A stretch of DNA of 36,753 nt, taken from positions 1 to 36,753 of the forward strand of contig CAIYVZ010000032.1 in assembly GCA_903929755.1 (NCBI GenBank). Reading direction: 5' to 3'. Within the stretch, counting starts at the first letter, position 1. Every line of letters starts with the position of its first letter. Below are positions 1-36,753 of this stretch, piece after piece. The notes under the pieces are model-generated. The model had not been told where the DNA came from, ran no database searches, and saw only the letters and a program-made list of their open reading frames with translations. A program made the position numbers and the translations under genes. This stretch comes from an uncultured Acidobacteriia bacterium (GTDB lineage: Bacteria > Acidobacteriota > Terriglobia > Bryobacterales > Bryobacteraceae).

Positions 1-59
1 TCCCCGCTTGTCGAGCTTGTTTGCTCTCAGCGGCACATGCAAAGGCACACCGCATTACC

Positions 60-629
60 TCAAAACCCAAACGGAAAGGACTTCCCCGCTCCACGCCTCG
101 TCAGCCCCCGCTCAGGCTCATCCTTCGATGAGAATATGCTCAGACCGACCAGCAGCAGAGCCCAGGACACTCCGGACAGCAGACCCACCACGTTGGCAGG
201 CGCGGAAGCAGCCACACCTGTCCCCGACCCCATCAGCAGCAGGACAATCCCCGTCCCCACGCACCCAAACACGCCTAAATCCCTGAGCCCGGCTTTCTCT
301 TTCAAGATGAGAGGCCCCAGGAACAGGAGGTAGACGGGCGCAGTCGCCTGCAGGAAGATGGCGTTTGCCGCCGGGCCCAGCTTATTCGCCACCACGAACG
401 TAATCACGGTAGACGCGTACGCGACACCGGTAACGGCGGCCCGCCAGGTCCAGCCGCGCCTCGCTTCCGGCAGGAAACAGAGCAGGGCCACGGCTGCAAT
501 CGCGCTGCGAACGCTCGCTAAAGGCCAGGTGCCCAGAGAGCACGCTTTGATAGCCGCGCCCCCGGTTGAGAACAGCAATGCGGCCGCCACCAGCTCCAGG
601 CGGACGCGTACTTCGAAAGAAATTTTCAA
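60..629 (-). CDS. EamA/DMT-family transporter, N-terminal half (frame ends early)
   Basis: The product is a very hydrophobic 189-residue protein resembling the first five to six membrane segments of drug/metabolite (EamA) transporters. It shows the typical opening FSTGGAAIKA and the segment NKLGPAANAIFLQATAPVYLLFLGPLILKE. Family members are usually near 290 residues with ten helices. This frame stops after a short polar tail (DEPERGLTRRG...), where the second EamA repeat should begin. The stop is only 59 bases from the window edge, so a frameshifted full gene, a pseudogene or a sequence error cannot be separated here. The first codon is TTG with an AGGA close upstream; an internal GTG could also serve. 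The substrate is unknown. Confidence 0.6.
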   Translation of the reverse strand: MKISFEVRVRLELVAAALLFSTGGAAIKACSLGTWPLASVRSAIAAVALLCFLPEARRGWTWRAAVTGVAYASTVITFVVANKLGPAANAIFLQATAPVYLLFLGPLILKEKAGLRDLGVFGCVGTGIVLLLMGSGTGVAASAPANVVGLLSGVSWALLLVGLSIFSSKDEPERGLTRRGAGKSFPFGF

Positions 630-699
630 TTCCTGAGGGTAACCCGAATACCATGGAATAAGGAACCCAATTTTTCAGCGGATTCCTTCTAACCTGCCT

Positions 700-1614
700 G
701 TGCGCCTCGCCTTCGAAAGACCCGACCCTTCCGCGCTCGTTGAGCCGATAGAGGCTCGCGTTCGGCGCTGGCGTCCCACCATTCGTTACCTGTCACAGAC
801 GGAAGTTCACGTCTATGCGCTGGCCATCGCCGCCAGCGTTCTGCTCAGCTTTTTCCCGTTCCTGATCGTGATGCTGACGCTGCTGCGGAACTTCTTCCAC
901 TTTCCGGCGGCGGAACGGGCGCTGGTACTGGCGCTGGGCGATTACTTTCCTGGAGATATGGGCGCTTTCATTGTGCGCAACCTGACCAAGGTAAACCACG
1001 GTCGTTTCCAGATGACGTCGGTCATCCTGCTGCTGTTCACCGCCAACGGAATTTTCGAGCCGCTGGAAGTGGCGTTGAACCGCGCCTGGGGCGTGACACA
1101 AAACCGCAGCTACCTGAAGAATCAGATTTTGAGCTTTATTTTGATCGTGGTCTGCGGTGGCATGGCTCTCGGCTCGGTGCTGCTGACTGCGGTAAACCAG
1201 AGCTTTGTGGCCGGCGAGTATGGCGCGCGGGCGATTCCATCGTGGGTCTCCATTGTCGTCTTCCGGCTGGCGGCCATCCCGATCACTGTCCTGTCTTTAG
1301 TTCTGATGTACTGGGCTCTGCCCAATCGCAGGGTCCCGGTTCGCCACGTGGTTCCGGCCGCCACCATGGTCGGCCTCGGCATCGAGTGCATGAAGTACAT
1401 TTTCCTGTTCGCGTGGCCGTGGCTGAATCGCAAATTCGCCAATGAATATGGGCCTTTCAAAGATTCAGTCTCGCTACTGGTATTCGCCATGCTGACCTCG
1501 TTTGTGGTTTTGGCAGGGGCGGAATGGTCATCACGGCTGGCTGGCGAGGATGCCGGATCGGCCAGCCCCCCGGACCGTCCCACCAGACTCGGCCAAATCG
1601 TTTCCTGGGATTAG
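700..1614 (+). CDS. YihY/BrkB-family inner membrane protein
   Basis: The 304-residue protein has about six hydrophobic segments and the features of the YihY/virulence factor BrkB family. These include the early ALAIAASVLLSFFPFLIVML segment, the ILLLFTANGIFEPLEVALNRAWGV motif and the closing KDSVSLLVFAMLTSFVVLAGAEWSSRL helix. Family members are near 280-300 residues, so it looks complete. They were once annotated as RNase BN, but that assignment has been withdrawn and the molecular role is uncertain. The start is a GTG without a clear ribosome-binding site. It is divergent from the transporter fragment, with about 70 bp between them. Confidence 0.8.
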   Translation: MRLAFERPDPSALVEPIEARVRRWRPTIRYLSQTEVHVYALAIAASVLLSFFPFLIVMLTLLRNFFHFPAAERALVLALGDYFPGDMGAFIVRNLTKVNHGRFQMTSVILLLFTANGIFEPLEVALNRAWGVTQNRSYLKNQILSFILIVVCGGMALGSVLLTAVNQSFVAGEYGARAIPSWVSIVVFRLAAIPITVLSLVLMYWALPNRRVPVRHVVPAATMVGLGIECMKYIFLFAWPWLNRKFANEYGPFKDSVSLLVFAMLTSFVVLAGAEWSSRLAGEDAGSASPPDRPTRLGQIVSWD

Positions 1615-1620
1615 CCTGCC

Positions 1621-1633
1621 GGGGCGACACCCC
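1621..1633. repeat. short GGGG/CCCC stem-loop
   Basis: GGGG, a five-base loop and CCCC lie just after the stop codon of the YihY gene. There is no following T run, so it is not a classical terminator. Comparable GGGG-loop-CCCC elements occur upstream of mqnD and of the tRNA. Confidence 0.3.
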
Positions 1634-1646
1634 TGCTTGACACAGA

Positions 1647-1678
1647 TTCACACTTTCCTGTCCCGTAGCGCATATAAA
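1647..1678 (+). promoter_or_regulatory. possible promoter of the cytochrome-like gene
   Basis: A TTCACA hexamer at 1647-1652 and TATAAA at 1673-1678 are separated by 20 bp, which is long for a vegetative sigma factor. A perfect TTGACA also occurs at 1637-1642, but it is 30 bp from the -10-like box. The site would give a leader of about 60 nt before a strong ribosome-binding site, GGAGGTG at 1731-1737. Confidence 0.3.
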
Positions 1679-1742
1679 CTAGACCTGATGGCCCCGACGG
1701 TGGATTTCGCGTCCGCGAAACGGGTCGGATGGAGGTGAAACA

Positions 1743-2297
1743 TTGCACATTATGAATAAGATGACGATAGCCGCTGTCCTCGCGGCCATGTCACTGGCCG
1801 CCCAGGCTCCGGCCCCCGGAGCACCAGCAGGACCCGCCTTTGTGAGGCCCGCCGCCTACCCGGAGCGCCCCCCGGTTGCCGTGCGCGGCGGTGAAGGTGG
1901 CCCGAACCTGCTGCGTTCCGAACTGGTTCTGAACGACAAGCGCGGCGAACTCATCGGAAAAATCGTCGCGAACGGCCAGGGTGAAATGCCCGCTATCAAG
2001 CTGAGCGACGCTGCCATTGGCGACATCGCCGATTACATCCACGCCTTCCAGTTTGGCGGCTACGACATTACCCGCAACCCGCCCCCCACCATTCTGGTTG
2101 GCGACGCCAAAGCCGGTGAACAGGCTTTCACGGTCACGCTGCGGCTCCCGAATGGCCCGGAGCAGACTTTCCGCCGGGATGGCGACACGCCCAGGGTAGT
2201 GATCAACGACCCGATGCAGGCCCACAAGCAGCTGTTCACGAAGTACCGCGACGAGGATATTCACAACCTGACGTCGTACCTGGTCACCGTAAAATAG
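1743..2297 (+). CDS. secreted cytochrome-c-like protein lacking heme-binding motifs
   Basis: The 184-residue protein has a signal peptide (residues 1-22) and segments I associate with acidobacterial two-heme cytochromes found near quinoprotein dehydrogenases. These segments are RGGEGGPNLLRSELVLND, the DIADYIHAF helix, PPTILVGDAKAGE, FRRDGDTPRV and the closing KYRDEDIHNLTSYLVTVK. No CxxCH is present; the protein has no cysteine at all. The places where heme motifs would be expected appear removed in frame: just before RGGEGG, and between DAKAGEQAF and TVTLRLPNG. The TTG start is favoured by GGAGGTG at 1731-1737; an ATG at 1752 lies too far away. The stop is one base before mqnB. It may be a decayed cytochrome or a repurposed fold. 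The family match is from memory; the missing motifs are visible in the sequence. Confidence 0.65.
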   Translation: MHIMNKMTIAAVLAAMSLAAQAPAPGAPAGPAFVRPAAYPERPPVAVRGGEGGPNLLRSELVLNDKRGELIGKIVANGQGEMPAIKLSDAAIGDIADYIHAFQFGGYDITRNPPPTILVGDAKAGEQAFTVTLRLPNGPEQTFRRDGDTPRVVINDPMQAHKQLFTKYRDEDIHNLTSYLVTVK

Positions 2298-2298
2298 C

Positions 2299-2940
2299 GT
2301 GGCGACCGAGCTGCTTATCTGCACCGCAACGTGCCTCGAAAGTTCCCTTTTAAAGACCGCCCTGCCAGAGGGCATTCCCCTGCTGGTAACGGGCGTTGGC
2401 GCGGTGAACGCGGCCTGGGCCCTCACTCGTTTTCTGGAGCGCGAAGGTGCCAAAGCGGTGGTGGTCTGCGGTATCGGCGGCGCATATCCCGGTTCGGGTC
2501 TGGCGGTTGGCGATGTCGCCTGGGCGGAGAGTGAGTGTTACGGGGATCTGGGTGCGGCCTCGCCCCAGGGATTTCTTGACATGCAGGCGATGGGCTTCCC
2601 GGTGATCGCGGGTGACGAACCGATTTACAACGTCCTGCCCGTTCAACTCGCGCCTGCGCACGCCAGCCAGGTTCGTTTTGTGACTGTCAACACGTGCACC
2701 GGAAGTGACGCCTCCGCCGAAGAACTGGCCGCCCGAACCAACGGCGCGGTGGAGAACATGGAAGGTGCGGCTATTGCCCATGTTGCGCGCTTGTATGGCA
2801 TCCCCTGCGGTGAGGTTCGCGGCATCAGCAATCCGGTGGGCAATCGCGACCGCAGCGTATGGCGTGTGAAGGATGCGGCGCTGGCCGCGCAACAGGCCCT
2901 GCTTGCGGCTATTCAAAACGGCGATTTATGCCTGCGTTGA
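2299..2940 (+). CDS. mqnB: futalosine hydrolase
   Basis: The protein is a 213-residue nucleoside-phosphorylase-fold hydrolase. In the futalosine route to menaquinone, MqnB removes the base from (aminodeoxy)futalosine to give dehypoxanthine futalosine in the cytosol. Visible family features are the early TGVGAVNAAWALTR segment, VVCGIGGAYPGSGLAVGDVAWAESE, and NGAVENMEGAAIAHVARLYGIP, which contains the ENMEGA substrate motif. RGISNPVGNRDRSVW near the end is also typical. Length matches the family. The start is GTG one base after the preceding stop, without a clear ribosome-binding site, so translation may depend on the upstream gene. mqnD is 0.7 kb downstream on the same strand, which supports the assignment. 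Confidence 0.88.
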   Translation: MATELLICTATCLESSLLKTALPEGIPLLVTGVGAVNAAWALTRFLEREGAKAVVVCGIGGAYPGSGLAVGDVAWAESECYGDLGAASPQGFLDMQAMGFPVIAGDEPIYNVLPVQLAPAHASQVRFVTVNTCTGSDASAEELAARTNGAVENMEGAAIAHVARLYGIPCGEVRGISNPVGNRDRSVWRVKDAALAAQQALLAAIQNGDLCLR

Positions 2941-2941
2941 G

Positions 2942-3541
2942 CTAAGACTGCGTTGACAGGTAAGTGCCGGTAGTGGCGTCCACCAGAATCGAGAACGTGC
3001 TGGTACCCACGCTCTCACCCCAAATGACCCGCCACACCGGCAGATTGATGTTCCGGCCCATCTCCAGGTAGTACGCAATCGGCATAGTGGGGTGCTTCTT
3101 CACGTACTCGGCACCGTGCTGCAGGGCCACTTCCAGAGCCTTTTCCGTATCAATCTGAGCTGCCGCGATGAGGAACGCCCGGTGGTCATCAGACCAATTA
3201 CTGGGTGACTCCGGAAAAATTCCCTTGCGCAGCGTTACGCTCACATCGAAAACGCAAGCCACCCAGGCGCGCTTCTGCGCCTTCGATTCCGAAGCAAACG
3301 TGACCTGCCACGCCCCCAGTTTCCCTGGCTGCGCCTTCACCTGAGCGATATCGATGCTGGAGACGTGCAAAACCTTCGCGTCGGGGGCCCAGGAACGAGC
3401 CATCCCGTATGCCTGATACAGGGCGCGCAGCCCTGTAATGGGCTCGGCGGGCTTGGCTGCCACCTTCTCTTCCGGGTCGGACCCGCACGCCGAAAGCAGC
3501 AGCGCGGCAGGTGTTAATGCGAATAGTTCGCGGCGATTCAT
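2942..3541 (-). CDS. lipoprotein of unknown function (possibly PepSY-like)
   Basis: The 199-residue protein begins MNRRELFALTPAALLLSAC. This is a lipoprotein signal with lipobox LSAC (Cys19), preceded by a twin-arginine pair. The mature part contains two alpha/beta stretches, one around TFASESKAQKRAWVACVFDVSV and one at the C-terminus (LPVWRVIWGES...STFSILVDATTGTYLS). The latter resembles the closing strand pair of PepSY/YpeB-type domains. I cannot name a function. It lies between mqnB and mqnD on the opposite strand, and its stop is one base from that of mqnB. Confidence 0.7.
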   Translation of the reverse strand: MNRRELFALTPAALLLSACGSDPEEKVAAKPAEPITGLRALYQAYGMARSWAPDAKVLHVSSIDIAQVKAQPGKLGAWQVTFASESKAQKRAWVACVFDVSVTLRKGIFPESPSNWSDDHRAFLIAAAQIDTEKALEVALQHGAEYVKKHPTMPIAYYLEMGRNINLPVWRVIWGESVGTSTFSILVDATTGTYLSTQS

Positions 3542-3615
3542 GCCCCTTCAGTGTAGCCGGGACCCGGACTCGCTTCATTTCCGCCCCACATCTTCGGCGG
3601 GGTAACCGTGAGATA

Positions 3616-3633
3616 CTGGGGGTTTCGCCCCAG
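3616..3633. repeat. CTGGGG/CCCCAG stem-loop upstream of mqnD
   Basis: A six-base-pair stem with a six-base loop containing GTTTCG sits 17 bases before the mqnD start. It directly follows a GATACT sequence (3612-3617) that could be a -10 box. No T run follows. It may affect mqnD translation or simply be a small repeat; a near-identical layout precedes the tRNA. Confidence 0.35.
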
Positions 3634-3650
3634 GAACCGACCAGGACCAC

Positions 3651-4499
3651 ATGCCGCATTCTACACCTCTTGAAATCGCTACCGCGTACAGTCCGGATTC
3701 CGATGACGCTTTCATGTTTTACGCTCTTGCCACGAAGAAACTCCGTTCTCCGATGGTGACTTTCCGGCATCAATTGTCGGATATCGAAACGCTGAACCGC
3801 AAAGCTCAGGATGGCGAGTACGACCTGACCGCCATTTCCTACCACGCTTATCCGTATGTTGCTGATAAGTATGTCCTGATGGCCGCCGGGTCCAGCATCG
3901 GTGATGGTTACGGGCCCTCTGTTGTCTCGCCCCATCCGATGGAACCTTCCGAGATTAAGGGCAAGAAAATTGCCGTACCCGGGTTGATGACGACGGCTTA
4001 TCTGGCGCTGAAGATTTTCGAGCCTGATTTTACACCCGTAGTGGTGCCGTTCGACAAAGTTCTGGAAACAGTAAATGCCGGTCTGGCCGACGCTGGCCTG
4101 ATTATCCACGAAGCGCAACTCACCTACAACAAAGAAGGTTTCCATCGCGTTCTGGATCTGGGTAAGGACTGGAAAGAGCGCCACAACCTGCCCCTGCCGC
4201 TGGGCTGCAACGTCCTGAAAAGGTCGCTTGCCCCCGACGTGAAGGTGGAATGCTGCAGGATGATGCGCGAGAGCATCCAGTACGCGCTGGACCACCACGC
4301 GGAGGCGCTGGAATACGCCATGCAGTTCGCCCGCGATACGGAACCTCGGCTGGCTGAGCAGTTCATCGGGATGTATGTGAATCACTACACTGTGGATGCC
4401 GGCGAGATCATCCCGAAAGCCGTCAAGTTGCTGTACGACAAAGGCTTTGAGGTTGGCATTATCCCGCATCGTGTAGATGTGGAATTCGCCCGCGGCTAA
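3651..4499 (+). CDS. mqnD: 1,4-dihydroxy-6-naphthoate synthase
   Basis: The 282-residue protein has a periplasmic-binding-protein fold without a signal peptide, as expected for MqnD. MqnD converts cyclic dehypoxanthine futalosine to 1,4-dihydroxy-6-naphthoate in menaquinone synthesis. Diagnostic segments are the N-terminal YSPDSDDAFMFYAL loop, YDLTAISYHAYPYV, GYGPSVVS, the KKIAVPGLMTTAYLALKIF strand-helix, DAGLIIHEAQLTY with the catalytic-type histidine, and LPLPLGCNVLKR. Length fits the family. It probably has its own promoter, because the gene before it faces the other way. mqnP and mqnE are 14 kb away in this window; mqnA and mqnC are not seen. Confidence 0.9.
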   Translation: MPHSTPLEIATAYSPDSDDAFMFYALATKKLRSPMVTFRHQLSDIETLNRKAQDGEYDLTAISYHAYPYVADKYVLMAAGSSIGDGYGPSVVSPHPMEPSEIKGKKIAVPGLMTTAYLALKIFEPDFTPVVVPFDKVLETVNAGLADAGLIIHEAQLTYNKEGFHRVLDLGKDWKERHNLPLPLGCNVLKRSLAPDVKVECCRMMRESIQYALDHHAEALEYAMQFARDTEPRLAEQFIGMYVNHYTVDAGEIIPKAVKLLYDKGFEVGIIPHRVDVEFARG

Positions 4500-4585
4500 G
4501 CGCGGACGACAAAACCCGAACGACCCCAATTTTTGTGTAACGCTTCGCGGCACCATACAAGCGGCGCACGGCTCCCGTATCATGG

Positions 4586-5854
4586 ATGCAGATGCGCTGT
4601 TTACCCTTTATTCTGTTGTTTTCCCTGACTACTGCGTTTGCGCAGAAGCCGAAAGATGTTCGGCTTGCCGCGAAACCGGGGGCATCCGCCATCCCCGTAG
4701 TTGCACAATATCTGAACAGCTCAGACGCAGACACTCGCGCCGAAGCCGTCCGCCAGCTCACCCTGATCGGTGGCAAAGAGACCATTGACCCCCTGATCAA
4801 GGCCACAGCGGACCCCGACGCCGAGGTGCAAATCCGCGCAACCGATGGCCTGGTGAATTATTATTCACCAGGTTACGTGAAGCAGGGTCTCGCTTCCACG
4901 ATTAACCGTGCCGGGTCGGTGATCAAGACCAAATTCAGCGACACCAACACCCAGACGATTGACACGTTTGTGATCGTTCGGCCCGACGTGATCACCGCCA
5001 TCGGCAAGGTCTCGAGCGGCGGCATGGGCATGGACTCACGCGCCAACGGTTGCCGCGCCCTGGGCATTCTGCGGGGCCAAACGGCGATGGATGACCTGAT
5101 TGCGGCCCTCCGGACCAAAGATACCCGGGTGATGTACGAAGCGCTGATCGCCATTCAGAAGATTCGCGACACCTCGGCGGGGCCGCGAGTCGCTTACCTC
5201 GTTCGGGACCTGGACGACAAAGTACAGTCCGCGGCCATCGAGACCGTCGGCCTGCTCAGGACCAGGGAGGCGCTGCCAGCGTTGCGCGGCATTATCGCCA
5301 GCCCCCGCAATAAGAATGCAGAGCGTTCGGCCGTATCGGCGCTGGCCCTCATGCCGGAAGCGACCGACAACAAGATCCTGGAGGCCTATCTGGACTCAAA
5401 AGACGATAAGCTGCGGGCGAGCGCGACCGAAGGTCTGGGCCGGATACAGAGCAATGAGTTGAAAACGGCTATCGAAAAAGTTTGGAAAGAAGATGAAAAG
5501 ATGCTGCCGCGGCTGGCGGCTGCCTTTGGGCTGGTCCTGAACGGCGAACTGGCCAGCACGGGCGAAGCTCCGCTCCGTTATCTGATCAATACGTTGAATT
5601 CGGGGAACTACAAGGATGTGGCCGTGGCGTACTTGTATGAAGCTGCGCGGGACCAAAAAGTGGCGCAGGCACTGTACGGACCACTGGAGCAGGGAACGAA
5701 GGCGGAGAAGATACAACTCTCCCGCGTGCTTGGAGCGAGCGGTGACCCGGACGCAGTAGCTGTTTTGGAGAAAACGAGCCGGGATTCGGACGCCGAGATC
5801 GCGCAGGAAGGTCTGCGGGCCCTGAGAACTCTCAGGGCCCGCCTGAAAATCTGA
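4586..5854 (+). CDS. secreted HEAT-repeat protein
   Basis: The 422-residue protein has an N-terminal signal peptide ending near AFAQ (residues 1-20). The rest is almost entirely alpha-helical HEAT/PBS-lyase-type repeats. Recurrent patterns include DADTRAEAVRQLTLIGG, DPDAEVQIRATDGLV, DDKVQSAAIETVGLL, RNAERSAVSALALM-like units, KLRASATEGLGRI and DAEIAQEGLRALRTL. Such solenoids act as protein-binding scaffolds, and the partner is unknown. Two ATG codons six bases apart (4586 and 4592) could start it; a -10-like TATCAT at 4578 lies immediately upstream. The final codons overlap a perfect inverted repeat at 5815-5842. Confidence 0.8.
   Translation: MQMRCLPFILLFSLTTAFAQKPKDVRLAAKPGASAIPVVAQYLNSSDADTRAEAVRQLTLIGGKETIDPLIKATADPDAEVQIRATDGLVNYYSPGYVKQGLASTINRAGSVIKTKFSDTNTQTIDTFVIVRPDVITAIGKVSSGGMGMDSRANGCRALGILRGQTAMDDLIAALRTKDTRVMYEALIAIQKIRDTSAGPRVAYLVRDLDDKVQSAAIETVGLLRTREALPALRGIIASPRNKNAERSAVSALALMPEATDNKILEAYLDSKDDKLRASATEGLGRIQSNELKTAIEKVWKEDEKMLPRLAAAFGLVLNGELASTGEAPLRYLINTLNSGNYKDVAVAYLYEAARDQKVAQALYGPLEQGTKAEKIQLSRVLGASGDPDAVAVLEKTSRDSDAEIAQEGLRALRTLRARLKI
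5815..5842. terminator. perfect 13-bp inverted repeat at a convergent gene junction
   Basis: GCGGGCCCTGAGA and its exact complement are separated by two bases, giving a very stable hairpin. It lies inside the last codons of the HEAT-repeat gene. A pyrimidine-rich stretch (TTCTTTTTCT) begins about 18 bases after the stem rather than directly after it. It probably ends or stabilises the rightward transcript and may also limit leftward read-through. It encodes the repeat protein's ARALRTLRARLKI-like tail, so it is both coding and structural. Confidence 0.55.
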
Positions 5855-5855
5855 A

Positions 5856-6065
5856 CTACTTCTTTTTCTGCTGCTTCTGCTGACCGACGCGAACCTTATT
5901 CATCGCAGCCTTGGCATCGCCAAAAGCTTTGTGGTCATGACGCGAAACAGCGTCAGCCAGATAAGAATCAACATTGGCGTCGCGAGGCAGAACTGCCATC
6001 AGCGTAAATGAATCATTGCAGGTAGGACAGTAGGGGCGGAAGCGCTTAACGTTCGGAATTGCCAT
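5856..6065 (-). CDS. small Cys-pair protein with lysine-rich tail
   Basis: The predicted product is 69 residues. It contains one CPTC knuckle (residues 13-16, RPYCPTCNDSF), a His-Asp-His stretch and a Q/K-rich end (GQQKQQKKK). A single CxxC is half of a zinc ribbon, so it could bind metal as a dimer or together with its histidines. Its ATG lies 36 bp upstream of the HDOD gene's stop codon side, and both genes read leftward. No ribosome-binding site is obvious. The function is unknown. Confidence 0.55.
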   Translation of the reverse strand: MAIPNVKRFRPYCPTCNDSFTLMAVLPRDANVDSYLADAVSRHDHKAFGDAKAAMNKVRVGQQKQQKKK

Positions 6066-6100
6066 AACAGGTCGATTTTAGCAGATGCGCCTCAGTTAAA

Positions 6101-7189
6101 TCATCCTGTTCGCCGAAGTGTTTGTCCGTACAGTGCAGAAATAGCTTCCAGGACGTGCTCCGGAGTGATTCCAGCCACATCGTGGCTCACCTGCCGGCGA
6201 AGAGGACTCCAGAGATCTTCGCTGTCTTTCTCACTTAGATTGGCGGCCAGATCTTCAGCCACAAACAAAATGTGGGCGAGCGTGGCGTTTTCCCCCAGGG
6301 CCTCGGGCCGATGGTGGAACGCCACGGCGTCAATCAGCTCCTGCGGGAGTTCCCAGGAAGCCAGCAACTGTGCGCCCCTTGCCGCGTGGTCTATCCCCCG
6401 AACCAAAGTTTCGGCGTAGATCAGCGGGAACCCAGCGGCCAGCCAGCTTCCCTCCAGAACCTGTTCATGAACCGAGCCCCGCAGAAATACCAGGCGCCCA
6501 ATGTCATGCAGCAGGCCCGCCGAGTAGGCGACACCGGGGTCCAGCCCACTCTGGCGCGCCAGTTCACAGGCCAGTTCCGCCACCTGCCGGGAATGCGCCC
6601 AGAGGTCCTGCAGGGGGCGCGAGGCGAAAAGAACCTGGAAACAGGCCGCGATCAGGGTCTTGTAAGCTTCCGGGATACCGATCCGCTGGATCGCATCCGA
6701 TAAACGCGTTATCTGAAACCGAGACCCGAACATAGCGGAATTCGCCGCTCCCAATACCCGTGCGGTTAGCACCTGATCGGAAGCCGCCAGCGACTCCAGT
6801 TGCCCAACCGTGGCGAATTCTTCCCGTATTTTCAACAGCTTCAGGGCTGCGACCGGCAGAACCGGGAGTTGTGTGGGCGTGGCTGACTGCACGCCGGCCG
6901 GGGCTGAGAGTCGCCGGAGAGCCGCCTGCACACGGCCCCACCGCGACGTGGCTGGCTCCCTGTCTTCGAAATATTGCGCCAGCGCTTCGGCTACAGTGAG
7001 ACCTTCCAGCGCGGAAAACTCCGCTGCAACGTCCAGCGACTCACAGACTTCCAGAATCAGTTCCGGCGCCTCACGTCGAAGCGAGGGATCCAGCACAAGC
7101 ACCTGCGCGGCCAGAGCTTCAATACGCTGCTTCCGGCCAACTGCCTGATTCTGCTTTACTGCGATGGGATTCAATGTTGGGGCTGGCAA
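6101..7189 (-). CDS. HDOD-domain protein
   Basis: The protein has 362 residues. An N-terminal helical region of about 90 residues precedes an HDOD domain (about 95-300): LPVLPVAALKLLKI, DQVLTARVLGAANSAMFG, AIQRIGIPEAYKTL, LLHDIGRLVFL with the HD pair, and AVAFHHRPE. HDOD proteins are HD-superfamily relatives usually lacking phosphodiesterase activity, and they act in signalling and motility control. This copy retains the HD pair and an HH further on. The TTG start is supported by GGAG six bases upstream (ACGGAGAACCAC before TTG). No partner regulator is adjacent. Confidence 0.8.
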   Translation of the reverse strand: MPAPTLNPIAVKQNQAVGRKQRIEALAAQVLVLDPSLRREAPELILEVCESLDVAAEFSALEGLTVAEALAQYFEDREPATSRWGRVQAALRRLSAPAGVQSATPTQLPVLPVAALKLLKIREEFATVGQLESLAASDQVLTARVLGAANSAMFGSRFQITRLSDAIQRIGIPEAYKTLIAACFQVLFASRPLQDLWAHSRQVAELACELARQSGLDPGVAYSAGLLHDIGRLVFLRGSVHEQVLEGSWLAAGFPLIYAETLVRGIDHAARGAQLLASWELPQELIDAVAFHHRPEALGENATLAHILFVAEDLAANLSEKDSEDLWSPLRRQVSHDVAGITPEHVLEAISALYGQTLRRTG

Positions 7190-7281
7190 GTGGTTCTCCG
7201 TTTCTCCACTTGTTCTATCGGCAGTGCCGGGAAAAGTTTTAGGAAAAATCGAAAATAAATTTCAGGGAACGAATTTGGAGC

Positions 7282-8103
7282 CTACCGATACCCGTTAGCC
7301 AGCAGAATTTCATGTCCCGCACCCTTGGCCAGAAACTCCCTGAAGCGGGCAGCGGCCTGGCTTTGTGCTGCAGAAGCCGGTTTTGAAGAACGCACCACGC
7401 CCAGCGTCTGCACGAGGGGTTTATGCAGCCGTGCATCCACACGGACGACAGTGGCGGACTCCCGAAGCACCAGCGAGGCTGGCAGAAACACCGCATCCGC
7501 ATTTCCGGTGGCGCCATATTGCTTGGCCATCGCCACACTGCCTGCGTAAACCAGGCGACTCTGCAATTTTCCGTATAAGCCGAGCGCCCGCAGGGTTTCG
7601 ATGGCAGCTGCCCCATAAGGTGCCAGTTCCGGACGCGCGACGGCGATTGAGCGGATGCCCTGCCCTGCCAAATCTTCCAGCCGGCGGGGTGCGGAACTTC
7701 CCGGGAACCAGACCGCGAGGACTCCGGTGGCATAAATCTGGCGCGTCCCAGGCACAATCAGGCCTTTTGCCAGAAGTTCATCCACGTGCGTCGCATCCGC
7801 CGCGGCAAAGACATCAAACGGCGCACCCTGTTCAATTTGCCGTGCCAGTTGGGCCGTGGAGGCGAAACTAAACACCACGCTTATGCCGGTAGCCTTCTGA
7901 AACGCCGCACCAAGTTCAGGAGCGATGGCGGTAAGATTCGAGGCCGCCGCAACCCGAACTGCGTCCTGTGGCGCGGAGGACGAAGCCAGGGGGAGGGCAG
8001 CGAGAGCGCCAAATCCGGCCAGCAACCCAAGGATTTCCCGGCGAGCGATTCCGGCCCCCAACCCCTCTAAGTACTGACAACGCGAAACCTTTTTCGTTTT
8101 CAA
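7282..8103 (-). CDS. modA: molybdate ABC transporter substrate-binding protein
   Basis: The 273-residue protein has a hydrophobic export signal (about residues 20-45, following ARRE). The mature domain has the ModA pattern VRVAAASNLTAIAPELGAAFQKATG, SFASTAQLARQIEQGAPFDVFAAAD, GVLAVWFPG and AVARPELAPYGAAAIETL. ModA proteins bind molybdate or tungstate in the periplasm and deliver it to ModBC. No permease or ATPase gene is beside it, so it works with distant partners or has another ligand. The TTG start at 8103 has no ribosome-binding site and is only 15 bp from the divergent gene; the true start may lie further inside. A twin-arginine route is possible but unproven. Confidence 0.82.
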   Translation of the reverse strand: MKTKKVSRCQYLEGLGAGIARREILGLLAGFGALAALPLASSSAPQDAVRVAAASNLTAIAPELGAAFQKATGISVVFSFASTAQLARQIEQGAPFDVFAAADATHVDELLAKGLIVPGTRQIYATGVLAVWFPGSSAPRRLEDLAGQGIRSIAVARPELAPYGAAAIETLRALGLYGKLQSRLVYAGSVAMAKQYGATGNADAVFLPASLVLRESATVVRVDARLHKPLVQTLGVVRSSKPASAAQSQAAARFREFLAKGAGHEILLANGYR

Positions 8104-8118
8104 TGCGACAATACAAGT

Positions 8119-9213
8119 ATGCGGTATTTGCCCCTTCGGGTTGCGGTTTGCCTGTGGCTCGCGGTCAGCGCGCTTCTTGCGCAGCAGGCCCTCACGCTCG
8201 ACAAACTGCTGGAGTTCGTCAAATCATCGATTTCGCAAAAGCTGCCCGATAAGGAAGTGGCTGCGTATCTGGCTACCATTCGGGTCACCAGCAAGCTGGA
8301 AGACCGGGTTGTGGAAGACATGCAGGGTCTGGGGGCCGGGCCAAAGACCATCGCCGCACTGAACCACATGGTGGAACAGTCGGCGAAACTGAGCCTCGCG
8401 GCACCGAAGCCCGCCCCGCCGAAGTATGTGGAGCCGCCGGCACCCTCCCAGGCCGACCAGAAGAAGATCCTCGACGAAGTCCGCGATTACGCCCTGAACT
8501 ACACGAAGACGCTACCGGACTTTATCTGCATTCAGCTCACCCGACGGTCCATCGATATGAGGTACCAGCCCGGGAGTATGGGGTCGTGGACGCCCTCTGA
8601 CCGGATCGTGGAAAAACTCAGCTACTTCGACCGTCAGGAAAAGTACGAAGCCATCACGGTCAACGAAAAGCCCATGTTCGGTAAGACCTGGGAGAATTTG
8701 GGCGGCTCCATCTCCCGCGGCGAGTTCGGGAGTCTGCTTCGCGACGTCTTCGAAGAGGGCACCTCGGCCGATTTTTCGTGGGACCACTGGGGACGGCTGC
8801 GGAACAAACTCTGTTACGTCTTCCGTTATCATGTGGACGCCACGCGGTCTCGCTATTCCGTCGATTACGAGCGTAAGGAGCAGGCGGTTCCGGCGTATCA
8901 CGGCCTGGTCTATGTAGAGAAGGGCACGAACGTAATTACGCGCCTGACCATTGAGCCGGAAATGCCCGCCGGGTTCCCTGTTCAGGAAATCCACCAGACC
9001 ATTGATTACGATCATGTGGAGATCAGCGGCAACAAATTCCTGCTGCCCCTGTACTCGCAGGTGCAGAGCCGCGCGGGGCGGTTCGGCAGTAGAAATGAGA
9101 TAGAATTCCGTAAGTACCAGAAGTATGCAGCCGATACGTCTATTAAGTTCGACGACGTGGAAGAACCTGCAATTCCGGAAGATCAGAAGAAGGAACAGCC
9201 GCCGAAGCCTTAA
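8119..9213 (+). CDS. secreted protein of unknown function
   Basis: The 364-residue protein has a signal peptide (about residues 1-21, ending ALLAQ). An N-terminal helical part (22-90, LTLDKLLEFVKSSISQKLPDKEVAAYL) leads to a Pro-rich spacer with KPAPPKYVEPPAPS. A beta-rich C-terminal domain follows (about 115-350), with DFICIQLTRRS, GLVYVEKGTNVITRLTIEP and HQTIDYDHVEISGNKFLLP. The last two look like the outer-membrane-lipid/LolA-type or MucB-like strand repeats, but I cannot assign a family. The gene lies 16 bases before the small His/Cys gene and just upstream of the TonB-type receptor, so the three may be co-transcribed. Confidence 0.7.
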   Translation: MRYLPLRVAVCLWLAVSALLAQQALTLDKLLEFVKSSISQKLPDKEVAAYLATIRVTSKLEDRVVEDMQGLGAGPKTIAALNHMVEQSAKLSLAAPKPAPPKYVEPPAPSQADQKKILDEVRDYALNYTKTLPDFICIQLTRRSIDMRYQPGSMGSWTPSDRIVEKLSYFDRQEKYEAITVNEKPMFGKTWENLGGSISRGEFGSLLRDVFEEGTSADFSWDHWGRLRNKLCYVFRYHVDATRSRYSVDYERKEQAVPAYHGLVYVEKGTNVITRLTIEPEMPAGFPVQEIHQTIDYDHVEISGNKFLLPLYSQVQSRAGRFGSRNEIEFRKYQKYAADTSIKFDDVEEPAIPEDQKKEQPPKP

Positions 9214-9229
9214 ACAAGACGTCCACAAG

Positions 9230-9562
9230 ATGAAAGACCAGCACCAGCCCCGGATTCTAACTGCGATCAGCACCCCTGACCGCAAGCCGTGGCGATTGCT
9301 TGTCCTCTTTGCTGTCATCCTCGCGTTATTGGGAGTTGCTACCGCTTCCGCGTCTCCCGCCCATTTTCACCCCAAGACCGCCACCGGTTGCGACCTTTGC
9401 GTGTCCGCCAGCCTGATGGCGGGTGGGGAAATTGCAACGATTCAGGTTCTGGCGGCACCTCGGCAGCGAGGCAAGCTTGATGCCTCAGCCACAGGTTCAG
9501 CCTATAGTCTTCTCCGCCACCACGCCACACATACCCGCGGACCTCCCGCCGACACGCTCTAG
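9230..9562 (+). CDS. small membrane-anchored or secreted His/Cys protein
   Basis: The 110-residue product starts MKDQHQPRILT, has one strong hydrophobic segment (about 23-43, WRLLVLFAVILALLGVATASASP), then HFHPKTATGCDLCVSASLMAGG. The HxH and CxxC next to the membrane suggest metal or disulphide chemistry, as in other short receptor-adjacent proteins. This is inference. The chosen ATG follows the previous stop by 16 bases, and longer readings of this frame overlap the upstream gene. The C-terminal half has low-complexity basic residues. The TonB-type receptor starts 72 bases downstream. Confidence 0.5.
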   Translation: MKDQHQPRILTAISTPDRKPWRLLVLFAVILALLGVATASASPAHFHPKTATGCDLCVSASLMAGGEIATIQVLAAPRQRGKLDASATGSAYSLLRHHATHTRGPPADTL

Positions 9563-9634
9563 CCGCATTTGCGTTCCTTTTTGTGGGGGCGCATCCCTGG
9601 TAGTGCAGTTTGGTTCGGCAGGAGAGGTTTTTAC

Positions 9635-12106
9635 ATGAAGTTTTTTGCGATAGCCCTGATTGGGGCATCCGTTTTATTTGGGCAGGGCATGGGCTCGTCG
9701 GGCTCAGTCTCGGGCACCGTTACCGACCCCTCGGGACTTCTGGTCGCCGGCGCTAAGGTTGAGATTCTAAACCGGGTTACCGGTTTTGACCGAACGGTGG
9801 AGACGGATAAGGACGGCGCCTACCGATTCATCAATCTGGTGCCCCATAACTATCATTTCCAGGTAACCGCTCCGGGGTTCGAAACGACCGTGGCGGATAT
9901 TGTGGTCCGAGCCTCCGTGCCTCTGGTCCAAAATGTGGCACTGAAACTGGCGCAGGCAACCAGCGAGTTGACCGTTCACGAGGATGCCGATTTGGTGGAG
10001 AGCGTGCCCACCCCGCACACGGTCGTCGATACCTCCCAGTTTGAAAAGCTGCCCGTTTACTCCGTAGCCGGGGGCCTGAACGACGTGGTGGCGCACTCCG
10101 CGCCGGGCATTGTGGAAGATTCCAATGGCTTCATCCACCCGCAGGGCGACCATGCCCAGACCCAGTTCGTGTTCGACAACCAGCCCGTCTCCGACCAGCA
10201 GAGCAAGCAGTTCTCCACCTCGATGCCGGAAAACGCCATCGCGTCGGTGGAGGTTATCGCCGGAGCGCCACCTGCGGAATTTGGCGACAAGACCAGCCTC
10301 GTCATCAACGCCATCACCAAGAGCGGCCTGGGCGTCCCGAGGGCCTTCGGCAGCCTGAGCGGCAGCGTGGGAGCCTTCGGCACCTTTGGCGAGCAGTTCA
10401 CCTACGGCACCGGCGGCAAGAAATGGGGCCAGTTCATTTCCATGAACACGGTGCGTTCGGGTCGCTATCTGGATCCGCCCGAATTCAAAGCACTCCACGA
10501 TGTTGGTAACAACCAAACTATTTTCGACCGCCTCGATTACCAGCCGACGGACAAAGACACCCTCCACCTGAACCTGTTCTTCTCCCGCGCCTGGTTCCAG
10601 ACCCCCAACACCTACGACCAGCAGGCTGGCGGGCAGGACCAGCGGCAGCGAATCATGACGTTTAATATCGCGCCGGGTTGGGTTCACCTTTTCAATGCGA
10701 ACTCCACCCTGACCGTAAACCCCTACGTCCGACAGGATCAACTCGTGTACACGCCGAGCCGCAACCGCCTGGACGATCAGCCGGCCACCGTGGAACAGAC
10801 CCGCCGCCTGATGAACATTGGCCTGAAAACGGACTATGCCTGGGTTAATCAGCACCACAGCATCAAGGCCGGTATCCAGTTGCAGAACACGTTCCTGACG
10901 GAGCGTTTTTCGCTCGGCATCACTGACCCGAACTACGTGGAAGACAACGACGCGCCTGGCCTGGCGCCTTACGACCTGACGCGTGGAGGCAAGCTCTTCC
11001 GCTTCAGCGCTCACACCGCCGTAAAGGAGTACTCAGCCTACATTCAGGACGCCATCACGTACGGTAGTTTCACGTTCCAGACCGGGGTTCGATTCGACAT
11101 GTACCGCGGCCTGGTGGGCGCGAATTCCCTGCAGCCTCGTCTCGGCGTGTCGTGGATTAACAAGCCCACCAACACCGTGCTGCGGGCGTCATTTTCGAAG
11201 TTCTTCGAGACACCTTACAACGAAAACCTGATTCTCTCCAGTTCGACCGGGGTTGGCGGACTCGCGTCGAACGCATCTGGTGCCTTCGGACAGACTCCCC
11301 TGCAACCCGGTTCACGCACGCAGTACAACCTGGGTATCCAGCAGGGCTTCGGGAAACATCTACTGATGGACCTCGGCTATTTCTACAAAGTGACCCACAA
11401 CGCGTACGACTTCGATACCCTTTTCAACACCCCGGTATTTTTCCCCATCGCCTGGCGCAAGAGCAAGATTGACGGCGTGTCGGCCAGAATTTCCATGACG
11501 CCGCTCCACGGTTTCTCCGCCTACTGGATTCCCGGCCACACCAGGGCTCGTTTCTTTGGCCCGGAGACCGGTGGCCTGCTGTTCAACTCACCGTTGAGCA
11601 CCGGAGTCTTCCGGATCGATCACGACCAGGCGTATCAGCACACCGCGAACCTGCGCTACCAGCACGGCAAGGATGGCACCTGGAGTTCGCTCACGTGGCG
11701 CTTCGATTCCGGGGCTGTGGCCGGTTCCGTTTCGACCCTCGAGCAGGCCTTTGAACTGTCCGGCGACGAGCAGGCCGCGATTCATTTCCATTGCGGAGCC
11801 CACTACGCCAGCGTGGGCCACCCGATAACCGCCTGTGCGGGCACAGCGGCTGCCGGACTGGTGCGGATTCCGACTTCGAATCCGAATGATGACCACAATC
11901 CGGCGCGTATGGAACCCCGGAATATGTTCGACCTTGCGGTTGGCCACGACAACATCTTCCACGGCGAACACCGTAAATATCGTGCGCAGCTGACCGTCAT
12001 CAACCTGGCCAATAAAGAGAGCCTGTACAACTTCCTGTCTACCTTTAGCGGCACGCACTTCGTGAGTCCGCGAGCGGTGACGGCCGAAGTTGGCGTGAAC
12101 TGGTAA
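9635..12106 (+). CDS. TonB-dependent receptor-like outer-membrane protein with carboxypeptidase-regulatory domain
   Basis: The 823-residue protein has a signal peptide (about 1-18), then a carboxypeptidase-regulatory-like Ig fold (about 22-105, GSVSGTVTDPSGLLVAGAKVEI). A plug-like region follows (about 120-250, with FDNQPVSDQQSKQF and SVEVIAGAPPAEFGDKTSLVINAITKSG). The rest is a long beta-barrel ending in EVGVNW with a terminal aromatic. This Oar-like layout is abundant in Acidobacteriota, and ligands are usually unknown. The start is set by AGGAGAGG at 9623-9630, just upstream of the ATG. Its stop codon directly abuts that of the topoisomerase-helicase gene on the other strand. The preceding small His/Cys protein may help it. 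Confidence 0.85.
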   Translation: MKFFAIALIGASVLFGQGMGSSGSVSGTVTDPSGLLVAGAKVEILNRVTGFDRTVETDKDGAYRFINLVPHNYHFQVTAPGFETTVADIVVRASVPLVQNVALKLAQATSELTVHEDADLVESVPTPHTVVDTSQFEKLPVYSVAGGLNDVVAHSAPGIVEDSNGFIHPQGDHAQTQFVFDNQPVSDQQSKQFSTSMPENAIASVEVIAGAPPAEFGDKTSLVINAITKSGLGVPRAFGSLSGSVGAFGTFGEQFTYGTGGKKWGQFISMNTVRSGRYLDPPEFKALHDVGNNQTIFDRLDYQPTDKDTLHLNLFFSRAWFQTPNTYDQQAGGQDQRQRIMTFNIAPGWVHLFNANSTLTVNPYVRQDQLVYTPSRNRLDDQPATVEQTRRLMNIGLKTDYAWVNQHHSIKAGIQLQNTFLTERFSLGITDPNYVEDNDAPGLAPYDLTRGGKLFRFSAHTAVKEYSAYIQDAITYGSFTFQTGVRFDMYRGLVGANSLQPRLGVSWINKPTNTVLRASFSKFFETPYNENLILSSSTGVGGLASNASGAFGQTPLQPGSRTQYNLGIQQGFGKHLLMDLGYFYKVTHNAYDFDTLFNTPVFFPIAWRKSKIDGVSARISMTPLHGFSAYWIPGHTRARFFGPETGGLLFNSPLSTGVFRIDHDQAYQHTANLRYQHGKDGTWSSLTWRFDSGAVAGSVSTLEQAFELSGDEQAAIHFHCGAHYASVGHPITACAGTAAAGLVRIPTSNPNDDHNPARMEPRNMFDLAVGHDNIFHGEHRKYRAQLTVINLANKESLYNFLSTFSGTHFVSPRAVTAEVGVNW

Positions 12107-15100
12107 TTAGCCGGCGTTGTTGATGATCCGGTAGATCTGCGCCCCGTATTTTTCCACAGTGTTCAGACCGATACCGGGGATCGACAGCAACTCGGCTGCG
12201 GTTGACGGCTTGTTCTTCGCGATACCGTCCAGCACCTTGTCGGTCAGGATGCGGAAGGCGGGAACGCCCTGGCGTTTGGCGATGGCCAGGCGCCACTCAC
12301 GAAGCTGTTTGTCGAGCATGGTGTGGTCTTCGTGAGCCTCTTCCACCATTTCGACAGCCTCGATCTTTGACTGCACCGTTTTCGCCGGGGCCTTTCTCTT
12401 CTTAGGAGCTTCGGCCTTCGCCTTCTTCTTGCCCTTACCGCTGGAGACAACGTTTTCCCGAATCTTCAGGTCGAGAGGCGTGTCTTCATCGACATACTCG
12501 GCGTCGCGCGTGCGGAACGCCCGGCGATAGGGGATCTGGCGACCGTCCTTTTCGAAGACTTCATCGGTCAGTTTCACCAGGCCGGCGCGAGCCAGGGCAT
12601 CCACCACGTCTTCCAGCCCATCGCGGGAGATACCGAGCGGCGTGGCCAGATCGGTATTGAGTTTCCCTACAGATCGCCCGCTGCCGGCCAGTTCGTCCAG
12701 AATGTTGCGGGCGAGAGTAATCTCTTTCTCGTTCGCAAGGCGGAAGCGCTGGGCGATAGTCTCTTCGGGTGCGCAGAAATCACAAATCCCGCAGGGTTTC
12801 TGGCTGTCCTTCACGTCGCCAAAGTGCTTGATGAGGCTCGACATGCGGCACTGGCTGCTCTGCGAGTAGCGGAGCATCTGCTCAATCTGTTCTTTCTTCT
12901 GCTCACCCTGAGCGATGTAGGAATCGCGCCAACTGGAGAGACCCCGCGTGACATTGCTGGCGTAGTCGACCAACGCTCCGCCATGCGTCCAGAGCTTTTC
13001 GAGCGACTTTTCAAACACTTCGTCCACAATCTTCAACTGGCGTCGGATATCCTCCGACGGTTCCGGCCGGTCAGTAAGACGGTTGAAGATCAGGTCCAGA
13101 ATTTTGACATCGGGATAGTCACGTTCGAAGAAGAAATCGTGCGTGTGGCGGTCCGCATAGGAGTGCATCAGGATGGCGCGGCTGGGTTCGCCATCGCGAC
13201 CCGCGCGGCCGATTTCCTGATAGTAGGCCTCCACGGAACCAGGCAGCGCGGTGTGGACCACGGAACGGACATCAGCCTTGTCGATACCCATGCCGAACGC
13301 GATAGTGGCGACGATCACGTCGAGCTTGCCGCCGAGGAATTTTTCCTGCACCGAGGAGCGCTTTTCCGCATCGAGGCCGGCATGATAAGCAGCAGTTGAG
13401 AAGTCCGCTGACAGCAGCGCCGCCACGCTCATGGCCTGTTTCCGGCTGGGCGTGTAGACGATGGCGGGACGGCGGTCCTCATCCATCAGCAACTGGCGCG
13501 TGAGTTCCGGACGACGAGATGGCGGAGCTTCCACCACCTCAATGGCGATGTTGTCGCGGCGAAAACCGTGGACGAAGCTGGCGGTTTCTCCGAGTGCCAA
13601 CTGGTCCCGAATATCCTGCTGGACCCGCGTAGTGGCGGTGGCAGTAAGCGCAATTACCGGGGCCGGGCGCAGCGAAGGCAGATAGCTGCCGAGCAGGCGA
13701 TAGTCGGGCCGGAAATCGTGACCCCACTGCGAGATACAGTGAGCTTCGTCGATGGCGACCAGCGAGGGCTTGCGCTTGGCCAGCATCTCGGGGAAGCCGT
13801 TCACGCGGAGACGCTCCGGAGCAATGAACAGGAACTGCAGCTTACCGCTCAGGTAATCGATGCAGACCTGACGGGACGCCGCGCGGTCGCGCCCGGAGTG
13901 GATACATTCCACCGCCAGGCCCAGCTTGCGGAGCTTGGCGAACTGGTCTTCCATCAGGGCAATCAGCGGACTGATTACCAGCGTGGTGCCGCCGAGCGCG
14001 ATGCCGGGTAACTGGTAACAGAGCGACTTCCCCGCCCCTGTGGGCATTACCAGCAGGACGTCCTGCCCCTGCATAACGGCGCGGCAGACTTCTTCCTGGT
14101 TGGCGCGGAACTTTTCAAAGCCAAAGGTCTTGTGCAGGATCTCCGGCAGCTCTTCGACGGTGGCCGCCTGAGTCCGTATGGGTTGTGTCGGAATCGATAG
14201 GGTCGGTATCGACAGGGTCGGAATTACCGGGGTCTGGCGCGCTGGCTCCGGAGCAGCAACCGATTCAGCACCTTTTGCCGCCTTCGCGCTCACCCGGCGC
14301 GCGGCGACCGGTACAGCAGCCAGCTCAGAAGCCGAGGCAGAGACGGGCTCGCCGCGGCGTTCCCGGGGAGCGGGCGGGAGCGTGCCGACCTTGCCCACCA
14401 CGGTTCGAACATAGTCCTCAATGCCGTTGATGAAAGGCTCGAGCTGGGCCTGACCTCGTTCGATGCGCTTCAGGTACGCTTCCCACTGGCCGGTCATCGC
14501 CGGGCTGCGGACTTCCGGATGGACAACCTCAATGAGACGGACACCCTTGTCCGTAGCCACCAGATTCCGGGCCTCGCGGGCAATGTACTCGCGCTTCAAC
14601 AGAACTTCGATGATGTTCGCACGAGTCGCCGGCGTGCCCAGACCGTTGTCCTTCATGGCGTCGGAAAGCTCTTTTTCGTCCAGCGTTTTCCCCGCCGTTT
14701 CCATAGCGGTCAGCAGCGTCGCTTCCGTGAAGCGCTTCGGGGGACTGGTCTTCTTCTGCTGACTGGCGGCCTCCAGAACGTCCTGCGGCTGGCCTTCCGC
14801 AAGGTTCGACGGCAACGTCTGCTCGTCATCGTCGCCCGACTTGCCTTCAGTGGCCTTCGCCTTCTTCGCGGGCTTCTTTTTCTCGACCTTGATGTCCAGA
14901 ACTTTCCAGCCGACCTGCTGAATCGCCTTGCCGGAAGAGTAGAACCGGTCCGTGATTTCGCCGTTCACAATGGCGGTGATGACGGTGGTCACATTCCAGA
15001 CGTGATCCTCATGCCACGCACTCAGCAGGCGGCGACAGACCAGGTCATAGATCTTGCGCTCATCCGGTGAAATATCCCCCGGCCGGGTAGCTGTCGGGAT

Positions 15101-16318
15101 GATGGCGTGGTGGTCGCTGACCTTGGTGTCATCGATGAAACGCTTGCTGAGAGGCCGTTCACCCGTACCGGGGGCGAGGTGCTCTTTGTACGGCCCGGAG
15201 ACGGCGTTGACCACGCGCGGCAAAGTCCGGCCAATGTCCGCAGACAAGTGGCGGCTATCGGTACGGGGATAACTGATCAGCTTGTGCCGTTCGTAGAGGG
15301 CCTGGGCGACGTCGAGCGTATGCTGGGCGGAAAAACCGAAGAGGCGGTTCGCATGGCGCTGCAGTTCGGTCAGATCATAGAGGGGCGGGGGGCCCATGCG
15401 CTGCGTCTCGGCGCGAACGGATTCAATCCCAGCCTGACCGGATTTCGCCCGTGCCACAATCCGCTTCGCCTCTTCGCCATCGGCGGGCAACCGGGACGAC
15501 TTCCGGATATCTTTGGTGTCCGCGACAAAGGTTCCCTGGTAAGCCTCGGCCTGGGGGAAGCCGGTGGGCCGGAACGTGGCGAGGACTTCCAGGTAATCGT
15601 CGGAGACGAAAGCCCGAATCGCCAGCTCGCGCTCCACCACCATGGCCAGGGTGGGTGTCTGCACGCGCCCCACGCTCAGCTCGTTGCCGTAGGTGAGCGT
15701 GTATGCCCGCGAGAGATTCATGCCGACCAGCCAGTCGGCGCGGCTGCGGCCCCGTGCGGCGGCAGCAAGGGCATCATAGTCGGTGCCCGGCTTTAGCGTG
15801 TCGAAGCCTTTGCGGATGGCTTCAGGCGTCAGCGACGAAATCCAAAGGCGCTGGAAGGGCTTGGCGCAACGCGCAGCTTCGTAGATGTAGCGGAAGATCA
15901 GCTCGCCTTCGCGTCCAGCGTCCGTTGCGCAAACGATGCTGTCGATGCGGGGGGAATTCAGAATCTTGCGAACGGTATCGAACTGGTCTTTTGTTTTGTC
16001 GCCGACAACGAGGGGCCAGTCGGCGGGGAGCATGGGCAGGGTGTCGCGACGCCACGATTTCCATTCGGGGCGAATCTCATGAGGCTGGCCCAGCGCCGCC
16101 AGGTGGCCGATGGCCCACGTGACAACATAGCCGTTGCCGTGCAGATAGCCGTCCCCCCGCGTGCTTGCGCCGAGGACCTTGGCGATGTCGCGGGCAACAG
16201 AAGGTTTTTCGGCCAGCACGGCCACGCTTCCGGATTCGCGTTTGGCTTCGCTCAACACCTCCAGTTTAGCGGCGAGGCGAAGCCGCCGGGGCAGGAAAGA
16301 AAAAAGCCGCCGCGACAT
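12107..16318 (-). CDS. topoisomerase III - RecQ helicase fusion
   Basis: One 1,403-residue polypeptide (from the ATG at 16318) contains two complete enzymes. Residues about 32-645 are type IA topoisomerase III: VLAEKPSVARDIAKVLG, Toprim DAGREGE (133-139), active-site Tyr350 in SYPRTDS, and HHAIIPT. A 75-residue Pro/Ala/Ser linker with IPTLS repeats follows. Residues about 723-1403 are RecQ: Walker A MPTGAGKS (758-765), DEAH (857-860), QEIGRAGRDG (1034-1043), zinc-binding cysteines 1157, 1176, 1179 and 1182, a winged-helix-like region, a basic spacer, and a C-terminal HRDC domain (from about 1334). RecQ unwinding with topoisomerase III strand passage dissolves double Holliday junctions, so fusion suggests an obligate dissolvase. 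The start is uncertain: 16318 is nine bases from the divergent sialidase start, and GTG codons at 16258 or 16225 also fit the family. Confidence 0.93.
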   Translation of the reverse strand: MSRRLFSFLPRRLRLAAKLEVLSEAKRESGSVAVLAEKPSVARDIAKVLGASTRGDGYLHGNGYVVTWAIGHLAALGQPHEIRPEWKSWRRDTLPMLPADWPLVVGDKTKDQFDTVRKILNSPRIDSIVCATDAGREGELIFRYIYEAARCAKPFQRLWISSLTPEAIRKGFDTLKPGTDYDALAAAARGRSRADWLVGMNLSRAYTLTYGNELSVGRVQTPTLAMVVERELAIRAFVSDDYLEVLATFRPTGFPQAEAYQGTFVADTKDIRKSSRLPADGEEAKRIVARAKSGQAGIESVRAETQRMGPPPLYDLTELQRHANRLFGFSAQHTLDVAQALYERHKLISYPRTDSRHLSADIGRTLPRVVNAVSGPYKEHLAPGTGERPLSKRFIDDTKVSDHHAIIPTATRPGDISPDERKIYDLVCRRLLSAWHEDHVWNVTTVITAIVNGEITDRFYSSGKAIQQVGWKVLDIKVEKKKPAKKAKATEGKSGDDDEQTLPSNLAEGQPQDVLEAASQQKKTSPPKRFTEATLLTAMETAGKTLDEKELSDAMKDNGLGTPATRANIIEVLLKREYIAREARNLVATDKGVRLIEVVHPEVRSPAMTGQWEAYLKRIERGQAQLEPFINGIEDYVRTVVGKVGTLPPAPRERRGEPVSASASELAAVPVAARRVSAKAAKGAESVAAPEPARQTPVIPTLSIPTLSIPTQPIRTQAATVEELPEILHKTFGFEKFRANQEEVCRAVMQGQDVLLVMPTGAGKSLCYQLPGIALGGTTLVISPLIALMEDQFAKLRKLGLAVECIHSGRDRAASRQVCIDYLSGKLQFLFIAPERLRVNGFPEMLAKRKPSLVAIDEAHCISQWGHDFRPDYRLLGSYLPSLRPAPVIALTATATTRVQQDIRDQLALGETASFVHGFRRDNIAIEVVEAPPSRRPELTRQLLMDEDRRPAIVYTPSRKQAMSVAALLSADFSTAAYHAGLDAEKRSSVQEKFLGGKLDVIVATIAFGMGIDKADVRSVVHTALPGSVEAYYQEIGRAGRDGEPSRAILMHSYADRHTHDFFFERDYPDVKILDLIFNRLTDRPEPSEDIRRQLKIVDEVFEKSLEKLWTHGGALVDYASNVTRGLSSWRDSYIAQGEQKKEQIEQMLRYSQSSQCRMSSLIKHFGDVKDSQKPCGICDFCAPEETIAQRFRLANEKEITLARNILDELAGSGRSVGKLNTDLATPLGISRDGLEDVVDALARAGLVKLTDEVFEKDGRQIPYRRAFRTRDAEYVDEDTPLDLKIRENVVSSGKGKKKAKAEAPKKRKAPAKTVQSKIEAVEMVEEAHEDHTMLDKQLREWRLAIAKRQGVPAFRILTDKVLDGIAKNKPSTAAELLSIPGIGLNTVEKYGAQIYRIINNAG
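14187..14231 (-). repeat. three 15-bp imperfect tandem repeats in the fusion linker
   Basis: Three consecutive 15-base units starting GTCGG (14187-14201, 14202-14216, 14217-14231) encode, on the minus strand, the IPTLS-type five-residue repeats of the linker between topoisomerase and helicase. Such repeats can change linker length by slippage. Confidence 0.6.
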
Positions 16319-16327
16319 AATCGACTC

Positions 16328-17491
16328 ATGCGCTTTTTTGCAGCCCTTTTGCTGGCCGCCACACTTCATGCGGCCGCGCCCGAATACTCGTCGGAACTGC
16401 TGTTTCCGCTCGAAAAATGGCACAATCACTCGTCCAGTGTCGTCGAGTTACCGAATGGAGACCTGTTGACGGTCTGGTTCCACGGGTCAGGCGAACGCAC
16501 GGCAGATGACGTCCTGATTCGCGGTGCCCGGTGGAACCACTTGACGAAGCAGTGGTCGGAACCGTTCGTGATGGCCGATACGCCCGGGTTTCCGGAGACA
16601 AACCCGGTCCTGTTCCTCGACTCGCAGAAGCGGCTTTTCTTTCTCTGGCCGGTGATCCTCGCGCACCAGTGGGAGACGGCGCTTATGAAGTACCGGATCT
16701 CGACCGACTACCAGCAGGTTTCCGGCCCGCCCAAATGGGAGTTTCAGGACAACATCCTGCTGATGCCGAAAAACATTGTAGAGAAAACGAATACCCTGGT
16801 CGCCCCCCTGCTGGATATGGGGGGTAAGAGGGCGGAGCACGCCAAAAACCTGGTGCTCCACGCCAGGGACGAGTATTTCTCGCGGATGGGCTGGTTCACG
16901 CGGACCCACCCCCTGGAACTGCCGTCAGGCCGAATCCTGGTGCCGATGTATTCCGACGGCTACTCCTACGGGATCATGGCGATCAGCGACGATCACGGGA
17001 TCACCTGGACCGCGAGCGAACCGCTGGTGGGCGAAGGCGGCATTCAACCGTCGGTGGTTCGGAAAAATGACGGCAGTCTGGTGGCCTATATGCGCGATAA
17101 CGGTCCCGCACCGCACCGCGCCTTGGTCAGCTATTCGAAGGACGACGGCGTTTCCTGGACGCAGGCAAAGGACACGGAAATCCTGAACCCGGGCACCAGC
17201 CTCGAAAACATTCGCCTCGCCAACGGCCACTGGATGATGGTCTACAACGATCTGGAAGATAAGCGCCACTCGCTGGTCGCGGCGATTTCGGAGGATGAAG
17301 GCGCAACCTGGAAGTGGCGTCGCCATCTGGACGGCAAGCCAAACGAAGTGGTGGCAAAGCAGTACCACTACCCCAGCGTCATCCAGGCCAAAGACGGCGC
17401 GATTCATATCACCTACAGCTACTTTGTGCCGGAGGGGAAGTCCATCAAGCACGTGCGGATTAATGAGGACTGGGTCAGGGCAGGCGATTAA
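16328..17491 (+). CDS. secreted sialidase-like (BNR/Asp-box) exo-glycosidase family protein
   Basis: The 387-residue protein has a signal peptide (residues 1-17, [17 protein letters not shown]). It then has a six-bladed-propeller-type sequence with Asp boxes [18 protein letters not shown] and ISEDEGATW. Supporting motifs are [17 protein letters not shown] near the start and [16 protein letters not shown] in the middle. These match the sialidase-like family common in Acidobacteria and Planctomycetes, where true sialidase activity is seldom shown. Export to the periplasm or outside is likely. A CATAAT at 16316-16321 lies seven bases upstream of the ATG, so the transcript could be leaderless. 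The last 17 bases overlap the end of larB. Confidence 0.82.
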
Positions 17492-18224
17492 TCAGGCTCG
17501 CCACGTAACCCGCGCCGAAGCCGTTATCGATATTCACAACCGTGACGTTGCTGGAGCAACTGTTCAACATGCCCAGCAGCGCGGCCAGACCGTGGAAACT
17601 GGCCCCATAGCCCACGCTGGTCGGCACCGCGATGACCGGCACCGAAACCATGCCGCCCACCACCGAAGGCAACGCGCCTTCCATCCCGGCGCAAACAATC
17701 ACCACCCGCGCCGACGCCAGGCGATCCCGGTTATTCATCAACCGGTGAATCCCCGCGACACCGATGTCGTGGATCGATTCCACCTCATTGCCCATCACTT
17801 CGGCGGTGATCTGCGCTTCCTCGGCAACCGGAATATCGCTGGTGCCGGCACAGACCACCGCGATCTTCCCCTTGCCGTGGTTGATCTTCTCCCGCCAAAA
17901 GCGAATCGCGCCCGATAGCGGGAAGTACTCGCCGCCTGGAAGCTCGGCCATCACTTTTTCTGCCATCGCGGGCGTGGTACGGGTGATGAGAACGTTGCCG
18001 CCGTGATCCAGCAACTTGCCGGCGATAGCGACGACGTGCTCGGGCGCTTTCCCCAGACCAAAGATCACTTCCGGAATGCCGTGGCGCAGCGCCCGGTGGT
18101 GATCCACCTTCGCAAAACCGAGATCTTCGAACGGCATGTGACGCAGACGGGTGAGCGCCGCATCTATATCGGTGGAGCCGCCGCGAACTTCTTCAAGGAG
18201 CACACGCAGTTGATCTTCGGTCAT
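17475..18224 (-). CDS. larB: nickel pincer cofactor biosynthesis protein LarB
   Basis: The 249-residue protein is a LarB-type carboxylase with a C-terminal AIR-carboxylase-like domain (about 115-249). Segments are [16 protein letters not shown], the [13 protein letters not shown] loop, [45 protein letters not shown] and [17 protein letters not shown]. In the lactate racemase system, LarB carboxylates and hydrolyses nicotinate adenine dinucleotide to begin the nickel-pincer cofactor. No larC, larE or larA is seen in the window, so the partners must be elsewhere or the role differs. The start is an ATG preceded by a weak AAGTGA. The gene is divergent from mqnP/ubiA, with a 77 bp gap. Confidence 0.88.
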
Positions 18225-18301
18225 TCACTTGCCAACTTAGCAGAGGGTCTTCCATGGCCCGGAGTTGCCGTTCCGCTAAAATAGAGATTCCCACCCAAAT
18301 A

Positions 18302-19171
18302 ATGTCCCTGAAACGCCTCAGTATGACGCTCGACATGATCAAGTTTGAGCATTCCGTGTTCGCGCTGCCGTTCGCGCTGACCGGGGCGATGCTGGCATTC
18401 CGGCAGACGGGGAACTTCTCGGCGCGTGGCTGGGTCATCCTGATTTGGATCATCGTGGCCATGGTGGGAGCCCGCTCCGCCGCCATGGCGTTCAATCGCC
18501 TGGTGGATGCCGAGATTGACGCGAAGAACCCCCGCACCAACACCCGCCACATCCCCGCCGGCCAGTTGTCACGAAGTTTCGGCTGGGCCTTCACGGTCGC
18601 TTCCAGCTTGATTTTCCTGTTCGCCGCGTGGCAACTGAACCCGCTTTGCCTGAAACTCGCACCGGCTGCACTGGGCGTCGTTTTCTTCTACTCCTACACC
18701 AAGCGCTTCACGTCGTTCGCGCACCTGGTACTGGGATTCGCGCTCGGCATCGCGCCCGCTGCAGCCTGGATCGCCGTCTCCGGCACGCTGGACCCGCGCA
18801 TTCTCTGGCTCACCGCCGCCGTCATGTTCTGGACTGCCGGCTTCGACGTCATCTACTCTTGTCAGGATTTCGACTATGACACCGCCGCCGGGCTCTTCAG
18901 TATTCCCAGTGCGTTCGGGATCGTTCGGGCGCTTCACATCGCGAAGCTGCTGCATGTCCTGATGATTCTTTCGCTCCTGATGCTGGCTTCCCAGCTGCAC
19001 CTCGGGCTGCTCTCCCTCGCCGGAATCGGCGCGGTGGCGGCCTTGCTGTTGTACGAACACGGTATCGTGAAGCCGAACGACTTATCACGCGTCAATGCGG
19101 CCTTCTTCACCATGAATGGCTGGGTTAGCGTGCTATTCTTCGTCTTTTGGGCCGCTGACGTCTTGTTGTAA
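18302..19171 (+). CDS. mqnP: UbiA-family prenyltransferase (menaquinone, futalosine route)
   Basis: The 289-residue protein has about eight hydrophobic helices. It carries both aspartate-rich motifs of UbiA enzymes: NRLVDAEIDAKNPRTNTRHIP (from Asn65) and DVIYSCQDFDYD (182-193). Because mqnE follows after 21 bp, I assign it as the prenyltransferase of the futalosine route, which prenylates 1,4-dihydroxy-6-naphthoate. The sequence alone would also fit 4-hydroxybenzoate prenyltransferases. The chosen ATG at 18302 precedes the conserved KFEHSVFALPFALTGAML stretch; a longer reading would enter the intergenic region. A -10-like TAAAAT at 18277 lies upstream. Confidence 0.87.
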   Translation: MSLKRLSMTLDMIKFEHSVFALPFALTGAMLAFRQTGNFSARGWVILIWIIVAMVGARSAAMAFNRLVDAEIDAKNPRTNTRHIPAGQLSRSFGWAFTVASSLIFLFAAWQLNPLCLKLAPAALGVVFFYSYTKRFTSFAHLVLGFALGIAPAAAWIAVSGTLDPRILWLTAAVMFWTAGFDVIYSCQDFDYDTAAGLFSIPSAFGIVRALHIAKLLHVLMILSLLMLASQLHLGLLSLAGIGAVAALLLYEHGIVKPNDLSRVNAAFFTMNGWVSVLFFVFWAADVLL

Positions 19172-19192
19172 ACCGTATTTTGTGGTGACCTT

Positions 19193-20311
19193 ATGAACGT
19201 TCATTTTGAAGACCGCCGTCTGTTGCCCATCCGTGAAAAAGTGGAGGCGGGCCTGCGCCTCTCGTACGAGGACGCCGTTACCCTCTACCGCACCAACGAT
19301 GTTCTGGCCCTCGGTTACATGGCCAACCTGGTGCGCGAACGGATGCACGGCAATGTGACGTACTTTAACGTCAACCGCCATATCAATCCCACCGATGTCT
19401 GCGTCGCCAGCTGTCGCCTCTGCGCTTTCGGCAAGCAGAAGCGCGACCCGAATTCTTACACCATGTCGCTGGAGCAGGTCTGGGAGACCGCCGGCAAGGG
19501 CTGGAGCGAGCAGATCACCGAGTTCCACATTGTCGGCGGCCTGCACCCGGAACTCAACCTGGACTGGTTCTGCCAGATGCTGCGTGGCCTGAAAGAACGG
19601 TACCCACAGATCCACCTGAAGGCCTTCACCATGGTGGAAATCGGCTACTTCGCCCGCCGCGAAAAAATGACGATCCGCGACGTGCTCATCCAACTGCGCG
19701 ACGCTGGTATGGACTCCATGCCTGGTGGGGGCGCCGAAGTTTTTTCCGAACGTGTTCGCCGCATCATCTGCGACCACAAACTGACCGGCGATGAATGGCT
19801 GGAAACGGCCCGTATTGCCCATGAACTGGGCGTGCATTCCAACTGCACCATGCTCTACGGGCACCTGGAAAATGAAGAGGACCGTGCGGATCACCTGGTG
19901 AAACTGCGCGCGCTGCAGGATGAGACCAAAGGTTTCGTTACCTTTATTCCCCTGGCGTTCCACCCCGACAACACGGCACTTTCCCACATCGCGAAAACGA
20001 CGGGATTTGACGACCTGAAGGCCATCGCTGTGTCGCGGCTGGTGCTGGATAACATCCCGCACATCAAGGCTTACTGGGTAATGCTCTCCGCCCGAATCGC
20101 GCAGATCGCGCTTCGTTTCGGCGCGAATGACATTGACGGCACGGTGGTGGAAGAGAAGATCTACCACGATGCCGGATCAACGGAATCGCAGGCCCTGAAG
20201 CGCGGCGATCTGTTGCGCCTCATCCGCCAGGCCGGACGCGAACCGGTGGAGCGCGACACGCTCTACCGCCCAGTGACGCGCACCGAATCCGCGTTTACCG
20301 TGTTGGTGTAA
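19193..20311 (+). CDS. mqnE: aminofutalosine synthase (radical SAM)
   Basis: The 372-residue protein carries the CX3CX2C radical SAM cluster motif at Cys70, Cys74 and Cys77 (DVCVASCRLCAFG), preceded by the family segment VTYFNVNRHINPTDVC. GGLHPELNLDWF, DSMPGGGAEVF and the C-terminal GANDIDGTVVEEKIYHDAG are typical of MqnE/MqnC. YSYPEPE-like motifs are not needed here. MqnE joins 3-[(1-carboxyvinyl)oxy]benzoate to S-adenosylmethionine to make aminofutalosine. MqnC has a similar core, but the NRHINPTDVC...CAFG form and the full GANDIDG motif favour MqnE. The gene lies 21 bp after mqnP and is probably co-transcribed with it. Confidence 0.88.
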   Translation: MNVHFEDRRLLPIREKVEAGLRLSYEDAVTLYRTNDVLALGYMANLVRERMHGNVTYFNVNRHINPTDVCVASCRLCAFGKQKRDPNSYTMSLEQVWETAGKGWSEQITEFHIVGGLHPELNLDWFCQMLRGLKERYPQIHLKAFTMVEIGYFARREKMTIRDVLIQLRDAGMDSMPGGGAEVFSERVRRIICDHKLTGDEWLETARIAHELGVHSNCTMLYGHLENEEDRADHLVKLRALQDETKGFVTFIPLAFHPDNTALSHIAKTTGFDDLKAIAVSRLVLDNIPHIKAYWVMLSARIAQIALRFGANDIDGTVVEEKIYHDAGSTESQALKRGDLLRLIRQAGREPVERDTLYRPVTRTESAFTVLV

Positions 20312-20346
20312 ATCTCTTCCCGCCGGAAACGGTGTACATTGAATCT

Positions 20347-20955
20347 ATGGCGGTCGTATTAGATCCGGTCCTGAACGCGGAGGAGACCCCTCGGCGGGTA
20401 CGATTTACGCGCGACGCGGTTGACCACCTGCTGAATCTGGGTGCTTTTGCGGGCCAACGGTTTGAGCTCATCAGCGGAGATTTGATCGACAAGATGGGCC
20501 AGAATCCGCCTCACGCGTATGCGCTTAATCTGCTGATGCGGTATTTGGTCCGCCTCTTCGGGATTGAGCGCATTCGGTGTCAGTCGCCGATTGAGGTAGC
20601 CGATGTTGACCGTGAATACAGTTACCCGGAACCGGATCTGGTAGTGATGAGCGCGGCTAACCGGGAATACGCTCTTCGTCATCCTCACGGAACCGAGATC
20701 ACCCTTTTAGTCGAGGTAGCTGATACAACTTCCCACTTCGACCGAACGGTTAAGTCGAACCTTTATGCCCGCGCAGGTGTCCCGGAGTATTGGGTTCTGG
20801 ACGTCAGCCGACGGTTGCTGTACCTTTACCGTCACCCGGTGAATGGACAGTATTCAAGTTTGGTGAAAACAACTCCTGCCGAATCCGTGTCTCCGGAAGC
20901 CATGCCAGAGGCCGCCAGGGTGGTATCGGACCTCTTGCCTCCATTGAACGGCTAA
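20347..20955 (+). CDS. Uma2-family protein (restriction-endonuclease fold)
   Basis: The protein has 202 residues from the ATG at 20347; a GTG at 20332 is an alternative. It shows the Uma2/DUF820 core: FELISGDLIDKM, HAYALNLLMRYLVRLF, YPEPDLVVMS, TLLVEVADTTSHFDRTVKSNLYARAGVPEYWVLDV. The E...D...E-x-K pattern matches PD-(D/E)xK nucleases, but the biological role of this large family is unclear. A TACATT at 20335-20340 sits six bases before the ATG, and no ribosome-binding site is seen, so the message may be leaderless. Four bases of its end overlap the end of ku. Confidence 0.8.
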   Translation: MAVVLDPVLNAEETPRRVRFTRDAVDHLLNLGAFAGQRFELISGDLIDKMGQNPPHAYALNLLMRYLVRLFGIERIRCQSPIEVADVDREYSYPEPDLVVMSAANREYALRHPHGTEITLLVEVADTTSHFDRTVKSNLYARAGVPEYWVLDVSRRLLYLYRHPVNGQYSSLVKTTPAESVSPEAMPEAARVVSDLLPPLNG

Positions 20956-21800
20956 GCCGAACGCGCTTTCCGCTCCCGCTTCGGCGTTTCTTCCTCCGCG
21001 TCGTCCGCTTCTCCGGAAGCCGCGTGCGCCACCATTGGCGGTTTGCGCATCTCCAGACTGCGCCGCAGCGCTTCCATGATGTCGATCACCGGCGCGATAT
21101 AAGTTTCCGGCGTCTCCACCACTTCCTGCCCATCAATTTTGGCCTGAATCATGGCGCGCAGATTCGTCCGGTAAGTGTCACTGTACTTCTCGGGCTCAAA
21201 CTCCCCGGCGAGCGACTCCACCAGCATCTTCGCCAGCGCCAGTTCCTTATCCTTCAAATTCGTCACATCTGGCCGGAACTCATCCACCCGACGGACCTCA
21301 TCGGCGTAGTACATGGTGTGCAGGACCATGCCTTTTTCACCCGGCCGCAACACCACCACGTGTTCGCGATTGTGCATCGCAACTTTCGCGATGCCGAAGT
21401 AACCGAGTTGCTTCAGGGTCTCAAATAATAGCGCGTAAGGTTTTTCCCCGCCCTCGTCCGGGGCCATATAGTACGAGCTTTCCAGATAGACCGGGTCAAC
21501 ATCGGTGGCCTTCACGAACTCCTGGATCTCCATCACCTTCGCGGTCTTCGGAGCAACCTTGCGGATCTCCTCTTCCTCGACAACAACGTACTTCCCCTTC
21601 TCGTACTCGTAACCTTTAACGATTTCGCTGCGAGAAATGGGCTTGTCTTCAGCCTGACAATAGAGGACCTGCTTCACGCGCGAGCCGTCGTCTTTATGCA
21701 GCTGATTAAAGCTGATGGTTTCGCTCCGCGCCGCCGTAAACAAGCGCACGGGAAACGAAACAAGTCCGAAAGTGAGATGACCTTTCCAGGTACTAGCCAT
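20952..21800 (-). CDS. ku: Ku protein, non-homologous end joining
   Basis: The 282-residue bacterial Ku starts MASTWKGHLTFGLVSFPVRLFTA and contains KQVLYCQAEDKPISRSEIVKGYEYEKGKYVVVEEEE and LESSYYMAPDEGGEKPYALLFETL. It continues with REHVVVLRPGEKGMVLHTMYYADEVR and ends in a basic tail (PKRERKARSA). Ku homodimers ring DNA ends and recruit LigD in double-strand-break repair. Length and order fit the family core plus a short tail. The gene is divergent from ligD; with the ligD start at 21850, the spacing is 49 bp and both promoters probably overlap there. Confidence 0.93.
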   Translation of the reverse strand: MASTWKGHLTFGLVSFPVRLFTAARSETISFNQLHKDDGSRVKQVLYCQAEDKPISRSEIVKGYEYEKGKYVVVEEEEIRKVAPKTAKVMEIQEFVKATDVDPVYLESSYYMAPDEGGEKPYALLFETLKQLGYFGIAKVAMHNREHVVVLRPGEKGMVLHTMYYADEVRRVDEFRPDVTNLKDKELALAKMLVESLAGEFEPEKYSDTYRTNLRAMIQAKIDGQEVVETPETYIAPVIDIMEALRRSLEMRKPPMVAHAASGEADDAEEETPKRERKARSA

Positions 21801-21822
21801 GAACCCTCATGTTAGCTATAAC
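21794..21822 (+). promoter_or_regulatory. candidate ligD promoter
   Basis: TAGCCA at 21794-21799 (four of six consensus bases) and TATAAC at 21817-21822 are separated by 17 bp. Transcription would start near 21829 and give a leader of about 20 nt if translation begins at 21850. The -35 box overlaps the ku start codon, so expression of the two repair genes may be linked. Confidence 0.35.
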
Positions 21823-21849
21823 ATGAAAGCTGAACATTTCCAACCGCAT

Positions 21850-22617
21850 ATGTCGCTCGAAGAATACGCGAAGAAACGCGATTTCCGCAGAACTCCGGAG
21901 CCGGAACCCTCGGCAGCGGAGGCGAGTGCCACGCATTCGGGCCGTTTCTTCGTCCAGCGTCACAACGCCTCCCACCTCCATTACGACTTCCGCCTGGAGA
22001 TCGGCGGCACCCTGAAATCGTGGGCCGTGCCAAAGGGACCTACGCTCGATCCGGCAAAGAAACCCTTCGCCGCCATGGTGGAGGACCACCCCGTTGACTA
22101 CGGCGATTTCGAAGGTAATATCCCCAAAGGCAACTACGGCGCGGGCAGTGTAATGCTGTGGGACCGCGGCATCTTCGAGATCCTCGGCGAAGATGACGGT
22201 CTCGCTCAGATCGCGCGCGGCGATCTGAAATTCCGGCTCCATGGCGAGAAGCTCAACGGCACCTTCGCCATCGTGTCCATGAAGAACCGCGGCAAAGGTA
22301 ACGAGTGGCTGCTGATCAAGAAACAAGACGCCGATGCTCGAGCGGATTGGGATCCCGAAGCCTTCGCCTACAGCATTAAGACCGGCCGCACGCAGGAAGA
22401 AATCGCGGCCGATCTGCCCGCCAAAACGCACCCTAAAAAAAAAGTACCGGCCTTGACCCTGCATCGTTGCCGGGTGCAGTTAAAGCCCCTTTACCCGATT
22501 TCTTCGCGCCCATGGGAGCGCAGCTCACGGAGCAGTTGCCCAAAAGCGGGCGCTGGCTGCATGAGATCAAGTGGGATGGCGTCCGTGCGCTCGCTTACAT
22601 CCGCGATGGCTCGCTGA
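21850..22617 (+). CDS. ligD: LigD 3'-phosphoesterase module, zero-frame product
   Basis: The zero-frame product is 255 residues from the ATG at 21850, where LigD proteins typically open with SLEEYxxKRDF. ATGs at 21823 and 21799 are alternatives. The phosphoesterase domain (about 20-180) shows FFVQRHNASHLHYDFRLEIGGTLKSWAVPKGP and EDHPVDYGDFEGNIPKGNYGAG. It trims 3'-ends before ligation. From codon 196 the gene enters a run of nine A residues; beyond this the zero frame gives 57 non-family residues and then stops. The -1 frame continues into the ligase domain without a break. See the separate ligase-polymerase entry and the slippage-site entry. Confidence 0.8.
   Translation: MSLEEYAKKRDFRRTPEPEPSAAEASATHSGRFFVQRHNASHLHYDFRLEIGGTLKSWAVPKGPTLDPAKKPFAAMVEDHPVDYGDFEGNIPKGNYGAGSVMLWDRGIFEILGEDDGLAQIARGDLKFRLHGEKLNGTFAIVSMKNRGKGNEWLLIKKQDADARADWDPEAFAYSIKTGRTQEEIAADLPAKTHPKKKVPALTLHRCRVQLKPLYPISSRPWERSSRSSCPKAGAGCMRSSGMASVRSLTSAMAR
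22435..22443 (+). other. A9 tract at the ligD frame switch
   Basis: Nine consecutive A residues, read CCT AAA AAA AAA GTA in the phosphoesterase frame, mark the only place where the two halves of ligD join. A -1 slip here (or one extra A in the transcript) gives KKK-STGLDPASLPGAVKAPLPDFF, a normal LigD linker. The result would be one protein of about 824 residues. A9 tracts are known transcriptional slippage sites. A homopolymer sequencing error would look identical. Confidence 0.65.
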
Positions 22618-24323
22618 GCTTCTACACCCGCAATAACAACCGCTGCGAACGCCAGTACCCCGAACTCCAGATCCTGCCCCATTACGTGGACGCCGAATCC
22701 GCCATCCTGGACGGCGAAATCGTTGCGCTCGACGCGAAGGGTATCTCAAAGTTCGAACTGATCCAGCCCCGTATCCACCAAACCGACGCCCACTCCATCG
22801 CTAAAATGGGCCAGAAGAATCCCGTTCACTTCATCGCCTTCGACCTGCCTTTTTGCGATGGCTACGACCTCCGCCGCGTCCCGCTGGAAGAACGCAAGAA
22901 GGCTCTCGCCGCAATCCTGAAGCCCTGTCCTTTGCTCCGCTACTCCGATCACTTTGCCGACTCCGGAGAGCACCTCCTCGAAGCTGCGAAACACGCGGGC
23001 CTCGAAGGCCTGGTCTCTAAGCGCGCCAGCAGCCTGTATGAATCCCGCCGCTCGGCAGCCTGGCTGAAGCTGAAGCTCACCACTGAACAGGAGTTCCTCA
23101 TTGCCGGCTACACACCAGGCGAGCGCGACACTTTCGCGTCACTGGTACTCGCTTATGTGGATGAGGACGGCGCGCTGGTCTACGCGGGCAACGTCGGCAC
23201 AGGCTTCACCGAAAAGATGCTGCGGGAACTGCTGGCCATGCTGGAGCCCCGCACAATTCCGAAAAGCCCTCTCGACCGCGGCACGAAGATCCCCAAAGGC
23301 ACCATCTGGGTAAAGCCCGAACTCATCGCGCAAGTGAAGTTTCTCGAATGGACCTCGGAAGGCCGGCTCCGCGCTCCCGTTTATCTGGGTCTGCGTGCTG
23401 ACAAAGCCCCCCTGGAAGTGGTCCGCGAGAAGCCACAAGCCGCCGGCGAAGCCGCGCTCAAGTTCACCAACACCGACAAGATCTACTTCCCCGAACACGG
23501 TTACACCAAGGGCGAACTCCTGCTGTATTACGACACCGTCGCCCCGCTGATCCTGCCCCACCTGAAAGACCGGCCCCTCTCGCTGAAGCGCTTTCCAAAC
23601 GGGATTCACGGCGAACACTTTTTCCAGAAAAACACTCCCGACACCTACCCTTCCTGGCTGCGCACCGAACTCGTCGGCAATACGCGCTTCATCGTTTGCA
23701 ATGACAAACAGACCCTGCTCTACCTCACCAACCTTGGCTGCATCGACCAAAATCCGTGGATGAGCCGCATCGGCACCCTGCAACATCCCGACTTCATCCT
23801 GATGGACATCGACCCCTTCGAATGCGAATTCCCCAAGGTAGTGGAAGCCGCCCTGCTGGTGAAGGAAAAACTCGACGCCATCGGCCTCACCGGCTATCCC
23901 AAGACCACCGGTGGCGATGGCCTGCACATCTACGTCCCCATTGAACCGGTCTACACCTACGAACAGGCCCGTTTCTTTGCCGAAGTGATCGCGCGCCTCC
24001 TCGCCGCTGAACACCCAAAGCTGTTCACCACACCCCGAGCGCTCGAAAAGCGCGAGAAGGACCGTGTCTACTTCGACTGGATGCAGATCGCCGAAAGTAA
24101 GACCATCTCAGCTCCGTACGTGGTTCGCGCGCACCCCGGAGCCCCCGTCGCCACACCCCTGCAATGGAGCGAAGTGACACCCGCACTCCACCCCTCGCAA
24201 TTCACCATGAAGACAGCTCCAGACCGCTTCGCCGAACTCGGTGACATCTTCGAAGGGGTTCTGACAAAACCGCAGCGAATCGAGAAGGCTTTCGGGAAGC
24301 TGGACCAGCTGGTACGGCGGTAA
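22467..24323 (+). CDS. ligD: LigD ATP-dependent ligase and polymerase/primase modules
   Basis: The 618-residue part is read from a TTG at 22467, but probably belongs to a longer protein entering from the A9 tract. The ligase domain (about 8-310) has motif I HEIKWDGVRALAY (Lys35 nucleophile), ILDGEIVALD, GLEGLVSKRA and WLKLK. The archaeo-eukaryotic-primase polymerase domain (about 330-618) has YFPEHGYTKGELLLYY, LSLKRFPNGIHGEHFFQKN, the metal pair MDIDP and TTGGDGLHIYVP. The order phosphoesterase-ligase-polymerase matches the Pseudomonas-type LigD. No ribosome-binding site is seen before the TTG, which favours synthesis by frame change. It partners Ku. Confidence 0.88.
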   Translation: MPGAVKAPLPDFFAPMGAQLTEQLPKSGRWLHEIKWDGVRALAYIRDGSLSFYTRNNNRCERQYPELQILPHYVDAESAILDGEIVALDAKGISKFELIQPRIHQTDAHSIAKMGQKNPVHFIAFDLPFCDGYDLRRVPLEERKKALAAILKPCPLLRYSDHFADSGEHLLEAAKHAGLEGLVSKRASSLYESRRSAAWLKLKLTTEQEFLIAGYTPGERDTFASLVLAYVDEDGALVYAGNVGTGFTEKMLRELLAMLEPRTIPKSPLDRGTKIPKGTIWVKPELIAQVKFLEWTSEGRLRAPVYLGLRADKAPLEVVREKPQAAGEAALKFTNTDKIYFPEHGYTKGELLLYYDTVAPLILPHLKDRPLSLKRFPNGIHGEHFFQKNTPDTYPSWLRTELVGNTRFIVCNDKQTLLYLTNLGCIDQNPWMSRIGTLQHPDFILMDIDPFECEFPKVVEAALLVKEKLDAIGLTGYPKTTGGDGLHIYVPIEPVYTYEQARFFAEVIARLLAAEHPKLFTTPRALEKREKDRVYFDWMQIAESKTISAPYVVRAHPGAPVATPLQWSEVTPALHPSQFTMKTAPDRFAELGDIFEGVLTKPQRIEKAFGKLDQLVRR

Positions 24324-24365
24324 GTCCGGCGATACTTCGGGGATCTTTTTTTCCGGCAGATCCAA

Positions 24366-24548
24366 GTGGCGGGGCTGCTGGCCTCAACCACATGCCTGCT
24401 CGCCCAGGACGCCAAATCCGGAGGCAAGCTTCTGTGGGACTTCCAGACCGGCCGCGGCATCAGCGCCAAGCCAATCTCTTTCGCCCTCGAAGGCAAGCAG
24501 TAAGTCACCATCAGCGCCGACCGTGTCCTCTACGTGTTCGGTCTCTGA
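24366..24548 (+). pseudogene. relic of a PQQ-type quinoprotein dehydrogenase C-terminus
   Basis: One frame reads a short hydrophobic leader (AGLLASTTCLLAQ), then GGKLLWDFQTGRGISAKPISFALEGKQ. A TAA at 24501-24503 follows, then VTISADRVLYVFGL and a final stop. The block matches the C-terminal end of PQQ-dependent dehydrogenases, where GKLLWxFQTGxGIxxxPISxxxxGKQY runs on into V(T/A)xxAG...FxL. The internal stop falls exactly where the family has tyrosine (TAC/TAT to TAA). Only the last blade remains, so this is a gene remnant. It lies between ligD and the DinB gene. The family comparison is from memory. Confidence 0.55.
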
Positions 24549-24558
24549 GCGGGCGATA

Positions 24559-25041
24559 ATGGGAGCCATGTCCCACCAAACCGATCTCTCCGCCCTCTTC
24601 CGCCGCGATCTCGTCCGCCTCGCCCAGGAAATCGAAGCCTGTCCGGAAGATCTCCTTTGGAAGACTGCCCCCGGCGTCGCCAACTCCGTGGGCAACCTCG
24701 CCCTGCACCTCGAAGGCAACCTGCGCCACTTCATCGGGCTTCTTCTTGGTGGGGTAGCCTACAACCGGCAGCGCGACCTGGAGTTTTCCTCCACTGGGAT
24801 CTCACGCGCTGAACTGCTCTCGCGAATTCAGCCGTTACAGGATCTGGTGGCGAATGTAGTAGCGGGACTCACAGACGAAGCCATGAACAACGAAAAACCC
24901 GCTGGCATCGCCGCACCGGGCGCATCGACGTACCAGTTCCTGCTCTCGATCTACGGCCACCTGAGTTATCACCTGGGCCAGATCGACTACCTGCGCCGCA
25001 CGCTCTCCGGCAATTCCGCTATCGAGTTCGCAGGGCTGTAG
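24559..25041 (+). CDS. DinB-superfamily protein
   Basis: The protein has 160 residues from the ATG at 24559 and 157 from the ATG at 24568. The DinB/DUF1572 four-helix bundle is visible: FRRDLVRLAQEIEACPEDLLW, NSVGNLALHLEGNLRHFIG and the C-terminal FLLSIYGHLSYHLGQIDYLRR. Histidines in the second and last helices would form the metal site. Members include bacillithiol- and mycothiol-dependent transferases, but many have no known activity. A GATAAT at 24555-24560, seven bases before the second ATG, suggests a leaderless start there. Its stop directly abuts the stop of the PepSY gene on the other strand. Confidence 0.8.
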   Translation: MGAMSHQTDLSALFRRDLVRLAQEIEACPEDLLWKTAPGVANSVGNLALHLEGNLRHFIGLLLGGVAYNRQRDLEFSSTGISRAELLSRIQPLQDLVANVVAGLTDEAMNNEKPAGIAAPGASTYQFLLSIYGHLSYHLGQIDYLRRTLSGNSAIEFAGL

Positions 25042-25659
25042 TTACGGGACCCAAATCACGTAGACTACCCAGCAGAGAACCCCGCCGATCGCCACGGCCA
25101 GCAGTCCCGACGCGCGCCGCTTCTGCAGGAAGAAGATCAGCACCAGACCGGTAAGCGAAACCAGTGTCATCAGCCCGGCTGAAGCGTCGATAATCCACGC
25201 CCATGCGGTCCCACTGTCGCGACCTTTATGCAGGTCATTCAGCACAGCCACCAAGCCCTGCCGCGTCTCAGTCAGCTCATACGAACCGTTGGTGCGATCA
25301 ATAAAAGCATCGGCGGAATAGCCAGGGCCTTTGAACGACGCCTGACATTGCGCATCTTCAATGCGGAAGTCGGCCAGCGCGGCTTTCACGCCGTTCGTCT
25401 TCCGGAGATACTCTACAATTTCCAGCTTCGCGACATCTTTCGCGTCCGCGACCTTGACCCACTTCTCCTGAACCTGACCCTTCGCCTGAAGGGTGCGGGT
25501 ATTGCTGAACCAGTCCTGATGGTTCAGCGTGATCCCTGTCACCGCGAAGAAGAGCAGGATGGCGAAACTCACCATCGAGAGATAAATATGCAACCAGCGC
25601 GACACGATCGCAGTTTGCCGCTTCCACTCCGACTTGCGGGGGTGGTGTGGATGCGACAT
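25042..25659 (-). CDS. PepSY-associated transmembrane protein
   Basis: The 205-residue protein opens with a His-rich cytoplasmic start (MSHPHHPRKSEWKR). It has a first membrane helix with RWLHIYLSMVSFAILLFFAVTGITLNH, which holds the conserved H...TG..LN pattern of PepSY-TM proteins. A periplasmic region of about 105 residues (55-155, including LHKGRD, as in family members) comes next, then two closing helices. Such proteins accompany flavin-linked electron transfer and reductases in the membrane. The start codon overlaps the last base of the ApbE-DUF2271 gene (TAATG), indicating translational coupling and shared function. Confidence 0.83.
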   Translation of the reverse strand: MSHPHHPRKSEWKRQTAIVSRWLHIYLSMVSFAILLFFAVTGITLNHQDWFSNTRTLQAKGQVQEKWVKVADAKDVAKLEIVEYLRKTNGVKAALADFRIEDAQCQASFKGPGYSADAFIDRTNGSYELTETRQGLVAVLNDLHKGRDSGTAWAWIIDASAGLMTLVSLTGLVLIFFLQKRRASGLLAVAIGGVLCWVVYVIWVP

Positions 25660-27173
25660 TACTTCGCCACTTTGTGATAATCGAGCGAAGCGGCCGCGAT
25701 CTCAGTGCCGCCAGGCAGCTTGAACTGCGCCGGAGTACCGTTGAAATCGATTTCCTGGTGCAGCAACTGGTAAGTGCCGTGTTCACGAACACACTCGATC
25801 ATCACTGTGTACTTACCGGACTTCACAACCTTGCCGGAGTTATCCTTGCCATCCCATTTGAGCGTGTACTTGCCGGGGGCGCGGGTGGCGCTGGAAACCG
25901 AGCGCGTAATGTCATTACCTTCCGCCATAGAGCGCAGCCGGTCGTCTTTGTACCAGGCGCGGAGTTCATTCAGCCAGCGCGGCTTCTCAAACCACAGAGC
26001 CACCGTGCGAACCGGAAACTTATCCTGATCCACAATCCACGCAGCCAGGTAAGGACGCTTGCCGCGAAACGTTGTCCCGCCCAGTTCCAGCTGAATTGCC
26101 AATTCGAGGGATGTATCGAACGTTCCAGGGCCCGCTACCGCGAGCATCGGTGCTGCAGTACGGACAACAGACTTCGCCGCCAGAGCATTCCAACCAGCGC
26201 TCGCCATCCGCTCGCCGTTGTTCCGCACCAGCAGGTATTCCACACCGGGCATCTTCCCCGCAAGCAACTTACTCTCCGCGGGCTTCATCACCGAAAACGC
26301 CGTCGCCAGAGCCCCGGCCTGAGCCGCATTCGGGGCAACAACAGTTGAGCTGATGATTTCATCGGTCGGCTGCGCCGTCCGGGGATCGATGATGTGCGAA
26401 TAATGCTTGCCTTCCACATCGAACCCACGGCGATAGTTGCCGCTGGTCGCTACCGCACGGTCACCGACCGCCAGCGATGTCATCACGGAACCTTCCGCGC
26501 CAGACCGGGGATCAATGATATCCACCTGATCGACCAGGCTGCCGCGAACCACAAGATCGCCACCAATGTTCACCACCACCCCCGACACGCCAGCCGTGCC
26601 CGAAGCTGCCGCTGCAGCCTTGCCAATCACATAGCTCTTAGCCAGGGAATTCAGCACCAAGGGAGTCTGATCCAGGTGGGTCGCCGTACGTGCCGCAGCA
26701 TCCAGCTTCCAGTGCTCACCGCGCATCGCGTTCACTGCGGACGCCAGTTCCCCGGCGTTCGGCACACGGCCCGCAGCGGCAGCGTCTTTCCAGACCCGGC
26801 TCGCCGCTTCCGCCGAAGCGTCCAAAGCCCCGCCGGTCTGCGTGCGCCACGTACCAAACAAACCCAACACCTCGGCCAGTTCCGGCGAAACCGGCACGGC
26901 CTCGCCCTGCGTCTTCTGCCAGCGGCTGAACTCGCTGGTCGCACTGTAGCCGCTCAGAATGCCATTCAGGCGGTCAATCTCGCGCAGCGCAGCCTGCTCG
27001 GCCTGATCTGCCGCAGCCTCTGACGAAGCCAGCACCTTAATCTCAGCCGACGTCCCCAAAACATTTTCGTAATTGAAGCTGTACAGCTCATTTCGCTGGC
27101 CCACACGGGATGACCCCGCCGTCGCGAGCGCCAAAGCGAACACACTACCAGCTACCAGAAACCTGAGTCGCAT
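25659..27173 (-). CDS. ApbE-type FAD:protein FMN transferase fused to DUF2271
   Basis: The protein has 504 residues and an export signal (about 1-22). The ApbE domain (about 35-320) shows YENVLGTSAEIKV, LREIDRLNGILSGYSATSEFSRW, LNSLAKSYVIGKAA, VVNIGGDLVVRG, ATSGNYRRGF and HIIDPRTAQP. ApbE proteins attach FMN to threonine of target proteins outside the cytoplasm. The C-terminal part (about 345-500, TFDTSLELAIQLELGG...RPYLAAWIVDQDKFPVRTVALW) is a DUF2271 domain ending with a GKYTLKWDGKDNSGKVVKSGKY turn. It is preceded by the EF-hand gene 29 bp upstream and coupled to the PepSY gene downstream. No obvious FMN acceptor motif is seen beside it. Confidence 0.85.
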   Translation of the reverse strand: MRLRFLVAGSVFALALATAGSSRVGQRNELYSFNYENVLGTSAEIKVLASSEAAADQAEQAALREIDRLNGILSGYSATSEFSRWQKTQGEAVPVSPELAEVLGLFGTWRTQTGGALDASAEAASRVWKDAAAAGRVPNAGELASAVNAMRGEHWKLDAAARTATHLDQTPLVLNSLAKSYVIGKAAAAASGTAGVSGVVVNIGGDLVVRGSLVDQVDIIDPRSGAEGSVMTSLAVGDRAVATSGNYRRGFDVEGKHYSHIIDPRTAQPTDEIISSTVVAPNAAQAGALATAFSVMKPAESKLLAGKMPGVEYLLVRNNGERMASAGWNALAAKSVVRTAAPMLAVAGPGTFDTSLELAIQLELGGTTFRGKRPYLAAWIVDQDKFPVRTVALWFEKPRWLNELRAWYKDDRLRSMAEGNDITRSVSSATRAPGKYTLKWDGKDNSGKVVKSGKYTVMIECVREHGTYQLLHQEIDFNGTPAQFKLPGGTEIAAASLDYHKVAK

Positions 27174-27202
27174 ATATCTATCCCCGAATGTTTTGTGAAT
27201 GC

Positions 27203-28165
27203 TTACTGACGCGGGCGCTCGCCCTGGCCACGTCCCCGGCCAAAGCCACCCTGCGGCATGGCGGCCAGTAATTCCGCCTGGCTGACAAAGCCATCCTTGT
27301 TCGTATCCGCACGGTCGAACAATTCCCCAAACGGCCCCTCCGACATTTCGTGACGGGAGAGCTTGCCGTCTTTATTGCCGTCCAGTTGCTGGAAGATACG
27401 TGCCGACATTTCTTCCGGCGTTCCTCCAAAACTGCCGCCCCGGCCCCGGCCGAAATTCGGGCGAATCTCATCGCGGGAAAGCTGGCCATCGTCGTTTTTG
27501 TCCAGAGTCTTCAGCGCGTTGTTGGCGTTCTTGATCTCCGCTGCGGAAATCACGCCGTCGTGGTCCGCATCGAGCGCAGCCGCTACCGGATCCATGCGCA
27601 TCATGCCGCCCCGGCCTCCGCCTCTGCCTTCACCGCGGCCTTCACCCCGGCCACCACGATCGGGAGCCGAAGCTGCCTGTGTTGTGGCCAGTCCACGAAT
27701 CTCCGACGCCGTCAGAATGCCGTCTTTGTTCGTGTCACCGCGAGTAAACAGGCCCTGCATGCGGTCCGGAACTTCGTCCTTTTGCAGTTTGCCGTCTTTG
27801 TTCTTGTCGAACGCCAGCAGCGTCTGCAGCAGCTCATCGGGACTCGCGCCTGTGGCGGCTTGCCCTGCACCCCGGCCTTCGCCCCGCCCCTCGCCACGCT
27901 CGCGATCACCACCCTGCCATCGCAATTCTTCCGCGGTCAGCTTGCCGTCGCCATTCTTGTCCAGCTTCTTCAGCGATGCAGGAGCAGCCTTCATCTCCTT
28001 GCCGGAGATGGCACCGTCGCCATCCGTATCGAGGGCGCCCACCAGCACGCTCCCGCCACCCGGACCCCGGCCACCTTCGCGCGGACCTTCCTGCGCAAGA
28101 ATCAGGCCTGCCACGGCCGCGACACCGGCGATGCAAATAACTGTTTTAGAAATCACCACGTTCAC
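27203..28165 (-). CDS. secreted protein with eight EF-hand calcium sites
   Basis: The 320-residue protein has an export signal (about 1-24, ending ILAQ) and eight EF-hand loops of the DxDxDGxxxxxE type. They include DTDGDGAISGKE, DKNGDGKLTAEE, DKNKDGKLQKDE, DADHDGVISAAE and DTNKDGFVSQAE. Each has glutamate at position 12, as needed for calcium. Gly/Arg/Glu-rich low-complexity spacers (GEGRGEGRGAG and similar) separate them. It probably buffers or senses calcium outside the cytoplasm. It is 29 bp upstream of the ApbE-DUF2271 gene and likely shares its transcript. The GTG start has GTG neighbours two and three codons inside; GGGTG lies just upstream. Confidence 0.85.
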   Translation of the reverse strand: MNVVISKTVICIAGVAAVAGLILAQEGPREGGRGPGGGSVLVGALDTDGDGAISGKEMKAAPASLKKLDKNGDGKLTAEELRWQGGDRERGEGRGEGRGAGQAATGASPDELLQTLLAFDKNKDGKLQKDEVPDRMQGLFTRGDTNKDGILTASEIRGLATTQAASAPDRGGRGEGRGEGRGGGRGGMMRMDPVAAALDADHDGVISAAEIKNANNALKTLDKNDDGQLSRDEIRPNFGRGRGGSFGGTPEEMSARIFQQLDGNKDGKLSRHEMSEGPFGELFDRADTNKDGFVSQAELLAAMPQGGFGRGRGQGERPRQ

Positions 28166-28208
28166 CCTATGTATCTTGACGGATCAGCGTGTAAAGGTGC
28201 CGCAAGAG

Positions 28209-28227
28209 TTTGTCAGATTTTGTCAGA
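28209..28227 (-). promoter_or_regulatory. tandem TCTGACAAA repeats upstream of the EF-hand operon
   Basis: On the minus strand the sequence is TCTGACAAAATCTGACAAA: two identical 9-mers one base apart, period 10, close to one helical turn. They lie 44-62 bases upstream of the EF-hand start and 12-30 bases after the TlpA-like gene. The spacing suits a regulator binding site; no protein can be named. A TTTACA box lies between them and the start. Confidence 0.35.
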
Positions 28228-28238
28228 CACGATGCAAC

Positions 28239-28748
28239 TCAGCGGGGCTTCGAGGCCTTGTCGACTTCGTCGCACAAACCCTCGAAGGTCTCGAATTGCA
28301 CATCCGCGGATTCGAAATCATTTCGAATATACCCGTCGGCATCGACGATGAAAATGTGCGGGAAGTGCACCTGCGGATTCGACGGCGTCACCTTCAGGTA
28401 CGACATAATCACCTGCCCGCTGTCGAACACGATCGGCCAGGTGAGCTTGTGCGCCGTGGCAAAGCGATCCGCGGTTTCATGGTTATCCGGCTGGGTCACG
28501 ATAGAGATGATCCCCAGTTTGTCCCCGTACTTCGCCTTCACCTTCACCAGCGTATCGACCAGCGTTGCGCACACCCCGCAGGGGGTCGCCATAATATCGA
28601 CGATTAGCACCTTGCCCCGATAATCCTGGGGATCGTGCTGCTGGTAGTGCGAATCCGACAGCGAAAATCCCGGAGCTCGTCGCTTGGAGTAATCGCCGGC
28701 GGCACATAGAGTTAACGCGGCAACAAGAATCAGGGCAAGGGTCTTCAT
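28239..28748 (-). CDS. TlpA-like secreted thioredoxin-fold protein
   Basis: The protein has 169 residues from the ATG at 28748 and a signal peptide (1-17, MKTLALILVAALTLCAA). The thioredoxin fold has its active pair in VDIMATPCGVCATL (CGVC), followed by LGIISIVTQPDNHETADRF, VIMSYLKVTPSNPQVHFPHIFIVDADGYI. This is the AhpC/TSA-TlpA layout, with PHIFIVDADG as the cis-proline side. Such proteins reduce periplasmic disulphides or support cytochrome maturation. The start is four bases after mtnA's stop, and a GGGA within mtnA's end may serve as the ribosome-binding site. A longer reading into mtnA is unlikely. Confidence 0.82.
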   Translation of the reverse strand: MKTLALILVAALTLCAAGDYSKRRAPGFSLSDSHYQQHDPQDYRGKVLIVDIMATPCGVCATLVDTLVKVKAKYGDKLGIISIVTQPDNHETADRFATAHKLTWPIVFDSGQVIMSYLKVTPSNPQVHFPHIFIVDADGYIRNDFESADVQFETFEGLCDEVDKASKPR

Positions 28749-28752
28749 GACT

Positions 28753-29781
28753 CTATTTTCCCGCAAGAGCCCGCAGGCTCTCTTCGTAGGGTCCGCGCGC
28801 GACGCCACGTTCGGTGATGATCGCGGTCACGTAGCGGTTCGGCGTCACATCGAAGGCAGGGTTCCGTACGGACGTGTTTTTTGGGGCCACCTGAACGCCG
28901 AACACCTGCGTTACTTCCGAAGCGCCGCGCTCTTCAATCGGAATCAGGTCACCGTGGGCCAGCGTGAGGTCCAGCGTGGAAATCGGCGCCGCCACATAGA
29001 ACGGGACGTTGTTCTCCTTCGCCAGCACAGCCACCGAATAGGTGCCGATCTTGTTCGCCACGTCGCCATTGGCCGCGATACGATCCGCGCCGACGACGAC
29101 GCAACCAATCCGGCCGGAACGCAGGAAGTGGCCCGCCATATTGTCCATAATCAGCGTAACTTCAATGCCGTCGTGCTGCAGTTCCCACACCGTGAGGCGT
29201 GCGCCCTGCAGGAAGGGCCGGGTTTCGTCAGCGAATACGTCGATCTTCTTGCCGGATTCAATGGCCGCGCGGATCACACCCAGCGCGGTACCGTAGCCCG
29301 CGGTGGCCAGCGCGCCCGCGTTGCAGTGGGTCAGCACCGTCTTGCCATCTGGAACCAAAGCTGCGCCGTGACGGCCCAGGCTCATGTTGATCTCGATGTC
29401 CTCAACGCGAACCAGCTTCGCTTCGTCGATCAGCCGGGTACGAATCTCCTCGAGCGCCAAATGCCTAATTTCGCTGTAGAGGCGGTTCATGCGGTCGATG
29501 GCCCAGAACAGATTCACGGCCGTTGGCCGGGTTCCCGCGAGCTCTTTCGAAATCGCCGCCACCTGCCCGTCAAGATCTGCAGCCGCAGCCTGCGCCACGC
29601 CGATAGCAACGCCCATGGCCGCTGCCACGCCGATGGCGGGAGCGCCCCGGATAATCATGGTCCGGATGGCGTCGGCCACCTCATGATAGTTCCGGCAGGT
29701 CACATAGATTTCTTCGTTCGGGAGGCGGGTCTGGTCGATCATAACCACGCCTTCATCGGTCCACAGAATTGTTTCAATCAT
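28753..29781 (-). CDS. mtnA: S-methyl-5-thioribose-1-phosphate isomerase
   Basis: The 342-residue protein matches MtnA of the methionine salvage pathway, which isomerises 5-methylthioribose-1-phosphate to the ribulose form. Visible motifs are [64 protein letters not shown] (catalytic Cys), [16 protein letters not shown] and [21 protein letters not shown] (catalytic Asp). Length is standard. The ATG at 29781 is 15 bases after the CPBP gene's stop. Together with the genes before and after it, it forms a run read leftward from uvrA. No other salvage gene is present here. Confidence 0.93.
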
Positions 29782-29796
29782 GAAATTGTTTTCGCT

Positions 29797-30537
29797 CTAC
29801 TTCGAATTGGGATGGCCCGCCTGGAACGAGGTCAGCAGGAAGGGCAAAGTATTGTACGCAACGTGCGCGATGGTGGAAGCCTGGGTGGACCCGGTGACGT
29901 GCCGAATCATGCCGAAGGCGAAACCCACCAGCGTAATAATGACACCGGTCTGCCACTGCCAGGAGTTCTGCGCCAGATGCATGAAGCCGAACGTGGCGGC
30001 CGTAATCAGGATTCCAGGCAGGACCCCGGCGGTACTTACCAGCACGGGTTGCAGGAAACCACGGAAGAGAAGTTCTTCGATGGCCGGCCCCAGCGTAATG
30101 CCGAAAACAGTGATCACCAGACGGCTGGCCAGACCCGAGTTCAGCATCTTCTCGAAGGGCGTGTTTTGCATCTCCGGCGTCCGCAGGATCAACTGGAGCG
30201 CGACGCTCAGGAAGAAGACCGCAAAGCCGATCGCGGCCAGAGACTGCGGGAAAAAGGCCGTCTTCGTCCAGGCAAGGGTTCGGAATAAGGGCTTCTGTTG
30301 CCAGAAAAAAATAATCTTCATGGCCGCCAGCATAAGCAGATAAGCCGCCACCTCTTCCACCACCGCCCAGTAGCCGATCTTCGCGCTTTCGCCAAGTATC
30401 GCCTGCGCCACGTTGCCCGATACAGCCATGGCAGCGAAGAGGGTGGCGAGCACCACAAACACTTCGCCAAAACCCCAGAACGGGACATCGGGATCCGCCA
30501 GAAAGACGGGGACTGCGGCGTAATCTTCGCGGGTCAC
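29797..30537 (-). CDS. CPBP-family intramembrane glutamic protease
   Basis: The 246-residue membrane protein has about seven hydrophobic segments. The CPBP (Abi/CAAX protease) signatures are GPAIEELLFRGFL (Glu-Glu-x-x-x-Arg), FGFMHLAQ with its histidine, and STIAHVAYN near the end. This is the catalytic set of Rce1-type enzymes. Bacterial members cleave or modify membrane peptides or give bacteriocin immunity; the substrate here is unknown. The GTG start overlaps the stop of the gene before it by four bases (GTGA), so translation is coupled. Confidence 0.85.
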   Translation of the reverse strand: MTREDYAAVPVFLADPDVPFWGFGEVFVVLATLFAAMAVSGNVAQAILGESAKIGYWAVVEEVAAYLLMLAAMKIIFFWQQKPLFRTLAWTKTAFFPQSLAAIGFAVFFLSVALQLILRTPEMQNTPFEKMLNSGLASRLVITVFGITLGPAIEELLFRGFLQPVLVSTAGVLPGILITAATFGFMHLAQNSWQWQTGVIITLVGFAFGMIRHVTGSTQASTIAHVAYNTLPFLLTSFQAGHPNSK

Positions 30538-31490
30538 GCACCCTCCGTAAGAGCTGCCGCAAGCAGGGGAAGCATAATCTCGTGGTGTCCGGTCAGGGCA
30601 TAGCCCCGGCCGTCACGCTTTCCGTCCAGCCCCGCGTGGGGCCGCTCCACCACGTTGACGCGAGGCCGGTAGTGCTGCAGGAAATCCATATTGACTGTGG
30701 TGAAATCGCGAACTTCGTAACCAAGATTTCGCACCGCCGAGAGCGCTTTCAGAAAGACCTCGGGCAGGACGACGGCCGAGCCGGCGTTGATGTAAACGCC
30801 GCCACCGTTCAAACCCGTCACCAGGGAACAGAACAGGCGGAAATCATGGTGCGTGGCGGCTCCCAACAGTTGCGCATTCACCGCCGGATGGGTGTGGGGC
30901 GTGTCGGTGCCGACGGCAACGTGCACAGTAACAGGAACCCGGGCGCGCCAGGCCTCCAGCAGCAGGCTGCTCGCGGCAAACTCCGGGGCCGCCAGACTCT
31001 CCAGCGCACGCCCCAGCGCCTCGCCAATACCCATGCCTTCCCGGAGCGCCATATTCCACTCGCGGCCAGTCTCTTCGGCCGAACCAAACCTGCCATCGGG
31101 CAGCACCGCTTCCACATCCTCGCTGGTATACCCAGCCAGGGCAATTTCAAAATCGTGGATCGAAGCTGAGCCGTTCATCATAAACCCGGTCGCGAAGCCC
31201 TTGCGCATCAGGTCGGCCAGAACAGGAGCGAGGCCGCACTTGATCACGTGGCCACCCAGGCCCCAAATCACTGGCTTATTGGCCGCACGAGCCGCCAGAA
31301 TCGCCTGCACCACCGCGCGAAAGCTATCCCCGGCAAGAATATGCGGCAGGGCATTCAGGAGCCCCGTGATGCCGGAGCCCTTCTTGTAAACCGGAGCGAA
31401 ATCGGCCACCCGAACTTTGCCGCCGCGGTCATGCAGGGACACGGTCTTCAGGCCGGCCAGGTCCACCGGTTCAATCGCGTAACCGCTCAC
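30534..31490 (-). CDS. conserved protein of unknown function, possibly deoxyhypusine-synthase-like
   Basis: The 318-residue soluble protein shows [51 protein letters not shown] (about 75-125) and [20 protein letters not shown] (about 235-255). The gly-rich [10 protein letters not shown] turn and the NGSASIHD loop recall deoxyhypusine-synthase-like NAD-binding folds, but I am not certain and do not assign an activity. A histidine-rich stretch ([22 protein letters not shown]) could bind metal. It lies between uvrA and the CPBP protease, overlapping both by four bases (ATGA and GTGA), so it is made with them. Confidence 0.7.
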
Positions 31491-34249
31491 GAGACCTTCG
31501 CCTTCCCTGCCAGCTTGCGCAAGGCCTCTGCAGTAAAGCTTTTCTTCGACTTCATCACCTGTTCCGGAGTTCCCGCGGCCACAACACGGCCCCCGTCCTC
31601 ACCCCCGTCAGGGCCAAGATCGATAATCCAGTCGGCGCTCTTCACCACATCAAGATTATGCTCGATCACTAATACAGTATTGCCGAGGTCCACCAGTTTC
31701 TGCAGAACATCCAGCAACTTGCGGACATCTTCGAAGTGCAGACCGGTGGTCGGCTCGTCCAAAACGTAGAAGGTCCGGCCCGTCTGGCGCTTGCTGAGTT
31801 CCTTGGCCAGCTTAATCCTCTGCGCCTCGCCGCCGGAAAGGGTGGTAGACGACTGGCCCAGGTGAATGTAGCCCAGCCCCACGTCCAGCAGGGTTTGCAG
31901 CTTCGGGCGAATCTGCGGATGCGTCTCCATCAGGGGGAGCGCCTCTTCCACCGTGAGCGCGAGGAGGCTGGAAATCGACTGCCCTTTGAACTTCACTTCC
32001 AGCGTTTCGTGGTTGTAGCGCTTTCCCCGGCAAACGTCACAGGTGACGTAGACATCGGGCAGGAAATTCATTTCGATGCGCTTCAGGCCGTCACCCTGGC
32101 ACGCCTCGCACCGCCCGCCCTTCACGTTGAAACTAAAGCGGCCGGGCTTGTAGCCCCGCTCCCGCGATTCCGGCAGCATGGAGTAGAACTCGCGAATGGG
32201 AGAGAACAGGCCGGTGTACGTGGCCGGATTCGAACGGGGCGTGCGACCGATGGCCGACTGGTCGATCCGAATAATCTTGTCGAGGTTCTCGATGCCGGTG
32301 ATTTCCAGGTGTTCACCGGGCGCTTCATGCGAACCGTAAACCTCCCGGGCGATGGCCCGGTACAGAATATCGTTCACGATTGTCGACTTCCCGCTACCCG
32401 AAACCCCGGTCACGACAATCAGTTTCCCGAGCGGAAATTCCACGTCGATCTTCTTTAAATTGTGCTCAGTAGCGCCTTTTACCGTAATCACCTGCCCGTT
32501 GCCGGGCCTGCGCACTTTGGGGACGGGAATCTCCAGTCGCCCCGAGAGATACTGCCCGGTCAGACTGCGCACGTTGGCGCAGATCTCCGCAGGAGTTCCG
32601 GCAGCCACCAGTTCGCCGCCCAGGCGACCCGCACCCGGCCCCAGATCGATCACATAGTCGGCTCGCTCGATCGTCTCGGCGTCGTGCTCGACTACCAGGA
32701 CCGTATTTCCCAGGTCCCGAAGCTCGATCAGCGTATCCAGCAGGCGGTCGTTGTCGCGCGGGTGAAGCCCGATCGACGGCTCGTCCAGCACATAGAGGAC
32801 GCCCCGCAACTTCGAGCCAATCTGAGTGGCCAGCCGGATTCGCTGAGCCTCGCCACCGGAAAGGGTTGACGCCGAGCGGTCGAGGCTCAGGTAATGCAGG
32901 CCCACCGACAGCAAAAACTCCAGCCGCCGCCGGATTTCGTCCACCACCCGGCCGGCAATCTGTAGTTCACGTTCCCCAAACTCCCAGGCCCGGACACTGA
33001 GCAGCGCCCGCGAGATGGGCATCTGCGTAAACTCTGCGATGGAGGTATTTTTCACGCGCACCGCCAGGCTGGCGGGCCGAAGCCGCCTTCCCTGGCAGGC
33101 GGAACAGCGGACCGGGGACATATAGTCCGTCAGCCATTCGCGGTAGTCGCTGGAGGAGGCGTCGTAAATGCTCTGCAGAATTGAAAGCAGACCTTCAAAA
33201 CCGCCCTCGCCGTTCAGGAGCTTTTCGCGCGCAGGCCTCGAAAGCTGTTCCCACGGGGTCTTGAGCTTGATCTTGAGGGCCTTCGCAGCCGCTTCCATTT
33301 TCAAGTGGATGCCGGTGGACCCACCTCCCGGGCCGAGACCGCCTTCGAGGAGGGGCTTGGCCGGGTCGGTGATCACTTTATCCGCATCAAACGCCCAGGT
33401 GCTGCCCAGCCCCGAGCATGTTTCGCAGGCACCATAGGGGCTGTTGAACGAAAATGACCGGGGCTCCAGATCGGGCACGCTGGCACCGCACTCCACGCAG
33501 GCAAGTTTCTGAGAATACAGCCGCTCCTCGCCGTCAACTACGGAAATCAGCACCAGACCGTCGGCCAGTTTGGTGGCCGTTTCGATAGACGCCTCCAGGC
33601 GCTTTTCAATGCCCGGTTTCACCACAAGCTGATCGACAATTACTTCAATCGAGTGATTCTTCCGTTTATCCAGTTCCGCCGGCTCGTCCAGAGGGCGAAT
33701 CACGCCGTCGATTCGGGCCTTGGGGAAACCCTGCCGCGACAGCTTTTCCAGATCCTTCCGAAACTCGCCCTTCCGGCCACGAACCACTGGCGCCATAACA
33801 AAAATTCGGGCCCCGGGCTTCAGCGCGACAACGTGTTTCAGGATCTGCTCGGTGGTCTGCCGCGAAATTTCGCTGCCGCATACCGGACAGTGCGGGGTGC
33901 CGATTGAAGAGTACAGGAGACGAAGGTAATCGTAAATCTCGGTAATGGTGCCGACCGTACTTCTGGGACTGCGGCCAGTTGTCTTCTGGTCAATCGAAAT
34001 TGCGGGACTTAAGCCCTCAACGGAATCGACATCGGGGCGTTCCATCTGGTCCAGAAACTGGCGGGCATACGTAGAGAGAGTTTCCACGTAGCGGCGCTGC
34101 CCCTCCGCGTAGATGGTATCGAAGGCCAGCGAAGACTTTCCGGAGCCACTCAGACCGGTGATCACGGTGAGGCTATTCCGCGGAATACGGACGCTGACGT
34201 TCCGCAAATTATGCTGTCTGGCACCCACTACTCGAATTTCCTGCAACAT
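31487..34249 (-). CDS. uvrA: UvrA, nucleotide excision repair ATPase
   Basis: The 920-residue protein is UvrA, the DNA damage recognition ATPase of the UvrABC system. Two ABC modules are visible: Walker [10 protein letters not shown] (about 32-40) and GVSGSGKST (second half). The signature/Walker B regions are [29 protein letters not shown] and [18 protein letters not shown]...FYVLDEP. The zinc-binding cysteine pairs are [10 protein letters not shown]...CETCSG and CEACQGDG...CDVCRGK. Length is normal. A TATAAT-like box (34255-34260) lies next to its ATG but reads better rightward. It heads the leftward run ending at 25042. Confidence 0.96.
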
Positions 34250-34254
34250 TTTTG

Positions 34255-34260
34255 TATAAT
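34255..34260 (+). promoter_or_regulatory. TATAAT -10 box for the zinc-ribbon gene
   Basis: A perfect TATAAT lies 36 bases before the GTG of the zinc-ribbon gene. The matching -35 region (around 34232) is poor. Its reverse complement starts TATACA close to the uvrA start, so both divergent genes may use this AT-rich spot. Confidence 0.4.
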
Positions 34261-34295
34261 CTTTACGCAGTCCTAAACACTCCAGCGATTACTTT

Positions 34296-34655
34296 GTGAC
34301 ACCTGAGTGCCCACATTGCGGTTCCGACACGACCCGAGAGGCCCGGGGCACCTTTCGCCGGCTGGTTAGCAGCGCCGACTTCCGGTGCGTGTCGTGCAAA
34401 CGCGTTGTCGGTGTTCGGCGCCGTTACTTAAGTATCTTTCAGAGGTACTGTGAATGCCCGAAGTGCGGCACCAGGAACCTGTCTCGACTTTTCTCCCGGG
34501 ACCGCGTTGACCAAACCAGCCGGAACCCTCTCCGCTGGATACTTGGAGTGTTCGGCGCCCCCCGCTACCACTGTATCTACTGCCGCTTCCAGTTCCGAGA
34601 CTGGCGGAAGCGGGAATCAGATTCATCCACCACGCCAATCTTTCGGACTCGCTGA
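34296..34655 (+). CDS. small zinc-ribbon protein
   Basis: The 119-residue protein has four CxxC knuckles: CPHC (residues 5-8), CVSC, CPKC and CIYC, enough for two zinc ribbons. The Arg-rich body (RRLVSS, KRVVGVRRRY, RDRVDQTSRNPLRW) suits nucleic acid or protein binding. The start is GTG; the CPHCGSD opening follows at once, so no upstream part is missing. The spacing of 72 bases to the receiver-domain gene on the same strand allows one transcript. The function is unknown. Confidence 0.65.
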   Translation: MTPECPHCGSDTTREARGTFRRLVSSADFRCVSCKRVVGVRRRYLSIFQRYCECPKCGTRNLSRLFSRDRVDQTSRNPLRWILGVFGAPRYHCIYCRFQFRDWRKRESDSSTTPIFRTR

Positions 34656-34727
34656 GGATGCCGAAAGCGGGCGTAAAAGTGGTACTTGTACGACGCTCTA
34701 CATATTGCGACATTCAGGCAAGGTAGA

Positions 34728-36311
34728 ATGATCTCACGCTTCATCATGGGATCTTCCTCTAAATTATCGATCCTGCTGGCAGACGAAGACGCATTGCGTC
34801 GCGACGGCCTGTCCGCCGTGCTGTCGGGAACAAGTGGTTTTGAAGTAGTTTCCGGTGTGGCCGATGGCGAACAAGCCCTGGCAAGCATCCGCGAACGCCG
34901 TCCCGACGTCGCGGTAATCGACCTGAACCTGCCGAAGATCCACGGTATCGAATTGATCCGCAGAATCCGGGCCGAGTCTCTGCCGACCAAGATCGTGATT
35001 ATGGCCAGCACCGACGACGCCGAGATTGTGCGCGAAGCGGTTCGCGCCGGGGTGGACGGCTATCTGTTGAAGAACAGTCCGGCGCGACACCTGGTGGACG
35101 CGATTTTGTACGTGCGGGACGGTGGCCAGTATTTCTCGCCGCAACTGGGCAGGGATGGCCGCGACCGGCAGTTTTTGGAAGAGCCGGCCCGAACCCCTGC
35201 GCAACCTCCTCCTGCGGAACGGTATGCGGGGGACGACGCGGACGACGAAGGGCTAAAGCAAAGGCCGAGATCGGCTCGGCGGCCGGAACCGCAGAGTCTA
35301 AAGCAGCGCCTGCGGGAAGAAACGACCGCGAACCTGAACGACCGCGATTACGAGATTATGTCGATGATGGCCGACGGGATCCGACCGATCCTGGACCGGC
35401 TGGACGAGATCGATTCGCGGGTATCCATGATGGAAACCGGCGACGTGGAGATTCCCGGAGACCCTCGTACCTGGCTAACCACTCAACTGACGCAGAGCGT
35501 GGGCGGACGCGGAGGCCGGGACATGGGCATCGGCCGCAACGTGGACGATTTCGAAACCAGGCTGCCGCAACTGATTGAAGAAGCGGTAACGAAGCGCTTC
35601 AGCCAGATGGCGGGCAAGCTGCAGCAGGAAATCGAAGACACGCACGTGCGGACGATGGAGAGCTTCGTCAAGAACATTCAGGTGAAGCTGATGCAACGAG
35701 TCACCGCGCTGGAGCAGGATGTGTCGCGCCAGTCCGATGCGATGAAGCAACTGCGCGAGTACTCACAGCGGACGGAAGAGAACCTGGGGCGGCTGATCAG
35801 CGGCGTCGATCGCCTGGCGCAGGACTTGCCCCGACGTCTGGCGGCGGTCAAACCTCAGGCTGAAGAGGCCCCGGATGAAATTCTGCAGCCTGCCCCGCGC
35901 CGGGTGCGACGGCCAGGCAGCGGAGGCGGTCGGGTCACCAGGATGGCCATCGCCGGAGTATTCGGTGTAGTGGTTCTGGGCCTGCTCGGGTGGGGACTTG
36001 TGGCGACGATTGTAGAGTCTCCGGATCCACCGTTGACAAACACCACGGCTGCGTCAGCCCCCGCAAATGGCAAAGAAGACGCTGCCAAGGCAGTGGCGAA
36101 GTCAGGAACTGCAGACTCCAGGACCAAGTTTCAGGCGGCTCAGGAAGCCATGGACCGCAAGGATTACGCGGTGGCCGAGGACGTATACCGCTCGGTACTG
36201 AAGACGGAGCCGAACAACACCGAGGCGATTAAGGGCTTGGCCAGCCTCTTGTTCCGGGAGGATAAGACAGATGAAGCGGCCGCAGTCCTGGACAAACTCC
36301 CCAAAGACTGA
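34728..36311 (+). CDS. membrane-anchored receiver-domain protein with TPR-like C-terminus
   Basis: The 527-residue protein has an N-terminal receiver domain (about 12-130) with acidic pocket ADED (19-21), phospho-acceptor Asp65 in VIDLNLP and Lys115 in GYLLKNSP, as in NarL-type regulators. A segment LNDRDYEIMSMMADG (203-217) looks like the first helix of a LuxR DNA-binding domain, but the recognition helix is absent. A coiled coil (about 280-370) follows, then an Arg/Pro-rich stretch, one membrane helix (about 406-429) and an outside TPR-like pair (463-525, with FQAAQEAMDRKDYAVAEDVYRSVLKTEPNN). It is therefore a receiver on a membrane anchor with an extracytoplasmic tail. Starts at 34728 (AAGG upstream) or 34746 are possible. 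Confidence 0.8.
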   Translation: MISRFIMGSSSKLSILLADEDALRRDGLSAVLSGTSGFEVVSGVADGEQALASIRERRPDVAVIDLNLPKIHGIELIRRIRAESLPTKIVIMASTDDAEIVREAVRAGVDGYLLKNSPARHLVDAILYVRDGGQYFSPQLGRDGRDRQFLEEPARTPAQPPPAERYAGDDADDEGLKQRPRSARRPEPQSLKQRLREETTANLNDRDYEIMSMMADGIRPILDRLDEIDSRVSMMETGDVEIPGDPRTWLTTQLTQSVGGRGGRDMGIGRNVDDFETRLPQLIEEAVTKRFSQMAGKLQQEIEDTHVRTMESFVKNIQVKLMQRVTALEQDVSRQSDAMKQLREYSQRTEENLGRLISGVDRLAQDLPRRLAAVKPQAEEAPDEILQPAPRRVRRPGSGGGRVTRMAIAGVFGVVVLGLLGWGLVATIVESPDPPLTNTTAASAPANGKEDAAKAVAKSGTADSRTKFQAAQEAMDRKDYAVAEDVYRSVLKTEPNNTEAIKGLASLLFREDKTDEAAAVLDKLPKD

Positions 36312-36338
36312 AAAATCTAAGGTAAATGCTCCGAACAT

Positions 36339-36368
36339 TTGACTTTTGGGGTATGGGTAAGACATACT
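36339..36368 (+). promoter_or_regulatory. promoter of tRNA-Leu
   Basis: TTGACT at 36339-36344 and CATACT at 36363-36368 are 18 bp apart and lie 20 bp before the tRNA. A start near 36375 would place the GGGG-TTTG-CCCC stem-loop (36370-36381) at the very beginning of the transcript. Confidence 0.5.
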
Positions 36369-36369
36369 A

Positions 36370-36381
36370 GGGGTTTGCCCC
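36370..36381. repeat. GGGG/CCCC stem-loop before the tRNA
   Basis: GGGG, TTTG and CCCC follow the CATACT box directly. The order ATACT then GGGG-loop-CCCC is the same as upstream of mqnD (3612-3633). Confidence 0.35.
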
Positions 36382-36388
36382 TCCTTGT

Positions 36389-36475
36389 GCGGATGTGGCG
36401 GAACTGGCAGACGCGCTAGATTCAGGTTCTAGTAATCGCAAGGTTGTGGAGGTTCAAGTCCTCTCATCCGCACCA
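36389..36475 (+). tRNA. tRNA-Leu (anticodon CAG)
   Basis: The acceptor stem GCGGATG pairs with CATCCGC, followed by A and an encoded CCA. The anticodon stem is CTAGA/TCTAG around the loop TTCAGGT, giving anticodon CAG, which reads CTG. The long variable arm after TCTAG and the T arm GGAGG-TTCAAGT-CCTCT are those of a class II leucine tRNA. Total length is 87 bases. CTG is the main leucine codon in these GC-rich genes. Confidence 0.96.
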
Positions 36476-36485
36476 TTAAGATTCT

Positions 36486-36524
36486 AAAGGACTTAGATCG
36501 CAAGATCTGGGTCCTTTTGTTTTT
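36486..36524 (+). terminator. Rho-independent terminator of tRNA-Leu
   Basis: A 14-bp stem (AAAGGAC-TTAGATC paired with GATCTGG-GTCCTTT, two G-T pairs) is closed by a GCAA tetraloop and followed by TTTTGTTTTT. It starts 10 bases after the tRNA's CCA. This is the strongest terminator in the window. Confidence 0.9.
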
Positions 36525-36753
36525 GCGCCCAAAGTAGCTTTCTGACGCCGATTCTGACACTTTCTGCCAGATATCGATCCGTCGCCGGTTCACCGCCCAC
36601 GATTTTGCCTCGGCGGTAGCGCCTTCCGTAGGGTTGGGTCATTTCGAGGCATCAAGCATACCTGGTGGGTGGATGGTGGCGGGGCAAATAGTACTGATAC
36701 GTCTGGGAGTTCTGTGCCACACTATTGATTCGCACTCATCCTCGGCCATTCGA
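36525..36753. other. region with no recognisable gene
   Basis: I see no family match in these 229 bases. A 49-codon frame on the minus strand (ATG at 36642, ending inside the terminator at 36493) has no ribosome-binding site and no known motif. No integrase or tRNA-end repeat was found. Confidence 0.5.

Follow-up and report, generated by a model that had tools for sequence, protein, structure and literature searches.

The partnership between RecQ-family helicases and topoisomerase III is established in eukaryotes, where the helicase works with the topoisomerase in the BLM-TOP3A-RMI1/2 and Sgs1-Top3-Rmi1 complexes. The first-pass annotation of the locus described here had taken this partnership as settled in general, which is right for eukaryotes but not for bacteria, where it is disputed. 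According to the available text of a 2026 paper (PMC13244152), topoisomerase III and RecQ affect each other in vitro, no physical interaction between the two was observed in Escherichia coli, and the genetics point to RecG, not RecQ, as the protein that acts with topoisomerase III; the accessible part of a review (PMC8191776), in contrast, counts E. coli topoisomerase III among complexes and describes the joint action of the pair. The genome of Listeria, in which recQ and topB are neighbouring genes 23 bases apart, is an independent link between the two enzymes. Because the 2026 paper, in its available text, argues for RecG over RecQ in E. coli, a natural fusion of topoisomerase III with RecQ matters.

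Such a fusion is encoded in the window, by which we mean the whole 36,753-nucleotide stretch analysed here (Table 1). From an ATG at 16318, a frame of 1,403 amino acids runs stop-free to 12107; it lies within a larger ORF (12107..16429, minus strand, 1,440 amino acids from a GTG), and its exact start codon is uncertain, either 16318 or one further downstream. The strand had previously been left unstated: it is the minus strand that carries the frame, and the plus strand across 12107-16318 contains several stops. By Pfam, the domains follow one another from the N- to the C-terminus as Toprim, Topoisom_bac, DEAD, Helicase_C, RecQ_Zn_bind and HRDC. The first-pass description of an uninterrupted frame holding a full TopB and a full RecQ is thus borne out, as is its list of motifs (DAGREGE, Tyr350, Walker A, DEAH, the zinc cysteines and HRDC), every one of which is present. 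We consider this protein to be, on the whole probably, a natural single-chain topoisomerase III-RecQ that is covalently coupled for decatenation and junction dissolution.

Table 1. Positions in the window, and residues in the predicted protein, of the topB-recQ fusion and its parts.
Feature	Position	Strand	Evidence
topB-recQ fusion gene	12107..16318	-	1,403 codons plus stop; single open frame
Toprim domain, residues 33-162; acidic motif DAGREGE, 133-139	15833..16222	-	Pfam PF01751; motif invariant in 76/76
Type IA topoisomerase body, residues 181-630	14429..15778	-	Pfam PF01131 (Topoisom_bac), 365 bits
Active-site Tyr350 codon	15269..15271	-	YPRTD motif; Y in 76/76 fused relatives
Linker, residues 651-722 (72 residues)	14153..14368	-	pLDDT <50 for residues 647-716
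Helicase RecA-like domain 1, residues 739-901; DEAH, 857-860	13616..14104	-	Pfam PF00270 (DEAD); DEAH invariant
Walker A, residues 759-767; Lys764	14018..14044	-	K in 76/76
Helicase RecA-like domain 2, residues 938-1043; GRAGRDG	13190..13507	-	Pfam PF00271 (Helicase_C); GRAGRDG invariant in 76/76
Extra helical/winged insert at the helicase core/zinc site boundary, residues ~1071-1125	12944..13108	-	Model secondary structure; columns 1065-1129 filled in 76/76
RecQ zinc-binding region, residues 1137-1182; four Cys	12773..12910	-	Pfam PF16124 (RecQ_Zn_bind); Cys invariant
Winged-helix-like region at the RQC position, residues ~1197-1269	12512..12730	-	High-pLDDT model; columns 1195-1270 filled in 76/76
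Second flexible Lys-rich linker, residues 1291-1331	12326..12448	-	pLDDT <50
HRDC domain, residues 1337-1399	12122..12310	-	Pfam PF00570; filled in 76/76, but reaching 1390 was a condition of selection

E. coli RecQ and TopB belong to the same two enzyme families, and the structural models of the window protein match topoisomerase III and the RecQ catalytic core, but the E. coli enzymes are two separate proteins; those of Listeria are separate too, and their genes stand in the opposite order. The modelled helicase half also matches BLM, and a trait of the dissolvasome, a RecQ helicase and a topoisomerase III held together, has its counterpart here in one open frame encoding a predicted chain. 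Whereas the dissolvasome is a multi-subunit assembly with the OB-fold partner RMI1, the window protein would be a covalent tether with the topoisomerase first. Reverse gyrase likewise joins a helicase-like domain and a type IA topoisomerase in one chain, and on that likeness the fusion could be read as an enzyme that adds positive supercoils. We reject this reading as very improbable, since the order of the domains is reversed (as had been noted at first pass, and as Pfam confirms), the helicase is of the RecQ type with its zinc site and HRDC, the topoisomerase half is of the TopB type, and the score of 117.6 bits falls short of the 471.7 that the NCBIfam rgy model requires.

To gauge conservation we assembled complete fusions only, 89 frames that reduce to 76 distinct ones with the window protein included; entry required a match as far as residue 1390. 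Copies that were cut, broken or divergent at the C-terminus dropped out, one of them being G349, with a match only up to residue 1266. Within this set the catalytic residues examined in both halves are invariant (76/76). In the topoisomerase half these are Glu37, DAGREGE and Tyr350, and the E. coli motif DPDREG has a Gly here in place of its second Asp. The NCBIfam TopB cut-offs are exceeded (TIGR01056, 587.5 against 515.75; NF005829, 677.7 against 597), and the best Foldseek match of the modelled topoisomerase part is E. coli topoisomerase III. The stretch aligned to the decatenation loop, whose location in the E. coli numbering we presume, has a similar length in the window protein; in relatives it ranges from 19 to 56 residues and in net charge from -3 to +6, so that an ability to decatenate is not assured.

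The helicase half passes the RecQ family model (TIGR00614, 401.8 against a cut-off of 219.8) and misses that of the canonical bacterial RecQ equivalog (TIGR01389, 500.3 bits against 640.2), and we therefore assign it to the RecQ family but not to canonical RecQ. Its zinc site is formed by Cys1157, Cys1176, Cys1179 and Cys1182. There is no Pfam RQC match in the window protein, the winged helix at that position being seen from the model only.

The linker between the halves, put at about 75 residues at first pass, comes to 72; those of relatives span 9-157 residues (median 42) and are rich in Ala, Pro and Ser. It lies where some other TopB proteins have C-terminal repeats. That all these linkers stay open is far more than chance would allow: at their base composition, those of the 76 distinct relatives (3,933 codons) would be free of stops with a probability of about 2e-27, a figure that serves as a guide only because the relatives are not independent and all were chosen as complete frames. 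A separate RecQ made from an internal start was considered and rejected: a Shine-Dalgarno sequence with a start candidate occurs inside the linker in 3 of 76 fusions, and the window is not among them. When the two-domain structure was modelled, as the first-pass annotation had suggested, the whole chain gave a flexible tether and no confident placement of the halves (pTM 0.54).

The TopB-RecQ single frame occurs in many soil Acidobacteriota. Among 106 genomes of the order with a TopB, 85 carry it in a single frame, 1,200 amino acids or longer, with RecQ on the same contig; in the remaining 21 the copy is cut by contig ends (16) or interrupted (5), and in two of the interrupted copies, G397 and G515, the frame changes within the linker or close to it. 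A clearly separate TopB was found in none of the 106, G397 coming nearest, and the join is thus real and the halves are not always separate in relatives. A sample of the phylum adds breadth, with 10 of 44 TopB genomes fused, from six families, and 2 more cut by contig ends. One contig scan with patterns of this protein yielded 73 named loci, whose titles all place them in the Acidobacteriota; parts of both halves share one frame in 67 of them (52 complete), and 5 are interrupted, two of these apparently in the same genomes as interrupted copies of the order. As the host is a draft genome of 212 contigs, it might be supposed that assembly or annotation had joined two genes, but the recurrence of the join across these genomes and loci, including long contigs (L257, 3.5 Mb; L258, 9.5 Mb), refutes this, and we give it almost no weight. 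The coupled enzyme is dispensable, because 72 of the order's 159 good genomes lack a TopB match, as do 3 of 15 genomes sampled in the window's own genus.

In the TopB tree, all 38 sampled fused and 3 truncated TopBs form a single clade (SH-aLRT 99), and the trees give one origin for the fused TopB. The rows of the RecQ tree were picked by hand from 149 usable RecQ frames so as to cover them widely, with 38 fused copies, 24 stand-alone ones and 2 as outgroup. In this tree, stand-alone RecQs from several Acidobacteriota families, f2 and f48 among them, are nested among the fused copies; they belong to the same subfamily of RecQ and have the zinc site and HRDC, but no TopB half. An AU test rejects a single clade of fused RecQs (p 0.000185). 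The topoisomerase half seems to have been lost repeatedly, leaving lone helicases, which argues that the helicase is useful even by itself.

An alternative that we think unlikely is that two enzymes with separate tasks were merely joined and that the fusion only secures their joint expression. Such a reading would fit the variable linker, disordered in the model, the survival of the helicase half alone, and the lack of support for RecQ-topoisomerase III teamwork from E. coli genetics in the available text of PMC13244152. Against it are the presence of the join in six sampled families with the fused TopBs as one clade, the retention of one frame by the 85 genomes of the order with none of the 106 clearly carrying two working genes, and the adjacency of recQ and topB in Listeria. 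A single-origin fusion present in several families is natural evidence for a functional link between topoisomerase III and RecQ.

For the coupled enzyme that we favour, we infer both the coupling and the cellular role. The RecQ half, by family a 3'-5' helicase, would unwind junctions, converging forks or hemicatenanes and so yield the stretch of single strand on which a type IA topoisomerase depends; the tethered TopB half would cut that strand via Tyr350, pass the other strand and reseal, taking off torsion that would otherwise stall the helicase, while the flexible linker would keep the two halves joined and make a docking protein unnecessary. Probable roles would be decatenation late in replication and the non-crossover removal of joint molecules. 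Weighing against this reading are the repeated loss of the topoisomerase half, the many genomes of the order that have no TopB match, the interrupted copies, the lack of a confident placement of the halves in the model, the variable stretch at the decatenation loop, and the E. coli genetics that favour RecG, a protein the host encodes as well. The first-pass proposal of a built-in dissolvase with fixed 1:1 stoichiometry may be regarded as a fair inference.

The content of the host genome bears on these roles. No second TopB or RecQ was found in it at the cut-offs used, and it also encodes RecG and TopA. A single PF00521 match represents one GyrA/ParC-type protein, so no separate ParC was found in the host. 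More tentatively, and with the balance somewhat against it in our judgment, the fusion could be a self-sufficient bacterial dissolvase that does the job of BLM-TOP3A-RMI without RMI1-like helpers, and, in a bacterium where no separate ParC is found, gyrase's chief partner in the unlinking of sister chromosomes; if true, this would show RecQ-topoisomerase III teamwork to be native to bacteria. It is also conceivable, though improbable, that the enzyme serves another substrate, in R-loop removal or as a backup for relaxing negative supercoils. Type IA enzymes act also on R-loops and supercoils (available text of PMC10187895 and PMC4125114), and with TopA already in the host the two enzymes may divide the work between them; however, TopA could cover relaxation, and a RecQ-type helicase with HRDC belongs to a family tied to recombination intermediates.

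The fusion is a ready reagent, one gene for one chain, with built-in controls in Tyr350, Lys764, a cut in the linker and the lone-helicase relatives. A targeted literature search, to which most subscription journals were out of reach, found no published account of a TopB-RecQ fusion, and the domain order may be in UniProt or InterPro.

A plasmid or phage origin was also considered and rejected, as no plasmid record among the 5,000 best matches listed, and none of 61 matching phage records, covers 80% of the protein. A scan of viral contigs returned 34 loci, all matching in the helicase half; it reaches helicases only, because both of its patterns were derived from that half.

When the 18 window genes were compared with the 73 loci, no conserved gene neighbourhood was seen within flanks of at most 8 kb, which make the five outer window genes hardly reachable (53 of the 73 loci are at least 10 kb). 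Thirteen of the 18 genes were matched, all of them in L037 and L038 except for one 30% match in L057.

Open-frame reading of the minus strand gave a single gene with a 1,403-residue product, the plus strand of the same stretch being interrupted by stops. The product runs through a Toprim and type IA topoisomerase region, a linker, two RecA-like helicase domains, the RecQ zinc site and HRDC, in that order. It scores above the NCBIfam cut-offs for TopB models and the general RecQ family model, but falls short of them for canonical RecQ (equivalog model) and for reverse gyrase; the closest solved structures by sequence are topoisomerase III and RecQ (1oyw), both of E. coli. Open frame, domains and family models thus bear out the first-pass annotation, which had read TopB and RecQ in one uninterrupted frame. 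The RecQ half was modeled with a pLDDT of 87.6 and a pTM of 0.79, and resembles BLM and the RecQ catalytic core. A model of residues 28–1190 (TopB to zinc), best matched by E. coli topoisomerase III (TM by target 0.80–0.85), contained two good domains; because linker pLDDT was below 50 and pTM was 0.54, we predict that the halves are flexibly tethered and do not form a fixed assembly.

Coordinates of the fusion and of other loci discussed
Record	Positions	Strand	Feature
Window	12107-16318	minus	topB-recQ fusion
Window	20952-24323		Ku and LigD-type ATP-dependent DNA ligase look-alikes
Window	3651-4499, 18254-20311		putative MqnD, MqnP, MqnE
L160	2498-6447		Listeria recQ and topB
L187	193-3381		family f6 TopB, ~1,065 residues
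L188	603-3797		family f6 TopB, ~1,065 residues
L257	431-5632		genus g219 fusion, 1,734-residue frame
L258	280-5163	minus	genus g219 fusion, 1,628-residue frame
L194	1028-3721		truncated Acidobacteriota TopB
L195	1128-3752		truncated Acidobacteriota TopB
L085	2-2626		truncated Acidobacteriota TopB

That annotation had also proposed listing fused versus separate genes in Acidobacteriota. At E 1e-60 or better, TopB was matched in 106 of 200 Bryobacterales genomes or, counting good genomes alone, in 87 of 159. In 85 of the 106 it sits in an open frame 1,200 aa or longer, with the RecQ half on the same contig every time (frame lengths compared by eye), and none of the 106 has a clear stand-alone TopB. 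Among the remaining 21, 16 reach a contig end, several still with both halves in one frame and one (G534) with an additional frame change near that end. Three carry the halves in overlapping frames on the same strand, as after a frameshift, which lies in or near the linker in G515 and G397 and within TopB in G519; G397, the nearest to a stand-alone TopB, may reflect a genuine change or a sequencing error. The last two are an interrupted copy (G548) and a 198-residue fragment (G563).

Across 396 genomes spread over the phylum, TopB was found in 44: 10 fused (families f1, f8, f35, f38, f48 and f74), two cut by contig ends (G376, G246), two truncated partway through the helicase half (G241, G281) and 30 whose frames do not exceed 1,065 aa, 23 of them from family f24; the 10 short-frame copies fetched had no helicase match. 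A scan of genome_contigs returned 73 loci, all Acidobacteriota by title, of which 67 have at least part of each half within a single frame (complete in 52); five are interrupted (L069, L078, L094, L103, L107), four are lone halves, each at a contig end, and L108 is a lone RecQ. In the f6 TopBs, three C-terminal topoisomerase repeats (Toprim_Crpt) occupy the position where fusions have RecQ.

Among the 76 distinct complete fusions there is no variation in the Toprim acidic residues, Tyr350, Walker A Lys764, DEAH, GRAGRDG or the four zinc cysteines. All of them fill the winged-helix region and the insert ahead of the zinc site, and also HRDC, although a match extending into it was one condition for entering the set. 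Linkers span 9 to 157 residues (median 42) and are enriched in Ala, Pro and Ser. Within the TopB half of the g219 fusions sits an in-frame insert consisting of tandem RTPSSAADPLVG-type repeats.

The 38 fused copies sampled for the TopB tree all group with the three truncated ones in a single clade that excludes stand-alone TopBs (SH-aLRT 99, to be read with caution given long branches among the stand-alone rows). Stand-alone helicases are interspersed with fused ones in the RecQ tree, requiring eight fused/alone changes, at least three forced by well-supported branches; constraining fused RecQs to one clade was rejected (p-AU 0.000185, for a group defined by architecture and tested after the tree was seen). 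The simplest account of these sequences would be a single fusion event followed by repeated loss of the topoisomerase half. Fused-clade TopB lacking a working helicase was met as the truncated form, ending within the helicase half (L194, L195, L085; two from family f2). All three keep the TopB residues intact and have a degenerate first helicase domain (DEAH to EEAE), and both searchable genomes (G241, G281) have a separate RecQ; the truncated helicase part is possibly a non-catalytic remnant.

Type IA enzymes require single-stranded DNA, which RecQ generates, and the tether would hold the topoisomerase where the helicase makes it. The host genome (97.9% complete) has TopA, RecG and RuvC, a single GyrA/ParC-family match and, at the cut-offs used, no further TopB or RecQ; this leaves gyrase as its apparent sole type IIA enzyme, and the fusion as its apparent sole topoisomerase III. 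A review (PMC8191776) has RecQ and topoisomerase III acting jointly to dissolve both double Holliday junctions and precatenanes, and the single chain probably acts on such substrates in tethered form. Against this reading, lone helicases survive, 72 of the 159 good Bryobacterales genomes and 3 of 15 sampled from the window's genus have no TopB match, and E. coli genetics counts against joint working (PMC13244152). In the Listeria record recQ and topB lie 23 bases apart, in the order opposite to the fusion. Both enzymes and their teamwork are already known; literature searches aimed at the fusion found no published account in the portions of text they covered, and as far as these show the natural bacterial one-chain form is undescribed.

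No operon is evident around the gene, which is convergent with a TonB-receptor-like gene (named by eye) ending at 12106. Neighboring genes were matched almost only in the two nearest relatives (short flanks compared). The Ku and LigD-type look-alikes, recognized by eye and suggestive of non-homologous end joining, lie ~5 kb from the fusion and are kept beside it in another locus, L038. The putative Mqn genes, also named by eye, would belong to the futalosine route to menaquinone.
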